Part shown: positions 1 through 64,000 of the stretch, piece by piece
Layout of the letters: each line of letters starts with the position of its first letter
Numbering within the stretch: the first letter of the stretch is position 1
Origin: Pedobacter psychrophilus
Lineage (GTDB): Bacteria; Bacteroidota; Bacteroidia; Sphingobacteriales; Sphingobacteriaceae
NCBI RefSeq assembly: GCF_001652725.1
Contig: NZ_LWHJ01000031.1
Location: 62,001 to 126,000, forward strand
Reading direction: 5' to 3'
Length of the DNA stretch: 64,000 nucleotides
Made by a program: the position numbers and the translations under genes
Notes under the pieces: model-generated
What the model was told of the DNA's origin: nothing
Databases searched by the model: none
The model's input: the letters and a program-made list of their open reading frames with translations, nothing else

Positions 1-756
1 ATTATAAATAAGAAAATTAATAATTCCCCAAATTTTAATAAAAAATTTACTGTTTGGATTGTTGATGATGATCAATTGATTCTAGATTTAATTGGACTGA
101 TTTTTACTGACCATAACCTCAATTATAAATGTTTTAATAGGCCAGAAGATATTCTAAATCAAGATATTGATGATGGTCTTAAATATATATTAATTGATAT
201 GCGTATGCCTAAGTATTCTGGAATAGAAATTTGTCAGATGCTTAAAAACAAGTTACCTCATCATATAAAATACTATGCTATTACCGCACAAGTTTTACCT
301 AACGAACGTGATTCAATTTTAAATAGTGGTTTTGATGGAATTATAATGAAGCCATTTAAAAGTGCCGATTTATTACAGATTTTTCAAAATCATCAAGCTA
401 AAGAAAATATCGAAATCAATTTAGATCAGCTTAAAAAAATGACTTTTGGTGATCAAAACCAATTAGAGAAAATATTGAAAAGCTTTATTTCTAATTGTAA
501 AGAGGATATAACTCTATTAAAAAATGCTGTAATTAATTCTGATAAAGACGAGGTAAGATTAATTGTTCATCGTTTAGCCGGCCGTATCTCACAAATGGGA
601 GCAAAAAAAGTTGCTGTAGAATTTAGAAAAATGGAGATAGAAATTGAGGGCTCAGATGGTATTTCAAAGCAAATTAAATCAAAAATCAATGAATTATTAA
701 CCCAATTAGAAACATTGATTACTGTTTTAGAAGCTAACAATTATTCAATACCGTAA
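1..756 (+). CDS. C-terminal part of a hybrid sensor histidine kinase: receiver plus HPt domain (partial)
   Basis: The reading frame is open from the first base of the window, so the gene starts to the left; a TTG at 76 is not a credible start because it lies inside the receiver. Counting codons from base 1, the receiver runs from about codon 16 to 140, with the acidic DDD at 22-24, the phospho-accepting Asp at 66 (ILID), Thr 95 and the conserved Lys 117 (MKPF). An HPt module follows, with the phosphorylatable His at about 190 (VHRLAGR). This order is usual for the tail of a hybrid kinase or phosphorelay protein. It converges with the sigma54-type regulator on the other strand, the two coding ends overlapping by 16 bp, so the pair may form one signalling pathway (inference). 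The sensor input is outside the window. Confidence 0.85.
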   Translation: MINKKINNSPNFNKKFTVWIVDDDQLILDLIGLIFTDHNLNYKCFNRPEDILNQDIDDGLKYILIDMRMPKYSGIEICQMLKNKLPHHIKYYAITAQVLPNERDSILNSGFDGIIMKPFKSADLLQIFQNHQAKENIEINLDQLKKMTFGDQNQLEKILKSFISNCKEDITLLKNAVINSDKDEVRLIVHRLAGRISQMGAKKVAVEFRKMEIEIEGSDGISKQIKSKINELLTQLETLITVLEANNYSIP

Positions 757-2069
757 CGCTCCAACTTAGCATAAAGCGTCTTTCTATCAATATTTAACAT
801 TTTAGCAGTCTTTGATTTATTAAATTTAGTTTTGGATAAAGCCTCAATTATTAAATTTTTCTCATTTATTTCATTGTTTGCCTTTAAATCAGACCCGAAA
901 TTTTTAGCTGGTTCGTTTACGGCTAATATCATTTCTTCTGGCAATGCATCAATATTTGCAACCTCTCCTTCCGTTAATAAAACCATTCTTTTAATTACAT
1001 TGTTTAGCTCACGTAAATTTCCGGGCCAGTCATAATTTAATAAAAGTTTCTTTGCGTATTTATCTACTTCTTTTACATTTCTATCCAATTCTTTATTGGC
1101 CAAATTAATAAAATGCTCGATAAATAATTTAAGGTCGTCGCCCCTATCTCGTAATGCTGGTAATTGTATTTTAAATTGATTTAAACGATGATATAAATCT
1201 TCTCTGAATTCTCCTTGTTTTATAATTTGAACTAAATCATCATTTGTGGCAGTGATAATTCTTACGTCAACGGCTATTTGTTTTGTACTTCCTATAGGCT
1301 GAACCACTCTTTCCTGTAAAGCCCTTAACAACTTAACCTGAACTTCATAACTTAAATTGCCAACCTCGTCTAAAAATAATGTTCCTCCATGTGCTGTCTC
1401 AAACTGACCTTTTTTATCATTCAAAGCTCCTGTAAAAGATCCTTTAACATGTCCAAAAAGTTCGCTAGCTGCTAAATCTTTAGATAATGCGCCACAATCA
1501 ATAGAAATAAAAGGTTTTTCGCTCCTTTTGCTTTCGTTATGCAAAGTTCTTGCTACATATTCTTTTCCAGTTCCACTTTCTCCTTGTATTATTACAGACA
1601 TATCTGTTGGTGCAACCAAAGAAATGTGTTGGTATAATTTATTTGCAACTATGCTATTTCCTTTGATGAAATCGCTTTCATTAATTTTATTGCCATCAAT
1701 TTTACCTTCTTCTTTAGATAATGCTTTTTTTATAGTAAGAAGTAGCTCATCTGGATTTACTGGTTTAATAATATAATCAAAAGCTCCTAACTGAATAGAT
1801 TTTACAGCGGTACGTACATCATTAAAACTTGTCATCATAATGATGGGAATTATTATACTTTGCTCCCTAACTGCTTTTAGAATCTCTAAGCCAGTACCAT
1901 CTGGTAACCGATAATCCACTAAAATTAAATCAAACTTTTTTTCTGCTAGGATCTTCAAAGCAGGTTTTATTTTAGCACAAGAAATAACATCATGGTCATA
2001 TCTTACCAAAAAACCTGTTAAAAGTTCTGAAAAAGAAATATCATCCTCAATAATTAAGGTTTTAATCAT
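741..2069 (-). CDS. NtrC-family sigma54-dependent response regulator
   Basis: This is a two-component transcription activator of 442 residues with three standard parts. The receiver occupies 1-115, with DD at 9-10, phospho-Asp 52 (LVDYRLP) and Lys 102. The AAA+ domain covers about 135-375: Walker A GESGTGKE at 163-170, the sigma54-contact loop GSFTGA at 210-215 (GAFTGA in most family members), and Walker B LFLDE near 231-235. A Fis-type helix-turn-helix fills the last 40 residues. I chose the ATG at 2069; an upstream TTG would add nine residues that read through the terminator of the gene behind. It ends tail-to-tail with the hybrid kinase fragment, overlapping it by 16 bp, which suggests but does not prove partnership. 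Confidence 0.92.
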   Translation of the reverse strand: MIKTLIIEDDISFSELLTGFLVRYDHDVISCAKIKPALKILAEKKFDLILVDYRLPDGTGLEILKAVREQSIIIPIIMMTSFNDVRTAVKSIQLGAFDYIIKPVNPDELLLTIKKALSKEEGKIDGNKINESDFIKGNSIVANKLYQHISLVAPTDMSVIIQGESGTGKEYVARTLHNESKRSEKPFISIDCGALSKDLAASELFGHVKGSFTGALNDKKGQFETAHGGTLFLDEVGNLSYEVQVKLLRALQERVVQPIGSTKQIAVDVRIITATNDDLVQIIKQGEFREDLYHRLNQFKIQLPALRDRGDDLKLFIEHFINLANKELDRNVKEVDKYAKKLLLNYDWPGNLRELNNVIKRMVLLTEGEVANIDALPEEMILAVNEPAKNFGSDLKANNEINEKNLIIEALSKTKFNKSKTAKMLNIDRKTLYAKLERYGIE

Positions 2070-2080
2070 ATTGTAAAAAT

Positions 2081-2112
2081 AAAAAAAAGCCTCCAAATTT
2101 TGGAGGCTTTAA
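2081..2112 (-). terminator. Rho-independent terminator of the 2161-2472 gene
   Basis: The stem GCCTCCAAA/TTTGGAGGC is followed, on the minus strand, by a run of eight T (eight A on the plus strand at 2081-2088). It sits between the small secreted-protein gene and the NtrC-type regulator on the same strand, so the two genes are probably transcribed separately. Confidence 0.8.
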
Positions 2113-2160
2113 TACATTATCAACGAATGTTTAAGGTTAACCAACGTTAAATGTCATAAT

Positions 2161-2472
2161 TTATTCTGCAGGTGTTCCATCTGCATTGATTTTTACCGAA
2201 CCTTTTTCTTCTTCTTTCTTAACATTTACTTGATAGTAGGATTTTCCACTTTCTTCTACAATTAAAAAAGCTTCTGTAGGTGTCCAAGCTTTATAAGCAT
2301 CTGATGCTAGAGTAGCTTTTACTGGTTCTGGTAATTCTTCTAATTTTACAGGAGTAGTTTTTGTACTATCTATATTGGCTACAATTGTAGTTGATTGTTT
2401 TAAATTTCCTGCTTGTACTGTTGTTAATCCTGCAAACGCTAAAAATGCAGCTGATAAAATGAACTTTTTCAT
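2161..2472 (-). CDS. Small secreted protein, PepSY-like in character
   Basis: The protein has 103 residues, starting with a clear signal peptide (MKKFILSAAFLAFAGLTTVQA, cleavage after about residue 21). The mature part contains a segment resembling short exported Bacteroidota proteins: LEELPEPVKATL followed by an aromatic, strand-rich stretch ending in YYQVNV and a charged tail KKEEEKGSVKINADG. This helix-then-strands pattern recalls PepSY-like periplasmic proteins, but I see no catalytic motif and assign no function. It is monocistronic: its own terminator follows and 237 bp of non-coding DNA lie upstream. Confidence 0.8.
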   Translation of the reverse strand: MKKFILSAAFLAFAGLTTVQAGNLKQSTTIVANIDSTKTTPVKLEELPEPVKATLASDAYKAWTPTEAFLIVEESGKSYYQVNVKKEEEKGSVKINADGTPAE

Positions 2473-2709
2473 AATTGATTAAATTTATATTTTAATTATT
2501 TATGAAAACTAATGCTTCAACATTATGCCACGCCATACCAGACTAAATAATCAATTAATAATCAATTATTTATAATAATAGGTTTATTTGAGGTTTGTGG
2601 AATAAGTCTACAAGTTGATGATTAATTCATCCAAAGGATAAGAATATGAATTCTAAAAGTTTAAATCTTTTAGGTTTTAAGCTCTTTAATTTTCTAATGA
2701 TTAATTTAA

Positions 2710-3702
2710 CTATACAACAACCTCTACCTTAACTTGTGGTCTGCCATTTTTAAAAGCTTTTCTTGGCGTTAAACCTAAAAGCTCAAACATTAGCATATCG
2801 TCTTTAAATTCTGGGTTTGGTGTTGTCAATAGTTTGTCTCCGGCAAAAATAGAGTTAGCACCAGCCATAAAACAAAAAGCTTGCTCTAAAGTACTCATCT
2901 CATTTCTTCCCGCAGAAAGTCTAACAACAGTCTTTGGCATCACAATTCTAACAGTTGCAATCATCCTAACCATATCCCAAATGGCAACTCTAGGCTGTTC
3001 TGCTAAAGGTGTTCCTTTTACAGGAACCAAAGCATTTACCGGAACAGATTCTGGATGTTGAGGCATATTAGCTAAAACTCTGATCATGGCAACTCTATCA
3101 TTTACAGTTTCGCCTAAACCAATAATGCCACCACTGCAAACAGTAAGCTTAGCTTTACGAACATTTTCTATCGTTTTTAAACGATCATCATAAGTACGGG
3201 TAGAAATAATACGTTTATAATCTTCTTCAGAGGTATCTAAATTATGATTATAGGCATATAAACCTGCATCGGCTAATCTTTGGGCTTGGTCTGCATTTAA
3301 CATCCCTAACGTACAGCAAACTTCCATATCCATGCTGTTTACCGCTTTAACCATATCAATAACTTTATCAAAATCACGGTTATCACGTACTTCACGCCAG
3401 GCAGCTCCCATACATAACCGGGATGCCCCACCATCTTTTGCTTTTTGTGCTACTTCAATTACCTCTTCAACCTTCATCATTGCCTGTACTTCTAAATCCG
3501 TTTGGTAACGAGCCGCTTGAGGGCAATAAGCGCAATCTTCTGGACAACCACCTGTTTTTATTGAGATTAAAGAACTGATTTGAACTTCAGAATAATCTTC
3601 ATTTTCACGATGTATTGATGCCGCTTGAAAAACTAAATCTAAAAAAGGTTGATTGTATATGTCTAAAATTTCTTCTTTTGTCCAGTTGTGTTTTGTTTGC
3701 AT
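2710..3702 (-). CDS. bioB: Biotin synthase
   Basis: A radical-SAM enzyme that inserts sulfur into dethiobiotin to make biotin. The 330-residue length is normal for BioB. The SAM-cluster cysteines are in GGCPEDCAYCPQ (Cys 53, 57, 60). Further BioB signatures are the GGASRLCMGAAWR segment, CSGGIIGLGE and the late LSAGRNEM containing the arginine that ligates the [2Fe-2S] cluster. Here bioB stands alone; bioF and bioD are about 58 kb away at 61.4-63.1 kb, and bioA was not found in the window. An intergenic repeat element lies between it and mgtE. Confidence 0.97.
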   Translation of the reverse strand: MQTKHNWTKEEILDIYNQPFLDLVFQAASIHRENEDYSEVQISSLISIKTGGCPEDCAYCPQAARYQTDLEVQAMMKVEEVIEVAQKAKDGGASRLCMGAAWREVRDNRDFDKVIDMVKAVNSMDMEVCCTLGMLNADQAQRLADAGLYAYNHNLDTSEEDYKRIISTRTYDDRLKTIENVRKAKLTVCSGGIIGLGETVNDRVAMIRVLANMPQHPESVPVNALVPVKGTPLAEQPRVAIWDMVRMIATVRIVMPKTVVRLSAGRNEMSTLEQAFCFMAGANSIFAGDKLLTTPNPEFKDDMLMFELLGLTPRKAFKNGRPQVKVEVVV

Positions 3703-3765
3703 TTGTTTTGTATTAAAGTCAGAAGACCGTATTTGACTTAGTATTAAAATATTAATTAATTTTTT

Positions 3766-3843
3766 GGGCGTTTTTACACGCTTTACACTTTATCTTTTTT
3801 GCAGAAAGAGCAAAAAAAGATGTCGTTTCAATCGTTAACGCAA
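3766..3843 (+). repeat. Dispersed intergenic palindromic element, copy 1
   Basis: This is a 78-bp copy of a family found six times here. In this orientation it begins GGGCGTTTTTACACGC, contains ATCTTTTTTGC and GCAAAAAAAGATG as central inverted arms, and ends ATCGTTAACGCAA. It lies between bioB and mgtE, both on the minus strand. Confidence 0.8.
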
Positions 3844-3905
3844 TTGCTAAACAAAATTAAATGTTTTTATCAATTGAATTCTATTTTTTAATTTATAGCT
3901 AGTAA

Positions 3906-5255
3906 TTACAATAATAATTTTGATGCTAAACCTAATAATAGCAAGAAACCAAAAACATCCGTAAAAGTGGTAATAATAATAGATGATGCAACAGCTGGAT
4001 CTATCCCAACCCTTTTTAAAATCAATGGAATTCCTGCTCCTGTTATACCAGCGATTAATAAATTACCAGTCATCGCAATAAAAATTACTAAGCCCAATAG
4101 CAAATTATCGTCATAAAAATAAGCAAAAAGAAAAACAATTAACCCGTTAACAGCACCATTAATTAATCCAACAGTAAGCTCTTTCACTACAGTTTTATAA
4201 GCTTGATTATCCGTTAAATCACTCAATGTGATCCTACGTACAGTTACGGCCAAAGCCTGAGTTGCTGCATTACCTCCCATCCCTGCAATTATGGTCATAT
4301 ATCCAGCTAATACCACAATTTTTGTAACGGTTGGCTCAAAATACCTAATTACAGATGATGCTAAAAAAGCAGTTCCTAAATTTAATATTAACCAAGGTAA
4401 CCTGGATTTCACAGCTTCAATCCAGTTTCCGCTCAATTCTTCATCTTCAGAAACACCAGAGAATTTTAAGATATCCTCGGTATTTTCTTCCTCCATTACA
4501 TCAATAACATCATCAAATGTAACCCTACCCAATAGTTTCATATTAGAATCTACTACAGGGATACTGGTTAAGTTGTATTGAGAAATCAAATCAGCTACTT
4601 CCTCCTGATCTGTGCTGGCTTTAACAAAAACAAAATCTGACTTAACTATATCAGATACTTTTGCATTTGCTTTAGCTTTAATAATATCCTTAAGAGAAAC
4701 TATTCCTTTTAAAATATCATCATGATCCACCACATAGATGGTATAAAATTCTTCTATTTCTTCACTCTGAAGAATAATTTGGTCAATTGCCTGTTTTTTA
4801 GACATATCAGCATCAACCTTAATTACTTCAGTATTCATTAATCCGCCGGCAGTATCCTCGGCGTAAGTCATTAAATTTCTTATATTAACTGCATCCTCTT
4901 TATCCAAATCTCCCAATATCTCATGCTGATCATCTTCATGCATTTGGGAAATAATATCCGTGGCATCATCATAATCCAGTTCCTCAACAATTTCTTGTCT
5001 TTTATCCGGTTCTAAATCAATTAAAAGTTCTTCGGGGTGAGCTTCATGACTCATCTCTGAAATAATTTCAGAGGCTAATTCTATAGGAAGGAGATTAATT
5101 ATTTTCTTTTGAGATTCTAGAGGAATAGATTCAAATAAAATAGCTATTTCTGATGCATGATATTCAGTTAAAAGGCTTAATAATTCTTGATCATCTCCCT
5201 CTAAAGCCTGTTTAACTTTTAAAATATCTGTTTTATCAAGCTCAAAAGATTGCAT
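3906..5255 (-). CDS. mgtE: Magnesium transporter MgtE
   Basis: This is an inner-membrane Mg2+ channel of 449 residues, the usual length. The cytosolic MgtE-N superhelical domain (about 1-130) is rich in acidic, Mg-sensing residues (for example EELDYDDATDIISQM). Two CBS domains follow (about 135-260), and then five hydrophobic segments from about 285 to the C terminus that build the pore, including the GMGGNAATQALAV stretch of the pore helix. The neighbours (bioB, ribosomal proteins) do not suggest any special role. No Mg riboswitch is visible upstream; the 130 bp there hold mostly the rpmA terminator. Confidence 0.96.
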   Translation of the reverse strand: MQSFELDKTDILKVKQALEGDDQELLSLLTEYHASEIAILFESIPLESQKKIINLLPIELASEIISEMSHEAHPEELLIDLEPDKRQEIVEELDYDDATDIISQMHEDDQHEILGDLDKEDAVNIRNLMTYAEDTAGGLMNTEVIKVDADMSKKQAIDQIILQSEEIEEFYTIYVVDHDDILKGIVSLKDIIKAKANAKVSDIVKSDFVFVKASTDQEEVADLISQYNLTSIPVVDSNMKLLGRVTFDDVIDVMEEENTEDILKFSGVSEDEELSGNWIEAVKSRLPWLILNLGTAFLASSVIRYFEPTVTKIVVLAGYMTIIAGMGGNAATQALAVTVRRITLSDLTDNQAYKTVVKELTVGLINGAVNGLIVFLFAYFYDDNLLLGLVIFIAMTGNLLIAGITGAGIPLILKRVGIDPAVASSIIITTFTDVFGFLLLLGLASKLLL

Positions 5256-5335
5256 TTTGCTAAAATAGGTTTATAGCATATAAAAACGCTAATTTTATAG
5301 GATATTTTTTTTTAAAAAATTTAATTAATAAACAA

Positions 5336-5376
5336 AAAAAAGTCCCAATCATTTTTTGATTGAGACTTTTTTTTTT
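5336..5376 (-). terminator. Terminator of the rplU-rpmA operon
   Basis: Eleven-bp stem AGTCCCAATCA/TGATTGAGACT with a five-base loop. On the minus strand the single mismatch becomes a G-U pair, and the stem is followed by a run of T, so it fits termination of rpmA transcripts. Confidence 0.8.
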
Positions 5377-5387
5377 AAACGCTAAAA

Positions 5388-5864
5388 TTATTCTGCGCTT
5401 TCTGCTTCGTCAGCTTTTTTAGCTGCAGTTTTTTTAACTGGAGCTTTCTTTTCTTTTGGTTCTTTAACTTCAGCTTCCTTAGTTTCAGCCTCTGCTTTAG
5501 CTGGGGCTTTATCTGCTTTAACTTCTTCTTTTACAGATTCTACTTTTTTTGTAGTCGCCTTATCCTTTACTACTGCTACTGGAGCGATTGCTGAAAGTGG
5601 AATAGAAAAATCTACAGGAATAATAGAAACATAAGATTTGTTATCTGCTCTTTTTCTAAATGAAACTTTACCATCTACTAAAGCAAAAAGAGTATGATCT
5701 TTACCAATACCAACATTTTTTTCTGGATGATGTTTAGTACCTCGTTGACGTACAATGATGTTCCCTGCAATTGCAGCCTGACCACCATATATTTTGATAC
5801 CTAAACGTTTGCTATGTGATTCTCTACCGTTGTTAGAGCTACCGGCTCCTTTTTTGTGTGCCAT
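5388..5864 (-). CDS. rpmA: 50S ribosomal protein L27 with long charged C-terminal extension
   Basis: Residues 1-85 are a standard bL27 ([20 protein letters not shown] at the N terminus, then [22 protein letters not shown]-type core). The protein runs to 158 residues, whereas L27 usually has 80-90. The extra 70 residues are a low-complexity, lysine/alanine/glutamate/proline-rich tail ([20 protein letters not shown] and so on) that looks disordered. The start has no cleavable Firmicutes-type leader. It is 53 bp downstream of rplU in the usual L21-L27 pair and is followed by a strong terminator. The core call is certain; the role of the tail is unknown. Confidence 0.95.
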
Positions 5865-5917
5865 GTTTTATCTATTTAACCAAGTATAAACTTAGTACAG
5901 TTAATTAATGTTAATGA

Positions 5918-6229
5918 TTAAATTGAAATGCTATCAATTTGAATTTTGGTAAAAGACTGACGGTGACCGTTTTTCTTTTTATAACCTTTTCTTCTTTTCT
6001 TGTGGAAAATAATTACTTTTTCTCCTTTTAAATGAGACAAGATTTTAGCTGAAACCGTAGCACCTTTAACAGCAGGAACTCCTACTGAAATTACACCTTC
6101 GTTTTCTACCAATAACACGTTGTCAAATTCAATACTAGCGCCTTCTTCTCCTTGTAACCTGTGTACAAAAAGATGCTGGTCTTTAGCAACCTTAAATTGC
6201 TGCCCTGCTATACTTACTATTGCGTACAT
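5918..6229 (-). CDS. rplU: 50S ribosomal protein L21
   Basis: bL21 is a 23S rRNA-binding protein of the large subunit. The 103-residue length is typical. It begins MYAIVSIAGQQFKV and carries the basic segment FHKKRRKGYKKKNGHRQ near the C terminus, both hallmarks of the family. It heads the L21-L27 operon, with a clear Bacteroidota-type promoter 35-65 bp upstream. Confidence 0.98.
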   Translation of the reverse strand: MYAIVSIAGQQFKVAKDQHLFVHRLQGEEGASIEFDNVLLVENEGVISVGVPAVKGATVSAKILSHLKGEKVIIFHKKRRKGYKKKNGHRQSFTKIQIDSISI

Positions 6230-6263
6230 TATTTAAAAAATTATTGTTTAAAAATTTGAGGTG

Positions 6264-6294
6264 CAAATATAGGTATTAATTCGAAAAAATCAAA
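6264..6294 (-). promoter_or_regulatory. Bacteroidota-type promoter of rplU-rpmA
   Basis: On the minus strand a -33 TTTG (6294-6291) is followed, after exactly 19 bases, by the -7 box TATATTTG (6271-6264) and a C. This matches the TTTG-N19-TAnnTTTG consensus of the primary sigma factor in Bacteroidota. The predicted start near 6260 leaves a leader of about 30 nt. Confidence 0.75.
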
Positions 6295-6332
6295 TCAGGG
6301 CGATTATTATTTTAATTGAGGAAATAGGTAAC

Positions 6333-6812
6333 TTAATAATTAGGCCTTTTTAAAATTGTATCGTAAATAACTGCTTTCCTTAGATCAAAATCCATAAATT
6401 CTTCCTTAAAATTTGATGGAAATTCAAATTCATGATGATGTTGAAGATGGATAGCTCTATTTGTGGTCACCTCCACATTTGCTGTTTCTGGATTGTAATT
6501 ATCTTTAACGGCCGCTTTATTATATTTATTTACATCTCTGGCAGCTTTGTTAATTTGATCACGTTCCGATTTTTGATCACTTAGATAACGGGTGATATCC
6601 GACTGATAATCTTTATTTTCTTTCCTAATTGAATCCTGATAATATTTAGGAATAGTCTTTATGTTATCTGCTGTGATATCTTTGGTTGGAACCACGTATT
6701 GAGGTTGTTCTGAGGTTCTCTTAGCTGCTTTTTCATGCTCTTTTTTAAAATTTAAATAAGCGTTATAAAGAAAATAGATGATCGGTAATAAAATAAATAT
6801 AATTTTTTCCAC
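6333..6812 (-). CDS. Small membrane-anchored protein of unknown function
   Basis: The product has 159 residues. The N terminus is one hydrophobic helix (IIFILLPIIYFLYNAYLNF, residues about 4-22), followed by a polar, lysine- and glutamate-rich region likely to be helical. A His-rich patch (HLQHHHEFEF, near 125) and a conserved-looking end (FMDFDLRKAVIYDTILKRP) follow. I do not recognise a named domain. The C-terminal segment resembles that of Bacteroidota membrane proteins encoded near ribosomal genes, but this is an impression only. Confidence 0.75.
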   Translation of the reverse strand: MEKIIFILLPIIYFLYNAYLNFKKEHEKAAKRTSEQPQYVVPTKDITADNIKTIPKYYQDSIRKENKDYQSDITRYLSDQKSERDQINKAARDVNKYNKAAVKDNYNPETANVEVTTNRAIHLQHHHEFEFPSNFKEEFMDFDLRKAVIYDTILKRPNY

Positions 6813-6939
6813 TTTGCAATTTACAATTAATGATGAATTAATTCTGAACCTGTTGCATTTCAGATTTCTATTATTTAGTAATTCTTTAAATTAACTAGCA
6901 TAATCTTAAGAAATCTATATATAAATAAACAAATATTTA

Positions 6940-6947
6940 TATATTTG
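6940..6947 (+). promoter_or_regulatory. Candidate -7 promoter box of the DSTMM-repeat lipoprotein
   Basis: TATATTTG fits TAnnTTTG and lies 42 bp before the ATG at 6990. No good -33 TTTG was found at 19-20 bases upstream, so the call rests on one box. Confidence 0.4.
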
Positions 6948-6989
6948 AGTAAAAATTAATCAATATTTTAACAATTAAAAGAATTTAAC

Positions 6990-7190
6990 ATGAAAAAATT
7001 TTTCAAAATCGGTTTTTTTGCATTAGCATTATCTTTATCAGTTGTTGCTTGTAACTCTAATAAAGCATCAGAAGAAGCAGACTCTACTTCTATGGATTCA
7101 ACTATGATGGATTCTACAATGATGGATTCAACTATGATGGATTCTACAATGACAGATTCAACTATGATGGATTCAACTGCAAAAATGTAA
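6990..7190 (+). CDS. Small lipoprotein with pentapeptide DSTMM repeats
   Basis: This is a 66-residue lipoprotein. A signal peptide with lipobox (LSVVAC, Cys 21) is followed by SNKASEEA and then seven copies of a five-residue unit, DST(M/S)M with variants (residues about 31-64). At the DNA level the unit is 15 bp, arranged as 30-bp pairs that alternate tca/act and tct/aca codons (7081-7185). The mature protein is almost all Asp, Ser, Thr and Met, which suggests an extended, possibly metal-binding surface peptide (inference). A good terminator follows. The open frame on the opposite strand is a by-product of the repeats. Confidence 0.8.
   Translation: MKKFFKIGFFALALSLSVVACNSNKASEEADSTSMDSTMMDSTMMDSTMMDSTMTDSTMMDSTAKM
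7081..7185 (+). repeat. In-frame 15-bp tandem repeat inside the lipoprotein gene
   Basis: About seven imperfect copies of gattcaactatgatg / gattctacaatgatg run head to tail. Since 15 is a multiple of three, gain or loss of copies would change protein length without a frameshift. Confidence 0.8.
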
Positions 7191-7201
7191 TCAACAAAAT
7201 G

Positions 7202-7239
7202 AAAAAAAAATCCTGCTTTTAAATAAGCAGGATTTTTTT
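7202..7239. terminator. Bidirectional terminator between lipoprotein and NUDIX genes
   Basis: Stem AAATCCTGCTT/AAGCAGGATTT with A-rich and T-rich flanks on both sides serves the two converging genes. Confidence 0.85.
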
Positions 7240-7259
7240 GGTTTATAGTCAAATTGCAA

Positions 7260-7862
7260 TTAATGATCATCTATTACATCTAAAATATTTGAGTACGTAT
7301 TAGCCCTAACAATTCCCCAATCTTCTTTCTTAAACCATTTAACTTCTGTTATTCCTTCTTCTAATTGCGGAACTAACTTTTGTTTTGATTTTGCTTCCAT
7401 TGCATACCAATGAGAAACTTTTAAAACCGGCTTACCTTTAATTTCATAAACATGATAGGTTTTTAATAATTTAATCCCTAAGGATTTTATTTTTAAACCA
7501 CATTCTTCTTCCACTTCTCTAACAGCTGCATCTTTTTTCTTTTCGTTAAGCTCTAATTTCCCTTTTGGTAAATCCCAACGCCCATTTCTTTTAATAAAAA
7601 GATATTTATCTTCATCACTATGTACCAATCCACCAGCCGCCTCTATAACTCTAATTTTAGTTTTTATAGTTTTAAAACAAATTTTAGCATCTTCACAAAT
7701 AAGATAAAATTTAGCATTAGGATTATTACTTAAAGCTTTATAAAATGTTAAAAAATCAAAGTCTTGATCGTCAATAAGTTGATGATCTAAAGCGTCGTCA
7801 GGCTTAATAGAAGTTATAATTAAGCACTTTTGGTTGATATAAATGTTGTATTTTTGAGCCAT
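7260..7862 (-). CDS. NUDIX hydrolase
   Basis: A pyrophosphohydrolase acting on a nucleoside-diphosphate-linked or similar substrate that cannot be told from sequence. The NUDIX box is intact (G-KLELN-E-x7-REVEEECGL), preceded by the typical WDLPKGK. An extra N-terminal region of about 75 residues precedes the box, common in the Bacteroidota version of about 200 residues. I place the start at the ATG at 7862 (MAQKYN); its start codon overlaps that of pyrE on the other strand within one CATG. The upstream TTG at 7868 would lie inside pyrE. Confidence 0.9.
   Translation of the reverse strand: MAQKYNIYINQKCLIITSIKPDDALDHQLIDDQDFDFLTFYKALSNNPNAKFYLICEDAKICFKTIKTKIRVIEAAGGLVHSDEDKYLFIKRNGRWDLPKGKLELNEKKKDAAVREVEEECGLKIKSLGIKLLKTYHVYEIKGKPVLKVSHWYAMEAKSKQKLVPQLEEGITEVKWFKKEDWGIVRANTYSNILDVIDDH
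7849..7856 (+). promoter_or_regulatory. Candidate -7 box of pyrE, implying a leaderless transcript
   Basis: TATTTTTG (TAnnTTTG) ends four bases before the pyrE ATG and lies inside the NUDIX coding region. A TTTG upstream is only 16 bases away, shorter than the normal 19, so this is tentative. If used, transcription would begin at or next to the start codon. Confidence 0.35.
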
Positions 7863-8520
7863 GTACAATAATAGTGAGATTGAACAGAAAATTGCTGAAT
7901 TTTTGTTGCAAATAAAAGCAATTAAATTACAACCTGCTAATCCTTTTACCTGGGCGTCTGGGTGGAAGTCGCCAATTTATTGCGATAACCGCATAACTCT
8001 TTCACATCCAACAATTAGAACATATATACGTCAAAAACTTTCAGAACTTATTCAAGAAGAATTTGGATCTGCAAGCGTAATTGCTGGTGTGGCAACAGCC
8101 GGTATTCCACAAGGTGCCTTGGTGGCACAAGAATTAGGTTTACCTTTTATATATGTGCGTTCTAAGGCAAAAGAACACGGCACACAAAGCTTAATTGAAG
8201 GAGAAATAAATCCTGGACAACGGGTAGTTGTTGTAGAAGATTTGATTTCTACTGGCAAAAGCAGCTTACAGGCTGTTAAGGCATTACGTGAAGCAGGATA
8301 TGAAGTGGCTGGTTTGGTGGCTATTTTTTCTTATGGATTTGACGTAGCAACAGAAAATTTTGCTGAAGCTAAATGTAGATTTGCTACTCTTTCTAATTAC
8401 TCTGCTTTAATAAATTACGCTGCTGAGCATAATTTTATTCAAACTTCTGATGTTGAATTGTTAAATGAATGGAGGAAAAATCCTAGCGAATGGGGAACTC
8501 AAATAGAACAAAATAATTAA
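7861..8520 (+). CDS. pyrE: Orotate phosphoribosyltransferase
   Basis: Joins orotate to PRPP to make OMP in pyrimidine synthesis. At 219 residues the length is typical. It has the FTWASGWKSPIYCDNR N-terminal signature of the Bacteroidota enzyme, catalytic Lys 102 in the YVRSKAKEHG loop, and the PRPP-binding motif VVVVEDLISTGKS (about 122-134). It is followed after 2 bp by an SRPBCC gene and then by a membrane-protein gene joined to that by a TAATG overlap, so the three are probably co-transcribed. Confidence 0.97.
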   Translation: MYNNSEIEQKIAEFLLQIKAIKLQPANPFTWASGWKSPIYCDNRITLSHPTIRTYIRQKLSELIQEEFGSASVIAGVATAGIPQGALVAQELGLPFIYVRSKAKEHGTQSLIEGEINPGQRVVVVEDLISTGKSSLQAVKALREAGYEVAGLVAIFSYGFDVATENFAEAKCRFATLSNYSALINYAAEHNFIQTSDVELLNEWRKNPSEWGTQIEQNN

Positions 8521-8522
8521 TA

Positions 8523-8918
8523 ATGACAGTTTTTGAAAGTAAGATAACCTTAGATCAACCTATTGAAAAAGTATACGCATTTTTAAGCGATTTAAATAAT
8601 CATGAGCAATTGATGCCGGAAAATATTTATAATTGGAGTAGTACTAAAGATGAAGCTAAATTTACGATTCAAAATATGGCTAAATTATCATTAAAAGTAT
8701 CTGCTAGAACTCAAAATGAACAAATTATAATTTTACCTACTGAAGATGCTCCATTTGCAATTGAGATGAAATGGACAGTTTTACAAAGTGGTACAGAAAC
8801 TTTGGCGACTCTTATCGTATCTGCAGAATTAAATATGATGATGAAAATGCTTGCTAGCAAACCTTTACAAAAATTAGTTGATCATCAGACTTCAGCTTTA
8901 GCAAAACCTTCATTTTAA
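8523..8918 (+). CDS. SRPBCC/START-like small protein
   Basis: A 131-residue protein with the helix-grip pattern of the SRPBCC superfamily: N-terminal strand FESKITLDQPIEKVYAFLSD, a run of strands in the middle, and a long C-terminal helix ending HQTSALAKPSF. Proteins of this superfamily bind hydrophobic ligands in a central cavity; the ligand here is unknown. It follows pyrE by 2 bp, an order often seen in Sphingobacteriaceae. Confidence 0.8.
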   Translation: MTVFESKITLDQPIEKVYAFLSDLNNHEQLMPENIYNWSSTKDEAKFTIQNMAKLSLKVSARTQNEQIIILPTEDAPFAIEMKWTVLQSGTETLATLIVSAELNMMMKMLASKPLQKLVDHQTSALAKPSF

Positions 8919-9334
8919 TGAATGGAAGATTAAAACTCTTCGCAATACTAGACTGCATCACCTTTTTAATTTTTCTATCTCCAAGGTTTAATTATATTTT
9001 AAGCACTTATGATTTCTCTTTTTCTATTGCTGATAAAGTATCCGCAATTTGGCAAATCTTAATTTTATTCTTCTTTTTATTTACTTCTTATTCACTTTGG
9101 TTTAAAGCCAAACTCGGACTGATTTGCTCTTTTATTCTTATTCCTTTCCGGGTTGTCTTCCTATATTTTAGTTTCGATTTTTTAAGTTATTTAGCTTATT
9201 ATTTAGGATTTAAAGATTTTGTTTCCACGGCTATATTTCAACATTATTGGTTTTATATTCTACTTATTTTGGAAGGATTAAGATATTTAGATTCAGTTTA
9301 TGCTTATTATAAACTTTCATTAAAAGAAGAATAA
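8918..9334 (+). CDS. Hypothetical membrane protein with about four helices
   Basis: The 138-residue protein is dominated by hydrophobic segments (about 8-28, 40-62, 66-100 and 112-132) with a short charged C terminus (KLSLKEE). The start ATG overlaps the stop of the SRPBCC gene by one base (TAATG), which supports both the start and translational coupling. I recognise no family. Confidence 0.7.
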   Translation: MNGRLKLFAILDCITFLIFLSPRFNYILSTYDFSFSIADKVSAIWQILILFFFLFTSYSLWFKAKLGLICSFILIPFRVVFLYFSFDFLSYLAYYLGFKDFVSTAIFQHYWFYILLILEGLRYLDSVYAYYKLSLKEE

Positions 9335-9382
9335 TATTAAAATCAAATTTTGATATCCATTTTGAAATTGCAATATGCAGGT

Positions 9383-9474
9383 TTGCGTTAACGTTAGAAA
9401 CGACATCCTTTTTTTACATTTGCCACAATGCAAATAGCAAAAAAAGATATAGTGTATAGCGTGTTAAAACGCCC
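9383..9474 (-). repeat. Dispersed intergenic palindromic element, copy 2
   Basis: A 92-bp copy in reverse orientation: on the plus strand it starts TTGCGTTAACG and ends GTTAAAACGCCC. It lies between the converging pyrE operon and dnaK, just before the dnaK terminator. Confidence 0.8.
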
Positions 9475-9500
9475 AAATAATTTATATAACTAGTGTTTTA

Positions 9501-9545
9501 AAAATAAAAAAACCCGTTCTAATTAATAGAACGGGTTTTAATTAT
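9501..9545. terminator. Terminator of dnaK (bidirectional)
   Basis: Thirteen-bp perfect stem AAAACCCGTTCTA/TAGAACGGGTTTT with a five-base loop and A/T runs on both sides. Confidence 0.88.
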
Positions 9546-9561
9546 TAAGATTTAAAAACGA

Positions 9562-11481
9562 TTACTTAGCTTCTTCGTCTTTTACTTCTTCAAAGTCTAC
9601 ATCTGTAACTTCGTCAGGATTACCAGCTTGTTGTTCACCAGCATCACCTTGAGGTGCGCCTTGTGCTCCGGCTCCATCTTGTCCACCTTTATACATATCT
9701 TCAGAAGCAGCAGCCCAAGCAGCATTTAATTTTTCTGAAGCTGCATCAATGTCAACAAAATTTCTAGCAGCATAAGCATCTTTCAAAGATTTTAAACCTT
9801 CTTCTATAGCTCCTTTTTTATCTGCAGGAATTTTATCTCCGTATTCTTTTATTTGCTTTTCAGTAGAGAAAATTAAAGCATCAGCAGCGTTTATTTTATC
9901 TGCTTCTTCTTTTGCAGTTTTATCAGATTCTGCATTAGCTTCTGCTTCTTCTTTCATCTTTTTGATATCCTCATCAGATAAACCAGATGAAGCTTCAATC
10001 CTGATTTTTTGCTCTTTTCCAGTTGCTTTATCCTTAGCACCAACATGTAAAATGCCGTTAGCATCAATATCAAAAGTAACTTCTACTTGTGGAACTCCCC
10101 TTGGTGCTGGTGGTATTCCGTCTAAGTGGAAACGACCAATTGTACGGTTATCTTTTGCCATTGGACGCTCACCTTGTAAGATGTGAATCTCGACAGAAGG
10201 TTGGCTATCTGATGCAGTAGAGAATGTTTCTGATTTTTTAGTTGGGATAGTTGTATTAGACTCGATTAATTTAGTCATTACACCGCCCATAGTTTCAATA
10301 CCTAAAGAAAGTGGTGTTACATCTAATAATAATACGTCTTTTACTTCTCCTGTTAATACACCACCTTGGATAGCTGCACCAATTGCAACAACCTCATCAG
10401 GGTTAACACCTTTAGAAGGCGCTTTACCGAAGAATTTTTCTACCGCTTCTTGAATTGCAGGAATACGTGTAGAACCACCTACTAAAATGATCTCATCAAT
10501 ATCTGAAGTGCTCATTCCAGCATTTTTCAAAGCAGATTTACATGGATCAATAGTTCTTTTGATTAAGTCAGAAGCTAAAGATTCGAATTTTGCTTTTGAT
10601 AAAGAACGTACCAAATGTTTTGGTCCGCTAGCATCTGCAGTAATGTATGGTAAGTTAATTTCTGTAGAAGTTGTACTAGAAAGCTCTATTTTAGCTTTTT
10701 CAGCAGCTTCTTTTAAACGTTGTAATGCCATTGGATCTTTAACTAAATCCATTCCGTTTTCGGTTTTGAATTCGTTAGCCAACCAATCAATAATTACCTG
10801 GTCAAAATCATCACCACCTAAATGGGTATCTCCATCCGTAGATTTTACTTCAAAAACGCCATCACCTAATTCAAGGATAGAAACATCATGAGTACCACCA
10901 CCACAATCAAAAACTACAATCTTCATATCCTTATTGGTTTTATCTAAACCATAAGCAAGTGCAGCAGCAGTTGGCTCATTGATGATTCTTTCTACTTTTA
11001 AACCAGCAATTTCACCAGCTTCTTTAGTTGCTTGACGTTGTGCATCGTTAAAATAAGCAGGAACGGTAATTACTGCTCTTGTAACTTCTGTTCCTAAAAA
11101 ATCCTCGGCAGTTTTCTTCATTTTTTGAAGAATCATTGCAGAAATTTCTTGTGGAGTATATTTACGGTCGTCAATTTCTACTCTTGGAGTATTATTATCG
11201 CCTTTAATAACTTTATAAGGTACACGGCTAATTTCGGTTGTAACCTCATTAAAGCTGTTACCCATAAAACGCTTGATTGAATAAATGGTCTTGGTAGGGT
11301 TAGTGATTGCCTGGCGTTTTGCAGGATCACCAACTTTACGCTCTCCACCTTCTACAAATGCAACAATAGATGGTGTAGTACGTTTACCTTCACTGTTTGC
11401 TATAACTACGGGTTCGTTACCCTCCATTACAGCAACACAAGAATTGGTAGTTCCTAAGTCGATTCCGATAATTTTTGACAT
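9562..11481 (-). CDS. dnaK: Hsp70 chaperone DnaK
   Basis: This ATP-dependent cytosolic chaperone works with DnaJ and GrpE, which are not in the window. It has 639 residues. The actin-like ATPase domain occupies 1-380, with [14 protein letters not shown] at the start, [17 protein letters not shown], and [12 protein letters not shown] (usual family form DLGGGTFD). The linker [16 protein letters not shown] and the substrate-binding domain follow. The C terminus is a helical lid and an acidic Gly/Gln-rich tail ending [13 protein letters not shown]. It is monocistronic, with its own terminator and a promoter about 125 bp upstream. Confidence 0.98.
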
Positions 11482-11539
11482 GTTTATATAATTTTGTTGT
11501 TTACTATTATTCTATTTAAACTGTATTTAACAAGCAATG

Positions 11540-11558
11540 TGCCAATAGGAAAATGGCA
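11540..11558. repeat. Short inverted repeat in the dnaK leader
   Basis: TGCCA-N9-TGGCA lies in the predicted dnaK 5' leader. The 9-base spacer recalls the layout of a CIRCE operator, but the arms are only five bases and do not match the CIRCE sequence, so no HrcA link is claimed. Confidence 0.3.
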
Positions 11559-11607
11559 GTTAAACCTATTTAGTTGACATAATAAATCACATAATTAGTC
11601 ATAAATT

Positions 11608-11638
11608 GCAAAATTAATAATGACAGCTTGACAGACAA
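11608..11638 (-). promoter_or_regulatory. Promoter of dnaK with a direct repeat in its spacer
   Basis: Minus strand: -33 TTG (11638-11636), exactly 19 bases, -7 TAATTTTG (11616-11609) then C. The spacer contains two copies of CTGTCA with an 8-bp period (plus-strand TGACAG at 11621-11626 and 11629-11634), a plausible operator for a heat-shock regulator. A third related TTGACA occurs at 11574-11579. Confidence 0.6.
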
Positions 11639-12054
11639 TTTCTATATATTGGATAGTATTTATTTGTTATCTATTTAGGACAATTAGATAATGATTCGAC
11701 CTTTAAAAATTTAGCAATGTAAAGTATTACCCAATACGAGAAATAATTCCCCGAAAATTCAATATATTCATTTCAAGAAATGTTATGTTTATTTATGTAA
11801 AGATTAAAACGAAATATTTCTTTAATAGTAAATTAAATTTCAATCTAATGTAAAATTTATTATAAGTAACTGATTATAAGTAATATATAAAATTTCATTA
11901 TATTTAAAATAATTTTTAAGTGCTGAAGAATTTAATATTTAATAAAATAAGTATAGTTAAAGAATATAATTTATCATTAATACAAAAATAATTATCCATA
12001 TAAAATTATTAGGCACTTTTTATGTCTACGTAATTAGAGTAAATTGATTAAACA
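11639..12054. other. AT-rich non-coding stretch
   Basis: These 416 bp lie between the divergent dnaK and response-regulator genes. They are very AT-rich, with no reading frame of note on either strand, no hairpin terminator and no recognisable riboswitch. I found no full TTTG/TAnnTTTG promoter for the 12055 gene. Confidence 0.5.
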
Positions 12055-12447
12055 ATGGTAATAGAACATAAGAACGAAATTGCGAGGAAAAGGATTCTAT
12101 TAGTAGATGATGAATTAGCGATTTTAAAATTATTGGAATTTATACTTAAAAAAGATTACGATTTAATTGTAAAGAACAATGGGTTTGATGCATTAACTTG
12201 GTTAGATAGCGGTAATATTCCGGATTTAATTATTTCTGATATGGAAATGCCTTATTTTGATGGTGCTGATTTTGTTAGATCTTTAAAAGTAAGTGGTTAT
12301 TTTAGAGATATTCCTTTAATTGTATTATCTGGATCAGAATCTTTAGAAAATATTAAAACAAGAATCCCTTATCCTATCAATGCTTTAATGTCTAAACCAT
12401 TTAATCCATCAATTTTAAAAGATAAAATAAAAATTATATTAAATTAG
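12055..12447 (+). CDS. Single-domain response regulator
   Basis: A 130-residue protein that is only a receiver domain: acidic DDE at 18-20, phospho-Asp 62 (IISDMEMP), Ser 92 and Lys 114 (SKPF). There is no output domain, so it acts by protein contact or as a phosphorelay shuttle. Its stop is 3 bp before the ATG of the receiver-sugar transferase gene, so it probably regulates that enzyme or exopolysaccharide output (inference from context). Confidence 0.88.
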   Translation: MVIEHKNEIARKRILLVDDELAILKLLEFILKKDYDLIVKNNGFDALTWLDSGNIPDLIISDMEMPYFDGADFVRSLKVSGYFRDIPLIVLSGSESLENIKTRIPYPINALMSKPFNPSILKDKIKIILN

Positions 12448-12450
12448 CGG

Positions 12451-12773
12451 ATGCAATTTACAAATGTTAACGTAGAGAATAATCCTTCTTCTAGTTCTAT
12501 CGTTAATATTCTCTATTTAACGAGGATTTAATTAAGGTTTTTGATCAGTCGGAATTTTTTTTAAAGAAAGCTGAAAGTATAACCGATCTTAAATATTATA
12601 CTCATATCATATCTACTTCGGATGTTTTTTCTGTTATCATTATAGAAGTTGACAATTCGAAATTTCAAGAAGCACAAGATTTTATACTTTCCTTAAAAAA
12701 CAATTTTTACACTAAAACTTTTACAACAATTTTTTTACTAACCGAGCCCAGTAAACTTTTTGTTAAAAAAGCA
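12451..12773 (+). pseudogene. Frameshifted N-terminal receiver-like domain of the sugar transferase
   Basis: From ATG 12451 the frame reads MQFTNVNVENNPSSSS then VNILYL and stops at 12531. One base back, another frame is open without any ATG, GTG or TTG until 12774 and reads NEDLIKVFDQSEFF onwards, continuing into the downstream enzyme. Joining the two at about 12517-12521 gives a smooth receiver-like domain: strand ILYL-NED, then SVIIIEVDN, FLLTEPS and CYHAPIP. The expected phospho-Asp is Glu, and the conserved Lys before Pro is replaced by Ala, so it looks like a pseudo-receiver. Restoring one A (TTTAAC to TTTAAAC) would heal the frame. Confidence 0.65.
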
Positions 12774-13520
12774 ATGGAAATTGGGGTAAGTGATTGTTAT
12801 CATGCGCCAATTCCATATAGTGATTTAAAAGAAAGGGTTAAATTCCTGAATTTCTATAAAGCTCTTAGATCTCAAGTTTCTCAATTATCGCAAGTTCCTC
12901 AGGTAGTTTACCGTATACCTGTCCTAAAAAGATTTTTAGATTTAGCTTTGGCTATGGTTACTATAATTGCGTTGATTCCATTATTTATAATTATTGCAAT
13001 TTTAATAAAACTGGATTCAAAAGGACCTATTTTCTATAATAGTAAACGTGTAGGAACTGGTTATAAGATATTTGATTTTTATAAATTTAGAACCATGAGA
13101 ATTGGTGCAGAAGCTGAAATGGCAGCTTTAGCAAATAAAAATCAATATGAAAATTCCTCATTTTTTAAATTTGAGAACGATCCTAGGATAACCAAATTGG
13201 GAAATTTCTTAAGAAATACAAGTATAGATGAGTTACCTCAACTTTGGAATGTAATAAAAGGAGACATGTCTTTAGTTGGGAATAGACCATTACCACTATA
13301 TGAGGCTGAACAGTTAACCACAAATGAATGGTCTATGCGTTTTCTTGGGCCTGCAGGATTAACCGGATTGTGGCAAACAAGTAAACGTGGTAAAAAGAAC
13401 ATGTCTGAAAGAGAAAGAAAGCTATTAGATAATTACTATGCTAAAAATTATTCTATTTGGCTTGATTTAAAAATTATCCTAAAAACTATACCTGCCTTAA
13501 TACAAAAAGAGAAGGTTTAA
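12774..13520 (+). CDS. Polyprenyl-phosphate sugar transferase (WcaJ/bacterial sugar transferase family)
   Basis: This enzyme transfers a sugar-1-phosphate from a nucleotide sugar to undecaprenyl phosphate, the first step of exopolysaccharide or O-antigen assembly. Residues 1-30 are the tail of a receiver-like domain (see 12451-12773). Residues 50-248 are the catalytic domain: re-entrant membrane helix FLDLALAMVTIIALIPLFII (54-73), YKFRTMR, DELPQLWNVIKGDMSLVGNRP and GLTGLWQ. All signature motifs are present, so a protein started at 12774 would keep the catalytic part but lose the N-terminal domain. No other polysaccharide genes are nearby. Confidence 0.88.
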   Translation: MEIGVSDCYHAPIPYSDLKERVKFLNFYKALRSQVSQLSQVPQVVYRIPVLKRFLDLALAMVTIIALIPLFIIIAILIKLDSKGPIFYNSKRVGTGYKIFDFYKFRTMRIGAEAEMAALANKNQYENSSFFKFENDPRITKLGNFLRNTSIDELPQLWNVIKGDMSLVGNRPLPLYEAEQLTTNEWSMRFLGPAGLTGLWQTSKRGKKNMSERERKLLDNYYAKNYSIWLDLKIILKTIPALIQKEKV

Positions 13521-13639
13521 TTTCGTTCTACATCTAATTTATAGTTTTAGCAATTTTAATGTATTTAAATTCTATCTGTCGATTGACATTAATAAATAGG
13601 TTTGTTGTTTGATATTAGGCTCAATCAATTCTAGAATCA

Positions 13640-13680
13640 TAAAAAAAGGTCATCAATTATTAAACTGATGACCTCTTTTA
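13640..13680. terminator. Bidirectional terminator
   Basis: Stem AGGTCATCA/TGATGACCT with A-run and T-run flanks between the converging sugar transferase gene and the B12-uptake operon. Confidence 0.85.
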
Positions 13681-13691
13681 TATGAATAATA

Positions 13692-14270
13692 TTAATATAC
13701 TAATTCTTTATTAGTTTTTAATATCGTGAATTTAGATTTTGCCAATTCAAACCCTCCATAAAGAATAGCTCCAAATATTAAATTCCCTAATAAAAGGTTT
13801 CTCTCGAAAGGAATAGCTGCTATCAAAGACTGATAATAACCAGTAATATCTTTGTTATACATAGTTCCTGATAACCAAGGCTGTATATCGGTGATGATCC
13901 AATGCACAAATACACCAGCTATTGAGCCCAAAAATACGGTACCGACATTTACTTTTTTAATTAAGGAACCTATAAATACCATAATAGCAAAACTTAAGTA
14001 TATCCATTGAAAACCTCCGTAAAATAAAGTCCAGTTACCTGTGTAAGCATGATTTATGAAAATATCGCTCACAAACAAAACTAATAAAGGCACTAAATAA
14101 GCTTTCCATCTTTCTTTAAAGTAAGTACCAGCAAATAGTGCAATTGCACCAACAGGTGTAAAGTTAAACCAGCTTATATTTCCATTTAATGGGATGAACC
14201 TAGTTGCTGTAACTAAAACAATAACGAAAAGCAGTACCCAATTTCTAATGTTAAAATTCTTTAATGACAT
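13692..14270 (-). CDS. DUF6580-type membrane protein, putative cobalamin-related transporter
   Basis: The 192-residue integral membrane protein has about five to six hydrophobic segments (for example 11-25, 41-50, 57-68, 86-101, 110-130 and 157-175) and the motifs TRFIPL, NFTPVGAIALFAG, and WKAYLVPLLVLFVSD. These match what I recall of DUF6580, a family whose fold resembles the substrate-binding S components of ECF vitamin transporters. It is the third gene after the cobalamin riboswitch (49 bp behind the btuG-like gene), so a role in moving B12 or a precursor across the inner membrane is likely but unproven. No ECF ATPases are nearby. Confidence 0.75.
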   Translation of the reverse strand: MSLKNFNIRNWVLLFVIVLVTATRFIPLNGNISWFNFTPVGAIALFAGTYFKERWKAYLVPLLVLFVSDIFINHAYTGNWTLFYGGFQWIYLSFAIMVFIGSLIKKVNVGTVFLGSIAGVFVHWIITDIQPWLSGTMYNKDITGYYQSLIAAIPFERNLLLGNLIFGAILYGGFELAKSKFTILKTNKELVY

Positions 14271-14319
14271 ATCTTTTTATTGAAACGTAAAAATAGCAAA
14301 TCTTTTATGGTAATAAAAC

Positions 14320-15378
14320 TTACTTATTTAGAAATATAACTTTACTTGGTAAAACACCAGTATTAACTTTATAAAGTAATTTACCAGATTTATCGAAACA
14401 TAAAATTGCTCCTGTACCTGAATAGGATTGTGCATCGCAAACAAATAATTGCTGGTTTATTTTATCATAACTTAAACCATAACCAATTTTATAGGTAGTT
14501 CCATCCGTTATAAAATTGTCTTTTGTAACAGCATCTGTATTTAAATCATATTCTTTAACCCCTGCAGAAGTCAGAAAATAAGCTTTATCTTCAACAATGG
14601 TCATTCCGCTACCTGAAAATTCTTTAGTGGATTTTACCTCATCAGTTTTGCTATCAATAATAGTTAGGGATGGCATAATTTTATCATAATCGCCTGTAGA
14701 TTTTACATATATTCTTCCATCAGCAGTTGCAGCTACGCCTCCAGGATTTATTACCACTGGAATTTTTTTAATTTCAGTTAATGTATTCAAATCTATAACA
14801 GAAACTGTTTTATCATAATTAGGATAGTCTAATCCACCAGAATTAGCAACATAAATTTTGTTGTTTGCAATGGCCATTTGTTCGGGGTTTCTCCCCACGG
14901 TAATAAATTTTTCAATAACTAAACTTGCAGTATCTATAACGGCAACAGTACCATCATAAGAAGAAACGAAAGCTTTATTTTTGTTAAATACGATATAACG
15001 TGGCTGTCTTCCTTTACCATTATTTTTAAAATCCAATTGCTTAATACTGAGTGCCGTTTTTGCATTGATTACTTCCACAGTGTTTGAAGCATTAACTACA
15101 ATGTACATTTTGCTGCCATAAATTTGTGCATCGTTTCCTGTATCTCCAAGTCCTCTTTTATTTTTTTGAGCGAACAAGCTGCTTGTTAATGAGGCGTTTT
15201 CAAAATTATAATAATCTAAAGAGGCGTTATTAGAGTTAAAACCACCTTCATTTAAAATATAAAATCCCGATCTTATTTCTGGTAGTTCTGATATTGAGTC
15301 ATCTTTAGAACAGCTAAAAATGATGGTTGCTATAAAAGCAAAAGCTAAAAGTTTAAAAATTGTATTATTTGTTTTCAT
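14320..15378 (-). CDS. btuG: BtuG-like surface lipoprotein, DUF5074/YncE beta-propeller
   Basis: A 352-residue lipoprotein: signal peptide and lipobox ATIIFSCSK (Cys 23), then a propeller of repeated blades with the pattern YVVNASNTVEVINAKTA, AFVSSYDGTVAVIDTA and IYVANSG. This is the DUF5074/YncE-like architecture of BtuG, which in Bacteroides caps BtuB at the cell surface and captures B12 with very high affinity. It starts 2 bp after btuB ends and is under the same riboswitch, which makes the BtuG assignment strong by context. I cannot align it to a characterised BtuG here. Confidence 0.82.
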   Translation of the reverse strand: MKTNNTIFKLLAFAFIATIIFSCSKDDSISELPEIRSGFYILNEGGFNSNNASLDYYNFENASLTSSLFAQKNKRGLGDTGNDAQIYGSKMYIVVNASNTVEVINAKTALSIKQLDFKNNGKGRQPRYIVFNKNKAFVSSYDGTVAVIDTASLVIEKFITVGRNPEQMAIANNKIYVANSGGLDYPNYDKTVSVIDLNTLTEIKKIPVVINPGGVAATADGRIYVKSTGDYDKIMPSLTIIDSKTDEVKSTKEFSGSGMTIVEDKAYFLTSAGVKEYDLNTDAVTKDNFITDGTTYKIGYGLSYDKINQQLFVCDAQSYSGTGAILCFDKSGKLLYKVNTGVLPSKVIFLNK

Positions 15379-15380
15379 GA

Positions 15381-17363
15381 TTATATAATTGTTTTAATTG
15401 TTAAACGTAAGGATGTGCCAGGCATAGGAAAACTCCTGATAATGGAATAGTTCTGATTAAAAATATTATTTACTTCTGCCGAAAGGCTGATTGGTTTATT
15501 ATAAATATTTGTTTGATAATTTGCAGATATATCACTTACAAAAAATCCCTTCACAAAGTAATTTGGCTTGTTTTCTCCTAAATAATACCTCCCAGAAGAA
15601 AAAATATTATTATAGAAAATGCCCCAACTTTTAGTTTGATAACCAGCATTAAATGCAATTGTATGATGTGGTGTATAAGGAATTTGATTGTTGTAAACTG
15701 CTGATGTAGGATCTGTTTTATCTAAAGCCGATTGATAGGTGTAATTGATATTGGCTTGTAATTCTGATTTTTTGTTGATTTCATAATTGAATTTACTGGT
15801 AAAATCTACCCCATAAACATTTACTTTACCGATGTTATACATTGTCCAGATAAATAAATCTTTATTTGGCAAAGCAATAATTTTATCATTTATCTGATTA
15901 AAATAAAAGTCGGAGCTAAAAGCAAACCAGTTGAATTTTGTATTTGTAAATTTACTGTAAATCAAACCTGTGCTATATTGTTTAGCCTTTTCTGGATTCA
16001 GTTTCCTGTTCCCAAAATTGGTATAGTATAAATCACTAAAAGTTGGGTATCTAAAAATATCTTTATAAAATCCTCTTAAAACTAAGTTTGATGATGCCTG
16101 ATAAGACAATGAAATGGTTGGTGTGAAAATATTTCGTTCTGGTGAAGGTCTGCCGTTTTTTACTTTTTCTTTGATGTAAGTATTTAAAATGTTTCCTTCA
16201 AAAGTCCATTTATTCAGTTGATACTTCCCTCCTATTACTTGCAATAAACTAGTGCGTAATGGATAAGCATATTGGTAAAGGTTGGTGTAAAGTGTAGTGA
16301 AAAATAAATCTGCAGCATAATTAAAATTCAGGTTTTTAATTGGGCTAAACGTTGCTGCCACCGATTGATAATATTCTTTTAGGGTATATTGATTATCCAA
16401 TTCTCCTTTTAAATTCAGATAATCCGGGTCGTTGTAGCGGGTATAATTACGACTGAATTTAGCGCTAGCCAATAAATCCCATTTTTCTCCTAGCTTTTGG
16501 GTAAATTTTGCTTGAGTATAAAAATCTTTATTCCATAAAGTTTGATTTCCTGTTGGGTTATAAAATATTACTGCATCAGGCAATCCTCTTTCAGAATCAT
16601 AATAATTTGCTCTAACTTCTAGCAAAGCATTCTTTCCCAGTTTCCCTCTAACACCACCATCAAACAATAAAGTGTTAATTTTAGAATTTCTTCTTATAGA
16701 TATAGTATCAGAACCATCCCCATCAACTTTAAATTTATATTCTCCAGTAGCTTTTTGCAAAGCTGAGCTAACATTAAATGTCCAATTATCATTAATTTTC
16801 TGGTCGTACCGTATAAAAGGATTTATCAAACCAAAAGAACCGCCTGTATATTTTAGAGATAATTTACTAGTTCTTCCAACATCAAAAGAAGGTGCTTTTG
16901 TTTTAATAACGATTAAACTAGCAGACGCAAAAGAACGGGCATTAGTCAATAGATCATCTGGTTGGGCTTGATAAAGTGAAATAGATTCAACGTTATCTAA
17001 CATTAATTTGCCTAAATCTATTTGCCCAGATTGAGCATCACTTAAATTAATCCCATCAATTTGAACGCCGGTATGATTTGCTCCTAAACTTCTAACAGAA
17101 ACTGTTTTTAAGCCTCCAATTCCACCGTAATCTTTGATTTTTACACCAGCAAAATTTCTTATCGCATCAGCAACATTATAAGAACTCGTTTTTAGGAATG
17201 ATGTGGAATCAATGGTTTGAATAGCCCTTAAACTGGGTTTTTCTTTTTTGATTTTTAATTTAACTTCTTTTAATTTTTGTGTAGAATCTATTTGAGCATA
17301 GCCGATATTTCCGATTAAAATCAGAAAAAAAGTAAAGCCGAATAGATATATTTTAAAAAACAT
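15381..17363 (-). CDS. btuB: TonB-dependent outer-membrane receptor for cobalamin (BtuB-like)
   Basis: An outer-membrane transporter of 660 residues. The signal peptide (to about 24, GYAQ) is followed by a plug domain with SYNVADAIRNFAGVKIKDYG, VSVRSLGANHTGVQIDG and GQIDLGKL; the barrel follows, ending in an Arg/Thr/Ile strand typical of TonB receptors. There is no N-terminal carboxypeptidase-like extension, so it is the short BtuB type rather than a SusC type. I start at ATG 17363; a TTG one codon earlier is less likely. The cobalamin riboswitch in its leader and the btuG-like gene behind identify the substrate as a corrinoid. Confidence 0.9.
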   Translation of the reverse strand: MFFKIYLFGFTFFLILIGNIGYAQIDSTQKLKEVKLKIKKEKPSLRAIQTIDSTSFLKTSSYNVADAIRNFAGVKIKDYGGIGGLKTVSVRSLGANHTGVQIDGINLSDAQSGQIDLGKLMLDNVESISLYQAQPDDLLTNARSFASASLIVIKTKAPSFDVGRTSKLSLKYTGGSFGLINPFIRYDQKINDNWTFNVSSALQKATGEYKFKVDGDGSDTISIRRNSKINTLLFDGGVRGKLGKNALLEVRANYYDSERGLPDAVIFYNPTGNQTLWNKDFYTQAKFTQKLGEKWDLLASAKFSRNYTRYNDPDYLNLKGELDNQYTLKEYYQSVAATFSPIKNLNFNYAADLFFTTLYTNLYQYAYPLRTSLLQVIGGKYQLNKWTFEGNILNTYIKEKVKNGRPSPERNIFTPTISLSYQASSNLVLRGFYKDIFRYPTFSDLYYTNFGNRKLNPEKAKQYSTGLIYSKFTNTKFNWFAFSSDFYFNQINDKIIALPNKDLFIWTMYNIGKVNVYGVDFTSKFNYEINKKSELQANINYTYQSALDKTDPTSAVYNNQIPYTPHHTIAFNAGYQTKSWGIFYNNIFSSGRYYLGENKPNYFVKGFFVSDISANYQTNIYNKPISLSAEVNNIFNQNYSIIRSFPMPGTSLRLTIKTII

Positions 17364-17472
17364 CAATCTAAATTAAGCTCACGGAAAAAAATGGAATGGA
17401 AATACCTTTATATAAAAGAGAAGTATCTACACTCATCAGCTTCAGTCCGCGAAAGCTATGAATCAAAAATGT

Positions 17473-17640
17473 TTTGGCAGGTATTCTGACTTACTCCCTA
17501 TTTTTCTGCCTTCCCATTCGCAGGTTAGCGAACAGTGACTTTAAGAATGAAAAATAGTTATTAGAGCTTACAGCTGCGGGACAGTTTAGGATTTACACCT
17601 TATTCCCTTTTAATTTTCGCCAAGGCGAAAAACCATAACG
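17473..17640 (-). ncRNA. Cobalamin riboswitch upstream of btuB
   Basis: Read on the minus strand, the hallmark blocks of the adenosylcobalamin class occur in order: GGGAATAAGGTGTAAATCC, ACTGTCCCGCAGCTGTAA (usual core RCTGyCCCGCaRCTGTRA), the B12-box region GTCACTG, GGGAAGGC and AGTCAGAATACCTGCC. A GCC-rich helix (CGCCTTGGCG) precedes them. It ends about 110 bp before the btuB start, leaving room for an expression platform. Binding of B12 should reduce expression of the three-gene operon. Confidence 0.95.
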
Positions 17641-17706
17641 CCGCAAAAGTAGAAATTAAGTTTGTATTTCAATTATTAATTGAAGATAATTTGTAACCTT
17701 TGTTAC

Positions 17707-18084
17707 ATGCAATTTCTAGTGCATTATAGCTTACATTTTATTTTTCCAGCATTAATTGCTATTGCCTTTTTTAAAAAAACCTGGCTAAAAGTCTACTTGT
17801 TTTTGCTTTCTACCATGTTGATTGATTTAGACCATCTTTTGGCAAATCCTATTTTTGATCCCCATAGATGCAGTATCGGTTTTCATCCGCTACACTCCTA
17901 TTACGCCATTGCCTTTTATTTTGTACTCCTATTTTATCCTAAACAAACAGTCAAAATTATTGCTTTGGGTTTCGTACTTCATATATTAACCGATTTATTA
18001 GATTGCTTTCTCACTTTTTCTAAATGCCATGATTGTTTTGTGAATGCTAAAATTCATGATTTCTTTAGCTTTATGAATTTTTAA
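17707..18084 (+). CDS. DUF6122-type small membrane protein
   Basis: A 125-residue protein if started at ATG 17707 (MQFLVHYSLHF); an upstream TTG at 17680 is weaker. It has three to four hydrophobic helices and clustered His/Asp residues at membrane edges: LIDLDHLLA, HRCSIGFHPLHS and HILTDLLDC. This arrangement resembles the membrane metal-dependent hydrolases related to YdjM/DUF457, and matches DUF6122 as I recall it. No substrate is known. It lies 9 bp before dinB, so the two may be co-transcribed. Confidence 0.8.
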   Translation: MQFLVHYSLHFIFPALIAIAFFKKTWLKVYLFLLSTMLIDLDHLLANPIFDPHRCSIGFHPLHSYYAIAFYFVLLFYPKQTVKIIALGFVLHILTDLLDCFLTFSKCHDCFVNAKIHDFFSFMNF

Positions 18085-18093
18085 TGATGAATA

Positions 18094-19209
18094 ATGAATA
18101 ATGCTGAAGAGAAACCTAAAAGAAAAATAATCCATATAGATATGGATGCTTTTTATGCATCAGTAGAGCAAAGAGATTTTCCGGAATTTAGAGGGAAACC
18201 TTTAGCAGTTGGAGGTTCGCCAGATGGAAGAGGCGTTGTAGCAACTGCAAGTTATGAAGCCAGAAAATTTGGGGTACGCTCTGCAATGTCGTCTAAAACT
18301 GCTTTACAATTATGTCCGCATTTATTATTTACCAAACCAAGATTTGAGGCCTACAAAGAAGTTTCACAAAAAATTAGAGAAATATTTAGTCGCTACACCG
18401 ATTTAATTGAACCATTATCTTTAGATGAAGCATATTTAGACGTAAGCGAAGATAAAATGAACATTGGTTCGGCCATTGATATTGCAAAAGCGATTAAGGA
18501 CGCGATCAAAAATGAATTAAACTTAACAGCATCTGCAGGAGTTTCTGTAAATAAGTTCGTTGCAAAAATAGCGTCAGATATCAATAAACCGGATGGTTTA
18601 ACTTTTATTGGTCCCTCTAAAATCATTCCTTTTATGGAAGCATTACCTGTAGAAAAATTTTTTGGTGTAGGAAAAGTGACCGCCTTAAAAATGAAAAATT
18701 TAGGGCTTTTTTATGGCTCGGATTTAAAAAAACTATCAGAAAATGAGATGCAAAAGCATTTTGGAAAAACGGGAAAGTTTTTTTATCAAATTGTTAGAGG
18801 CTTTGATGATCGACCTGTAAATGCAAATAGAATTTCTAAATCTATAGGTGCAGAAGATACTTTTGAAAATGATATTGATGATATAGAAGTTTTAAAAAAG
18901 GAAATTGAAAAGTTATCAATAATTGTTTATAACAGATTAAACGTAAAAAATAAAGAAGGTAAAACGCTTACCCTAAAAGTAAAATTTAGTGATTTTAGTC
19001 AAATTACCAGAAGCTATACTTTTATAAATTACGTAACTGATCAAAAAGTTATTTTTGAAAACGCAGTAGAACTCCTAAATAAAATAGATTTGGAGAATAA
19101 AAAAATTAGATTGTTGGGCGTTACAATTTCCAATTTTTATAATGAAGAAAATGATATCATCACATTTAGACAATTAAATTTATTTGATGATTTTGAAGAA
19201 GCAGATTAG
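18094..19209 (+). CDS. dinB: DNA polymerase IV (Y-family)
   Basis: An error-prone translesion polymerase of 371 residues. Catalytic acids: HIDMDAFYASVEQRD (Asp 16, Asp 18) and LSLDEAYLDV (Asp 111, Glu 112). A little-finger domain follows about residue 240. The C terminus carries QLNLF, which fits the sliding-clamp binding motif QLxLF. The chosen ATG gives the usual short leader before KRKIIHIDMD. It lies between a membrane-protein gene and a TIGR04282 gene on the same strand. No LexA box was identified. Confidence 0.96.
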   Translation: MNNAEEKPKRKIIHIDMDAFYASVEQRDFPEFRGKPLAVGGSPDGRGVVATASYEARKFGVRSAMSSKTALQLCPHLLFTKPRFEAYKEVSQKIREIFSRYTDLIEPLSLDEAYLDVSEDKMNIGSAIDIAKAIKDAIKNELNLTASAGVSVNKFVAKIASDINKPDGLTFIGPSKIIPFMEALPVEKFFGVGKVTALKMKNLGLFYGSDLKKLSENEMQKHFGKTGKFFYQIVRGFDDRPVNANRISKSIGAEDTFENDIDDIEVLKKEIEKLSIIVYNRLNVKNKEGKTLTLKVKFSDFSQITRSYTFINYVTDQKVIFENAVELLNKIDLENKKIRLLGVTISNFYNEENDIITFRQLNLFDDFEEAD

Positions 19210-19224
19210 AATATTACCATAAAA

Positions 19225-19827
19225 ATGAATAAAGAAGCCATTATAATTTTTCTAAAATATCCAGAATTAGGTCGTTCTAAAACTCGTTTAGCAGCAACAA
19301 TTGGAAACGAGAATGCACTTAAAGTTTATAAAGAATTGTTAAATCATACAAATCTGATTACTAAAGATTTAAATTGTGATAAATTTTTATTTTATGACAA
19401 GATGTCATCCAATAAAGTGCCTTGGGGCGATGAGATTTACCATACCGCTTATCAAAAGGAAAGTGATTTAGGCGGAAGAATGGAAGATGCTTTTGAGCAA
19501 TTATTTAATAAAGGTTATAAGAGGGTTTTAATTGTTGGTTCTGATTGTTATGAACTTGATCAAAATGTAATTGAGAATGCTTTTGAGAAGTTAAAAGATA
19601 AAAATGTAGTTATTGGACCTGCAAAAGATGGAGGTTATTACCTTTTAGGGCTTTCTGAAATGATAAAACCTATATTCAGTGATGTTGAGTGGAGTACCGA
19701 AAATGTATATTCTGATACTGTTAAAATATTAGAATCTCTAAATATTAATCATGATACAACAGCTACTTTATCAGATATCGATGTTTTTGAAGATTTACCT
19801 GAAGAATTAAAGTTATTAATTAGTTAA
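19225..19827 (+). CDS. TIGR04282/DUF2064 family glycosyltransferase-like protein
   Basis: A 200-residue protein of the small GT-A-like family: IIIFLKYPELGRSKTRLA at the start (nucleotide-binding K..G..KTRLA), VLIVGSDCYELD (D-x-D-like acidic site), GPAKDGGYYLLGL in the middle, and TLSDIDVFEDL at the end. The family is annotated as TIGR04282; in some organisms it sits with arsenosugar genes, but none are seen here. The real substrate is unknown. It is 15 bp behind dinB. Confidence 0.88.
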   Translation: MNKEAIIIFLKYPELGRSKTRLAATIGNENALKVYKELLNHTNLITKDLNCDKFLFYDKMSSNKVPWGDEIYHTAYQKESDLGGRMEDAFEQLFNKGYKRVLIVGSDCYELDQNVIENAFEKLKDKNVVIGPAKDGGYYLLGLSEMIKPIFSDVEWSTENVYSDTVKILESLNINHDTTATLSDIDVFEDLPEELKLLIS

Positions 19828-19950
19828 TTGTTTATAACTATTTGATTTATAATATTAATTAACTTTTAAGAAATAGCAAATTTTGTTTTTTTTCAATACT
19901 CTTTAAAACTCTATTTTACAATCTTGATAAAAAATTCAGAGAATTAAATT

Positions 19951-19996
19951 AAAAAAAGATGGCTGTCAAAATAAATTTTAACAGCCATCTTTAACT
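19951..19996. terminator. Bidirectional terminator
   Basis: Stem AAAGATGGCTGT/ACAGCCATCTTT, extended inward by AAAAT/ATTTT, between converging genes. Confidence 0.85.
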
Positions 19997-20038
19997 TTAA
20001 ATTTAATACTCAATTTATTAGAACTTCTATATTCAATT

Positions 20039-21622
20039 TTAATTAAGAGAGATTTTAAAAATACCAGTTTCAGTTGCAGCACTTCCTAAAATGTGTACAT
20101 ACATATTACCATTTTTATCGGCGTAAAAATAATTTTTACCATTAAGTCCCACAAAGTTGTAAAACTTAACATTGCTCGTTTCAAACAAACTCTCAATAAT
20201 AAAAGAGCCCTTTTTATCAAAACTAGTTTGTGCATTATTTAATTGCCCAACTGTGTAAGTTGTTCTTTGTTGGACAGATAGTTTGTTATTATTATCTACA
20301 ATAATTTCGCCAGCAACACCATATTTGATATTTCCTCCTATTGTTTGCGAAATCATTTTAAACCCTGTTGGTTCATCAAAATTTGTTTTAGAACCCAAAC
20401 TTGTAGAATAATCATAATAGTATTTATTGCTGATACCCGTTAAAACAATTCGAGCGGTATTTTGATTAACTTTTATCAACTGAACAAATGTTTCTAACAC
20501 CAGTGGCAAAGTATAAATTACCGTACGAACACTTAAATCTGCAGAGAACTTACATACTTCCCTAAAGCTTTGGTCAATAGCAATGATCTCTCCATTTCCC
20601 ATTACCTGAAATGGAGCATTTTGACCAAACGAGCCAACAAGAGATACTCCGATATAGCGATTACCTAGAAGTTTAGCTGTTTTCGCGATAGGATCAATTA
20701 TAAAAACATTACCGCCTGTAGGTGGTACTGCACCAACAAACTGTGCCATAACGTAAACCTTTCCATTGGCATCAACATCCATAGCAGATGGAAGTCCGTT
20801 AGGGATATTTAAATAAGCTGAGTTTTTGATTATTGTGGAAACAGCATTAGTTGATAAATCAATTTTCACAACTTGATCAACAGTACATGCATAAGCTATA
20901 TTTCTTGATTCGTCTAAAGTCATACAAAGCACCCGCCCATCTCCTCCATCAGATTTAAGCAGATTTGTAATAGTAACAGAATTATTGATGATTGTAAATC
21001 CATTACTTGTTCCTCCACTTCCTGCTGATACAGAAAAGTTTGGGCCATTTACCGGAGATTTGGTTTTTCGAGCTACGCTTATTAAACCACTAGTTGCACC
21101 CGTAGGAATTTTAACTGAAAGTGTAGTAGCCGTCGCTGCTGTAATTTCAGCAGCAGTACCATTAAATTTTACTTCAAAATCACCTATAATAGTTCCAAAA
21201 TGCTGACCAGTAATCACAATAGCATCGCCAACCTTACCGGAAGTGGCGCTTATTGAAGAAATGATAGGCTCATAATTGAAAATTACACTTGTGGCAATAT
21301 TTGCACCTACTTTAACTTCAATATTACCATGACTTGCATCAGCAGGTGCAATTATCTTCAATTGGGTAGCAGTAGCAGCAGTTACGGTTGCGGCTTTGCC
21401 TCCTAACGTTACGATGTTTTCTGAAGCTTTAATACTGAAATTAGTTCCAGTAACTATTATTTCAGTACCAGATTTTCCATAGTCAGGACTAATTCCTGAG
21501 ATAGAAACTGCCCCAGAAATAGGTGGAATTAAAGGGTCAGGAACTGGGTCATTGTTTTTTGAACAAGATATTAAAGAAAACATCATTGCAAAAATTAGAA
21601 TTGAGTTTTTTAATATTTTCAT
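20039..21622 (-). CDS. IPT/TIG-domain lipoprotein with C-terminal propeller-like repeats
   Basis: A 527-residue lipoprotein: signal peptide with lipobox MFSLISCSK (Cys 20). Two IPT/TIG immunoglobulin-like domains follow (about 36-118 and 119-198, each with ISPDYGKSGTEIIVTGTNF or ISATSGKVGDAIVITGQHF). About 320 residues with strand-rich repeats resembling NHL/SMP-type propeller blades complete the protein (GLPSAMDVDANGKVYVMAQ). Such proteins sit on the outer membrane of Bacteroidota and are often linked to polysaccharide use, but there is no SusC/SusD pair here, so the ligand is unknown. Confidence 0.82.
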   Translation of the reverse strand: MKILKNSILIFAMMFSLISCSKNNDPVPDPLIPPISGAVSISGISPDYGKSGTEIIVTGTNFSIKASENIVTLGGKAATVTAATATQLKIIAPADASHGNIEVKVGANIATSVIFNYEPIISSISATSGKVGDAIVITGQHFGTIIGDFEVKFNGTAAEITAATATTLSVKIPTGATSGLISVARKTKSPVNGPNFSVSAGSGGTSNGFTIINNSVTITNLLKSDGGDGRVLCMTLDESRNIAYACTVDQVVKIDLSTNAVSTIIKNSAYLNIPNGLPSAMDVDANGKVYVMAQFVGAVPPTGGNVFIIDPIAKTAKLLGNRYIGVSLVGSFGQNAPFQVMGNGEIIAIDQSFREVCKFSADLSVRTVIYTLPLVLETFVQLIKVNQNTARIVLTGISNKYYYDYSTSLGSKTNFDEPTGFKMISQTIGGNIKYGVAGEIIVDNNNKLSVQQRTTYTVGQLNNAQTSFDKKGSFIIESLFETSNVKFYNFVGLNGKNYFYADKNGNMYVHILGSAATETGIFKISLN

Positions 21623-21808
21623 AGCTATTTAATTTGTAATAAAGTTAGGATGTAGCCACATTAAATTAATCACTACAATTACTGATTTTGGTGTACGTAT
21701 AACTAGGTATGCGATTTTGACTGTTTGTGCTCAAGATTAAATTTGGGAATCAACTTAAATCTTACACCTCATTGACTTCCTCATCTTCCCCATCCCAATA
21801 TTAAAATT

Positions 21809-21817
21809 TACCTTTGC
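21809..21817 (+). promoter_or_regulatory. -7 promoter box of mnmA
   Basis: TACCTTTGC fits TAnnTTTG plus C and ends 19 bp before the ATG. No clear -33 TTTG stands at the right distance. Confidence 0.45.
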
Positions 21818-21835
21818 AACGTTTTAAATTTAGAA

Positions 21836-22924
21836 ATGAGTAAACACGGAAGAATTTTAGTGGCGATGAGTGGTGGTGTAGATAGTTCTGTTGCTGCCGT
21901 AATGTTGCATGAGCAAGGTTATGAAGTAATTGGCTTGACAATGAAAACCTGGGATTACGCTTCTTCTGGCTCAAATTCTAAAGAAACAGGTTGTTGCAGT
22001 TTAGATTCTATAAATGACGCTCGCTCTTTAGCTGTTGGCTATGGAATGCCTCATTATATTCTTGATATCAGAGATGAATTTGGTGATTTTGTAATTGATA
22101 ATTTTGTTGATGAGTACTTGGCTGGCAGAACGCCAAATCCTTGTGTATTATGCAATACACACATTAAATGGGAAGCTTTACTGAAACGAGCGGACAAATT
22201 GGATTGTGAATTTATTGCAACCGGGCATTATGCAAATATTCGTCAACAGGATAGCGGAAGATATGTGATTTCTAAAGGTAAGGATGAAAACAAAGATCAA
22301 TCCTATGTGCTTTGGGGAGTTTCTCAACAAAATTTAGCGAGGACAAGATTCCCTTTAGGTTCTTTTTCTAAGCCAGAAATCAGGCAAATGGCTTTAGATA
22401 TGGGTCAGCAAGAATTGGCTAATAAGAGTGAAAGTTATGAGATTTGTTTTGTGCCAGAAAACGATTATCGTTCATTTTTAAAACACCGAGTTCCTGATTT
22501 AGAAAATGATGTAAATGGTGGTGATTTCGTATTAACCGATGGAACAAGAGTGGGCAAACATAATGGTTATCCGTTTTATACTATTGGGCAACGCAAGGGT
22601 TTAGGAATTGCTTTCGGCCATCCAATGTTTGTTACCCAAATTTTACCGGATAGTAATACTGTTGTGTTGGGAACTCAGGATGAATTGCAAAAAACAGAAG
22701 CTTTAGTTAGAAATATCAATCTGATTAAGTATGAATCTATTATGGAGCCTTTAGAAGCTACTACAAAAATCAGATATAAAGATGCTGGTGCTATGAGTTT
22801 TATCCAACAAATTGGTGGTAATATGAAAGTGAATTTCCATCATGCCGTTTCTGGAATTGCTCCTGGACAATCTGCTGTTTTTTACGAAGGCAATGATTTA
22901 TTAGGTGGTGGCTTTTTAGTTTAG
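21836..22924 (+). CDS. mnmA: tRNA-specific 2-thiouridylase MnmA
   Basis: Adds sulfur at position 2 of U34 in Glu, Gln and Lys tRNAs. It has 362 residues. P-loop SGGVDSS (12-18); catalytic cysteine pair Cys 103 (TPNPCVLCNTHIKW) and Cys 204 (SYEICFVPENDYRSFL); TIGQRKGLGIAFG in the second domain. It stands alone with its own promoter box, and an intergenic repeat element follows. MnmE, which modifies the 5 position of the same uridine, is encoded at 28.8-30.2 kb. Confidence 0.97.
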   Translation: MSKHGRILVAMSGGVDSSVAAVMLHEQGYEVIGLTMKTWDYASSGSNSKETGCCSLDSINDARSLAVGYGMPHYILDIRDEFGDFVIDNFVDEYLAGRTPNPCVLCNTHIKWEALLKRADKLDCEFIATGHYANIRQQDSGRYVISKGKDENKDQSYVLWGVSQQNLARTRFPLGSFSKPEIRQMALDMGQQELANKSESYEICFVPENDYRSFLKHRVPDLENDVNGGDFVLTDGTRVGKHNGYPFYTIGQRKGLGIAFGHPMFVTQILPDSNTVVLGTQDELQKTEALVRNINLIKYESIMEPLEATTKIRYKDAGAMSFIQQIGGNMKVNFHHAVSGIAPGQSAVFYEGNDLLGGGFLV

Positions 22925-22929
22925 TTTTT

Positions 22930-23001
22930 TTGCGTTAACGATTGAAGCGACATCCTTTTTGTTTTCACAAAAAGATACAGCGAAAAGCGTGTTAAAACGC
23001 C
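22930..23001 (-). repeat. Dispersed intergenic palindromic element, copy 3
   Basis: A 72-bp, compact copy in reverse orientation, from TTGCGTTAACG to GTTAAAACGCC, directly after mnmA. Confidence 0.8.
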
Positions 23002-23082
23002 ATAATAAAATTATTAAATCTAATTGATCATCATAATAGATTAATAAACAAAATTCTACGTTTTTATGCTAAATTAGTATTG

Positions 23083-23757
23083 ATGAATAAAATCAACACC
23101 TTCGTTTTAATTTCTTTCTGTTTTTTAGCTATATCCTGCACCAAGGAATCTAACGCTCCTGCAAAAGATTTACAAAGTGATTTTTATCCACTAAAAATAA
23201 ATTCTGTTTTAGTTTATGATGTAGATTCTACTGCTTACAGTAATTTCACCAATACCAGCACCAATTATAAATTTGAGATAAAAGATAGTATTACTAATAC
23301 TTTTGATGATTTAGCAGGAGGTTTAAATTACCGAATAGAAAGATACAAGAGATTAAATGTAAATTCTCCATGGGTATTTCAACAAGTTTTTACCAGAAGT
23401 AAAACAGTAAGAAGTGGGGAAGAATTTATTAATAATCAAAGATTTATTAGAATTATTTTTCCTCCTTTAGCTGGAAGTTTTTGGAACGGAAATTCTAAAA
23501 ATACAATTGGCGAGCAGGATTATTCTATAGAAAATGATATTGCTGCGTCAACAATAAATACACTCACCTTTGATTCTACAATTGTTGTAAAAGAAATTGA
23601 CGAACAAAATTTGATTAGAGAAGATTTAGTATATGCCACTTACGCCAAAAAAGTAGGTTTGGTACAAAAAGAAGTTACTGCAGTGGATAAAAATATTTCA
23701 TCAGGAAAAATCACTAATGGATTTAAATTTACTTTAAAAATCAAGTCAATTAAATAA
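23083..23757 (+). CDS. Lipoprotein of unknown function
   Basis: A 224-residue lipoprotein starting at ATG 23083 (a TTG one codon earlier is less likely). Signal peptide with lipobox FLAISCTK (Cys 19), then a strand-rich body with FYPLKINSVLVYDVDSTAYS near the N terminus. This opening is common in Bacteroidota lipoproteins of unknown role. No domain was recognised. Confidence 0.75.
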   Translation: MNKINTFVLISFCFLAISCTKESNAPAKDLQSDFYPLKINSVLVYDVDSTAYSNFTNTSTNYKFEIKDSITNTFDDLAGGLNYRIERYKRLNVNSPWVFQQVFTRSKTVRSGEEFINNQRFIRIIFPPLAGSFWNGNSKNTIGEQDYSIENDIAASTINTLTFDSTIVVKEIDEQNLIREDLVYATYAKKVGLVQKEVTAVDKNISSGKITNGFKFTLKIKSIK

Positions 23758-23825
23758 TTTAATTACTACTGTAAAATTTTAAGTATTTTATTATTTTTGT
23801 CTAAATCTACTTGAAATTATCTTGA

Positions 23826-24455
23826 ATGAAAAAAGTAAATATCATTTACTTATTAATTTTGGTTGGTATATTATCTTCAACCGGATACTTGTACTTCACA
23901 CTTTATACTTATAGCAATATATCTTCTAATTTAAAGACAAGTGAAGACAAATATGATTTTTTAGAAAGCTCTAATGCAATGATTTTGGATTTGCGTGAGG
24001 CAGAATCTTTTGAAAGAGGCTATTTAATAAGTAAGGATTCAAGTTATCTTAATCAATATAAAAAATCATTATATAAGTTAGAATCAGAAAAAGTCAGGTT
24101 TTTTACAATTTCTAAAAGCTACGGCTTAATTGAATCTAACGCCAAGGATATTGAGAAGCTTCGTTTACTCGTTGACAAAAAGATAGAGGAGATGAACAAA
24201 ATCATAATTTTGAAAAACCAAGGTCTAAATGAAGAGGCAGTTCAGTTGGTTAAAGGAGATGTAGAGATGAAGATTATGGTAGAACTTGTTAATGTTTTTC
24301 AGAATTTATATACCGATCAAAAGTTTAAAGAAACTCAAACAAAAATTTCTATACTTAATAAAAGAAAAGACTTTAAATTTTCTATATGGAGCAATTCCAT
24401 TTTTATAATTATTATTTTGCTCTTGGTTGGTTACTTTGTTAAAGCTTCTTCTTAA
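23826..24455 (+). CDS. Stand-alone CHASE3 sensor protein, two membrane helices and no output domain
   Basis: A 209-residue protein: TM1 (about 5-27), an extracytoplasmic helical CHASE3 domain (about 35-175) with the hallmark EAESFERGYLISKDSSYLNQY, TM2 (about 186-205) and then only KASS before the stop. CHASE3 normally feeds histidine kinases or methyl-accepting proteins, but here no HAMP, kinase or cyclase follows in the window; the gene behind is on the opposite strand and the ends overlap by 4 bp. It may be a truncated kinase or a sensory partner for a protein encoded elsewhere. Confidence 0.78.
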   Translation: MKKVNIIYLLILVGILSSTGYLYFTLYTYSNISSNLKTSEDKYDFLESSNAMILDLREAESFERGYLISKDSSYLNQYKKSLYKLESEKVRFFTISKSYGLIESNAKDIEKLRLLVDKKIEEMNKIIILKNQGLNEEAVQLVKGDVEMKIMVELVNVFQNLYTDQKFKETQTKISILNKRKDFKFSIWSNSIFIIIILLLVGYFVKASS

Positions 24456-25870
24456 GAGTCAGTTATAATTGAATTTGGAAAAAATAAATCGGTAAAATTT
24501 ACATAAAATAGTTCTTTAGAAGCCCTTGTTGTAGCGGTATAAAGCCATCTTAACAATTCTATATTGATCATATCTTCGGTTAAATAACCTTGATCTATAA
24601 ATACCGCATCCCACTGTCCGCCTTGTGCTTTATGACAAGTAACCGCATAAGCAAACTTAATTTGTAAAGCATTAAAATAAGGATTCTTCTTTAACTCCTC
24701 CATTTTTGCTCTTTTTGTAGTCAAATGCTCATAATCTTTCATCATTTCCTCAAACAATATTTTTTGCCTTGCATAAGGTAAATTTGGTGTTTCAGCATAA
24801 AGCGTATCTAACATTACTTTGCAGGTTAAAGGCTCCTGATCAATATCAGCAAATAGAATTTGAACTTCGGCAAATCTGAAGCCATACATTTCTTGGATAT
24901 TTTTAACCCGAGTGATTTTCCCAATATCACCATTGGCAATAAAACCGCCTTTCTCCTCTCCTAACCAAAAATAATTATTCTTCACCACCATCACCAAATC
25001 ACCTCCGGTTATTTCATCCTCACGCCATAAAATTTGATTTCTAATGCTTTGGTTAAAGATATTTGCCCCTTTGTTAGATCGGCAAACAACCAAACTATTT
25101 TCCATTCCATATTTATCATAGGCGTAGTTTAGACCCTCCACAATTTTATCTCCCATCATCCGATAAACATCTTTAAATCCTTTAGTAACCAAAGTGGGGA
25201 AAATTTCCTCTTCTGTGCGGATAAGCTCTCTAATAGTAGTAGCATTATGCAAAATACCAGATTCTAGATCTTGTCTTACCACTTGGGTAAGTTCCACTTC
25301 AGAAACAACCAGTTGAAAATGATTTAGCTTTTCTTTTACCAAAGCAGGACTTTCTAAAGACCCAACTGGAGGAAGCTGGGCAGTATCTCCAATAAAAATT
25401 ATCCGGTTATTATTCTGATTTTCATAAACATAAGAAATCACGTCCTCCAATAAACTACTTCCGCTATAATCCGTTTTCTCATCTGCAATCATAGAAGCTT
25501 CATCAATAATAAACAAGGTGTCTTTATGTAAATTAGCTGCCAAACTAAACTGCAGATCTGGTGAAACAGCTGATTTTTTTCTATAAATTTTACGATGAAT
25601 TGTTGACGCTTCTTTATTTGAATAATTGCCCAAAACTTTAGCCGCCCTACCCGTTGGTGCCAATAAAACAGTCTTAAGATTATACCTTGGCAATAATTTA
25701 ATAAGCGTACTAATGACTGTTGTTTTTCCCGTACCTGCATATCCTTTTAATACAAAAACACAATTATCCTGCTTTAAACGCATAAATTGGTCAAGTTTAT
25801 CAAACAAATAAAGCTGTTGAGGATTAGGTAAATGCGGAAAAGACTTTGCTAAATCATGTGCGATGCTCAT
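24452..25870 (-). CDS. RecD-like ATP-dependent DNA helicase (SF1B)
   Basis: A superfamily 1 helicase of 472 residues. Motifs in order: Walker A GYAGTGKTT (43-51), APTGRAAK (Ia), STIHRKIY, Walker B LFIIDEASM, GDTAQLPPVG (III), and the UvrD-like C-terminal motif VTCHKAQGGQW followed by LYTATTRA. It is shorter than RecD2 and lacks the N-terminal HhH part, as is usual for this small Bacteroidota form. A repair or exonuclease-associated role is expected, but there is no RecB/RecC in the window. Confidence 0.92.
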   Translation of the reverse strand: MSIAHDLAKSFPHLPNPQQLYLFDKLDQFMRLKQDNCVFVLKGYAGTGKTTVISTLIKLLPRYNLKTVLLAPTGRAAKVLGNYSNKEASTIHRKIYRKKSAVSPDLQFSLAANLHKDTLFIIDEASMIADEKTDYSGSSLLEDVISYVYENQNNNRIIFIGDTAQLPPVGSLESPALVKEKLNHFQLVVSEVELTQVVRQDLESGILHNATTIRELIRTEEEIFPTLVTKGFKDVYRMMGDKIVEGLNYAYDKYGMENSLVVCRSNKGANIFNQSIRNQILWREDEITGGDLVMVVKNNYFWLGEEKGGFIANGDIGKITRVKNIQEMYGFRFAEVQILFADIDQEPLTCKVMLDTLYAETPNLPYARQKILFEEMMKDYEHLTTKRAKMEELKKNPYFNALQIKFAYAVTCHKAQGGQWDAVFIDQGYLTEDMINIELLRWLYTATTRASKELFYVNFTDLFFPNSIITDS

Positions 25871-25943
25871 TATTTCAAATTTCGCTAAAAAAAAACAATT
25901 GATTATAAACTCATTTTAGATTAAAATATAAGCTAAAATTTTT

Positions 25944-26022
25944 GGGCGTTTTTACAGGCTTTCCGTTATATCTTTTTTGCAGATAAAGCAAAAAAGGATG
26001 TCACTTCAATCCTTAACGCAAA
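25944..26022 (+). repeat. Dispersed intergenic palindromic element, copy 4
   Basis: A 79-bp copy starting GGGCGTTTTTACAGGC and ending CCTTAACGCAAA, in the divergent gap between the helicase and DUF3822 genes. Confidence 0.8.
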
Positions 26023-26093
26023 CAATTAACAAAATAGGTGCTCAAACCTTTTTAAACAGCTTTAATTCTGACCTAGGTTTACAGATAAATTTT

Positions 26094-26101
26094 TACTTTT
26101 G
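26094..26101 (+). promoter_or_regulatory. Candidate -7 box of the DUF3822 gene
   Basis: TACTTTTG ends 6 bp before the ATG at 26108, predicting a transcript with almost no leader. The -33 region does not match well. Confidence 0.35.
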
Positions 26102-26107
26102 TTTTGT

Positions 26108-26923
26108 ATGAGCGATAAAATTATCCTTTCTGTAGATGGCTTTGAAAACTTAAATCTCAAAGATTTTGAATTGTATTTAGAAATTGGTCTTAATTCTTAT
26201 AATTATGCCATCATAGACCCCTCAGATAAAGGTGTAAAATCTATCGCACACAAGCCAACAGTTATTTATAACGATTTAAACGACCTAGTTTTGCAAGGAA
26301 GTTTTGCTAAAACCAAAATTAGTTTACCTACACAAAAGTTTACGTTTATACCTTCAGAAATTTATCATCAAAAAGATCTAGAAAATTACAGTAAATATAT
26401 CCAACCTTCTGATAATGATAAAGTTTTAACAAAATCTTTAGAAAAATCTGGAATTACAGCAATTTATGCATTGCCCGAATTGCAATTAGATAAATTAAGT
26501 ACAATTTTCCCCAATGCAGAAATTTTCCCTCAATTTGTGCCTTTCTATAATGGGATTATTTATGCTTTTAGTCAAATTGGATTTTCTCAGTTATTTATTA
26601 ATATTAAGCATGGTTTTGTAGAAATTATAATTTTAAAAGATCATCAATTTCAATTCTACAATGTGTTTGAGTATCAAAATGATGATGAACTTCTGTATTT
26701 TATTTTATTATCTGTTCAACAGAATAAAATTAAGCCAGCATCTGTTACTGTTAAGGTAAGTGGCGATATACAACAATTTGGAGATACCTTTAAAAAAATT
26801 GTGAAGCAATTTCCTCGTACAGAAGTTACTGATCAAGATAGTCTTCCATTGTTTTATAATGGATTAGGACATCCAGTAATGCCGCGTTTCTTTTCTTTAT
26901 TAAGTTTGCATTTATGCGAATAA
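26108..26923 (+). CDS. DUF3822 family protein
   Basis: A 271-residue protein from ATG 26108. It shows alternating strands and helices consistent with an actin/ASKHA-like fold: YAIIDPSDKGVKSIAH at the start, an inner repeat (LFINIKHGFVEIIILKDH) and GDIQQFGDTF. These features match the Bacteroidota family DUF3822, almost always found next to rsmD as here. The coding end overlaps rsmD by 10 bp, so the two are translationally coupled. Its function is unknown. Confidence 0.85.
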   Translation: MSDKIILSVDGFENLNLKDFELYLEIGLNSYNYAIIDPSDKGVKSIAHKPTVIYNDLNDLVLQGSFAKTKISLPTQKFTFIPSEIYHQKDLENYSKYIQPSDNDKVLTKSLEKSGITAIYALPELQLDKLSTIFPNAEIFPQFVPFYNGIIYAFSQIGFSQLFINIKHGFVEIIILKDHQFQFYNVFEYQNDDELLYFILLSVQQNKIKPASVTVKVSGDIQQFGDTFKKIVKQFPRTEVTDQDSLPLFYNGLGHPVMPRFFSLLSLHLCE

Positions 26924-27453
26924 TTGGCGGCAAGCTCAAAGGAATTAGGTTTAATCCTCCAAAAAATTTACCGGTAAGGCCAACAACAGATATGGCCAAA
27001 GAAGCCTTATTTAATATTTTACAGAATCAAATTGATATTGATTTTATAAAAGTGCTGGATTTATTTAGCGGCACTGGTAATATTAGTTTAGAATTTGCTT
27101 CACGTAATGCTATCTCAATTACCTCGGTTGACAAAAATTTTGGATGTTTTAATTATCTCAAAAAAATAGCCGAAGAACAAAAAATCGATAACCTTAATGC
27201 CATTAAAGCTGATGTTTTTAAATTCTTGAATGAAGAAACTGAAAAGTTTGATTTAATTTTTGCCGATCCACCTTATGATTTAAATCGAATTCCTGAAATT
27301 GCCACTATAGTTTTTGAAAAAGACTTACTAAACGAAAATGGTATTTTAATTATTGAGCATCAGAGTATGCAAGATTTATCAAACCATCCAAATTTTACAG
27401 ATAAACGTGTTTACGGTTATTCTGCTTTTAGCTTTTTTAAATTAAAACCTTAA
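26914..27453 (+). CDS. rsmD: 16S rRNA (guanine966-N2)-methyltransferase
   Basis: A SAM-dependent methyltransferase of 179 residues. MRIIGGKLKGIRF and RPTTDMAKEALFNIL at the start are RsmD signatures, DLFSGTGNISLE is motif I, and FADPPYD is the catalytic (D)PPY motif IV. It overlaps the DUF3822 gene by 10 bp and precedes coaD by 20 bp; the rsmD-coaD order is widespread in bacteria. Confidence 0.96.
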   Translation: MRIIGGKLKGIRFNPPKNLPVRPTTDMAKEALFNILQNQIDIDFIKVLDLFSGTGNISLEFASRNAISITSVDKNFGCFNYLKKIAEEQKIDNLNAIKADVFKFLNEETEKFDLIFADPPYDLNRIPEIATIVFEKDLLNENGILIIEHQSMQDLSNHPNFTDKRVYGYSAFSFFKLKP

Positions 27454-27473
27454 TTTTAATCAAAATTTTTCTC

Positions 27474-27938
27474 ATGAAAATTGCATTGTTCCCAGGCTCT
27501 TTTGATCCGATTACAAAAGCTCACGTTGATATATTAAAGCGTTCTTTATCATTATTTGATAAGATTTATGTAGGTATTGGAACCAATAGTACCAAACAAT
27601 CTTTAATGACAATTGAGCAAAGATTAGAAATGATTACTGCAGTTTTTAAAGATGAACCTAAATTAGAAATGGTAGCTTATGAAGGTTTAACGGTAAATTT
27701 TTGTAAAGAAATTGGAGCCTCTCACATGATTAGGGGCATTAGAACCGTTTCAGATTTTGAATATGAAAAAGCAATCGCTCAAATGAATCACTCTCTAATT
27801 CCTGAAATTGAGTCTATATTTATCGTAAGCAAACCCGGCTATTCTTCCATCAGCTCTACCATTGTCAGGGATATTTTAAGATACGGTGGTGACGTTAGTC
27901 AATTTGTCCCTAGCGCTGTTTTGCCGTTTTTAAAATAG
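27474..27938 (+). CDS. coaD: Phosphopantetheine adenylyltransferase
   Basis: Penultimate enzyme of coenzyme A synthesis, which joins AMP from ATP to 4'-phosphopantetheine. The 154-residue length is normal. GSFDPITKAHVDI carries the TxxH catalytic motif (His 18), RGIRTVSDFEYE and the C-terminal SSISSTIVRDI are typical. Last gene of the DUF3822-rsmD-coaD group. Confidence 0.97.
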   Translation: MKIALFPGSFDPITKAHVDILKRSLSLFDKIYVGIGTNSTKQSLMTIEQRLEMITAVFKDEPKLEMVAYEGLTVNFCKEIGASHMIRGIRTVSDFEYEKAIAQMNHSLIPEIESIFIVSKPGYSSISSTIVRDILRYGGDVSQFVPSAVLPFLK

Positions 27939-27963
27939 GAAAAAATCTATTTATTATTTATAG

Positions 27964-28296
27964 CTATATGGTATATAAAAGTTTACCCATTCGTTCTATA
28001 TGCGATAGAAGATCAGGATTATCAATATTAGAGAAAATGCTAATGTCAAAGGTGTAAGGAAGATATAAATCGTCCAAAGCTAAATCTAAATTATATTTTG
28101 TATTTAAATCTAAATAATCGCCTATCAAAGTAATATCAATATCAGAATATGTTTTTGCACTTCCCTTTGCCCTTGAACCATACAGTAAAACTTGCTCAAT
28201 TTTGGAAAAAGAAGTAAAAACCAACCTAATTTTGTTCAAATCTTCATTAGATAAGCCAATCTCTTCTGCCCTACAATAATTTTCCTTGATTACCAT
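27964..28296 (-). CDS. MNT nucleotidyltransferase, partner of the HEPN gene
   Basis: A 110-residue minimal nucleotidyltransferase: LLYGSRAKGSAKTYSDIDITL carries the GSRAxG...SDxD catalytic motif. In HEPN/MNT pairs the MNT enzyme modifies (AMPylates) the HEPN protein and blocks its RNase activity. Its ATG lies inside the HEPN reading frame (26 bp overlap), so translation is coupled. Together they look like a type VII toxin-antitoxin module (family knowledge, not tested here). Confidence 0.88.
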   Translation of the reverse strand: MVIKENYCRAEEIGLSNEDLNKIRLVFTSFSKIEQVLLYGSRAKGSAKTYSDIDITLIGDYLDLNTKYNLDLALDDLYLPYTFDISIFSNIDNPDLLSHIERMGKLLYTI

Positions 28297-28753
28297 TTAT
28301 TATATGTTCTATTTTATTCTCGAAATTTACGAATAGCGGATAATAAACCTTTATAACTATTTTAAAAATCTCATCGGCTGTTTCAGCATTATAAGTATGA
28401 GAAGTTTCGTTTCTGCTCAAAATCATGTTCATCCATTCTTGAGCATTGGTAATTAAATTAACCTGAGCTGCATATCTTGTGGCATCTTTACTTCCTCTAA
28501 TTTCTGCATTGCCTTGATCTTCTGCAAAATCTTGCATTACCTTCCATGCTAACTCATGCGTAAACTCAAAACTTTGTATCAATCCTTGTTTTAAAATATC
28601 TGCGATGCTTTTGGTAACTTCTTCAAAAACTTCTTCGTCTTCAAAATCCAAATTTTCATAAGATGCTTTGATATACCCGATATTTTGAGAAAGTTGATTT
28701 AAAGCCTTTCGGTAATTGCTGAAACGCTGTTGCCATCTTATATCTTTTTTCAT
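28271..28753 (-). CDS. HEPN-domain protein (HI0074-type), candidate RNase toxin
   Basis: A 160-residue, all-helical protein from ATG 28753; a TTG at 28771 would add six residues. The R-x4-H motif of HEPN ribonucleases is present (RNETSH near residue 123), preceded by WMNMILS and followed by TYNAETADEIF, matching the nucleotidyltransferase substrate-binding (HI0074/TIGR01987) family. It is followed by the MNT gene with a 26 bp overlap. The pair sits between coaD and mnmE, two housekeeping genes, as a small insertion. Confidence 0.87.
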   Translation of the reverse strand: MKKDIRWQQRFSNYRKALNQLSQNIGYIKASYENLDFEDEEVFEEVTKSIADILKQGLIQSFEFTHELAWKVMQDFAEDQGNAEIRGSKDATRYAAQVNLITNAQEWMNMILSRNETSHTYNAETADEIFKIVIKVYYPLFVNFENKIEHIINGNQGKLL

Positions 28754-28807
28754 CTGTAATCTCTTTTTCAATGATTAAATATAGATATTTTTTAATTTTC
28801 AGTGGAT

Positions 28808-30175
28808 TTACTTTCCAATGCAAAACTTAGAAAATATGTTCTCTAAAAGATCATCAGTAGTAACTGTACCTACAATTTCACCCAAATAATGTAAGGCTTG
28901 TTTGATATCTAAAGCTAAAAAATCGGAAGTTATAGGATTATCAATTCCATTTAAAACCCGATTTAAAGCTTCTTCTGTTTTTTGTAAAGCTTCTAAATGT
29001 CGGATATTACTCACAATAACCTCATCAGAATTTAGCAAATTAAGATTTACGGCATCTAATAAAGCATCTTCCAATAATTGAAGATTCACTTTTTCTTTAG
29101 CAGATATTTGTAAAATAGTGTGATTGGAATTATTTAATGGATGAATATCAACTTTATTAGCAATTACAATTAATGTGCTATTGTTTTGGTTAATAACCGT
29201 CTTTAAATCAGTTAGAATTTGATCTAATTCTTTTTCATTTGTTTCTTTAGCATCAAATAGATAAAACACTATTGCAGATGACTTTATCTTTTCAAAAGTG
29301 CGCTCTACTCCTTTTGCTTCTACTATGTCCTGTGTTTCTCTAATTCCAGCCGTATCAATAAACCTAAAGTTAATTCCTTTGATGTTTATTTCATCCTCAA
29401 CTGTATCCCTAGTTGTTCCGGCAATTTCAGATACAATTGCTCTTTCCTCGTTTAACAAAGCATTTAACAAAGTAGATTTACCAACGTTAGGTTTGCCAGC
29501 AATTACAACTGGTACGCCATTCTTAATTACGTTTCCTAAATCAAAAGAGCTAATCAGATGTGAAATATTTTTATGAAGCAGTAGGATTAACCTTTTTAAA
29601 TCATCACGATTAGCGAATTCAACATCTTCCTCACCAAAATCAAGTTCTAACTCTATCATACTCGCAAAATGAATTAGCTGCTCTCGTAATGCTTTTAATT
29701 CATTAGAAAAGCCTCCTCTCATTTGTTGCATAGCCAATTGATGAGATGCTTTAGAATTGGATGCAATTAAATCTGCAACTGCTTCTGCTTGAGACAAATC
29801 TAATCCCCCATTTAAAAAAGCTCTTAAAGTAAATTCTCCCGCTTTCGCTAATCTCGCCCCATTTTTAATTAATAGTTTTATAATCCTATCAATAATATAT
29901 TTCGAGCCATGGCAACTAATCTCCACTACGTTTTCTTTAGTGTAAGATTTTGGTGCAACAAACAAGGAAATTAAAACCTCATCAATAATGTTTTCTCCAT
30001 CCCTAATCGCCCCAAAATGTATGGTATGGCTATCCTGTTGTTCTAGATTTTTTCCTTTAAATACAGAATTAATTATCTTAATTGCGTCTGGACCAGATAA
30101 ACGAATTACCCCGATTGCCCCAATTCCATTTGGTGTAGCCAGGGCTACTATTGTTTCTTCTTGATGTTGAATCAT
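28808..30175 (-). CDS. mnmE: tRNA uridine-5-carboxymethylaminomethyl GTPase MnmE
   Basis: A GTPase that with MnmG modifies U34 of several tRNAs. It has 455 residues from ATG 30175 (MIQHQEETIVALATP); a TTG three codons earlier lies at a promoter-like box. The N-terminal THF-binding domain covers 1-115. The G domain from about 210 has GKPNVGKSTL, the DTAG motif (FIDTAGIRE) and NKVD. The C terminus ends in the catalytic FCIGK (Cys-x-Gly-Lys). The box TACCTTTG ends 6 bp before the start on the minus strand. Confidence 0.97.
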   Translation of the reverse strand: MIQHQEETIVALATPNGIGAIGVIRLSGPDAIKIINSVFKGKNLEQQDSHTIHFGAIRDGENIIDEVLISLFVAPKSYTKENVVEISCHGSKYIIDRIIKLLIKNGARLAKAGEFTLRAFLNGGLDLSQAEAVADLIASNSKASHQLAMQQMRGGFSNELKALREQLIHFASMIELELDFGEEDVEFANRDDLKRLILLLHKNISHLISSFDLGNVIKNGVPVVIAGKPNVGKSTLLNALLNEERAIVSEIAGTTRDTVEDEINIKGINFRFIDTAGIRETQDIVEAKGVERTFEKIKSSAIVFYLFDAKETNEKELDQILTDLKTVINQNNSTLIVIANKVDIHPLNNSNHTILQISAKEKVNLQLLEDALLDAVNLNLLNSDEVIVSNIRHLEALQKTEEALNRVLNGIDNPITSDFLALDIKQALHYLGEIVGTVTTDDLLENIFSKFCIGK

Positions 30176-30181
30176 TGAATG

Positions 30182-30189
30182 CAAAGGTA
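30182..30189 (-). promoter_or_regulatory. Candidate -7 box of mnmE
   Basis: Minus strand TACCTTTG followed by C, ending 6 bp before the ATG, would give a nearly leaderless transcript. No -33 TTTG at 19 bases. Confidence 0.4.
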
Positions 30190-30381
30190 AGAAATTGTTG
30201 ATGGTTTGGGTTGCAGATTAAGATTTGCTGAAATCAATTGTCAAGACGAAAGTCTTTCTAATGCTACACACCTAATATTAGGAAATGTTGATTAAAAATA
30301 TGAAATTTTAATTAATCAAAAATAAATAATTGACTAGATTTACTAAAAATATTAGCAATTATTTTTATTACTATTTCAGAT

Positions 30382-30750
30382 ATGACAGGCATACATGGAA
30401 ACCCATTTATTAATTGGAAAAAACTAAAGGTTAAATATAAAAATACCGAATATGAATTTTTAGTAAAAGCTATAATTGTTGGAAATATGCCTGAAAACAT
30501 AGCCTACGAATTAAAATATATTGATAAATCGTTCAAAATTGCTTTTAGCGATTCAAATTGGATTAGGCTTGATAAGTATGATGAGTTTGCTTCACATGTT
30601 GGGAAAATTATTAGTGAAAAAGTAATCTTGAATGAAAAAGCCATACAAATAGAAAATTATAAAGCTGAAAAAGAAGCATTAAGAAAGTTTAGAAGCGAGG
30701 GACAAAAATGGGGAAAACAGTTTAAAGGAAATAAAGAAGATGATCATTAA
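30382..30750 (+). CDS. Small protein of unknown function next to the restriction-modification gene
   Basis: A 122-residue protein with a strand-rich first half (KLKVKYKNTEYEFLVKAIIVG) and a long charged helix at the C terminus (KAEKEALRKFRSEGQKWGKQF). I do not recognise any family. It precedes the type IIG gene by 74 bp on the same strand, at the start of the accessory stretch, and could belong to it. Confidence 0.6.
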   Translation: MTGIHGNPFINWKKLKVKYKNTEYEFLVKAIIVGNMPENIAYELKYIDKSFKIAFSDSNWIRLDKYDEFASHVGKIISEKVILNEKAIQIENYKAEKEALRKFRSEGQKWGKQFKGNKEDDH

Positions 30751-30824
30751 ATAAATTAGAATTAATTAAAATTATCCTAAAATTTATCTGGTTTTTACCA
30801 TATTTAGGAAATCTTAATTATTAA

Positions 30825-32078
30825 ATGTCTTTATTTCAAAAATCTGTATTAAACAAATATTACAACGAACTTTCAATTTCTGAAATTCAAGATTCTTTTA
30901 AACGCTTCCAAAGCGTATTTAATAACCCAGCAAAGCAAGAAAACATTTTAAATGCAAAAGAAGAACAATATCAAGAAGGATTTTTAAGAGAACTATTTGT
31001 TAATATTTTAGGGTATAGACTTTATCCAGATGAAAATCATAACCTGATAACTGAACAAAAGAACGAGGGCAACAGCAAAAAAGCAGACGGAGCAATTTTA
31101 AACGGTTTAGTAGTTACCGCAGTAATAGAATTGAAATCTACCAAAACAATTGATTTGGCGAATATAGAAAGCCAGGCATTTGGATATAAAAACAATCAGC
31201 AAGAATGTAAATACGTAATTACTTCAAACTTTAAAAAGTTAAGATTCTACATTGATAACGCAGTTGAGTTTTTAGAGTTTGATTTATTCAATCTCGCTTT
31301 TGAGGATTTTAAATTAATGTGGGTTTGCTTAAGCGCAAATTATCTTTTAAAAAATATTCCTGCTCAAATAAAAGAAGCATCCAACCATCAGGAAGAAAAG
31401 ATAACAAAGCAACTCTATTCAGATTATGCAAAGTTTAGGAATGAATTATTTAACGACATCTGCATTAAAAATACAGATCATGATAAATTATTCTTATTCA
31501 AGAAAACGCAGAAATTATTAGATCGGTTTTTGTTTTTATTCTTTGCTGAAGATAGAGGTTTAGTTGCTCCTAACTGGACAAGAAAGATTTTACAGGATTG
31601 GACAGATTTAAAAGATAGATATGATAATTATATCCCACTTTATACAAGATTTCGTAAAAACTTCGATTATTTAAATACTGGTTATCATGGCAAAGACGGT
31701 GAAATATTTGCTTATAATGGCGGTTTATTTGCACCTGATGAGGTTTTAGACAGTTTAATTATTGAAGATGATTTGCTTTACAAAGGTTCTTTAAAATTAA
31801 GCAATTATGATTTTGATAGTGAAGTTGATGTAAATATTTTAGGGCATATTTTTGAACATTCTTTAAATGAGATTGACGAAATACAAGCTAGTTTAGAAGA
31901 AGTTAAGGTTGAAAAAGTAACCAAAAGAAAGAAAGACGGCGTTTTTTATACTCCTAAATATATTACTAAATACATAGTAGAAAATACCATAGGCACATTA
32001 TGTAAAGATGAAAAAGTAAAACTTCAACTCATTGAAGAGGATTTTGAATTTATAGATGCAAAGCAGGTAAAAAACTAA
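30825..32078 (+). CDS. Type IIG restriction-modification enzyme, N-terminal (nuclease) part, frameshifted
   Basis: 417 residues that form the first half of a combined restriction-methyltransferase protein of the Eco57I type. A PD-(D/E)xK-like nuclease site is visible (KKADGAIL then VIELKST, near 87-107), followed by helical linker regions and the lead-in to the methyltransferase (KKDGVFYTPKYITKYIVENTIG). The frame ends at 32076-32078 (TAA), one codon after GTA-AAA-AAC, while the rest of the protein continues directly in the -1 frame. With seven A instead of six the two halves would be one protein of about 990 residues. Confidence 0.85.
   Translation: MSLFQKSVLNKYYNELSISEIQDSFKRFQSVFNNPAKQENILNAKEEQYQEGFLRELFVNILGYRLYPDENHNLITEQKNEGNSKKADGAILNGLVVTAVIELKSTKTIDLANIESQAFGYKNNQQECKYVITSNFKKLRFYIDNAVEFLEFDLFNLAFEDFKLMWVCLSANYLLKNIPAQIKEASNHQEEKITKQLYSDYAKFRNELFNDICIKNTDHDKLFLFKKTQKLLDRFLFLFFAEDRGLVAPNWTRKILQDWTDLKDRYDNYIPLYTRFRKNFDYLNTGYHGKDGEIFAYNGGLFAPDEVLDSLIIEDDLLYKGSLKLSNYDFDSEVDVNILGHIFEHSLNEIDEIQASLEEVKVEKVTKRKKDGVFYTPKYITKYIVENTIGTLCKDEKVKLQLIEEDFEFIDAKQVKN
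32069..32075 (+). other. A6-C slippery/phase-variable tract in the type IIG gene
   Basis: The heptamer A AAA AAC is in the reading phase of the upstream half (GTA AAA AAC TAA), the classic X XXY YYZ arrangement for -1 ribosomal frameshifting, and the downstream half is in exactly the -1 frame. Equally, adding one A to the tract would fuse the frames. I see no strong downstream hairpin. Confidence 0.6.
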
Positions 32079-33790
32079 CTGATAAAAGAAAAGAATTAAA
32101 TCAAAAAATTGACGATTACAGAAATTGGCTTTTAGAATTAAAAATTGTAGACCCAGCTTGTGGCTCGGGTGCGTTTTTAAACCAAGCTTTAGACTTTTTG
32201 ATTTTAGAACATTCAAAATTAGATGAATTAAGGGGTAGGCTTTTAGGTGGAAGTATTATTTTATCTGATGTTGAAACCAGCATTTTAGAAAATAACCTTT
32301 ACGGAGTTGATATAAATGAAGAAGCTGTTGAAATAGCAAAACTTTCTTTGTGGTTGCGTACAGCCAGAAAAGGCCGTAAACTAAACTCTCTAAATAATAA
32401 TTTAAAGTGCGGTAATTCTTTAATTGATGATATTAAAGTAGCAGGAGATAAAGCGTTTAATTGGGATTTAGAGTTTACAGCCGTTTTTGAAAAAGGCGGT
32501 TTTGACGTGGTTATTGGAAATCCGCCTTATGTAGTTTATATAAAGTCTATTGTAGGGGAGAATACTATTAATTATTTATCCGAAAGATATTCGTTTGCTG
32601 AGTACAATCCCAACACATATGCTTTATTTACTGAATTAGCAATTAGTAAAATTTTAAAATATAAAGGGCAATTAGGATTTATTATACCATCTTCTTGGCT
32701 TGATAATAAATATTTTTCAAGGATGAGAAACGGTGTTTATTCTCAATATGTTAGACAAATTATAAATTTAAAAAATTCGGCTTTTGATGAAATAGTTGAA
32801 ACTTTAATTCTCATACTTGATAAGGAAAAAGAGAAAGAAAAAGTTGTTGTTATTCCACTGTTCAATTTAGGTAATATAGAGTCGCAAACTTTAGATATTT
32901 CTATTCTCAAAAAAGGAGTTAATCCTTTTATTAAGAAAAGCGATTCTATAACAGACAAATTAGATGCATGTTCAAAATTATCTGATAATGCAACAGTTTA
33001 TAGAGGTTTAGAAACTAGAGATAATTCAAAGTGGATTTTTTCTGAAAAAATAAATGATTCTCATAAACCAATTTTATTAGGAAAAGATATAAATAGATAT
33101 TCTACCTATTTCTCTGGAAGCTATGTGAATTTTGTTAAGAAAGAAATGAAAAGCAATGCGAATGAAGATTTTTTTAAAAGTCAAAAAATCTTGATGCGCA
33201 GAACTGGAAACAAAATTACAGCAGATATTGAATTGTTAGGGTATTTTGCGTTAAAAAACTGTTATTTAATTATTCCAAAACGTGGTTTTATTTATTCAAT
33301 ATTAGCTCAATTAAATTCAAAGCTTATAGGATATTATCATAAAATGCAATCTAGTGGAGAAAATAAGGCTTTTGCACAGTTCAAAGGAGAATATGTTTCC
33401 TCATTACCATGTTTATTAGAAAAAAAAGAAATAGAAAGTGAATTTGAAGAGAAAATAATTTTTCTAAAAGAATTGATGAAAAAAGAGAATGAAATTTTGA
33501 ACTCCCTAAGTTCTATTATTTCACTTCGTTATAAAAATATTATTCAATCTTTAAAACTTTCAAAATGGAACGAATTAACAGCAAAAGAATTTTTTAATGA
33601 ATTTGAAAAACAAAAAGTTAAACTTTCTTTAAATGAACAATCTGAATTGCTTCAATATTTTGAAGCACAAAAGATTAAAGCAATTGATATTAAATCTCAA
33701 ATACATCAAACAGAAAATGAAATTGATACAATGGTTTATAAGCTTTATGAATTAACTGAAAAAGAAATTGAAATGGTTGAGGCTATTTAA
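32075..33790 (+). CDS. Type IIG restriction-modification enzyme, methyltransferase and recognition part
   Basis: Continuation in the -1 frame. It reads LTDKRKELNQ and then SAM-binding motif I DPACGSGAFLNQAL (about 32153-32194), GVDINEEAVEIAKLSLWLRTA, and the adenine-N6 catalytic motif IV IGNPPYV (about 32515-32535). A target-recognition region of some 350 residues completes the protein. Without the frameshift the first usable start (TTG 32198) is already past motif I, so the fragment alone could not bind SAM. The next gene, 33798, follows after 7 bp. Confidence 0.85.
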   Translation, partial: LTDKRKELNQKIDDYRNWLLELKIVDPACGSGAFLNQALDFLILEHSKLDELRGRLLGGSIILSDVETSILENNLYGVDINEEAVEIAKLSLWLRTARKGRKLNSLNNNLKCGNSLIDDIKVAGDKAFNWDLEFTAVFEKGGFDVVIGNPPYVVYIKSIVGENTINYLSERYSFAEYNPNTYALFTELAISKILKYKGQLGFIIPSSWLDNKYFSRMRNGVYSQYVRQIINLKNSAFDEIVETLILILDKEKEKEKVVVIPLFNLGNIESQTLDISILKKGVNPFIKKSDSITDKLDACSKLSDNATVYRGLETRDNSKWIFSEKINDSHKPILLGKDINRYSTYFSGSYVNFVKKEMKSNANEDFFKSQKILMRRTGNKITADIELLGYFALKNCYLIIPKRGFIYSILAQLNSKLIGYYHKMQSSGENKAFAQFKGEYVSSLPCLLEKKEIESEFEEKIIFLKELMKKENEILNSLSSIISLRYKNIIQSLKLSKWNELTAKEFFNEFEKQKVKLSLNEQSELLQYFEAQKIKAIDIKSQIHQTENEIDTMVYKLYELTEKEIEMVEAI

Positions 33791-33797
33791 TTAAGAA

Positions 33798-34499
33798 ATG
33801 GAAGGAGAATCAATCCCTTATATAGATAGTGTATTTATGAATATAGATAATCCATCGATACCCTATAACTGGAGGACAAGAAAACAACCAATTTATCGCT
33901 TATTAAATAAAAAACAATGGTTAGATAACTTCTTTGATAGTGGAGAATTAAATTTAAGTTGCTTCTCGAAATTCAGAAATTATCCAAATGAAATACAAGG
34001 AGATAGAGAAGAAGGAGACGCCTTGATTTGGTTTGAAGACAAAAAGGGCGATACTCATGCTATAAAATATGAAGCAGGGTTAAATAGTTACATTCTTTGT
34101 TGTTCATTAGAATTAAATGAAAGGATTATAAAAGATTTTAATGCAATTGGAGCAATTAAAATTAATAATCCAACTTTTTTTAGTCTTGAAGTAATGTCAA
34201 AAATTGAAAATTGTACTCAAGGAATTGAAGGTATTTGCAATTATGAAGACAGCAGAATTTTTCATAACAAGTCAGAAAAATTAAAAAGCCTACTAGATAA
34301 TAAAGACTTCATTAATGACCCTTTATTCATTAACCAATTTTTAATTGAGACAGGGGAAAACGAGTTATTTCTGAAAAAGAATCTTTACGAATATCAAAAA
34401 GAATATAGAATGCTTTGGTTTACTACAAATAAAATTGAGGAATCAATTATTATAAAATGTCCAGATGCAATAAGATTCTGTGAAAGAATAAATTTTTAA
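33798..34499 (+). CDS. Unknown protein coupled to the type IIG gene
   Basis: A 233-residue soluble protein, 7 bp behind the restriction-modification gene. It has a short motif-like opening (WLDNFFDSGELNLSCFSKFRN followed by EIQGDREEGDAL) and a late YQKEYRMLWF segment. This is reminiscent of DUF2971-like accessory proteins often found with phage-defence genes, but the resemblance is weak. It may be an accessory of the restriction system (inference from spacing). Confidence 0.6.
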   Translation: MEGESIPYIDSVFMNIDNPSIPYNWRTRKQPIYRLLNKKQWLDNFFDSGELNLSCFSKFRNYPNEIQGDREEGDALIWFEDKKGDTHAIKYEAGLNSYILCCSLELNERIIKDFNAIGAIKINNPTFFSLEVMSKIENCTQGIEGICNYEDSRIFHNKSEKLKSLLDNKDFINDPLFINQFLIETGENELFLKKNLYEYQKEYRMLWFTTNKIEESIIIKCPDAIRFCERINF

Positions 34500-34526
34500 A
34501 ACTGACAGTAATATTGACAGTAAAAA

Positions 34527-34570
34527 TTAAAAACCCTTGTAAATATCTGATTTACAAGGGTTTTTGTTTT
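34527..34570. terminator. Bidirectional terminator between accessory genes and tRNAs
   Basis: Fourteen-bp perfect stem AAACCCTTGTAAAT/ATTTACAAGGGTTT with a five-base loop and A and T runs. Confidence 0.9.
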
Positions 34571-34576
34571 AAATAG

Positions 34577-34650
34577 TGATCACATCAGGATTCGAACCTG
34601 AGACCTACTGCTTAGAAGGCAGTTGCTCTATCCAGCTGAGCTATGCGACC
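34577..34650 (-). tRNA. tRNA-Arg (anticodon TCT)
   Basis: Minus strand: acceptor GGTCGCA, D arm AGCTCAGCTGG, anticodon loop CTTCTAA (TCT), T loop GGTTCGAATCC, with the matching acceptor strand TGTGATC and discriminator A. CCA is not encoded. It forms a pair with the tRNA at 34657, 6 bp away. Confidence 0.95.
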
Positions 34651-34656
34651 GTGTTG

Positions 34657-34730
34657 TGCACCCACCTGGGCTCGAACCAGGGACCAAAAGATTATGAGTC
34701 TTCTACTCTAACCAACTGAGCTATAGGTGC
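34657..34730 (-). tRNA. tRNA with CAT anticodon (Met, or lysidine-modified Ile)
   Basis: Minus strand: acceptor GCACCTA, D arm AGCTCAGTTGGTTAGAG, anticodon loop CTCATAA (CAT), T arm CCTGGTTCGAGCCCAGG, closing acceptor TGGGTGC. The acceptor begins with a paired G-C, so it is not the initiator type. It is most likely elongator Met; Ile2 cannot be excluded by eye. Confidence 0.92.
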
Positions 34731-34864
34731 CGAAATCTATATCGATTTGCGGCTGCAATGATAGGGCTTTTTTTTAAAAATTACAAAATAAATTGCCTTA
34801 AAATGAGCCTGTAAAATATTATTACTTCTTAATTTTCACTTAGCTATAGCTAAGTGCTTCATAA

Positions 34865-37288
34865 TCAAAAAATATCAGAAAACTTTTCTGGATTTGAACT
34901 TTGCATCATTCCATAAACTTTTTCGATTATATCATCTATACTTGGCTTACTAAAATAATCTCCATCAGATCCATAAGGTGGTCTATGCTCTGCAGCTGTT
35001 AAAGTTTGTGGCTTAACATCTAAAGAAAAATAACCGTTTTGACGCTCTAAAATATCCCTTAAAATAAATGCAGAGGCACCTCCAGGTACATCCTCATCAA
35101 TAATTAATAACTTATTGGTTTTCTTTAAAGACTTAGCGCAGTTCATCTCATTATCAAATGGCATAAGCGTTTGTACATCGATCACTTCTGCATCAATACC
35201 ATAATTCATCAGTTCTTCAGCGGCTTCACAAACTAACTTTAATGTAGAACCATAAGAAATCAATGTAATATCTTTTCCTTCTTTTAAAAACTCAACTTCT
35301 CCCAATGCTATACAAAACTCCCCGGGATTATCTGGCATCTTTTCTTTTAAACGATAACCATTTAAACATTCTATTACAAAAGCTGGCTCATCACCTTTTA
35401 GTAAAGTGTTGTACATACCAGCAGCCTGTGTCATATTTCTTGGCACACAAAGATGAATTCCTTTTAGAGCGTTTATTAACAATCCAATTGGAGAACCCGC
35501 ATGCCAAATACCTTCTAAACGATGTCCACGGGTTCTTACAATCATTGGAGCAGCTTGCCCTGCTTTTGTACGATAACTTAAACTGGCCAAATCATCACTC
35601 AAAATATTTAGAGCAAATAACACATAATCTAAATATTGAATTTCGGCAATCGGTCTAAAACCACGCATTGCTAAACCAATTCCCTGTCCAATAATGGTCA
35701 TTTCTCTAATACCGGTATCGGTTATTCGTAGTTCTCCATATTTTGCTTGTAAACCAGCAAATCCTTGATTTACATCACCAATACTTCCTAAATCCTCTCC
35801 AAATGCAATCAGTAAAGGGTTTTTCTCAAAATTAGCATCGAAACAAGCATTTAAAACCTCTCTGCCATCTACCATTTTAGAATCCTGATGATAATTAACA
35901 GGAATAGAATTTATCAAAATTGGAGATTTTGAACTCCCGGTAAATAACTTTGAATTAAAACGATTGCTATTTAATTTCTGCTGGCCTTTGTACCAATCAA
36001 GCAATTGCACTTTTTCATCAGATTGATTTATAGCACTTAGCCTTAAAGCCTTTCTAACAGATGATATGATCTCCTTTCTTAGTGGATCAATCTCTGATTT
36101 TAATATTACTGAAACATTTTTAACCTCTTCTACTTTATCGCTTAAAGCATCTAAAAGTGTTAAAGCTTCTTGCTTTTCAATTTTAATTTTGGCCATCATA
36201 TCAGTCCAGGCTTCTTTTAATATTGCTTTAACTGAAATTTTAGCTTCGTTTTCTAATTCAGAGATTTGTGTCTCGGTAATAATAGCAGATGAAAGCATCC
36301 ATTCTTTCATTTTTAAGAGACAATCATTTTCTTTTTCCCATTCTAATCTATCTTTAGATTTGTATCTTTCATGAGAACCGGATGTTGAATGGCCTAAAGG
36401 CTGGGTTATTTCTGTAACATGGATTAAAACAGGTACATGCTCATCTCTGCAAATTTTTATTGCCTTTTCATAAGTTTCGCATAGTGCCGGATAATCCCAT
36501 CCCTTAACTTTAAAAATTTCGTAACCAGGTTTACCTTCTTCTCTTTGGAAACCTTTTAATATTTCTGAAATATCTTCTTTAGTAGTCTGGTATTTTGATG
36601 AGACAGAAATGCCATAATTATCATCCCAAACAGATATAGCCATAGGAACCTGCAAAACACCAGCAGCATTTATTGTTTCAAAAAACAAACCTTCTGAGGT
36701 AGAGGCATTCCCAATAGTACCAAAAGCAACTTCGTTTCCATTGATAGAAAAATTATCAAACTCTTTTAAATCGGTATTTTGACGATATAATTTTGAAGCG
36801 TAAGCCAAACCAAGCAATCTTCCCATTTGTCCTGAAGTTGGAGAAATATCAGAAGAGCTATTTTTCATCTTAACTTGGTTTTGCCAGGTTCCATCTTCAT
36901 TTATAAAACGAGTTGCAAAATGTGCGTTCATTTGCCTTCCGGCAGATGCTGGTTCGTTTTCTAAATCTGAATTAGAATACAGTTGAGCAAACAATTCCTT
37001 TATTGTTGTCATGCCAGTGGCAAACATAAAAGTTTGATCACGATAATATCCTGATCTCCAATCGCCATTTTTAAAAACCTTAGCCATGGCTAATTGGGCA
37101 ACTTCTTTACCGTCACCAAAAATCCCAAATTTGGCTTTTCCGGTTAATACTTCTCTCCTACCTAAAATACTAGCTTGGCGACTTTTGTAAGCAATCTCGT
37201 AATCATTAATTACAGTTTTCTTAAAATCCTCAAAGGTTAAATTTTGGGCTTGATTTAAATCGCTTGAAATATCTTTGGTCTCTATCAT
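34865..37288 (-). CDS. Fused alpha/beta E1 component of a branched-chain 2-oxoacid dehydrogenase type complex
   Basis: An 807-residue protein from ATG 37288 (MIETKDISS); the longer frame to 37360 adds an unlikely N terminus. Residues up to about 400 are the E1-alpha type, with the thiamine-diphosphate site GNASTSEGLFFETINAAG and HSTSGSHERYKSKDRLEW. Residues about 475-807 are the E1-beta type, with the transketolase-like FGEDLGSIGDVNQGFAGLQ, GLAMRGFRPIAEIQYLDY and the C-terminal DEDVPGGASAFI. It decarboxylates branched-chain (or related) 2-oxo acids. E2 is not in the window; an lpdA gene is 2.7 kb away. A TAAATTTG box (37317-37310) may be its promoter. Confidence 0.9.
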   Translation of the reverse strand: MIETKDISSDLNQAQNLTFEDFKKTVINDYEIAYKSRQASILGRREVLTGKAKFGIFGDGKEVAQLAMAKVFKNGDWRSGYYRDQTFMFATGMTTIKELFAQLYSNSDLENEPASAGRQMNAHFATRFINEDGTWQNQVKMKNSSSDISPTSGQMGRLLGLAYASKLYRQNTDLKEFDNFSINGNEVAFGTIGNASTSEGLFFETINAAGVLQVPMAISVWDDNYGISVSSKYQTTKEDISEILKGFQREEGKPGYEIFKVKGWDYPALCETYEKAIKICRDEHVPVLIHVTEITQPLGHSTSGSHERYKSKDRLEWEKENDCLLKMKEWMLSSAIITETQISELENEAKISVKAILKEAWTDMMAKIKIEKQEALTLLDALSDKVEEVKNVSVILKSEIDPLRKEIISSVRKALRLSAINQSDEKVQLLDWYKGQQKLNSNRFNSKLFTGSSKSPILINSIPVNYHQDSKMVDGREVLNACFDANFEKNPLLIAFGEDLGSIGDVNQGFAGLQAKYGELRITDTGIREMTIIGQGIGLAMRGFRPIAEIQYLDYVLFALNILSDDLASLSYRTKAGQAAPMIVRTRGHRLEGIWHAGSPIGLLINALKGIHLCVPRNMTQAAGMYNTLLKGDEPAFVIECLNGYRLKEKMPDNPGEFCIALGEVEFLKEGKDITLISYGSTLKLVCEAAEELMNYGIDAEVIDVQTLMPFDNEMNCAKSLKKTNKLLIIDEDVPGGASAFILRDILERQNGYFSLDVKPQTLTAAEHRPPYGSDGDYFSKPSIDDIIEKVYGMMQSSNPEKFSDIF

Positions 37289-37365
37289 GTTAAATTGGTG
37301 CTCAAAATTCAAATTTAGTAAAATATAAGATAGCTTTAAAATAAGCGTTATTGTTTTCAAATTGT

Positions 37366-37396
37366 TTTGGAACAGTTGTTGAATTACCTATATTTG
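37366..37396 (+). promoter_or_regulatory. Promoter of the DUF1573 gene
   Basis: -33 TTTG (37366-37369), 19 bases, -7 TATATTTG (37389-37396). This is an exact fit to the Bacteroidota consensus; the ATG is 19 bp beyond the box. Confidence 0.75.
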
Positions 37397-37415
37397 ATAA
37401 ATAAATTTTAATAAT

Positions 37416-37811
37416 ATGAAAAAGATTTTGTTAATATGTTCAGTAGTGATTGGTTTTATTGCCTTTTCTGCAATGAGCGATAATAAAGCTGAATTTAAAT
37501 TTAATGAAGAAACTCATGATTTTGGTAATGTTCCTCAAGGAAAGCCAGTTTCATTTGTTTTTAAGTATACAAACGTTGGTGATGAACCATTAATTATAAC
37601 TGCTGTAGAGTCTACTTGTGGTTGTACAGTTCCTAGTGTAGAGCCAAAACAGGGCACTCCAGTTCTTAAGGGAGCATCAGGTTCAATTACCTTAACTTAC
37701 AATGCTGCAGTTGCGGCTCCTTTTAACAAATTTGTTAAAATTACTTCAAACTCTAAAACTCCTTTAAAAATGTTATACATTAAAGGTGAGGTTGTTGCAG
37801 CTGCGAACTAA
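37416..37811 (+). CDS. DUF1573 exported protein
   Basis: A 131-residue protein with a signal peptide (MKKILLICSVVIGFIAFSAM) and one DUF1573 domain: FNEETHDFGNVPQGKPVSFVFKYTN, the paired-cysteine VESTCGCTVPSVEP and a C-terminal MLYIKGEV. The fold is immunoglobulin-like (HYDIN/ASPM-related). It is common and abundant in Bacteroidota; its task is not known. Own promoter and own terminator. Confidence 0.92.
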   Translation: MKKILLICSVVIGFIAFSAMSDNKAEFKFNEETHDFGNVPQGKPVSFVFKYTNVGDEPLIITAVESTCGCTVPSVEPKQGTPVLKGASGSITLTYNAAVAAPFNKFVKITSNSKTPLKMLYIKGEVVAAAN

Positions 37812-37828
37812 TTGTTAAAACTTTTTAT

Positions 37829-37857
37829 AAAGCCATCTGATGAAGATGGCTTTTTTT
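37829..37857 (+). terminator. Terminator of the DUF1573 gene
   Basis: Stem AAAGCCATCT/AGATGGCTTT with a five-base loop and a seven-T tail. Confidence 0.88.
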
Positions 37858-37871
37858 ATGTCTAAAATTTA

Positions 37872-38507
37872 ATGGAGAAGATTGATAAAAACATTAAGAA
37901 CATCATTTTTGATTATGGTAATGTAATTTTTACTATAGATTTTAAAAAAACAAAAAAAGCATTTGAGGATTTAGGAATCAATAATGTAGAAACTTTCTTT
38001 TCACATAAAGGTCACAATTCTTTATTTGACGATTTTGAAACAGGATCTATAAGTTCAGAAGAATTTAGGGCTGGGATTAGAAAAATAAGCGGTAAAAATG
38101 AGCTTACGGATAAACAGATTGACGATACCTGGAACTCTCTCTTAATTGGAGTTCCTAAAGGAAATCACGAATTACTATTAAAGCTAAAAGATAAATACCG
38201 TATTTTTTTATTAAGCAACATCAATGAAATCCATTTAAAGTATATAAATAATTATCTTAAAACCGAGTTTGGATTAGATGGAAACGATGGTTTTTTTGAA
38301 AAGATTTATTACTCACATTTAGTGGGGAAACGCAAACCTAATAAAGAAATTTTTGAGCAGGTTTTACAGGAGAACAACTTAAAAAAAGAAGAAACTTTGT
38401 TTATAGATGATAGTCCGCAACATTTAAAGACGGCGACTGATATGGGCATTAATACTTATTTAATGACTTATCCAGATCATATTCAGAAATTGTTTAAAGA
38501 TATTTAA
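37872..38507 (+). CDS. HAD-family phosphatase
   Basis: A 211-residue haloacid dehalogenase-like hydrolase of subfamily IA, probably acting on a sugar phosphate or related metabolite. Motif I FDYGNVIF (nucleophile Asp; the second Asp of DxD is replaced by Gly, as in related HAD proteins), motif II LLSNINE, Lys motif [11 protein letters not shown] and motif [13 protein letters not shown] helical cap lies between motifs I and II. It precedes queG by 8 bp. Confidence 0.9.
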
Positions 38508-38515
38508 ATTCAATT

Positions 38516-39451
38516 TTGCTAAATTCTAAAAACTTATACACAGAAATTATTAAAGCCGAAGCTAAACGCTTGGGTTTTTCTTTTTGTGGTATCTCAAAAG
38601 CAGGATTTTTAGAAGAAGAAGCACCAAGATTAGAGAATTGGCTTAATAATAATTATAACGGCAAAATGGATTATATGAATAATCATTTTGATAAAAGATT
38701 AGATCCAAGATTATTAGTTGATGATGCCAAATCGGTTATTTTACTTTCATTAAATTACTATACAGAAGAAGGACAAACTGATGTAAATGCTCCAAAAATT
38801 TCTAAATATGCCTACGGGAAAGATTATCATTTTGTTATCAAAGACAAGCTAAAATCTCTAATGCATTTTATTGAGGAAAACATTGGTGAAGTTAAGGGAA
38901 GAGCATTTGTAGACTCCGCTCCTGTTATGGATAAAGCTTGGGCAAAGAAGGCAGGATTAGGTTGGATAGGGAAAAATACAAACCTGATTTCAAGAGATAA
39001 TGGTTCTTTCTTTTTTATTGCCGAATTGATTACAGATTTAGATTTAAATTATGATAATCCATTTGAAGATGATTTTTGTGGAACTTGTACAAAATGTATA
39101 GATGCCTGCCCAACGGATGCAATTATTGATCCTTATGTAGTTGATGGAAGTAAATGTATTTCTTATTTAACTATCGAGTTGAAAGATCAAATTCCTGAAG
39201 AATTTAAGGGGAAGATGGATAACTGGGCTTTTGGTTGCGATATTTGCCAAGACGTTTGCCCTTGGAATAGATTTTCGGTTCCTCATCAACATGAAGAATT
39301 TAAACCACATCCTGATTTACTTAAATTAAATAAGAAAGATTGGGAAGAAATTACTTCTGATGTTTTCTCTGAGGTTTTCAGAAATTCAGCTGTAAAACGA
39401 ACTAAACTTGAAGGTTTAAAAAGAAATATTTCATTTTTAAAAGAACGCTAA
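38516..39451 (+). CDS. queG: Epoxyqueuosine reductase
   Basis: The last step of queuosine synthesis in tRNA, using cobalamin and two [4Fe-4S] clusters. It has 311 residues. Ferredoxin-like cysteine sets [16 protein letters not shown] and [11 protein letters not shown] are complete, and [15 protein letters not shown] is a QueG signature. I start at TTG 38516, as no in-frame ATG precedes the conserved region. QueG needs B12, so its presence fits the B12-uptake operon at 13.7-17.6 kb. Confidence 0.95.
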
Positions 39452-39555
39452 CCTTACTTTTGCAAGATAGTGTCCCATTTAACTATATAAATGTTCCAAT
39501 TAAATATTAGCGATATACGGCAAATGAATTGCATACCTCGTTAAAAAAATATCAC

Positions 39556-39786
39556 ATGACAGACGGAGCATTTTGCATTGAAGTAAATTTATTGAACGAG
39601 ACTTCAGAAAAACAAGTCCTTGTAGAACCTATAATGGTTAATGAAATCTACAAGCTAACAATCCCAAAAATTGGAATCGTTATTTTAAAAAAGGAAAATA
39701 ATCACAATTGGAAACAAATTGGTGGAACTGAACTTCATCTAAAATCATTAGAAAATATTCTAAAAAAACTTGAGTTTAGTAATTAA
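39556..39786 (+). CDS. Small protein of unknown function
   Basis: 76 residues from ATG 39556 (a TTG 27 bp upstream is possible). The sequence is strand-rich with EVNLLNETSEKQVLVEP and ends in a helix. It is bounded by a clear terminator. No family recognised. A -7 box TACTTTTG at 39455-39462 lies 100 bp upstream and may be its promoter. Confidence 0.6.
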   Translation: MTDGAFCIEVNLLNETSEKQVLVEPIMVNEIYKLTIPKIGIVILKKENNHNWKQIGGTELHLKSLENILKKLEFSN

Positions 39787-39795
39787 TAATTTTAG

Positions 39796-39842
39796 AAAAG
39801 CCTGATAACTTATACTTAAAATAAAGTTGTCAGGCTTTTTTA
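39796..39842 (+). terminator. Terminator after the 39556 gene
   Basis: Sixteen-bp stem starting AAAAGCCTGATAACTT with one G-U pair, 12-base loop, T-rich tail. Confidence 0.85.
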
Positions 39843-40032
39843 TGGTCTTACTCTTTTTTCAAACTCTAACTGAGTTGTTTAGGAACTGGTAAATATATCA
39901 TCAGATTTAACCTAAAAAAGTTTACCTATTTAAAGTTGAAATTTTCGAATACATAAAACTGTAATTAAATTAACATCTAACTTCTATCGCATAAATTTTT
40001 CCTTAATTTAGCGCAAACAAAAAATTAAAAAG

Positions 40033-41436
40033 ATGCAATACGATGTTATCGTGATAGGTTCTGGACCTGGTGGTTATGTGGCAGCAATTAGATGCGCACA
40101 ATTAGGTTTAAAAACCGCAATGATTGAAAAATATTCTACGTTTGGTGGTACCTGTTTAAATGTGGGATGTATTCCTTCAAAAGCACTTTTAGACTCTTCT
40201 GAACATTATCATAATGCTACTCATACTTTTGCAGAGCATGGAATTGATGTAAAAGAGGTAAAAGTAAATTTGCCACAAATGATCAAAAGAAAGAATGAAG
40301 TAGTAGAACAAACTACTGGTGGAATTACTTTCTTAATGAAAAAAAACAAGGTGGATACTTTTGAGGGCTTAGGTTCTTTTAAAGATAAAAACACGATCAA
40401 AATAACTCTAACTAAAGGTGGTGAGCAAGAAATTACAGGTAAAAATATAATTATTGCAACTGGAAGTAAGCCAACAGAATTGCCTTTCTTAAAGCCTGAT
40501 GGTAAAAGAATTATTACGTCAACCGAAGCTTTAAATTTAACTGAAGTACCAAAACATATGATTTTGATTGGTGGTGGTGTAATTGGTTTAGAGTTAGGTT
40601 CTGTTTATGCCCGTTTAGGTTCAGAAGTTACAGTTGTTGAATTTATGGATGCCATTATCCCAACAATAGATAAAACTTTAGGTAAGGAGCTACAAAAATC
40701 TTTGACCAAATTAGGTATGAAATTTTTGTTGAGCCATAAAGTGACTGGCGCAACTGTAAAAGGTAAAAAAGTTACTGTCACAGCCAATTCTCAAAAAGGG
40801 GAAAAAGTAGTTTTAGAAGGTGATTATTGCTTGGTTGCAGTAGGAAGAACTGCTTACAGTGAAGGTTTAGGTTTAGAAAACATTGGTATTACTGTTGAAG
40901 AACGAGGCAAAAAAATTCCAGTTAATGAACATCTAGAAACTTCTGTAAAAGGTATTTATGCCATAGGCGATGTGATTAAAGGTGCTATGTTAGCACATAA
41001 AGCAGAAGAAGAAGGAACCTTTGTTGCTGAAACGATTGCGGGTCAAAAACCGCACATTAATTATAACTTAATTCCTGGAGTTGTTTACACCTGGCCTGAG
41101 GTTGCGTCTGTTGGTTATACCGAAGAGCAGTTAAAAGAAAAAGGAACAAAATATAAAACGGGTACTTTCCCATTTAAAGCAAGTGGAAGAGCAAGAGCAA
41201 GTATGGATACGGATGGTTTGGTAAAGGTTTTAGCAGATTCTACTACAGACGAAATCTTAGGAGTACATATGATTGGTCCACGTACTGCCGATATGATAGC
41301 AGAGGCAGTTGTAGCTATGGAATTTAGAGCAAGTGCTGAGGATATTGGAAGAATTAGCCATGCTCACCCAACTTTTACTGAAGCTTTCAAAGAAGCTGCT
41401 TTAGCCGCAACAGATAATAGGGCAATACATATTTAA
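40033..41436 (+). CDS. lpdA: Dihydrolipoyl dehydrogenase
   Basis: E3 subunit shared by 2-oxoacid dehydrogenase complexes and the glycine cleavage system; FAD-dependent. It has 467 residues. FAD motif GSGPGGYVAA, redox disulfide GGTCLNVGCIPSK (Cys 41 and Cys 46), NAD motif IGGGVIGLELG, and the C-terminal catalytic HAHPTFTE. The gene stands alone, 246 bp after the preceding one, and near the fused E1 gene. Confidence 0.97.
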   Translation: MQYDVIVIGSGPGGYVAAIRCAQLGLKTAMIEKYSTFGGTCLNVGCIPSKALLDSSEHYHNATHTFAEHGIDVKEVKVNLPQMIKRKNEVVEQTTGGITFLMKKNKVDTFEGLGSFKDKNTIKITLTKGGEQEITGKNIIIATGSKPTELPFLKPDGKRIITSTEALNLTEVPKHMILIGGGVIGLELGSVYARLGSEVTVVEFMDAIIPTIDKTLGKELQKSLTKLGMKFLLSHKVTGATVKGKKVTVTANSQKGEKVVLEGDYCLVAVGRTAYSEGLGLENIGITVEERGKKIPVNEHLETSVKGIYAIGDVIKGAMLAHKAEEEGTFVAETIAGQKPHINYNLIPGVVYTWPEVASVGYTEEQLKEKGTKYKTGTFPFKASGRARASMDTDGLVKVLADSTTDEILGVHMIGPRTADMIAEAVVAMEFRASAEDIGRISHAHPTFTEAFKEAALAATDNRAIHI

Positions 41437-41461
41437 AATAATTATGAATATTTGAAGGAAA

Positions 41462-41505
41462 GAATGATTGAATATCTTTAAATAATAAGATTTATTCAAT
41501 CATTC
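41462..41505. terminator. Hairpin after lpdA, possible terminator
   Basis: Perfect 13-bp inverted repeat GAATGATTGAATA/TATTCAATCATTC. It lacks a T run, so it is only a possible terminator; its right arm overlaps the ATTCAA/CATTCA repeat described separately. Confidence 0.4.
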
Positions 41506-41521
41506 AAAATTCTATCATTCA
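41494..41521 (+). repeat. ATTCAAYCATTCAAAATTCTATCATTCA element, copy A
   Basis: A 28-bp sequence that occurs almost identically (one mismatch) at 47580-47607; 21 bp are identical in both. Here it lies between lpdA and the hydroxylase gene. Confidence 0.7.
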
Positions 41522-41543
41522 TAACTCTTTTATTAAAACTTCA

Positions 41544-41981
41544 TTGATAATCTTAATCAACATAGCCATCATTTTAGCAACCATTATTGTGATGGAAACT
41601 TTGTCTTGGGCTATGCATAAATATTTATTTCATGGTCCTTTATGGTTCATACATAAAACACATCATCAACAAAGACATGGTTTTTTTGAATTAAATGATG
41701 TTTTTAGTTTTGGGTTTGGAATACTTGCTTTATGGTTAATTTGGATTGGACATGAAAATTTAAATTATAAATTTTGGATTGGTGCTGGCATTTCAATCTA
41801 CGGTGTCATATATTTTATTTTTCATGATTGGTTTATCCATAATAGATTTAAGGCCTTTAAATCAGAAAATAAATATTTAAAAGGGATTAGAAGAGCTCAT
41901 AAAATCCATCATAAATCAATTGAAAAAGAGGATTCTGAAGAGTTTGGCTTGCTTGTGGCTAGTAAGAAATATTTTAAGTAA
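41544..41981 (+). CDS. CrtZ-like beta-carotene hydroxylase, fatty acid hydroxylase superfamily
   Basis: An integral membrane di-iron oxygenase of 145 residues with three to four hydrophobic helices and the eight-His pattern: HKYLFH, HKTHH, HDWFIHNR, HKIHH. Length and motifs fit CrtZ-type carotenoid hydroxylase, which makes zeaxanthin; many Pedobacter are pigmented. A CrtA-like gene is at 54.7 kb. The start TTG 41544 is a best guess. It has no other carotenoid genes next to it. Confidence 0.8.
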   Translation: MIILINIAIILATIIVMETLSWAMHKYLFHGPLWFIHKTHHQQRHGFFELNDVFSFGFGILALWLIWIGHENLNYKFWIGAGISIYGVIYFIFHDWFIHNRFKAFKSENKYLKGIRRAHKIHHKSIEKEDSEEFGLLVASKKYFK

Positions 41982-42012
41982 TTTTAAATATTTGATAAAT
42001 TTATTACCATAT

Positions 42013-42050
42013 TATTCTATCATTCAAACCCTCAATCATTCCATCATTAT
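42013..42050 (+). repeat. CATTC-rich repeat, divergent copy upstream of murB
   Basis: Contains TCTATCATTCAAACCCTCAATCATTCCATCATTAT-type units similar to those at 41494 and 47580, but scrambled. It ends 7 bp before the murB ATG. Confidence 0.45.
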
Positions 42051-42057
42051 AAAACTC

Positions 42058-43074
42058 ATGCTTCAAATCCATCAAAATATATCTTTAAAAAACTTTAACA
42101 CTTTTGGGATTGATGCTTATGCAAAATACTTTGTAGAAATCAACCATAAAGAACAATTAGTTGAGCTATTTAAAGATCCAAAATGGCATGATGAAACTCA
42201 AAGATTAATTTTAGGTGGTGGTAGTAATATGCTATTCACCCAAAATTTTGATGGCTTGGTCATCAAAATGAATATAAGGGGAATTGAGCATCGAATAAAT
42301 CATGAAGAAGTGATTGTAGAAAGTGGCGCAGGGGAAGGTTGGAATGATTTGGTAAATTATTGCGTGGATTGGGGTTTTGCCGGAATGGAAAATTTGAGTT
42401 TAATTCCAGGCTCTGTTGGTGCCTCTCCGGTTCAAAATATAGGTGCTTATGGTATAGAATTAAAGGACGTTTTTGAGAGCTGCGAAGCTTTCGAGATTTC
42501 AACTGGAAATTTCAAAAGTTTTAATAAAACTGATTGCCAATTTGCTTATCGCGAAAGCATATTTAAACAAAATTTAAAGGGTAAATATATTATCACATCA
42601 GTAAAATTTAAACTTTCTACCCAGCCAAACCTAAACGTTTCTTATGGCGCAATTGAAGAGGAACTCAAAAATAGAGAGATTATTCAACCCAATATAAAAG
42701 ACATTTCTAAAGTAGTATCAGCTATAAGGGTTTCTAAACTCCCCGATCCTTCCACAATAGGTAATGCTGGTTCATTCTTTAAAAATCCTGTTCTAGAAAA
42801 AAATGAGTTCGATTTGCTTCATAAAAAATTCCCAGATATCCCTCATTATATAATTGATAATGGCATTAAGCTAGCTGCAGGTTGGTTAATTGAGCAATGC
42901 GGATGGAAAGGAAAGATTGTAGGAAACACAGGAACATGGAAAAACCAAGCTTTGGTTTTAGTAAATCATGGTTATGCTACAGGAGTTGAAATTTATAACT
43001 TATCCCAAGCTATCATCGACTCAGTCAAAACAAAATTTGATGTCTCTTTAGAAAGAGAAGTTAACATCATATAA
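42058..43074 (+). CDS. murB: UDP-N-acetylenolpyruvoylglucosamine reductase
   Basis: FAD-dependent step of peptidoglycan precursor synthesis. The protein has 338 residues when started at ATG 42058 (MLQIHQN). FAD-binding ILGGGSNMLF, GSVGASPVQNIGAYGIELKDV, the catalytic Ser in GNAGSFFKNP and a late AGWLIEQCGWKG are standard. The longer open frame upstream, back to 41920, overlaps the hydroxylase gene and contains no credible start. Confidence 0.97.
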   Translation: MLQIHQNISLKNFNTFGIDAYAKYFVEINHKEQLVELFKDPKWHDETQRLILGGGSNMLFTQNFDGLVIKMNIRGIEHRINHEEVIVESGAGEGWNDLVNYCVDWGFAGMENLSLIPGSVGASPVQNIGAYGIELKDVFESCEAFEISTGNFKSFNKTDCQFAYRESIFKQNLKGKYIITSVKFKLSTQPNLNVSYGAIEEELKNREIIQPNIKDISKVVSAIRVSKLPDPSTIGNAGSFFKNPVLEKNEFDLLHKKFPDIPHYIIDNGIKLAAGWLIEQCGWKGKIVGNTGTWKNQALVLVNHGYATGVEIYNLSQAIIDSVKTKFDVSLEREVNII

Positions 43075-43233
43075 ATTAACATTTCTGTATTAAATTAGAG
43101 TCTCCATACTATAGAGCTCATTTCTTCTATAAAATTTATCATTATCTATTTTTATCATATCCTAACTTAATTGTTACAAACAAAAAATGACTGATTGTGG
43201 ACCGTTTTTTGGGTAATAATTAGAAGTTTAAAC

Positions 43234-43336
43234 ATTTTGTTTAACTATACAACAAAAAAGGCTAAACAAAATTTGTAGAATCCATTCCTTATTCTTAGTT
43301 TTGTTTAAGTAATCAACCAAAAAAGTTAAACAAAAT
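43234..43336. repeat. Tandem inverted repeats around the ECF sigma promoter
   Basis: Two adjacent copies of a 36-bp unit. Copy 1: arms ATTTTGTTTA (43234-43243) and TAAACAAAAT (43263-43272). Copy 2: arms TTTTGTTTAA (43299-43308) and TTAAACAAAA (43326-43335); the latter ends in the A of the start codon. Both have loops rich in CAAC and AAAAAAG. Confidence 0.7.
43272..43303 (+). promoter_or_regulatory. Promoter of the ECF sigma factor gene
   Basis: -33 TTTG (43272-43275), 20 bases, -7 TAGTTTTG (43296-43303). The -33 begins where the right arm of inverted repeat 1 ends, and the -7 overlaps the left arm of repeat 2, so regulator binding would cover the promoter. Confidence 0.55.
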
Positions 43337-43874
43337 GACTAAAATAGAATTCAATACTTTAGTAATGCGCCAAGCTTCATCATTAAAGGTTTATGCACTT
43401 CATTTTACCCATGATTCTGATGATGCTAACGACTTAGTTCAAGACACTTTGCTAAAAGCAATCACCTATTATAATAAGTTTAAAGAGGGTACAAATTTAA
43501 AAGGATGGTTGTATACCATCATGAAAAACACCTTTATAAATAATTATAGACGATTTGTTAAAATCAGTTCTATGGTTACCAAAACTGACGAAATATCTTC
43601 ATCTCAATTGTCATATAGCGCAATGAACAATGGTGGTGAACAAAAATTTATCATGGATGATATTAAAAAAGCTTTAAATTCTTTACAGAAAGAATATTAT
43701 ATACCATTCACAATGTATTTTGAAGGTTATAAATATCATGAAATTGCTGACCATTTAGAAATTCCTATAGGTACTGTAAAAACAAGAATTCACGTGGCAA
43801 GAAAATTATTAAAGAAAGATTTAAAAGCATACGATAATAAAGGATTTAATCCTCAAGCAGAAATAGCTGCTTAA
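43335..43874 (+). CDS. ECF-type RNA polymerase sigma factor
   Basis: A 179-residue sigma-70 family protein with region 2 (DANDLVQDTLLKAITYYNKF, LKGWLYTIMKNTFINNYR) and region 4 (YEIPFTMYFEGYKYHEIA-type, GTVKTRIHVARKLLKKDL). Regions 1 and 3 are absent, as in ECF sigmas. There is no anti-sigma gene beside it; the next gene is proline dehydrogenase on the other strand. It is preceded by tandem inverted repeats that likely regulate it. Confidence 0.92.
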   Translation: MTKIEFNTLVMRQASSLKVYALHFTHDSDDANDLVQDTLLKAITYYNKFKEGTNLKGWLYTIMKNTFINNYRRFVKISSMVTKTDEISSSQLSYSAMNNGGEQKFIMDDIKKALNSLQKEYYIPFTMYFEGYKYHEIADHLEIPIGTVKTRIHVARKLLKKDLKAYDNKGFNPQAEIAA

Positions 43875-43884
43875 TAATCACGAA

Positions 43885-45078
43885 CTAAATTTTTCTACGC
43901 TTTATCTCAGAAGAGATTAATTTTAATTCTCTTCCCATTTGTCCAGCTATAGCTGTATTTTCTTCTGCCCTTCTAAATAAATAAGGTAGTACCGCTTTTA
44001 CTGGTCCATAAGGAACATATTTTGCTACATTATAATTTGCATTCGATAGATTAAAGCTCAAATTATCGCTCATTCCCAGTAGCTGTGAAAAATAAATATT
44101 TGAATGATTGTTTTCAATAGATTTAAATTCCATTTTCTCTATTAAAGTTTCACAGCTGTATTGATTGTGCGTACCCGCTACAAAGTTTACATCTTTCAAA
44201 TTATCTAAACAGAATGAAGTGGCAAGATTATAATCTCTATCTGTACTAGCTTTATCTGCTTGTATTGGCGAATTATAATCCATTTCTAAAGCTCTTTTTC
44301 GCTCTTTTTCCATATATGCTCCTCTCACTAATTTTGCTCCTAAAATAAATCCTTCTGCTTGTCCTAAAGTTAAATCTGTAATTAAGGATGCTAATTTATC
44401 ATGCCTATATAATTGGTAAGTATTAAAGATTATTGCTTTTTCTTTATTGTACTGGCGCATTAATCCTAATGCCAAATTATCAATGGCATCTTGTATCCAA
44501 CTTTCTTCTGCATCAATCATTAAAGGTTTTTGTAACTCAAAAGCGGTTTTAGCGATGTTTTCCAGTCTTGATAATGCTTTTTGCCACTCAAAATTTTCTA
44601 ACTTATTTAACTCCTCTTTATTATTTATTTTCCGAATTAATTCAAACCTGGCAATCCCAGTAACTTTAAAAACACAAAAAGGAATTGCTTGTGGCATTTC
44701 GACAGCTTTCTTTATGGTATCAATAATTTCCATTGCTGTGTGTTCAAAAACACTTTCTTCCTCTTCGCCTTCAATAGAATAATCCAAAATAGTTCCTACA
44801 CCTTCTTTTGCTAGCTTATTGATAGTTGAGGTACAATCTGCTATAGTTTCGCCTCCACAAAATTGTTTAAAAATTGTTTTTTTGATAATTTTTGTAATTG
44901 GCAATTTAATAGCCATTGCAAATTTGGTCATAAACGGCCCAATATTTACCAGTACATTATTACTAATGGCTTTAAATAACCAAAAAGATTCTTTCAACTC
45001 TTTATTAGTTTGATGTTTAAAGGCAATAGCAGTATCATCAAATGATAAAGTCTTAGGTTCAATTGGATTTGTAATCAT
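43885..45078 (-). CDS. Proline dehydrogenase
   Basis: A 397-residue FAD enzyme oxidising proline to pyrroline-5-carboxylate. Typical TIM-barrel motifs: LMIDAEESWIQDAID, FNTYQLYRHD, GAKLVRGAYMEKER, and the late FSQLLGMSD and KYVPYGPVKAVLPYLFRRAEEN (binding the proline carboxylate through Arg). It is the monofunctional form; the pyrroline-5-carboxylate dehydrogenase partner is not in the window. It converges with the sigma gene. Confidence 0.94.
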   Translation of the reverse strand: MITNPIEPKTLSFDDTAIAFKHQTNKELKESFWLFKAISNNVLVNIGPFMTKFAMAIKLPITKIIKKTIFKQFCGGETIADCTSTINKLAKEGVGTILDYSIEGEEEESVFEHTAMEIIDTIKKAVEMPQAIPFCVFKVTGIARFELIRKINNKEELNKLENFEWQKALSRLENIAKTAFELQKPLMIDAEESWIQDAIDNLALGLMRQYNKEKAIIFNTYQLYRHDKLASLITDLTLGQAEGFILGAKLVRGAYMEKERKRALEMDYNSPIQADKASTDRDYNLATSFCLDNLKDVNFVAGTHNQYSCETLIEKMEFKSIENNHSNIYFSQLLGMSDNLSFNLSNANYNVAKYVPYGPVKAVLPYLFRRAEENTAIAGQMGRELKLISSEIKRRKI

Positions 45079-45150
45079 TATAAGAAGAATATAAAAAGCA
45101 AAATTATAAAATCATTGAATATTATCTTCATACAACAATGGCTATTTTTG

Positions 45151-45158
45151 TAAGTTTG
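45151..45158 (+). promoter_or_regulatory. Candidate -7 box before the S4-domain gene
   Basis: TAAGTTTG plus C ends 5 bp before the ATG, giving a nearly leaderless transcript if used. A second candidate, TATTTTTG, is at 45143-45150. Confidence 0.35.
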
Positions 45159-45163
45159 CAGAT

Positions 45164-45370
45164 ATGTTAGAATTTACCTTAAAAGGAGAATTTATTCCAC
45201 TTATTCAATTACTAAAGATTACAGATTTAGTAAGTTCAGGTGGTGAGGCTCAAATGGTTGTAACCGATGGATTAGTAAGTTATAATGGAGTAATAGATTA
45301 TAGAAAACGCCTAAAAGTTAAAAAAGGTGATGTTATTGAATTTAACGGACAAACCATAAAAATTATATGA
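45164..45370 (+). CDS. S4-type RNA-binding protein (YbcJ/RqcP-like)
   Basis: A 68-residue protein that is one S4 domain: FIPLIQLLKITDLVSSGGEAQMVV followed by the loop GLVSYNGVIDYRKRLKVKKGDVIEF. Such mini-S4 proteins bind structured RNA. Its TGA stop overlaps the aroB ATG in ATGA, so the two are translationally coupled; nothing shown links it to shikimate metabolism. Confidence 0.88.
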   Translation: MLEFTLKGEFIPLIQLLKITDLVSSGGEAQMVVTDGLVSYNGVIDYRKRLKVKKGDVIEFNGQTIKII

Positions 45371-46428
45371 ATCCCATAAAAAATGATAACTATCAAGTGT
45401 TTTTTGATGATAGTTTAAATATTTTAAATAATATACTGGCTCAAAAAAAATATTCCAAAATCTTTATTTTAGTTGATGAACAGACAAGTGAACATTGCTT
45501 ACCTGTACTTCAGGAAAAGTTACCACAATTAACCGAATTTGACATTATTGAAGTGCCTAATGGCGAGGAAAATAAAACAATAGATTTTTGTATTGGCATT
45601 TGGCGAACACTGTTAGATTTTGAAGCGGATAGAAATGCATTGTTAATCAATTTAGGCGGAGGTGTGGTTACGGATATGGGAAGTTTTGCTGCAGCAACTT
45701 ATAAACGTGGTATAGACTTTTTACAAATTCCTACAACCCTACTTTCACAAGTTGATGCTTCTGTGGGTGGTAAAACAGGAATTGATATGGATAATGTAAA
45801 AAATATCATTGGCACTTTTTCTCAACCACAAGCTGTTATCATTTGTACTGATTTTTTAAAGACCTTACCAGAAAGAGAATTAACCTCTGGTTTAGCGGAA
45901 GTATTAAAGCATGGGATTATTGCCGACGTTGATTTCTTTGATGAATTGACTTTATTAAATGATGCTAAAGAAATTACTGTAAAACATATTCATAAATCAG
46001 TAAGCATAAAAAACAAAGTTGTCTTAGCCGACCCTTTTGAAAAAAATATCCGTAAAACTTTAAATTACGGGCATACCATTGGTCATGCTATAGAATCCTG
46101 GTCTTTAGTTAATGAGAAAAATTCACTTTTACATGGTGAAGCTATTGCTATTGGAATGATCTGCGAGGCATATTTAGCTAAAGAAACAAACGAACTTTCT
46201 GAAGAAGAACTTGAGAAAATTACCAATACATTTATTAAATTTTTTGGTAGATATAAAATCAGACCAGGTATCGAAAATGCGCTACTAGATATAATGAAGC
46301 AAGACAAAAAGAATTCTAATGGTAAAATAAGTTTCTCTTTACCCACAAAAATAGGAAATTGTAGCATTGATTCATTTATTGAAGAAAGCCTTATTTTAGA
46401 TAGTTTAAAGTATTATCAGTCTATCTAA
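45367..46428 (+). CDS. aroB: 3-dehydroquinate synthase
   Basis: Second step of the shikimate pathway (DAHP to dehydroquinate; NAD and metal dependent). It has 353 residues. NLGGGVVTDMGSFAAATYKRG and LLSQVDASVGGKTGID are the NAD/phosphate motifs; ELTSGLAEVLKHGII and NYGHTIGHAIES contain the metal ligands (Glu, His). It opens the aromatic gene cluster, and is coupled to the S4 gene by a 4-bp overlap; the pheA attenuator lies between it and pheA. Confidence 0.97.
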   Translation: MNPIKNDNYQVFFDDSLNILNNILAQKKYSKIFILVDEQTSEHCLPVLQEKLPQLTEFDIIEVPNGEENKTIDFCIGIWRTLLDFEADRNALLINLGGGVVTDMGSFAAATYKRGIDFLQIPTTLLSQVDASVGGKTGIDMDNVKNIIGTFSQPQAVIICTDFLKTLPERELTSGLAEVLKHGIIADVDFFDELTLLNDAKEITVKHIHKSVSIKNKVVLADPFEKNIRKTLNYGHTIGHAIESWSLVNEKNSLLHGEAIAIGMICEAYLAKETNELSEEELEKITNTFIKFFGRYKIRPGIENALLDIMKQDKKNSNGKISFSLPTKIGNCSIDSFIEESLILDSLKYYQSI

Positions 46429-46524
46429 TTATCTCTTTTTTCTGATGTAAGATGAAAGTTTAAATTAAAAAATTGACCATATTAAATTCTGTGAAATTAT
46501 TTTAAAAAAAATTTAATTCTTATT

Positions 46525-46554
46525 TTGTGATTTCAGATTATTGTGTAGATTTGA
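46525..46554 (+). promoter_or_regulatory. Promoter of the pheA leader
   Basis: -33 TTTG (46525-46528), 18 bases, -7 TAGATTTG (46547-46554). The predicted start near 46558 places the leader-peptide ATG about 13 nt downstream. The position and the TAnnTTTG box fit the Bacteroidota consensus. Confidence 0.65.
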
Positions 46555-46570
46555 CACATCAAATAAAAAA

Positions 46571-46633
46571 ATGACAAAAATCGCTACATATTACTATGCT
46601 TACTTTTATTTTAGAGATAAAAGCCGGGCATAA
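46571..46633 (+). CDS. Tyr/Phe-rich leader peptide of the pheA attenuator
   Basis: A 20-codon frame: M T K I A T Y Y Y A Y F Y F R D K S R A then TAA. Seven of eight codons in the block 7-14 are Tyr (five) or Phe (two). This composition is characteristic of attenuation leaders that sense charging of the corresponding tRNA. The last codons (AGC CGG GCA) form the 5' arm of the antiterminator, so ribosome position would determine which hairpin forms. It is too short for standard gene calling. The call is based on sequence pattern, not on expression. Confidence 0.82.
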   Translation: MTKIATYYYAYFYFRDKSRA

Positions 46634-46665
46634 TATGTTATAAAATATAAAACATAAAACCCGGC
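46623..46665 (+). promoter_or_regulatory. Antiterminator of the pheA attenuator
   Basis: GCCGGG (46623-46628) pairs with CCCGGC (46660-46665), supported by an inner stem TATGTT/AACATA (46634-46639 with 46651-46656). The 3' arm is shared with the terminator, so the two structures exclude each other. The arm starts 11 nt after the last Phe codon. Confidence 0.75.
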
Positions 46666-46686
46666 CAAACAGCCGGGTTTTTTTTT
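46656..46686 (+). terminator. Attenuator terminator before pheA
   Basis: Perfect 10-bp stem AAAACCCGGC (46656-46665)/GCCGGGTTTT (46672-46681) with a six-base loop and T-run 46678-46686. It ends 9 bp before the pheA ATG, so it can only act by stopping transcription of the operon. Confidence 0.92.
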
Positions 46687-46695
46687 AACCAAAAA

Positions 46696-47526
46696 ATGAG
46701 CACAATAAAAAGAGTTGCAATTCAAGGAATCAAAGCTTCATTTCATGAAGAAGCTGCTTTCAAATTCTTTGGAGAAGATATTGAGACGATAGAATGTACT
46801 TCTTTTAAACAAACTTTTCAAAAATTGGCAAATGGAGAAGCTGATTGTGTAGTGATGGCTATTGAAAATAGCATAGCCGGAAGTTTATTGCCAAACTACT
46901 CATTATTAAGAGAATATAACTTTCCGGTAATTGGCGAAGTTTACTTACATATCCAACTGCATTTAATGGCTTTGCCAGGAGTAGTATTTGAAGATATTAA
47001 AACGGTAACCTCCCATCCTATCGCCATCCGTCAATGCGGAGATTTTTTGGATGATTTTCCTAATTTAAAAATAATTGAAAGTAGTGATACTGCGGCTTGT
47101 GCTAAAAAAATTAAAGAAGAACAATTAACTGATACAGTTGCAATTGCAAACACTCTTGCTGCTAAACTTTATGGATTAAATATTTTAGAACGTAGAATAG
47201 AATCTAACAAAAAAAATTATACTCGTTTCTTGATTTTGACTGATAAACAAAGTGAAATCAAAAATGCAAACAAAGCTTCCTTATGCTTTCAGGTAAGTAA
47301 TGATGTAGGTTCTTTAGCAAATGTGTTAAACATATTAGCCGAAAACGATATCAATATGAGCAAAATACAATCTATGCCAGTTTTAGGAAAACGTAATGAG
47401 TATAATTTCTATGTAGATGTAGAATGGAATAATTCAGACAGTTATGATGATGCAATACGTAGAATTTTAAAACATACCGTAAACTTTAGCATTATGGGGG
47501 AATATGTAAAGAACGATTCGGTTTAA
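46696..47526 (+). CDS. pheA: Prephenate dehydratase
   Basis: Makes phenylpyruvate from prephenate, the committed step to phenylalanine. It has 276 residues: the dehydratase domain occupies 1-180, with GIKASFHEEAAFKFF, the ENSIAGSL substrate motif and the catalytic Thr-Arg-Phe in NYTRFLIL, followed by an ACT domain (about 190-270, VGSLANVLNILAENDINMSKIQSMP) for feedback by phenylalanine. It is monofunctional, with no chorismate mutase domain, which is instead fused to the next enzyme. Expression is probably attenuated by the leader upstream. Confidence 0.96.
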   Translation: MSTIKRVAIQGIKASFHEEAAFKFFGEDIETIECTSFKQTFQKLANGEADCVVMAIENSIAGSLLPNYSLLREYNFPVIGEVYLHIQLHLMALPGVVFEDIKTVTSHPIAIRQCGDFLDDFPNLKIIESSDTAACAKKIKEEQLTDTVAIANTLAAKLYGLNILERRIESNKKNYTRFLILTDKQSEIKNANKASLCFQVSNDVGSLANVLNILAENDINMSKIQSMPVLGKRNEYNFYVDVEWNNSDSYDDAIRRILKHTVNFSIMGEYVKNDSV

Positions 47527-47579
47527 TTAGAACAAAGATTAAAGAACAAAGATAATAGACAAAAATAAAGGTAGATCGG

Positions 47580-47607
47580 ATTCAACCATTCAAAATTCTA
47601 TCATTCA
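47580..47607 (+). repeat. ATTCAAYCATTCAAAATTCTATCATTCA element, copy B
   Basis: Near-identical twin of 41494-41521 (one mismatch over 28 bp). It lies 20 bp before the DAHP synthase ATG. Confidence 0.7.
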
Positions 47608-47627
47608 AAATTATTATAAAAAAAAGC

Positions 47628-48734
47628 ATGAAACTTAACCTAAACATACAACCATTAAGCAGCTGGATGAACGTAACTCATCAGCCGTTGGTAATCTCTG
47701 GCCCATGCAGTGCCGAAACAGAAGAACAATTATTAGCAACCGCTCGTTTATTAAAAGCTACTGGAAAAGTTAGCGTTTTAAGAGCAGGTATTTGGAAACC
47801 AAGAACTCGTCCCGGAGAATTTGAAGGGATTGGAAGCATTGGTTTAGAATGGCTTAATAAAGCTAAAGCAGAGACTGGTTTACCAATTGCAGTAGAAGTT
47901 GCAAATGCAAAACATGTTAAAGAAGCTTTGGCTGCTGGTGTAGATATCCTTTGGATTGGTGCAAGATCAACTGTAAATCCTTTTACAGTACAAGAAATTG
48001 CAGATGCATTAGAAGGTCATGATGTACCAGTAATGGTTAAAAATCCAATAAATCCTGATCTTTCTTTATGGATTGGCGCTTTAGAGCGTATCAACCGAGC
48101 TGGAATCACAAAATTGGCGGCAATTCATAGAGGTTTTTCTTCATTCGAGAAAACTGCTTTTCGTAATCAACCCATGTGGGATTTGGCAATCAGTTTAAAA
48201 ACATTGTTACCACAATTGCCAATTTTGAACGATCCTTCTCACATTTGCGGATCTAGAGAATTGATTCCTTTCATTGCACAAAAAGCTCTAGATTTAGATA
48301 TGCAAGGTTTAATGATTGAAGCTCATATTGATCCTTCAGTTGCTTGGACAGATGCTGCTCAGCAAGTTACTCCAGCTGCATTAAGTGAAATGATTGATGG
48401 TTTTGTTTTAAGAAAAGCAGAATCTAAAAATCCTGATTTTGTAGATAAATTAGCTGTGATGAGAGAAAAAATTGACCAAATTGATGATCAAATTTTTCAA
48501 AAATTAGGAGAAAGAATGAAAATTGTAGAGCAAATAGGTGAATATAAAAGAGATAATGATGTGACCATTCTCCAGGTTTCTAGATGGGATGAAATCCTGC
48601 AAAAAAGAACAGCTTATGGTTCTGTTTTAAAACTTGAAAAAGATTTTACTGAGAAAGTTTTAGAATTGATACATAGCGAATCTATCCGTAAGCAAACGGC
48701 AATCATGAATGCAACAAAAGCCGAGCTAGGATAA
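47628..48734 (+). CDS. Bifunctional DAHP synthase/chorismate mutase
   Basis: A 368-residue fusion. Residues 1-265 are a class I-beta DAHP synthase: GPCSAETEEQL, WKPRTRPGEFEGIG, MVKNPINPD, AIHRGFSS and NDPSHICG. Residues 275-365 are an AroQ-type chorismate mutase (VDKLAVMREKIDQIDDQIFQKLGERMKIVEQIGEYKR). So one protein supplies both the entry to the shikimate pathway and the branch to prephenate. Its stop overlaps the aroA start by one base. It follows pheA by about 100 bp and is probably part of the attenuated transcript. Confidence 0.95.
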   Translation: MKLNLNIQPLSSWMNVTHQPLVISGPCSAETEEQLLATARLLKATGKVSVLRAGIWKPRTRPGEFEGIGSIGLEWLNKAKAETGLPIAVEVANAKHVKEALAAGVDILWIGARSTVNPFTVQEIADALEGHDVPVMVKNPINPDLSLWIGALERINRAGITKLAAIHRGFSSFEKTAFRNQPMWDLAISLKTLLPQLPILNDPSHICGSRELIPFIAQKALDLDMQGLMIEAHIDPSVAWTDAAQQVTPAALSEMIDGFVLRKAESKNPDFVDKLAVMREKIDQIDDQIFQKLGERMKIVEQIGEYKRDNDVTILQVSRWDEILQKRTAYGSVLKLEKDFTEKVLELIHSESIRKQTAIMNATKAELG

Positions 48735-49972
48735 TGAATCCATCAGTTATTATAAAAAAGTCTCAAATTTCTGCTGAAGAAACCATTAATTTAACAGGCT
48801 CAAAAAGTGAAAGTAATAGAGCGCTTATCATATCGGCGTTAAGCAAAGGGAAAGTGATTATTAAAAACCTTTCTTCAGCAGCTGATACCGTTACCTTAAA
48901 TGGGATTTTAAATCATGAAAATGAGCATCCAAAAGTTGTAAATGTTGGGCCAACTGGTACGGCAATGCGTTTTTTGACTGCTTATTTTTCTTTAAAAGGA
49001 GAAAAAATTGAAATTACAGGTTCAGATAGGATGAAACAACGTCCTATTGGAACTTTGGTTGATGCCTTGCGAACTTTGGGAGCGGATATTTCTTATCAAG
49101 AAGAAGATGGTTTCCCACCTGTTTTAATTAATGGTGCGTTTGATCAAAAAACAGCTCATATCTTAATTCGTGGTGACATTAGCTCTCAATTTTTGACTGC
49201 TTTATTGCTCGTAGCTAGTTCTTTACCTCAAGGTGTAGATTTGGAAATTATGGACGAATTAACCTCCAAGCCTTATGTGGAAATGACTTTATCAATGCTG
49301 AAACAATGCGGCATCAACCATACCTGGGAGAAAGATAATATCGCCATTTTACCTCAACAATTTCAACCGACAACCTTAACTATTGAGCCAGATTGGAGTG
49401 CTGCTTCTTACTGGTACAGCGTTGTTGCACTTTCAGAGAATGCGAAAGTTCATCTTCCAAATCTCAAAAAGAATAGTTTACAAGGCGATAGTGAAATTGC
49501 AGAAATCATGTCTTTATTTGGAGTTGAGACTATTTATCATGAAAATGGAGTTACTATTGAAAAAGTTGGAAATGAAATTAAGCCACAACTTTTAGATTTT
49601 AAAGAATGTCCTGATTTAGCACAAACAGTTATTGTTTGCTCTGCACTTTTATGTAAAGAATTTAGTTTTTCTGGCCTGGAAACTTTAAAGATTAAAGAAA
49701 CCAATAGGATTTTTGCTTTACAAACGGAATTAGCCAAAATTGGAGCGAAACTGATAGAAACTCAAGCAGATGTTTATCAATTAGATTGTGAATTAGTAAA
49801 CATTCCGTCACAAATAACTGTTGCCACATATGAAGATCACAGAATGGCAATGGCTTTTGCACCAATGGCAATGATGATTGATAAAGTAACTATTGAAGAA
49901 GCAAAAGTAGTAGAAAAATCATATCCTCATTTTTGGGAAGATTTTAAAAAGATAGGTTTTGATGTAAAGTAA
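48734..49972 (+). CDS. aroA: 3-phosphoshikimate 1-carboxyvinyltransferase (EPSP synthase)
   Basis: Sixth step of the shikimate pathway. It has 412 residues. LTGSKSESNRALIISAL and NVGPTGTAMRFLTAYF at the N terminus match the PEP/S3P-binding signatures, with GDISSQFLTALLL and the C-terminal TYEDHRMAMAF. The motif GPTGTAMRF is GxAGTA.R in many family members. It is the last gene of the block pheA-DAHPS/CM-aroA, 1 bp overlapping the gene before. Confidence 0.96.
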   Translation: MNPSVIIKKSQISAEETINLTGSKSESNRALIISALSKGKVIIKNLSSAADTVTLNGILNHENEHPKVVNVGPTGTAMRFLTAYFSLKGEKIEITGSDRMKQRPIGTLVDALRTLGADISYQEEDGFPPVLINGAFDQKTAHILIRGDISSQFLTALLLVASSLPQGVDLEIMDELTSKPYVEMTLSMLKQCGINHTWEKDNIAILPQQFQPTTLTIEPDWSAASYWYSVVALSENAKVHLPNLKKNSLQGDSEIAEIMSLFGVETIYHENGVTIEKVGNEIKPQLLDFKECPDLAQTVIVCSALLCKEFSFSGLETLKIKETNRIFALQTELAKIGAKLIETQADVYQLDCELVNIPSQITVATYEDHRMAMAFAPMAMMIDKVTIEEAKVVEKSYPHFWEDFKKIGFDVK

Positions 49973-50009
49973 AAAGTTTGAAGTAAAAAGTTTAATATAT
50001 ATATAATTT

Positions 50010-50102
50010 GGGCGTTCGGGCGGGCTTTACACTATATCTTTTTTTGCTAATTGCAAAATGGCTAGCGCAAAAAAAGGATGCCGTTTCATTCCCTAACGCA
50101 AA
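50010..50102 (+). repeat. Dispersed intergenic palindromic element, copy 5
   Basis: A 93-bp copy with more GC at the start (GGGCGTTCGGGCGGGC), inner arms TTTTTTTGCTAATTGC and AGCGCAAAAAAAGG, and end CCTAACGCAA. Between aroA and aroC. Confidence 0.8.
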
Positions 50103-50209
50103 AAAACAATTAAAAATTTTTATGTATTTACTTAAAGACAACTAACAAACTAAATTAGTCATTTTTTAAGCCTACTAAACTAATTCCTAACCAACTAACA
50201 AAAAAATAA

Positions 50210-51298
50210 ATGGCAGGTAATTCCTTCGGGCAAATATTTAAAATAACCACTTTTGGTGAATCTCATGGCGAAGCCATTGGAGTTATTATTGACGGCTGTC
50301 CTTCTAACATAGAAATTGATTTAGATTTTATCCAGAACGAATTGGATAAACGAAAACCTGGTCAATCTAAAATAACCACACAACGCAAAGAATCTGATAC
50401 TTTCCAGATTTTGTCAGGTATTTTTGAAGGTAAAACTACAGGAACTCCAATTGCCATCATCATTCCAAACGAAGATCAAAAATCAAAAGATTATGATCAT
50501 AACAAAGATACTTTTCGCCCCTCTCATGCCGATTATACCTATCAGGTAAAATATGGGATTAGAGACCATCGTGGTGGCGGACGATCATCTGCCAGAGAAA
50601 CCGCAGCGAGAGTTGCCGCTGGTGCAATTGCTAAATTATTTTTAAAACAAAAAGGAATTGATGTTTTAGCACATGTGAGTAGTGTTGGAAATTTAGATTC
50701 ACCAGAAATTGATTTTACTTCTGCGGAGGAATTTGTAACCCTAAGAGAAAATAATATTGTTAGATGTGCAGATGCAAAAACTGCGGAGCAAATGATTGAA
50801 TTAATTGATGGTATTAGAAAAGAAGGCGATACCATTGGTGGTAAAATTACTTGTTACATTAAAAATTGCCCTGTTGGTTTAGGAGAACCCGTTTTTGATA
50901 AGCTTCATGCCGATTTAGGCAAAGCCATGTTAAGTATTAATGCGGTTCATGGTTTTGATTATGGATCTGGTTTTGATGGCTCCACGATGCGAGGATCACA
51001 ACATAACGATGCTTTTCAATCAAGCGAAAGCGGAAAAATATCTACTAAAACCAATTTCTCTGGCGGTGTTCAAGGTGGGATTTCTAACGGAATGGATATT
51101 AATATGCGTATTGCTTTTAAACCAGTTGCCACTATCATGAGCAACCAGAATACTGTAAACAAATCTGGTGAAGCCGCAGAGATTAAAGGAAAAGGTCGTC
51201 ATGATCCTTGTGTGGTTCCAAGAGCGGTAGCTATTGTTGAGGCAATGGCTGCTTTAGTTATAGTTGATCATTATTTAAGAAATCAGCTGTATAAATAA
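50210..51298 (+). CDS. aroC: Chorismate synthase
   Basis: FMN-dependent last step of the shikimate pathway. It has 362 residues. [40 protein letters not shown] and [22 protein letters not shown] are standard. It is separated from aroA by 237 bp containing a repeat copy, so it may have its own promoter. Confidence 0.97.
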
Positions 51299-51330
51299 TT
51301 TTTGATTAATTAAGTCGAGATAGACCATTC

Positions 51331-51690
51331 TTGAAACCAATAGACTTTTTTGAAAACATCAGAATCTTTGAATCCAAATTCATAAAAAATGGTCATGGGA
51401 TCACATTACCTAATTTTGGTATATTTCTATCTCCTGAAACCTTTTCCCTCCAAAAAGATTTGTGGCTTGTAAAACATGAATTTGGACATATTTTACAATA
51501 TCGAGAATTGGGGTTTATCAAGTTTTATTTAAAAATTGGAATTCCAAGCTTAATAAGTGCCATAAAACAGAATTTAAAAAAAGATTATTATCATCAAAAA
51601 CATAATGTTGAAATTGATGCGAATAGAAGATCTTATTTATATTTTGATAAACCTAAAGATTGGCCTTTTAATAGATTTCCAATTAATTAA
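51331..51690 (+). CDS. Small HExxH metallopeptidase-like protein
   Basis: A 119-residue protein. HEFGHILQYRELG (HExxH) carries the zinc motif, with E and N residues further on (NVEIDANRRSYLYF) as possible third ligand. No known protease family is clear; there is no signal peptide. It starts at TTG 51331, with no better start seen. It lies 33 bp behind aroC. Confidence 0.65.
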   Translation: MKPIDFFENIRIFESKFIKNGHGITLPNFGIFLSPETFSLQKDLWLVKHEFGHILQYRELGFIKFYLKIGIPSLISAIKQNLKKDYYHQKHNVEIDANRRSYLYFDKPKDWPFNRFPIN

Positions 51691-51696
51691 AAAATC

Positions 51697-53676
51697 CTAT
51701 TTCAAATACTTTCCATACCAATCTAAATATCTTTTAAATCTATCAACCTGATAACTTAAAACCCCTATTCCATGAAATTGATTTGGGTAGATAACCAATT
51801 GCGTTGGGACATTTAAAGTTTTTAAAGCAGCATACATTTGTTCACTACCTTCAGATGGTACGTTAAAATCATTCTGACCTACCATAAATAGTGTTGGTGT
51901 TGTGATTTTATCTGCATGGGTAAATGGATAAGATATTTTTAGGTACTTTTCTAATCCTTTCTTCTCCCAAGGCAATCCAATTTCTTCATTCCATTGTAGT
52001 AAATATTGGTCAATACCATACATAGAAAGCTGCATTGCGCTTCCAGCTCCACTACAAGCTGCCTTAAATCGGTTAGTATTGGCAATAGTATAATCCGTTA
52101 AAATACCGCCATAACTCCATCCACCAATTCCCATTTTAGTTTCATCAACCCAACCTTTTTTTATAAGATAATCTGTCGCTCCTAATAAATCCATTACCTC
52201 TAAATTTCCCCAATCTCCATAAATTGATTTAGAGAATGCTCTCCCTCTCCCATTACTTCCTCTATAATTTACCGCTGCAACGCCAAAACCACCGGCTGCT
52301 AACATTTGTCTAGTAAAATCAAATGAAAACTCATCCTGAGAAACTGGACCTCCATGGATATAAAGTATAAACGGTAATTTTTCAACAGTGGCACCATAAG
52401 GCTTAAAATATAATCCTGAAATAGCTGTACCATCTTTACTTTTAGATTTAAAACCTGTAACTGTTGCCAAATCAATTTTACTTAACCAATCCTCATTAAT
52501 TTTTGTGATTTGCTTCAAATTATTATTTGATAGCGTGTAAAAATTTGTGGGGTGATATGGGTCACTCATTGAAGTTAGCCAATCTCCGTTTACATTAGAC
52601 TCTAAATCAGAAAAACTTCTATCGCCACCAATAACCTTATTAATGCTCCCGGAGTTTAAGTCAATTTTAGAAATATAGGATTGGCGATCATCATCCACTA
52701 AAAAATAAATTTCTTTATCATCTATCGACCATTTGTAATTGGAAACTGGTCTATCGAGACTTTTAGTTAAGATTTTTTGATCAGAGCCATCTGGTTTTAT
52801 TATTGCCAATATAGATTGATCATAATTCAAATAGGTTTCATCACCTGTAGATTGTGAATATGCTATGTATTTACCATCATTACTCCATATGGGTCTGGTA
52901 TCGCTACCTTTCCAGGTTGTTAATTGCTTTATATTTCCTGTACTTATCTCAACCACAAAAATATCGCTATTGCTATTCCTTTCTGGATCTGCTGTTCTAT
53001 TACCAGAAAAGGCTATCTTCAATCCATCAGGAGACCAAGCTGGAGAATCCTCAGTAAAAACTCCTTTTGTAAGTTGATTAATTTTACCAGTCTTTATATC
53101 TAATATGTGAAAATGAGAGTTTAAACTATCTACATAACCTTCCACATCTTGTTTAAAATGATATTTATCAGCAACTATTGGGGCCTTTGTTTTAGGTTTC
53201 TTTTTTTCAGCTGGATCTTCATCCTTCATTACCAATAATATTTTACTAGCATCTGGAGACCATAAATAACTTTTTAAATTCTGCTTAACTTTTGTGATCT
53301 GATGAGCCTCTCCTCCTCTTCTATCCATTAACCATAGTTGAGAATTTTCTATGCTATCAACTTTTTTTGAAGAAATATAAGAGATGAATTTACCATCCGG
53401 ACTAAATTTAGCATCGGATTCTCCCTCGTTAGAATATGTGAGCTGTAAAGTTTGTGTACCATCCCAGCTAACCATAAAAAGATCTGACTTTTTCTTGTTT
53501 TCTGCCGAGTCTGGAGAGGAAACTGAATATAAGACCCAATCACCTTTTGGAGAAACTTGCGGATTTGATATAGATTTATAATTATACACATCATTTGGCT
53601 TTAACATTCTTTTATTTTGAGAATTAGCGCAAAGAAATGAGGATATTAGAACGTAAAAAAGTAAAGTTTTTTTCAT
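51697..53676 (-). CDS. Exported S9-family peptidase (prolyl oligopeptidase type)
   Basis: A 659-residue secreted or periplasmic serine peptidase, with a signal peptide (to about 19, LCANSQ). Residues 30-390 form a TolB/WD40-like propeller with repeated SPDG..I.Y motifs (FSPDGKFISYISS and similar). The C-terminal alpha/beta-hydrolase domain has the nucleophile elbow GGWSYGG (Ser), the Asp in VGQNDFNVP and the His in NQFHGIG. The order fits the acylaminoacyl-peptidase/DPP-IV-like S9C group. Substrate unknown. Confidence 0.93.
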   Translation of the reverse strand: MKKTLLFYVLISSFLCANSQNKRMLKPNDVYNYKSISNPQVSPKGDWVLYSVSSPDSAENKKKSDLFMVSWDGTQTLQLTYSNEGESDAKFSPDGKFISYISSKKVDSIENSQLWLMDRRGGEAHQITKVKQNLKSYLWSPDASKILLVMKDEDPAEKKKPKTKAPIVADKYHFKQDVEGYVDSLNSHFHILDIKTGKINQLTKGVFTEDSPAWSPDGLKIAFSGNRTADPERNSNSDIFVVEISTGNIKQLTTWKGSDTRPIWSNDGKYIAYSQSTGDETYLNYDQSILAIIKPDGSDQKILTKSLDRPVSNYKWSIDDKEIYFLVDDDRQSYISKIDLNSGSINKVIGGDRSFSDLESNVNGDWLTSMSDPYHPTNFYTLSNNNLKQITKINEDWLSKIDLATVTGFKSKSKDGTAISGLYFKPYGATVEKLPFILYIHGGPVSQDEFSFDFTRQMLAAGGFGVAAVNYRGSNGRGRAFSKSIYGDWGNLEVMDLLGATDYLIKKGWVDETKMGIGGWSYGGILTDYTIANTNRFKAACSGAGSAMQLSMYGIDQYLLQWNEEIGLPWEKKGLEKYLKISYPFTHADKITTPTLFMVGQNDFNVPSEGSEQMYAALKTLNVPTQLVIYPNQFHGIGVLSYQVDRFKRYLDWYGKYLK

Positions 53677-53870
53677 TTCACCGAGTTTAAAGGCATAATT
53701 TAACTTTTAATTGAATATTTATAAAATTATCATTGTAAAAGTTTAGTTATTATCCATTATGATTAAAATTGTAATGGTTTATTCCGTTTTTTTCACAATT
53801 CAAATATGAATTCACTTATGACAGCATTATTAAAATCATATTTTATTATTTTTAATTAAGCAAAATTTTC

Positions 53871-54602
53871 ATGAAAGTCACAATAATTGGTAGTGGAGAT
53901 GCTTTTGGAAGTGGTGGTAAATTTAACACATGTTTTCATCTAAAAACTGAAAAAATAAATTTGCTGATAGATTGCGGTGCAACTTCCTTAATAGGATTAA
54001 AAAAATTCAATTTTGAACCTGCAGATTTAGATTATATTCTAGTAAGTCATCTTCATGGCGATCATTTTGGAGGAATTCCATTTATCATTCTAGATTTTTT
54101 AAGGAAAGAAAGAACAAAAGTTTTAACGATTATTGGCCCTAAGGGGGTTGAAGGCAAAATTTTAGCTTTATTGGATTTATTATATCCAGATTTAATCCAT
54201 CAAATAAATAGTGATTTAATCCAATTCATAGAATTTCAGACCGATAAAATAGAAGATTTTACAGATTTCAAATTAAAAACATTCGAAGTTTTACATTCTC
54301 CTTCATCGCTCCCGCATGGTTTAAAACTATTTATGGATGATAAAATCATCGCTTTTAGCGGAGATACAGAATGGTGCGAGAACTTGATCTCTTTAGCGGA
54401 TGAGGCCGATTTATTTATTTGTGAATGTAATTGGTATAAAATTAATGGAAAGGGCCATTTGAATTATGAAACATTATTAAAGAATATAAGCAAACTAAAT
54501 TCTAAACGTATTTTATTAAATCACTTAGGAGATGAGGCATTAGAAAATCAAGAATATTTTGAAATTCCAATAGCGGAAGATGGTTTAGAGATTCATCTTT
54601 AA
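53871..54602 (+). CDS. MBL-fold metallohydrolase
   Basis: A 243-residue metallo-beta-lactamase fold hydrolase with the HLHGDHFGG motif (His 60, His 62, Asp 64, His 65), a later GDTEW and a C-terminal LNHLGDEAL segment. It resembles RNase Z/ElaC-like or beta-lactamase-like hydrolases of broad function; a specific substrate cannot be given. It starts at ATG 53871. Confidence 0.9.
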   Translation: MKVTIIGSGDAFGSGGKFNTCFHLKTEKINLLIDCGATSLIGLKKFNFEPADLDYILVSHLHGDHFGGIPFIILDFLRKERTKVLTIIGPKGVEGKILALLDLLYPDLIHQINSDLIQFIEFQTDKIEDFTDFKLKTFEVLHSPSSLPHGLKLFMDDKIIAFSGDTEWCENLISLADEADLFICECNWYKINGKGHLNYETLLKNISKLNSKRILLNHLGDEALENQEYFEIPIAEDGLEIHL

Positions 54603-54671
54603 ACTATCCACAATTATCTATTTATCCACTTTAAACCTCCTATAAACTTAATTTATCGAAATTAGCTTTTT

Positions 54672-55367
54672 ATGCTTGTTACGATAACCATCTTACGCTA
54701 TCCTAAAAAATATATTCCATTTGCATTTTTGGCAATGGCAGTTCACCGTCTACCATTATTTTTCACCAATGGATGTAGCTTTTGGAAGCTATTGGGTTGC
54801 GGTAAAAATGGAACATTTGATATCAACCCGGATTACCAACAATGGGGATTAATGGCTGTTTGGGGTTCTGAAACTGAATTTCAGAAATTTAAAACCAAAT
54901 CATTTATTGCAAAATGGTGGAATACCTTCTGTGAGGAAAAATATTCTATTTATTTAGAACCTACTGAATCTCATGGAAAGTGGAGTGGAAAAGAACCATT
55001 CGGAAATCCTAAAATAAAAGGTCAGGATGGAAGAGTTGGCATTTTAACCAGAGCTACTATACGGCCTATTAAATTGAAAAACTTTTGGAAAAATGTTCCA
55101 AAAGTTGCAGCAATTATGGGCAGTTCTAAAGGATTTATAACCTCTATTGGAATTGGCGAAGCTCCGTTTTTTATGCAGGCTACTTTTTCTGTTTGGGATA
55201 GTTTAGAGGATGTCAAAAAGTTCGCATATAAAGATCAAGAACATGCTGAAGTAATCAAGTTAACTCGACAAGAAAATTGGTATAGCGAGGAGCTTTTTGC
55301 TCGATTTAAAATCTTAAAAACTGAGGGAAAATTGAATGGAGTTGACCCAATTTTTATTAATGGTTGA
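54672..55367 (+). CDS. CrtA-like (spheroidene monooxygenase family) protein
   Basis: A 231-residue protein with MAVHRLPLFFTNGCSFWKLLGCGKNGTFD and QWGLMAVW in the N-terminal half, then EPTESHGKWSGKEPFG, VGILTRATIRP and IGIGEAPFFMQATFSVW. These correspond to the spheroidene monooxygenase-like family (CrtA), a heme-containing oxygenase of carotenoids. In Bacteroidota this family is common and its substrate unknown. Its presence with the CrtZ-like gene at 41.5 kb hints at carotenoid chemistry but is not a cluster. Confidence 0.75.
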   Translation: MLVTITILRYPKKYIPFAFLAMAVHRLPLFFTNGCSFWKLLGCGKNGTFDINPDYQQWGLMAVWGSETEFQKFKTKSFIAKWWNTFCEEKYSIYLEPTESHGKWSGKEPFGNPKIKGQDGRVGILTRATIRPIKLKNFWKNVPKVAAIMGSSKGFITSIGIGEAPFFMQATFSVWDSLEDVKKFAYKDQEHAEVIKLTRQENWYSEELFARFKILKTEGKLNGVDPIFING

Positions 55368-55422
55368 TGATTGATAATCATTAGTCAAATTTAAAAACCA
55401 ACATCAATTTAACAATATTAAA

Positions 55423-55668
55423 ATGAGAATAGTTGCAGAATTACCACACCCAGATTGTAAGATTACCATTTTTTCTATGAACAATAAATTCATCATAAAA
55501 TTTGAACAAGGAAATTTAGAACAGACTTTTAAATTGGCAGAAATGGATATCTTAAATGGGGTAAATGGTGTGTTTGAAATATTAGATGAAGTATTTATTT
55601 CTTCGGTTATTGATAGATTTAAAGTAATGAGAACAGATTTTATCGAAACTTATAATCGCTATAATTAA
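55423..55668 (+). CDS. Small protein of unknown function
   Basis: An 81-residue soluble protein with a strand-rich first half (RIVAELPHPDCKITIFSMNNKFIIKFEQG) and helices later. Its opening is well conserved in look with small Bacteroidota proteins, but I do not know its family. 55 bp behind the CrtA-like gene. Confidence 0.65.
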   Translation: MRIVAELPHPDCKITIFSMNNKFIIKFEQGNLEQTFKLAEMDILNGVNGVFEILDEVFISSVIDRFKVMRTDFIETYNRYN

Positions 55669-56073
55669 AACTTTAATTACAATCATTAAAACACTATATT
55701 ATAGGTAGTTGAATTTTATAAATAGCTAAATCAGAATTATATTTTACTATGATTATCTAAATTGAACTAATTATTATCTAAAAACTAAATAATCAATTTA
55801 CATTATTTGTATAATCTATTGTATTACAATTAATTATAGATGTGTTAAAAATTTAATTTGGTGTATATAAAATGCCAAATAAATGCAAAGTCAAGTCCAA
55901 TTAATTGCAATCCTCCAATTTTCTTAATTATTTTTTTGGGGCTTATTTACTTAATAAATTATGATAAAAAATGCATTAAAATAGTGATGTTAATTTGTCT
56001 AAAAGATATCTCCCCTATTTTAAATAGATTAGAGAAATTAATAAAAAAAAACAATTCAAAATAATAGCTTAAT
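55669..56073. other. AT-rich non-coding stretch
   Basis: About 405 bp with no credible gene, terminator or riboswitch. One frame at 55858-56064 starts at TTG and has unremarkable composition; I regard it as chance. Confidence 0.5.
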
Positions 56074-56658
56074 ATGAATATTTATCTCATTAGACATACA
56101 AAAACTTATAATCCAAATGAGCTATGTTTTGGGCAATCTGAAATGCCGCTAGAGGAAAATTTTACAATTGATTTTGATTGGATAAAAGAACATTTGAATT
56201 TAGAAAATGCAACCTATTTTTCTAGTCCTTTAAGGAGATGCACTAAATTACTTTCCTATTTGAGTGATGAAAATTTCATCATTGATGAAAGGTTAAATGA
56301 AATAAATTTTGGTGATTGGGAAATGAAATCATGGCAAGAAATTAGCCCAAAGGATTTAGATAATTGGAAGGAGGATTTTGTGAATTACAGAATGAAAAAT
56401 GGAGAAAATTTTAATGACGTTTTTGAACGCAGCATCCTCTTCTTTGATCATATTTTAAAAATGGAATTAGAAGATGTAGTAGTGGTTTGCCACTCAGGAA
56501 TTATTAGATCAATTGTATCTTATATCCTAGACTTTCCTTTAGAAAAGGTTTTTAATCTAAATGTTGATTATTCTTCAATTTCTAAAATAGAATTTGACCC
56601 TATTTTTAATACAAGTAAATTGGCTTACCTAAACATTTCACCAAATAGCTATAGTTAA
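56074..56658 (+). CDS. Histidine phosphatase, alpha-ribazole phosphatase-like
   Basis: A 194-residue enzyme of the phosphoglycerate mutase-like (branch 1) histidine phosphatase superfamily: LIRHTKT (catalytic His 8), FSSPLRRC, LNEINFGDWE (Glu) and VVVCHSGIIRSI (second catalytic His). LNEINFGDWEMKSW matches CobC-type alpha-ribazole phosphatases used in cobamide lower-ligand assembly, but no other cob genes are near, so the exact substrate is uncertain. Confidence 0.8.
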   Translation: MNIYLIRHTKTYNPNELCFGQSEMPLEENFTIDFDWIKEHLNLENATYFSSPLRRCTKLLSYLSDENFIIDERLNEINFGDWEMKSWQEISPKDLDNWKEDFVNYRMKNGENFNDVFERSILFFDHILKMELEDVVVVCHSGIIRSIVSYILDFPLEKVFNLNVDYSSISKIEFDPIFNTSKLAYLNISPNSYS

Positions 56659-56705
56659 ATTGAAATAAATTAAATTTAATTTGAGCTTGATCCTTTGTTA
56701 AATGC

Positions 56706-56828
56706 TTGCATTAACAATTGAAGTGGTATCCCCGCCAGTGATCGGGCAAGTTTTTTTTTTTTGCACTGGCATTTTTTCATATTGCAAAAAAAGATTTAAC
56801 GGTCCACCAGCTGGTGGATAAAACGCCC
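56706..56828 (-). repeat. Dispersed intergenic palindromic element, copy 6 (long variant)
   Basis: A 123-bp copy in reverse orientation from TTGCATTAACAATTG to AAAACGCCC. It contains two extra inverted repeats: GCCAGTG (56734-56740)/CACTGGC (56764-56770) and the perfect palindrome TCCACCAGCTGGTGGA (56803-56818). Confidence 0.7.
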
Positions 56829-56964
56829 AAAACAAATTTGTCGCTAAATAACCATCCAATTTCTATTCAGTAAACAGTCATTTAGTAATCAAATAGATAA
56901 TTAAATCATTTTTAGGTTTCATTTATAGGATGGTATTTGTAATTTCACATCAAATTTTTAGAAG

Positions 56965-58155
56965 ATGAACATTCACGAATATCAAGGTAAACAAATTCTT
57001 AAAAGTTTTGGGGTACGCATACAAGAAGGTATTGTGGCCGATACGCCAGAACAAGCTGTAGAAGCTGCAAAAAAATTGAAAGAAGATTACAATTCTGATT
57101 GGGTTGTAATTAAAGCGCAAATTCATGCTGGTGGGCGTGGAAAAGGTGGAGGTGTTAAACTGGCTAAAAATTTAGAAGAAGTTAAACAAAGGGCTACCGA
57201 TATTATTGGGATGCAATTGATTACACCGCAAACTGGTCCACAAGGAAAATTAGTGAGTAAAGTTTTGGTTGCTCAAGATGTTTACTATCCTGGTGAATCT
57301 GAAACAAAAGAATTTTATGTTTCTGTATTATTAAACCGTTCTACCGGTAAAAATATCATTATGTACTCTACTGAAGGAGGAATGGATATTGAAGAAGTTG
57401 CAGAACATACACCTCATTTAATTTTTAAAGAAGAAATTGATCCTAAAGTAGGTTTACAGGCTTTTCAAACTCGTAAAATTGCTTTCAATCTAGGCTTATC
57501 CGGTGCTGCTTTTAAAGATATGACTAAGTTTATTGCTGCGCTTTATAAAGCTTACGATGCAACGGATTCTTCTATGTTTGAAATCAATCCGGTTTTAAAA
57601 ACATCTGATGATAAAATTTTAGCTGTTGATGCAAAGGTAAACCTTGATGATAACGCTTTATTCCGTCATCCAGAATTTGCAGCAATGCGTGATACTTCAG
57701 AAGAAGATCCAACAGAAGTAGAAGCTTCTGCCAGTAACCTTAATTATGTTAAGCTTGATGGAAATGTAGGTTGTATGGTAAACGGAGCTGGTTTAGCAAT
57801 GGCTACCATGGATATTATTAAAATTGCCGGTGGTGAACCAGCTAACTTTTTAGATGTTGGTGGAACCGCAAATGCTACAACCGTAAAAGCTGCTTTTCAA
57901 ATCATTTTGAAAGACCCAAAAGTAGAAGCAATCTTAATCAATATTTTTGGTGGAATTGTACGTTGCGATAGAGTAGCACAAGGTGTTATTGATGCTTACA
58001 CAGAAATGGGAAATATAAGTGTTCCAATTATTGTGCGTTTACAAGGAACAAATGCTGTTGAAGCTAAAAAATTAATTGACGAATCTGGCTTAAAAGTCTT
58101 TTCTGCTATTTTATTAAAAGAAGCTGCTGATTTAGTATCAGAGGTTTTAGCATAA
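56965..58155 (+). CDS. sucC: Succinyl-CoA synthetase beta subunit
   Basis: The beta subunit of the TCA-cycle ligase (ADP- or GDP-forming). It has 396 residues. ATP-grasp domain 1-240 (MNIHEYQGKQILKSFGV, VIKAQIHAGGRGKGGGVKLA) and CoA-ligase domain with NGAGLAMATMDIIKIAGGEPANFLDVGG and FGGIVRCDRVAQGVI. The alpha subunit (sucD) is not adjacent, which is usual in this group. Followed by a strong terminator. Confidence 0.97.
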   Translation: MNIHEYQGKQILKSFGVRIQEGIVADTPEQAVEAAKKLKEDYNSDWVVIKAQIHAGGRGKGGGVKLAKNLEEVKQRATDIIGMQLITPQTGPQGKLVSKVLVAQDVYYPGESETKEFYVSVLLNRSTGKNIIMYSTEGGMDIEEVAEHTPHLIFKEEIDPKVGLQAFQTRKIAFNLGLSGAAFKDMTKFIAALYKAYDATDSSMFEINPVLKTSDDKILAVDAKVNLDDNALFRHPEFAAMRDTSEEDPTEVEASASNLNYVKLDGNVGCMVNGAGLAMATMDIIKIAGGEPANFLDVGGTANATTVKAAFQIILKDPKVEAILINIFGGIVRCDRVAQGVIDAYTEMGNISVPIIVRLQGTNAVEAKKLIDESGLKVFSAILLKEAADLVSEVLA

Positions 58156-58187
58156 TTACATTTAAGTCTTATCAAATAATTTAAGAC

Positions 58188-58222
58188 AAAAAAAATCCCG
58201 ATTGAAAAATCGGGATTTTTTA
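58188..58222. terminator. Bidirectional terminator of sucC
   Basis: Thirteen-bp stem AAAAATCCCGATT/AATCGGGATTTTT, four-base loop, A and T runs on the two sides; it serves sucC and the gene at 58236. Confidence 0.9.
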
Positions 58223-58235
58223 TACCTTTTTAAAA

Positions 58236-58718
58236 CTATCCTTCTGTTTTAGCTGGTTTTTCACCACCTTTTCCTTTTCCACCTTTCCTATCTCCCATTC
58301 TTTCACCCATTTTACCTTTCATTTTTTCAAATTGCTCTTTTTGTTCTGGAGTTAAAGTAGATTTGAAAGACTCGCTATTCTTTTTTGCAGCTTCCATATT
58401 CGCTTTTCTCATGCTTTTTTGATCAGCAGTTAAAGTTGCATCTAGTTTTTGCATTTTTTCTTTTCCTTTAAGCGTTTCATCTTTCATTATCGCTTTTTGA
58501 TCCGCACTTAAAGAAGCGTCAAATTTATCTCTATTTGCTTTTTCACTATCTCTGTTCGCTTTCATTTGTGCTTTTTGCGCATCCGTTAAATTTAACTGAG
58601 GCCTATCACCATGTTCTTTTTTAGCTTCTGCAGGTGTAGCCGTTTGTGCCACTGAAGTTAAAGCTAAACCTAATACTAATGCTGTTGATAATGTTAATCC
58701 TTTTACAAAATTTTTCAT
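58236..58718 (-). CDS. Exported Spy/CpxP-like protein rich in Lys and Glu
   Basis: A 160-residue protein with a signal peptide (to about 25, SVAQ) and repeated LT(A/P)(D/E)QK helices (LNLTDAQKAQMK, LSADQKAIMK, LTADQKSMRK, LTPEQKEQFEKM), the pattern of Spy/CpxP-like LTXXQ chaperones. The end is Gly/Lys-rich (GDRKGGKGKGGEK). It could be a periplasmic chaperone or stress protein; no partners are known. Confidence 0.8.
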   Translation of the reverse strand: MKNFVKGLTLSTALVLGLALTSVAQTATPAEAKKEHGDRPQLNLTDAQKAQMKANRDSEKANRDKFDASLSADQKAIMKDETLKGKEKMQKLDATLTADQKSMRKANMEAAKKNSESFKSTLTPEQKEQFEKMKGKMGERMGDRKGGKGKGGEKPAKTEG

Positions 58719-58828
58719 GTTCTTAATTTTAATTGTTTATAAATCGTTTGGTATTATGATGCAAAAGAGTAATGATGGTTTAATCTGGTAATATTAAAAA
58801 CAGTTAGTTTAACATAAATTAACAAATA

Positions 58829-59119
58829 TCATACATTTGCTACTTTAAAAGAATGAACCTCTATCCTGTCCCAAACACCCTTTAAAATGTAAATTTCATT
58901 TGATTTCCATTTATGAAATTCATCATCATCAGTAAATTGTAAAACCATAGTAGAGCCAATCATATCACCATTATCGTTTAACATTGCGCCACCTAAAATA
59001 AAATTTCCGGTTTCTTTGAGCTGCATGGCGCCAGCTAAATGTTCTTTTCTTACTTTAACTCTTCTTTCCGAGGCATCAGCATCATCTGCATCCCAAGCAA
59101 TAATTAAGTATAGTTTCAT
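58829..59119 (-). CDS. YCII-related domain protein
   Basis: A 96-residue protein with the ferredoxin-like YCII fold: MKLYLIIAWDADDADA, a conserved R-x-x-H segment (RRVKVRKEHLAGAMQLKETGNF), GGAMLNDNG and FTDDDEFHKWKSNEIYILKGVWDRIEV. YCII proteins are small stand-alone enzymes of uncertain reaction. It begins 43 bp before the lipoprotein gene on the other strand, so the two are divergent. Confidence 0.88.
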   Translation of the reverse strand: MKLYLIIAWDADDADASERRVKVRKEHLAGAMQLKETGNFILGGAMLNDNGDMIGSTMVLQFTDDDEFHKWKSNEIYILKGVWDRIEVHSFKVANV

Positions 59120-59162
59120 ATTATTAGGGCATTAAATTTGTAATAAACTTAAAAAAATAACC

Positions 59163-59630
59163 ATGAAAAATAAATTATTTACGGGCTTTGTAGCTTTGTT
59201 ATCTCTAGCTGCTTGTAACCAAAATCAAAAAAAAGATGCTCCTGCAGAATATCCAGTTAATGATCCACAATTAGGAAATGTTACTACAGATACGTCTGCT
59301 TTTAAATTAAGTAACGATGAGCAATGTTTTATGGCTCATTTAAAAAAGGATTCTGCATTTCTATCTTTAAGAGAAGAGAATGGTGAAATAAAAGGTAAGC
59401 TTTGGTATAAATTTGCTGAGAAAGATAATAGCAAAGGAGATTTAACAGGTAAATTAGATAAAGACACATTAAAACTCAATTATACTTTTGCATCTGAGGG
59501 AGTTAAAGGTAATGAGATGCCAATTAAATTATCCTACAAAAATGGCAATCTTTATGAAGTTTATGGAGATAAACCTGCTGAGGAAGGAAAAGGATTTATC
59601 TATGTGAAATCTGATTGCAGAAACTTTTAA
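59163..59630 (+). CDS. Lipoprotein of unknown function
   Basis: A 155-residue lipoprotein: lipobox LLSLAACNQ (Cys 19), then a strand-rich domain with QCFMAHLKKDSAFLSLREENGEIKGKLWYKFAEKDNSKGD and a final FIYVKSDC. It looks like a small beta-barrel/lipocalin-type protein, but no family is recognised. Confidence 0.72.
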   Translation: MKNKLFTGFVALLSLAACNQNQKKDAPAEYPVNDPQLGNVTTDTSAFKLSNDEQCFMAHLKKDSAFLSLREENGEIKGKLWYKFAEKDNSKGDLTGKLDKDTLKLNYTFASEGVKGNEMPIKLSYKNGNLYEVYGDKPAEEGKGFIYVKSDCRNF

Positions 59631-59636
59631 TATATT

Positions 59637-59664
59637 AATGGTAGATGTCCAAACATCTACCATT
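59637..59664. terminator. Perfect 12-bp hairpin between converging genes
   Basis: AATGGTAGATGT/ACATCTACCATT with a four-base loop. It lies between the lipoprotein gene and a 30-residue frame on the opposite strand, as expected for a shared terminator, though the T run is interrupted. Confidence 0.6.
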
Positions 59665-59668
59665 AAAT

Positions 59669-59761
59669 TCATATTTCTCTTTTTTTAGTTTGATGGCCGC
59701 ACAAAACAAATAATACAATCAAAATAAAGAATGCAATTAATGTTTTGATTAAAGTCTTCAT
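59669..59761 (-). CDS. Very small single-helix membrane protein (30 residues)
   Basis: ATG 59761 to TGA 59669 encodes MKTLIKTLIAFFILIVLFVL followed by CGHQTKKREI: one hydrophobic helix with a basic C-terminal tail. It is supported by an ATG start, a composition typical of small membrane proteins and a hairpin right after its stop. It is too short to be called by length-based methods and its function is unknown. Confidence 0.45.
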   Translation of the reverse strand: MKTLIKTLIAFFILIVLFVLCGHQTKKREI

Positions 59762-59915
59762 ATTTTGGTAGATTATTTATTGTCCTTTTAAATATGAATC
59801 CGTTTTAAGCCCTTCTTACCCTCCCTTTCTTAATTTTATATTTATAGTTTCTTAATTTTTAGAGATTAACGTAAAGGTTTGTATTTTTACGACTCGTAAA
59901 AGATAAAACGTTGTA

Positions 59916-61364
59916 ATGATCATAAGAGAAAAGATTTCAAATATTTTAAAATCTACTGAATATAATAAAGAAGTAACCGTAATGGGTTGGGTTAAAACAT
60001 TTAGGAATAACCAATTTATAGCCTTAAATGATGGTTCTTCTATGTCCAATTTGCAGGTGGTTGTCGATTTTGCTAATACTCCAGAAAACATATTAAAGAA
60101 AATAACTACCGGTGCTGCAATTAGTGCAACAGGAACAATGGTAGAGTCTTTAGGAAAAGGACAAACTGTTGAGGTAAAAGCTTCTAAAATTGAGATTTTA
60201 GGAGAAAGTGATGCCGAGAAATTTCCATTACAACCAAAAAAGCATAGTCTGGAATTTCTGAGGGAAATTGCCCATTTACGTTTTAGAACAAATACATTTA
60301 ATGCGATTTTTAAGGTAAGAAATGCACTTTCTTTTGCAGTTCATCAATTTTTTAATGAACGTGGGTTTGTTTATCTACATACGCCAATTATTACAGCTTC
60401 AGATGCCGAAGGTGCGGGCGAAATGTTTAGAGTAACCACTTTACCTTTCGAAAATACACCAAGAACAGATGATGGAAATGTAGATTTTAAAGAAGATTTC
60501 TTTGGTCGTTCTGCAAATTTGACCGTTTCAGGGCAATTAGAAGGCGAATTAGGTGCAATGGCTTTGGGAGAAATTTATACTTTTGGACCAACTTTTAGAG
60601 CAGAAAATTCTAATACAACTCGTCATCTTGCAGAGTTTTGGATGATTGAACCAGAAGTGGCTTTCGCCGATTTGGAAGACAATATGAATTTGGCTGAAGA
60701 TCTTTTAAAGTATACCATTAAATACGCAATAGAAAATTGTGCCGATGAATTAGATTTTCTAACAACTCGCCTGGTAGAAGAAGAAAAAAATAAGCCACAA
60801 GCTGAACGCAGTGATTTAACCTTAATGGAAAAACTGAATTTCTGTTTAGAAAACAGTTTCGAACGCTTAACCTATACTGAGGCAATAGAAATTTTAAAAC
60901 GTTCTAAACCTAATCAAAAGAAACAATTTAAGTATTTGATTGATGAATGGGGAGCTGATTTACAATCTGAGCATGAGCGTTATTTAGTAGAAAAACACTT
61001 CAAAAAGCCCGTTATCTTAACTGATTACCCAGCAGATATCAAATCATTTTACATGAGGATGAACGAACCTGATGAGCAAGGCAGGAAAACAGTGAGGGCA
61101 ATGGATATTCTTTTTCCAGGAATCGGTGAAATGGTTGGTGGCTCGCAAAGGGAAGAACGTTTAGATAAACTGCAAAGCCGTATGGATGAAATGCATATCC
61201 CGCAAGACGAGCTTTACTGGTATTTAGATACCCGTAAATTTGGAACTGCACCTCATGCTGGTTTTGGTTTAGGATTTGAAAGATTAGTTCTTTTTGTTAC
61301 TGGAATGACCAACATTAGAGATGTTATTCCTTTCCCAAGATTCCCTAAAAACGCCGAATTTTAA
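59916..61364 (+). CDS. asnS: Asparaginyl-tRNA synthetase
   Basis: Class II synthetase of 482 residues: N-terminal OB-fold anticodon-binding domain (about 14-100, [22 protein letters not shown]), catalytic domain with class II motifs, e.g. [21 protein letters not shown] (motif 2) and the motif 3 [18 protein letters not shown] at 59916. It precedes bioF by 15 bp, with no clear terminator between. Confidence 0.97.
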
Positions 61365-61379
61365 TTAAAATTCATCAGA

Positions 61380-62498
61380 TTGGATAGCTTTTTAAAAGAC
61401 AAACTAGCACATAGAATTCAGAATAATTCATTACGTGTATTAAAAAACCGTGGCCATTCATTAGTAGATTTTTCTTCAAATGATTATTTGGGTTTTGCTA
61501 GAAATGCTAATTTAAAAGCAAAAATTGATGAGGAGTTAAAAAAATTTCCTGATTATTTATTGGGTTCAACAGGTTCCAGGTTGCTTTCTGGTAATTTGGC
61601 TTATGCCGAGGTTTTAGAAACTGAAATAGCAAAAATCCATCATGCAGAAGCCGGATTAATCTTTAATTCTGGCTATGATGCAAATGTGGGTCTACTTTCC
61701 TCCATTGCAAAACGTGGTGATACCTTAATTTGTGACGAATTATTACACGCTTCATTAATTGATGGAGCAAGATTGAGCAATGCAAATCGTTACGTTTTTA
61801 AACATAACGATCTAAATTCTTTATCCGAAAAACTTAAAAATGCCAAAGGTAATATTTTCATTATTACAGAAAGTGTTTTTTCTATGGATGGTGATATTGC
61901 GCCATTGAAAGAAATATCGGCTTTAGCTAAGAAATTTAATGCAAATTTAATTGTTGATGAAGCACATGCTTTGGGCGTAATTGGTAACAACGGATTAGGA
62001 CTGGTTCAACAATTAGGTTTAGAAAAGGAAGTTTTTGCCCGCATACATACATTCGGAAAAGCTTTGGGTTGTCATGGAGCAATTATTTTAGGGAGCGAAG
62101 TTCTGCGTTCTTACTTAATCAACTTTGCAAGGTCTTTCATTTACACTACCGCACTTCCTTTTCATAGTTTAGCAACCATAAAAATTGCTTATCAAAGTTT
62201 GAAGAACGGATTAAATATTAAAGAGAACCAATCTAATATCTCCTATTTTAATTCCATTAAAAGTAATTTCTCTGATAAATTTATAGAGAGCAAATCAGCA
62301 ATTCAATCTTTAATAATTGCTGGAAATGATGAATGTAAAATCCTATCTATTAATTTATTATCAAATGGATTTGATGTTAAAGCAATACTCAGTCCCACTG
62401 TTGCGGAAGGCAAAGAACGATTAAGAATTTGCCTTCATGCTTTTAATACAAAAGATGAAATTGAGCAACTTTTAAGTACAATAAAAAAACTGAAATGA
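61380..62498 (+). CDS. bioF: 8-amino-7-oxononanoate synthase
   Basis: PLP-dependent condensation of pimeloyl-thioester with alanine in biotin synthesis. It has 372 residues starting at TTG (61380), with no ATG near. SSNDYLGFA, GSTGSRLLSGN, the Asp in VDEAHALGV and the PLP-Lys in HTFGKALGCHGA are typical. It overlaps bioD by 4 bp (ATGA). bioB is far away (2.7 kb), and bioA/bioC are not present in this window. Confidence 0.94.
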   Translation: MDSFLKDKLAHRIQNNSLRVLKNRGHSLVDFSSNDYLGFARNANLKAKIDEELKKFPDYLLGSTGSRLLSGNLAYAEVLETEIAKIHHAEAGLIFNSGYDANVGLLSSIAKRGDTLICDELLHASLIDGARLSNANRYVFKHNDLNSLSEKLKNAKGNIFIITESVFSMDGDIAPLKEISALAKKFNANLIVDEAHALGVIGNNGLGLVQQLGLEKEVFARIHTFGKALGCHGAIILGSEVLRSYLINFARSFIYTTALPFHSLATIKIAYQSLKNGLNIKENQSNISYFNSIKSNFSDKFIESKSAIQSLIIAGNDECKILSINLLSNGFDVKAILSPTVAEGKERLRICLHAFNTKDEIEQLLSTIKKLK

Positions 62499-63112
62499 GT
62501 AAATCCTATTTTATAACAGGTATTGGAACAGAGATTGGAAAAACAATGGTTTCTGCTTTTTTGGTAGAAAAACTAAATGCTGATTATTGGAAACCTATTC
62601 AATCTGGAGATTTGGATAATTCTGATACCATGAAAGTTAAAAATCTCATAAGTAATATTCAAACTGTTTTTCATTCAGAAACTTATCGTTTAACACAACC
62701 TTTTTCCCCTCATCATAGTGCAAACTTAGATGGGGTAAAAATAGATTTAGATAATTTCATCATTCCTGAAACAGAAAATAATTTGATAATTGAAGGTGCG
62801 GGCGGTTTAATGGTACCTATAAATGAGGAAGAATTAATTATCGATTTAATAAAAAAACTAGATGTTGATGTCATCTTAGTTTCTAAAAACTATTTAGGCA
62901 GCATCAATCATACTTTATTATCGATTGAGGCATTACGAAACAGAAACATCAAAATTAAAGGAATTATTTTTAATGGAGATGAAAACCAATCCACGCAAAA
63001 CATCATTGTTAAATTGACTGGCATTAAAGTAATTGCAAACATCCCACAGTTAGAAAAACTCGATAAAACAAGTTTAAAAGAATTGGTTGATGAGGTAAAT
63101 TTGAATTTGTAG
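62495..63112 (+). CDS. bioD: ATP-dependent dethiobiotin synthetase
   Basis: Closes the ureido ring of biotin from DAPA, CO2 and ATP. It has 205 residues. P-loop GIGTEIGKTMVSA (10-22), YWKPIQSGD and the IEGAGGLMVPI segment. It overlaps bioF by 4 bp, so the pair is one operon. Confidence 0.95.
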   Translation: MSKSYFITGIGTEIGKTMVSAFLVEKLNADYWKPIQSGDLDNSDTMKVKNLISNIQTVFHSETYRLTQPFSPHHSANLDGVKIDLDNFIIPETENNLIIEGAGGLMVPINEEELIIDLIKKLDVDVILVSKNYLGSINHTLLSIEALRNRNIKIKGIIFNGDENQSTQNIIVKLTGIKVIANIPQLEKLDKTSLKELVDEVNLNL

Positions 63113-63116
63113 GCTG

Positions 63117-63479
63117 TTAATTTTTATAAATCAATTTCATAAAATTCATCACTTCTTCGTTGATGTCTTCCTTAAACAAAACTCTTAGGTGATGATTGTA
63201 TTGATATTTATCTCCATGCACTTGAGCGATTTTTTGAAAGCATAAATTATCTTCATAAGCTGTTTCAAAAGGAAATACTACATGTAAAAAGTTTTTGCCC
63301 AAAGCAGTAATGTAAACCAAATTTTTGCCCTTTGCTCCTATTCCAATCATAGTTTTTGTAGGATAAATTTCTAATTCTCCAATCTCCTTAAATTTTATAA
63401 TAAAGTAATTTAACAATTCTAAACTGTAATCAGATTTGTTATGAAGTAAGGGATGATTGAAATTTAATCGGTTTTCCAT
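63117..63479 (-). CDS. DUF5655-like protein
   Basis: A 120-residue protein with HPLLHNKSDYSLELLNYFIIKFKEIGELEIYPTKTMIGIG at the start and the closing KYQYNHHLRVLFKEDINEEVMNFMKLIY. This matches what I recall of DUF5655, a family of unknown function. The ATG overlaps the stop of the M90 peptidase gene (TAATG), so the two are coupled. Confidence 0.75.
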   Translation of the reverse strand: MENRLNFNHPLLHNKSDYSLELLNYFIIKFKEIGELEIYPTKTMIGIGAKGKNLVYITALGKNFLHVVFPFETAYEDNLCFQKIAQVHGDKYQYNHHLRVLFKEDINEEVMNFMKLIYKN

Positions 63480-64000
63480 TAGTCTTTTGCAGGATTTTGT
63501 AAAAACATTTTGCTCAAAATATCATATAATTCTGGATGATTTTTTTCAAAAGTATCTGGCTTTTGGAAAAAATATTCAGAAACAACGGCTAAAAATTCTG
63601 CTTCATTAGTCAAAGCATAACTATCAATATCAGATTTTCCTTTTTCTATTTCTCTCATTTCCTGGTGCATCATCTTTAACCACGGAATACTATAATCATG
63701 CGTCATTAAAATTTCTGGGATGCCATCAGTAGAACCGTCGCTTTTATCTAATAAATGCACAAATTCATGAATTGCAGTATGATTTTTTCCTTTATTCTTG
63801 GAGAAACCTTGTATCAATGCAGTCCTTGAAAGCAACATTTGTCCATTCATATAACCCGTCCCAACCATTCCTAAGATCCGGCGTTCTTCTCCTTCGTATT
63901 GATATTGTCCGTTAAAAGTGTCGGGATATAAAATTACGCTGGTTAAATTTTTATATCTCCAATCAGGAAAACTAAAAATCGGGATAGCCGCACTAGAAGC
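63479..64000 (-). CDS. M90/MtfA-type zinc peptidase (partial)
   Basis: The frame continues past the right edge, so the N terminus is missing; 173 residues are visible. YQYEGEERRILGMVGTGYMNGQMLLS precedes the zinc motif HEFVHLLDKSDGSTDGIP (HExxH), followed by the third acidic ligand in NEAEFLAVVSEYFF. This matches MtfA (family M90), a peptidase that in E. coli acts with the Mlc/PtsG system; Bacteroidota carry a similar zinc-dependent protein of unknown role. Confidence 0.88.
   Translation of the reverse strand, partial: ASSAAIPIFSFPDWRYKNLTSVILYPDTFNGQYQYEGEERRILGMVGTGYMNGQMLLSRTALIQGFSKNKGKNHTAIHEFVHLLDKSDGSTDGIPEILMTHDYSIPWLKMMHQEMREIEKGKSDIDSYALTNEAEFLAVVSEYFFQKPDTFEKNHPELYDILSKMFLQNPAKD

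Follow-up and report, generated by a model that had tools for sequence, protein, structure and literature searches.

Organization of the Type IIG restriction-modification locus

The window analysed here, a stretch of 64,000 nucleotides from Pedobacter psychrophilus, carries a Type IIG restriction-modification (R-M) gene that is present in the assembly as two open frames, the second at -1 relative to the first. The features of the gene are as follows.

30825-32078, + strand: 0-frame ORF of 417 aa, covering the nuclease/helical (N-terminal) half of the Type IIG R-M enzyme
31086-31136, + strand: candidate PD-(D/E)XK nuclease motif D-G-A ... E-L-K, common to relatives
32058-32060, + strand: likeliest frame-change site, with one base fewer than in relatives (gap scan and tblastx segments)
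32060-33790, + strand: -1-frame half with the methyltransferase and specificity parts, 576 aa plus stop, no internal stops
32069-32075, + strand: A AAA AAC heptamer with its A6 tract (A6 = 32069-32074), in phase with the 0-frame ORF
32150-32176, + strand: SAM motif I DPACGSGAF, conserved in relatives
32519-32530, + strand: catalytic motif IV NPPY
32540-33620, + strand: target-recognition region (approximate), from the identity profile and the TaqI_C domain

The 0-frame ORF is closed by a TAA stop directly after gtA AAA AAC, and its residues after ~32060 lie outside the ancestral frame; the methyltransferase half runs to a stop codon at 33788-33790. The pattern D-G-(A/G)...E-L-K, which we take to be a PD-(D/E)XK nuclease motif, is shared by the window gene with each of the 13 relatives compared at this point, and NPPY is presumably motif IV of an N6-adenine methyltransferase. 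As the earliest ATG, GTG or TTG in the methyltransferase half is the TTG at 32198, which follows motif I, the second half alone could not be expected to bind SAM, in agreement with an earlier sequence-only reading of this DNA, which had noted that the second half lacks motif I unless a shift occurs.

Pfam searches with the second half returned Eco57I (135 bits), TaqI_C (76 bits), MmeI_Mtase (50.3 against a cut-off of 27) and also N6_Mtase, while the first half matched MmeI_N (20.1) and MmeI_hel (24.9), both under the cut-off of 27. Thus, with the methyltransferase domain above and the N-terminal and helical domains below cut-off, Pfam did not place the gene over its whole length in the MmeI/Type IIL subfamily. 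The PADLOC Type IIG profile PDLC03609 (1066 positions) was matched by the two halves collinearly, at positions 1-409 and then 421-674, with 562 and 307 bits. The nuclease, motifs I and IV and the specificity domain follow one another in order, in one frame in relatives and in two in the assembly, and besides this single frame change no further lesion was seen along the 2.9 kb gene. The gene is most likely an ordinary single-chain Type IIG R-M gene (nuclease, helical linker, N6-adenine methyltransferase and TaqI-like specificity domain) of ~990 residues when whole, and the region is single in the assembly, with no second or alternative copy in its own genome. The split of a Type IIG gene by a -1 frame change, as first claimed from the sequence, was thus confirmed by the ORF map, Pfam and PDLC03609.

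Directly 3' of the R-M gene lies an ORF of 233 aa (33798-34499, + strand) without Pfam, NCBIfam or PADLOC matches at E 0.001. On the other side, at 27964-28771 on the - strand, a nucleotidyltransferase gene (Polbeta/NTP_transf_2) adjoins and overlaps that of a nucleotidyltransferase substrate-binding protein (PF08780), a pair which we take to resemble toxin-antitoxin systems of the MNT/HEPN type.

Relatives of the gene

Within the genus, four other genomes had a match among the 18 searched (own included), three of them close and one weak. The three close relatives (G065, G108 and G123) shared 77-84% identity with the N-terminal half over 411 aa and had open frames of 1010-1041 aa. Matches were found in 12 of 251 genomes of the family-level sample, the own one counted, and in 9 of 400 genomes of the order-level sample at E below 1e-60, eight of these being relatives whose open frames measure 1010-1217 aa; GTDB contigs supplied 14 loci. 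The comparison of homologues, to which the sequence-only reading had looked for a decision between its options, returned a full-length single frame in 19 of the 21 relatives examined, a count in which the pooled sets may overlap beyond the identity of G065 and L016, and none of the 21 breaks at the A tract or at the window's own site. The two short relatives were the Moraxella locus L025, interrupted at an 11-base G tract, and L023, whose frame breaks some way 3' of a stretch of unknown bases. Left out of the 21 were L016 (identical to G065), L029 (114 residues matched), L011-L015 (weak matches) and G438 (a Moraxella locus whose frame is interrupted at the G tract). Plasmid and phage homologues (37 and 4 records, respectively) all fell below 60% identity and were left out of the further comparison. 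In G113, the nearest of five genomes by MnmE (91%), the N-terminal half found no match, and MnmE was the only gene that aligned well in the stretch compared.

A 40-residue identity profile against G065, G108 and G123 gave 75-97% for the methyltransferase core and 12-33% for the specificity region (32540-33620), from which it follows that the target site probably differs from species to species. The drop in identity at the specificity region is abrupt, a sign of target-recognition domain replacement or of fast divergence between species.

Place of the frame change

A single one-base gap was moved along 260 bases of alignment with each close relative. The best gap fell at 32058-32059 with G065 (200 matches of 260, against 197 when the gap is set at its best position within the A tract) and with G123 (201 against 196), and at 32059 with G108 (193 against 189). 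With the more distant G286 it was blurred to 32052-32055 (167 against 162), still upstream of the tract. Of the 10 positions 32060-32069, G065, G108, G123 and G286 matched at 6, 6, 8 and 8 with the gap upstream, against 3, 2, 2 and 3 with the gap in the A tract. Assuming 72% identity, the log10 likelihood ratios in favour of the upstream placement were 2.2-4.4, values which are not to be summed because the relatives are not mutually independent. In tblastx comparisons with L031 and L049, a segment at 30825-32063 was followed in the other frame by one at 32060-32533 or 32060-32530; with L030 the next methyltransferase-frame segment (32012-32659) overlapped the first and did not sharpen the site. 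Since the methyltransferase frame matches relatives already from 32060 (Lys-Ala), the frame change is placed at ~32058-32060.

Read in the ancestral frame, A6 encodes Lys-Lys and the last base of the heptamer opens a Leu codon, and G123 has Lys-Lys-Leu at the same position in other codons. Six A is the length that the ancestral frame requires, and the missing base lies ~10 positions upstream. The A tract, which the sequence-only reading had taken for the junction of the two halves, was rejected as such on the alignment with four relatives and the ends of the tblastx segments. Upstream gap placement and segment ends together argue that A6 is most likely not the site at which the base was lost.

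The A AAA AAC heptamer

An in-phase A AAA AAC with its A6 is present, as had been described, at 32069-32075. In the 49 ORFs of the window (48.2 kb) there are 8 in-phase copies of this heptamer and 141 A/T runs of 6 or more, and the R-M gene region itself holds 15 such runs, including A8 (33420, the longest) and T7 (33169). The heptamer is not remarkable in the window's genes; the frame break itself is really present in the assembly. The linker in which the heptamer lies is lysine-rich, relatives having 4-9 Lys there over 45 codons. An in-phase A AAA AAN also occurs within this linker in 4 of the 21 relatives (A AAA AAC in one of them), all four being full length. No stimulatory stem-loop was found downstream of the heptamer in three segments folded against shuffles (z -0.53, 0.48 and -0.30, in a model that does not include pseudoknots), and a frame transition at this place was seen in 0 of the 21 relatives.

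According to PMC4066793, A AAA AAC belongs in E. coli to the low-efficiency heptamers, although it is very likely used by some IS elements. Under the classification scheme of PMC3711429, a programmed frameshift is expected to occupy a site that is conserved across a homologue cluster, and one that stands alone is expected to be an indel or an error; the window case is an isolated one.

Other frame breaks in the assembly

To find genes whose open frame shifts at a stop, 846,800 bases (the window and 59 other stretches), or 21% of the genome, were scanned ab initio. Five candidates came from a first pass, which covered 464 kb, and 19 from a wider, looser one; of these 19, 16 were set aside by eye as ordinary gene ends beside a following gene or as antisense frames. 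The three accepted as broken genes were the R-M gene, rpoC and a sulfatase gene, and all three change frame in the same direction. As the scan detected 244 of 600 simulated deletions, about 7 breaks may lie in the 846,800-base sample. The two further breaks are the following.

L057:15633-15674 (G000:C11, ~85.6 kb): rpoC split, scan position L057:15674
L117:7529-7650 (G000:C33), - strand: split of a sulfatase-type gene in the same direction

The rpoC gene (TIGR02386) has a single locus in its own genome, where it is divided between two open frames (958 and 522), while in same-genus relatives it forms one frame of 1430-1441 aa in 8 of 8; all 8 place the one-base gap at L057:15633-15636. RNA polymerase beta-prime is essential, and the break is therefore almost surely absent from the living cell. 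The same kind of break as in the R-M gene is thus found in a single-copy gene that cannot be broken. Of the five matched relatives of the sulfatase, four have open frames of 709-736 aa, with the match ending at residues 434-436, the point at which the frame changes in the window's genome; the fifth is 471 aa. One error in the assembly, that in rpoC, is shown beyond reasonable doubt. The assembly consists of 33 contigs, many of them of 0.6-2.7 kb, a size spectrum that suggests short-read assembly; in such assemblies deletions outside homopolymers are rare. With single-base losses in this assembly even in rpoC, other frame breaks there call for equal caution.

Origin of the split

An intact Type IIG gene probably reads here as two frames through a sequencing or assembly deletion of one base at ~32058-32060. 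The base would be missing from the sequence and not from the cell, in which the gene would be one continuous frame. As the rpoC break indicates that the assembly makes such errors, the R-M break needs no other cause, and "broken or mis-sequenced", one of the options that the sequence-only reading had offered, emerged as the best supported. Confidence in an error is held down by the short-read-like contigs, since errors of this kind are rare in them, and true inactivation is frequent among R-M genes. The tentative second reading is that one base was truly and recently lost from the gene, which would leave a young pseudogene and a truncated 417-residue nuclease half as its product. R-M genes are dispensable, so such an inactivating deletion could have occurred; the truncated half has neither methyltransferase nor specificity domain, and therefore neither activity would be expected of it. 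The single lesion, the otherwise undamaged halves and the strong constraint on the N-terminal half (dN/dS 0.03-0.10 in three window comparisons, with dS saturated) would all fit a young pseudogene, and inactivation of methyltransferase genes by frameshift is well documented, for instance in H. pylori (PMC3936762). The rpoC break, however, cannot be a viable mutation, and the breaks in this assembly are thus not to be taken at face value. We infer an error in preference to a mutation.

That ribosomes shift to -1 on A AAA AAC, in a programmed or an incidental way, and so yield a fraction of full-length enzyme appears improbable. In its favour are the in-phase position of the heptamer, the entry of a -1 shift on it into the methyltransferase frame, the stop that follows immediately and, as mentioned above, the very likely use of A AAA AAC, a low-efficiency heptamer in E. 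coli, by some IS elements; however, the relatives do without it, those with A AAA AAN in the linker included, the base was lost upstream of it, the sequence downstream folds no better than shuffles and the heptamer is common in the window's genes. Programmed frameshifting, one of the original proposals, thus went unsupported, as no relative shifts there and no stimulator was seen. Still less credible is that the sequence is correct and that A AAA AAC, lying just 3' of a real deletion, provides an accidental rescue (a 'savior' frameshift) in which slipping ribosomes make a little full-length R-M enzyme and the broken gene stays partly functional; a real split rescued in this way would exemplify the correction of an indel during translation. 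The least likely reading of all is phase variation, by which slipped-strand mispairing in the A tract would toggle the enzyme. Phase-variable Type IIG enzymes as such are already known, cj0031c of Campylobacter jejuni and JHP1272 of H. pylori being described in PMC4889913 and PMC3936762, respectively, and two Moraxella members of the same Type IIG family have out-of-frame G11 and G12 tracts. Nevertheless, the 6-base A run is an ordinary one in this gene and in the window, the frame change lies at 32058-32060, upstream of it and not in a hypermutable repeat, the six A are of ancestral coding length and no relative breaks there. The suggested A-tract switch therefore lacks support, and a tempting claim of recoding or phase variation is removed as unsupported.

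With the sequencing or assembly deletion as the likeliest cause of the split, one full-length enzyme is probably made in the living cell. Type IIG enzymes are established as single chains that recognise a site, methylate adenine in it and cut it when unmethylated. By analogy with the class, the C-terminal specificity region would recognise the site and the enzyme would methylate its target and cut unmethylated DNA.

Comparison with known systems

Among 22 Moraxella genomes, 3 have a member of this Type IIG family at E below 1e-60. Those of G419 (G11, L025:7666-7676) and G438 (G12, L055) carry their G tracts just 5' of the F-D-V-V-I-G motif IV region and are out of frame, with 574 and 575 aa open, respectively; that of G435 has no G tract and is open to 1039 aa. 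Type III phasevarions of Moraxella are described in PMC13076061, and no published description of the Type IIG poly-G tract was found in the literature searched. Judging from their anatomy, the Moraxella poly-G tracts are likely an on/off switch of a phase-variable kind that is absent from the window gene.

Like cj0031c of C. jejuni and JHP1272 of H. pylori, the window gene belongs to the Type IIG class and has its frame interrupted within the gene; those genes, however, switch at homopolymeric or simple repeats, whereas the base loss in the window gene lies outside the A6 run. With bacterial -1 frameshift cassettes, such as those of IS elements and of dnaX, it shares an in-phase X XXY YYZ heptamer, and it differs from them in the low efficiency of that heptamer, in having no stimulator that could be found and in a frame transition that is not conserved.

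MmeI, of Type IIL (PDB 5hr4), has the same architecture, and sequence comparison with solved structures matched it alone (E 9e-7, residues 13-167 of the methyltransferase half); none matched the N-terminal half. The window gene resembles it in an MmeI_Mtase match above cut-off, in contrast to its N-terminal and helical matches, which stay under the Pfam cut-off. To the Type IIG profile PDLC03609 the gene is alike in the collinear match of both halves, and unlike in lying in two frames and in its strongly diverged specificity region.

Follow-up and report, generated by a model that had tools for sequence, protein, structure and literature searches.

The question raised by this locus of Pedobacter psychrophilus is whether a short reading frame crowded with tyrosine and phenylalanine codons, followed by a hairpin and a T tract just ahead of pheA, adjusts transcription of aromatic amino acid genes to the supply of their end products. 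The original prediction had interpreted the arrangement, from the letters of the window (the whole 64-kb stretch of DNA that was analysed), as ribosome-mediated attenuation. Comparative and folding analyses of sequence data support this interpretation, and a classic ribosome-mediated transcription attenuator is very probably the best explanation for the pheA leader. The predicted promoter, leader frame, both hairpins and T tract all lie at the positions originally named, and Pfam matches bear out the identities given to the downstream genes. The elements and genes considered here are the following:

46524..46553, + strand: predicted Bacteroidota-type promoter (TTTG at 46524-46527, an 18-nt spacer and TAGATTTG, of the form TAnnTTTG, at 46546-46553)
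46571..46633, + strand: leader peptide frame MTKIATYYYAYFYFRDKSRA (ATG at 46571, stop codon TAA at 46631-46633, 20 codons)
46589..46612, + strand: aromatic codon block Y Y Y A Y F Y F, the proposed sensor (sequence, leader alignment)
46586..46639, + strand: predicted 1:2 protector or pause hairpin (ACATAT...TATGC with GCATAATATGT ending at 46639)
46623..46628, + strand: strand 2, GCCGGG, the 5' antiterminator arm within the last leader codons (sequence, paired changes, permutation)
46660..46665, + strand: strand 3, CCCGGC, common to antiterminator and terminator (sequence, paired changes)
46672..46677, + strand: strand 4, GCCGGG (sequence)
46656..46686, + strand: intrinsic terminator (3:4), AAAACCCGGC/CAAACA/GCCGGGTTTT and T tract (fold of -16.2 kcal/mol, covariation)
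46696..47526, + strand: pheA, prephenate dehydratase, first regulated gene (PF00800, 2.3e-57; weak ACT match)
47628..48734, + strand: bifunctional DAHP synthase-chorismate mutase gene (PF00793, PF01817 (CM_2))
48734..49972, + strand: aroA, EPSP synthase (Pfam; gene order kept in relatives)

The leader has the composition first described for it, with seven Tyr or Phe among eight consecutive codons: codons 7-14 read TAT TAC TAT GCT TAC TTT TAT TTT (five Tyr, two Phe). The terminator arms occupy 46656-46665 and 46672-46681, and the T run comprises nine T (46678-46686). On the 5' side of the element lies aroB, encoding 3-dehydroquinate synthase and ending at 46428, with the TAnnTTTG promoter-like motif located between aroB and the leader; a chorismate synthase gene is found further downstream, at 50210 (both genes by Pfam).

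Conservation of the element was assessed by scanning GTDB genomes with PheA, which yielded 80 related loci (protein identity 74-93%), nearly all from Pedobacter, Mucilaginibacter, Daejeonella and other Sphingobacteriaceae, and these were combined with the P. psychrophilus locus into a set of 81. Absence of leader and hairpins from close relatives had been named as the observation that would speak against the original prediction; an aromatic leader is present in all 81 loci, 125-240 nt upstream of pheA, and a terminator, found by search or visible in the sequence, stands between leader and pheA. The strict terminator search, based on uninterrupted stems, missed 12 Mucilaginibacter and Pedobacter loci with terminators visible by eye, as well as some loci from other families, and the loci missed in this way were left out of the strand 2/strand 4 permutation, the ribosome-footprint folding and the spacer shuffling described below. 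A covariance model of the element built from 48 family loci finds a match in 198 of the 201 genomes that were sampled across the order, every one of the 201 being labelled Sphingobacteriaceae; the position before pheA was checked for part of the matches. Within the P. psychrophilus genome, the pheA locus is the sole strong match (110.8 bits); the three next, weak matches were inspected as candidate further copies and rejected as ordinary terminators. Since the upstream gene differs in most family loci, being a same-strand aroB in only 27 of the 81, the element belongs to pheA. In 50/81 loci the 80 nt preceding the leader contain the Bacteroidota -7 element TAnnTTTG, versus 10/405 control segments; the -33 element is weakly conserved, a suitably spaced TTTG being found in only 13/81 loci.

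Beyond the family, the sequence ahead of pheA was searched in 62 genomes from other families for short frames in which six or more of ten residues are aromatic. Such a leader was found in 53/62 genomes overall and, within the class, for 49 of 53 sampled pheA genes spread over six other families; by comparison, 3.5% of shuffled upstream sequences and none of 62 antisense strands gave a match. Losses within the class are limited to a single family, in which three loci have the leader and four do not. Two genomes of a single genus, both lacking the aromatic leader, have a common short frame about 145 nt upstream of pheA (MKITGWPWPLCHF in L113, MITGWPWHLCRF in L128).

Folding of the 131-nt leader-terminator region at the P. 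psychrophilus locus is 5.3 standard deviations more stable than that of shuffled sequences, and the predicted energies of its helices are balanced (-14.3 kcal/mol for the 1:2 region, -14.1 for 2:3 and -16.2 for 3:4). Paired changes occur in both of the hairpins that the original prediction had held to be exclusive through a shared strand. In the alignment of 48 family sequences, the terminator shows 27 cells changed on both sides, with 96.1% of cells paired, and its covariation exceeds that of all 500 shuffles (0/500) and of all slid versions; the antiterminator shows nine cells changed on both sides, with 93.6% paired (0/500 shuffles). The outer helix of the 1:2 hairpin is 91.7% paired in these 48 relatives, with no covariation beyond shuffles found, and the hairpin is accordingly presented as a prediction. 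Evidence linking strand 2 to the terminator was also obtained by permutation: among the 44 distinct terminators of the wider set of loci, the stretch following the aromatic block fits the strand 4 of its own locus better than that of other loci (a mean of 5.6 versus 4.8 bases; p<5e-5, with none of 20,000 permutations as high). In some Flavobacteriaceae-like loci, where the exact match between strands 2 and 4 spans only 3-4 nt, the switch would have to rely on wobble pairs or shorter helices.

The position of the ribosome relative to these strands was modelled with an assumed footprint that has a 15-nt leading edge, measured from where the P-site codon begins. At the P. psychrophilus locus, strand 2 stays wholly free whichever of the eight block codons the ribosome stalls on; with the ribosome at AGA (46613) the strand is half covered, and from GAU (46616) through the stop codon it is fully covered, in agreement, in silico, with the original proposal that a finished leader covers strand 2 and a stall at the Tyr/Phe block frees it. 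Across 118 distinct loci, a stall at the first or middle aromatic codon gives a median capture of strand 3 of 0.93-0.98 in the family and 0.75-0.77 in other families, and a ribosome at the stop codon gives an antiterminator capture of about 0.02-0.04. The assumed footprint size has little effect on capture, except at the last codon. Shuffling the spacer reduces mean capture from 0.88 to 0.40, the real sequence exceeding the shuffled one in 118/118 loci. Footprint folding thus reproduces the predicted switch in nearly all of the 118 distinct leaders. With no ribosome, the transcript up to strand 3 of the P. psychrophilus locus folds as the antiterminator (P ~0.95), so that default termination would depend on timing.

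The locus thereby combines a short predicted leader frame rich in end-product codons, an intrinsic terminator between that leader and the first gene, hairpins made mutually exclusive by a common strand 3 (as judged from comparison and folding) and a spacing by which, in silico, a stall frees strand 2 and arrival at the stop codon covers it, all of them features that define an attenuator. In the mechanism that we propose, transcription would start a short distance before 46571, and the first ribosome on the transcript would translate the leader. A shortage of charged Tyr-tRNA or Phe-tRNA (and perhaps, in many relatives, of charged Trp-tRNA) would stall this ribosome in the aromatic block, allowing GCCGGG of strand 2 to pair with CCCGGC of strand 3 before strand 4 is made; the 2:3 pairing would preclude the terminator, and the polymerase would continue into pheA, the DAHP synthase-chorismate mutase gene and aroA. 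With charged aromatic tRNAs available, the ribosome would reach the stop codon and cover strand 2, strands 3 and 4 would pair and transcription would terminate at the T tract. Should the leader not be translated, strand 2 may be sequestered in the 1:2 hairpin, with termination favoured as a result.

The sequence evidence provides good support for sensing of aromatic supply, and the codon content of the leaders bears on which amino acids are sensed. Tyr outnumbers Phe in 67 of 76 Sphingobacteriaceae leaders and Phe outnumbers Tyr in 37 of 46 leaders from other families, with Trp codons present in 23/76 and 21/46 leaders, respectively. Among 32 aligned 20-codon leaders, Tyr, Phe and Trp interchange at conserved aromatic positions, where synonymous changes also occur; position 8 is Trp in 16 leaders and Tyr in 16, and nearly all of the 32 have Tyr at positions 7, 11 and 13, with both Tyr codons used at position 13. 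RNA pairing may account for some of the Tyr content, because the first Tyr codon (the TAT in CATAT) is part of strand 1 in the conserved 1:2 helix. The suggestion that tyrosine tunes the operon no less than phenylalanine does is therefore not established, given that the codons vary by lineage, that many leaders include Trp, that Tyr may have a role in pairing and that the Phe-Tyr-Phe leader of Corynebacterium is unresponsive to Tyr (PMC11802643); tyrosine sensing is nonetheless plausible.

A narrower form of the attenuation model, which is a sub-case of our preferred explanation and not exclusive of it, holds that phenylalanine only is sensed and that the Tyr codons are neutral or structural. 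We consider it possible but rather unlikely. The response of the C. glutamicum AroR leader to Phe and not to Tyr, the location of the first Tyr codon in the 1:2 helix and the excess of Phe over Tyr outside the Sphingobacteriaceae are all consistent with it, but the Tyr excess within the family and the near-constant Tyr at positions 7, 11 and 13 are not readily accommodated, and the DAHP synthase and chorismate mutase of the operon are needed for Tyr synthesis too. We also considered whether the Tyr bias reflects the presence of tyrA in the operon. This gene is absent from the operon in Sphingobacteriaceae, including the P. psychrophilus locus, and in other families a gene of aminotransferase size and one of tyrA size, identified by size and order only, often lie between pheA and the DAHP synthase gene. 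Tyr-rich leaders thus occur without tyrA and Phe-rich leaders often with a tyrA-size gene, albeit in few clades, so Tyr content does not simply follow tyrA and this explanation was rejected.

Returning to attenuation in its general form, the same leader could in principle act through arrest by the nascent peptide or another specific peptide effect, in the manner of TnaC, with no part for uncharged aromatic tRNA. The leader is well conserved within genera and contains some near-invariant non-aromatic residues (e.g. KSR), as such a peptide might. Arrest peptides, however, usually require exact residues, and here Tyr, Phe and Trp exchange while order, length and flanks vary across families; the invariant SR stretch, moreover, is accounted for by strand 2 (AGC CGG G). 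We regard this alternative as very improbable. An even smaller probability attaches to the notion that the hairpin simply terminates upstream aroB, or terminates constitutively, and that the aromatic frame arose by accident in AT-rich sequence: although Tyr/Phe-rich short frames are not extremely rare in such DNA (0.125 expected per 64 kb, and 3.5% of shuffles under a looser definition), the frame and its composition are conserved in 81/81 loci, a promoter-like TAnnTTTG separates aroB from the leader, the upstream gene is a different one in most relatives and strand 2 covaries with the terminator, so that conservation at the sequence level already refutes it. Taken alone, the frame is only mildly unusual against chance, the 7-of-8 pattern being unique among short ATG frames in the window and the expectation of 0.125 having been obtained with first-order Markov sequence; the observation as a whole is far beyond chance, and it is conservation in the aligned sequences that confirms the attenuator-like element as real.

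Other loci of the P. psychrophilus genome touch on the same pathways. The region ahead of trpE (L153, contig C28 near 13.3 kb) has a leader frame for tryptophan, MNKTTNTNKWWWHNKNVASVALFVF, and then a terminator (GACCCGACG/CGTCGGGTT) and a T run; it would constitute a second attenuator-like leader in this genome, without an Rfam match at gathering score. Upstream of hisG (L152, contig C27 near 172.5 kb) lies a histidine leader frame, MKIKLITLHHLHHHHYGVAI, with 66 nt between its end and the gene; the strict search detected no intrinsic terminator in this interval, and control may occur by another mode of termination or at translation. We withdrew an initial reading of the genome as lacking tyrA, since a divergent TyrA-like gene is present elsewhere. 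The product of this sole TyrA candidate, a 417-aa protein (L151 1360-2613, contig C22 near 324 kb), falls narrowly short of the Pfam cut-off for PDH_N and is matched by prephenate dehydrogenase models of NCBIfam and, weakly, by a PDB prephenate dehydrogenase 1; it resembles yeast TYR1. No leader was seen upstream of it. Many family genomes have only similar weak TyrA matches, in frames of 420-450 aa, and others have an ordinary TyrA. A 593-aa aromatic amino acid hydroxylase (PF00351; L158 610-2391, contig C31 near 10 kb) is a possible second route from Phe to Tyr, and PF00351 was matched in 59/101 family genomes.

Several known systems resemble the element described here. In E. coli pheL-pheA, an antiterminator and a terminator are likewise exclusive, and Phe is the sole aromatic residue of PheL. 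That system (RF01859) similarly places an end-product-rich leader peptide, controlled by charged Phe-tRNA, before the prephenate dehydratase gene (PMC11802643), but the Pedobacter leader contains Tyr as well as Phe, leaders elsewhere contain Trp too, and the operon also includes DAHP synthase and aroA. The Rfam Phe_leader model (RF01859) scores 29.8 bits at the P. psychrophilus locus, below its gathering score of 55, and such sub-gathering matches were set aside as generic terminator matches. The C. glutamicum aroR-aroF attenuator shares with the Pedobacter leader a mixed Phe/Tyr composition upstream of a DAHP synthase gene, with a response reported to Phe only (PMC11802643), but belongs to another phylum and has three aromatic residues versus seven to nine. 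The Bacteroid-trp motif (RF01692) is listed as a cis-regulatory RNA of Bacteroidetes, by its name at trp genes (PMC2864571), and has no gathering-score match at our pheA locus, at the loci of relatives or at the trpE leader; indeed, no Rfam family was matched at gathering score across eight loci (the P. psychrophilus pheA locus and seven others).

Our search for papers joining Pedobacter, leader peptides and attenuation, which did not extend to subscription literature, returned none, and papers on the Bacteroides RNA map or his genes contain no pheA leader. Bacteroidetes cases may be listed in the comparative attenuator survey of Lopatovskaya et al. (2010). Before Firmicutes were added in a 2010 study, leader peptides were known only in Proteobacteria and Actinobacteria (PMC2965389). 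The original prediction knew of no described case in this group, which holds in part: a 2021 report (PMC9723704) found strong hints that amino acid operons of F. psychrophilum are attenuated through leader peptides and noted a conserved structured 5' element, unmatched in Rfam, at the pheA genes of Flavobacteriaceae. That element is probably the same as the Pedobacter one, yet the main text of that work gives no leader sequence, codon content, antiterminator or occurrence beyond Flavobacteriaceae. What is known is the attenuation mechanism; what is new is its documented phylum-wide occurrence with mixed aromatic codons.

The element thus represents a leader-peptide attenuator conserved across families, documented by covariation and geometry, in a phylum with little previous work on such control, and its mixed, lineage-dependent Tyr, Phe and Trp content offers a testable case of one leader weighing several end products. 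Tentatively, and with slightly less than even confidence, we suggest that a single leader integrates the charging of Tyr, Phe and, where the codon is present, Trp tRNAs to control the entry enzyme of the aromatic pathway, and that this is an old device of the Bacteroidota. If one leader does integrate two or three aromatic tRNAs, polymerase and leading ribosome would be closely coupled in Bacteroidota; because the first ribosome must keep up with the polymerase, conservation of the attenuator would itself constitute indirect evidence for such coupling.
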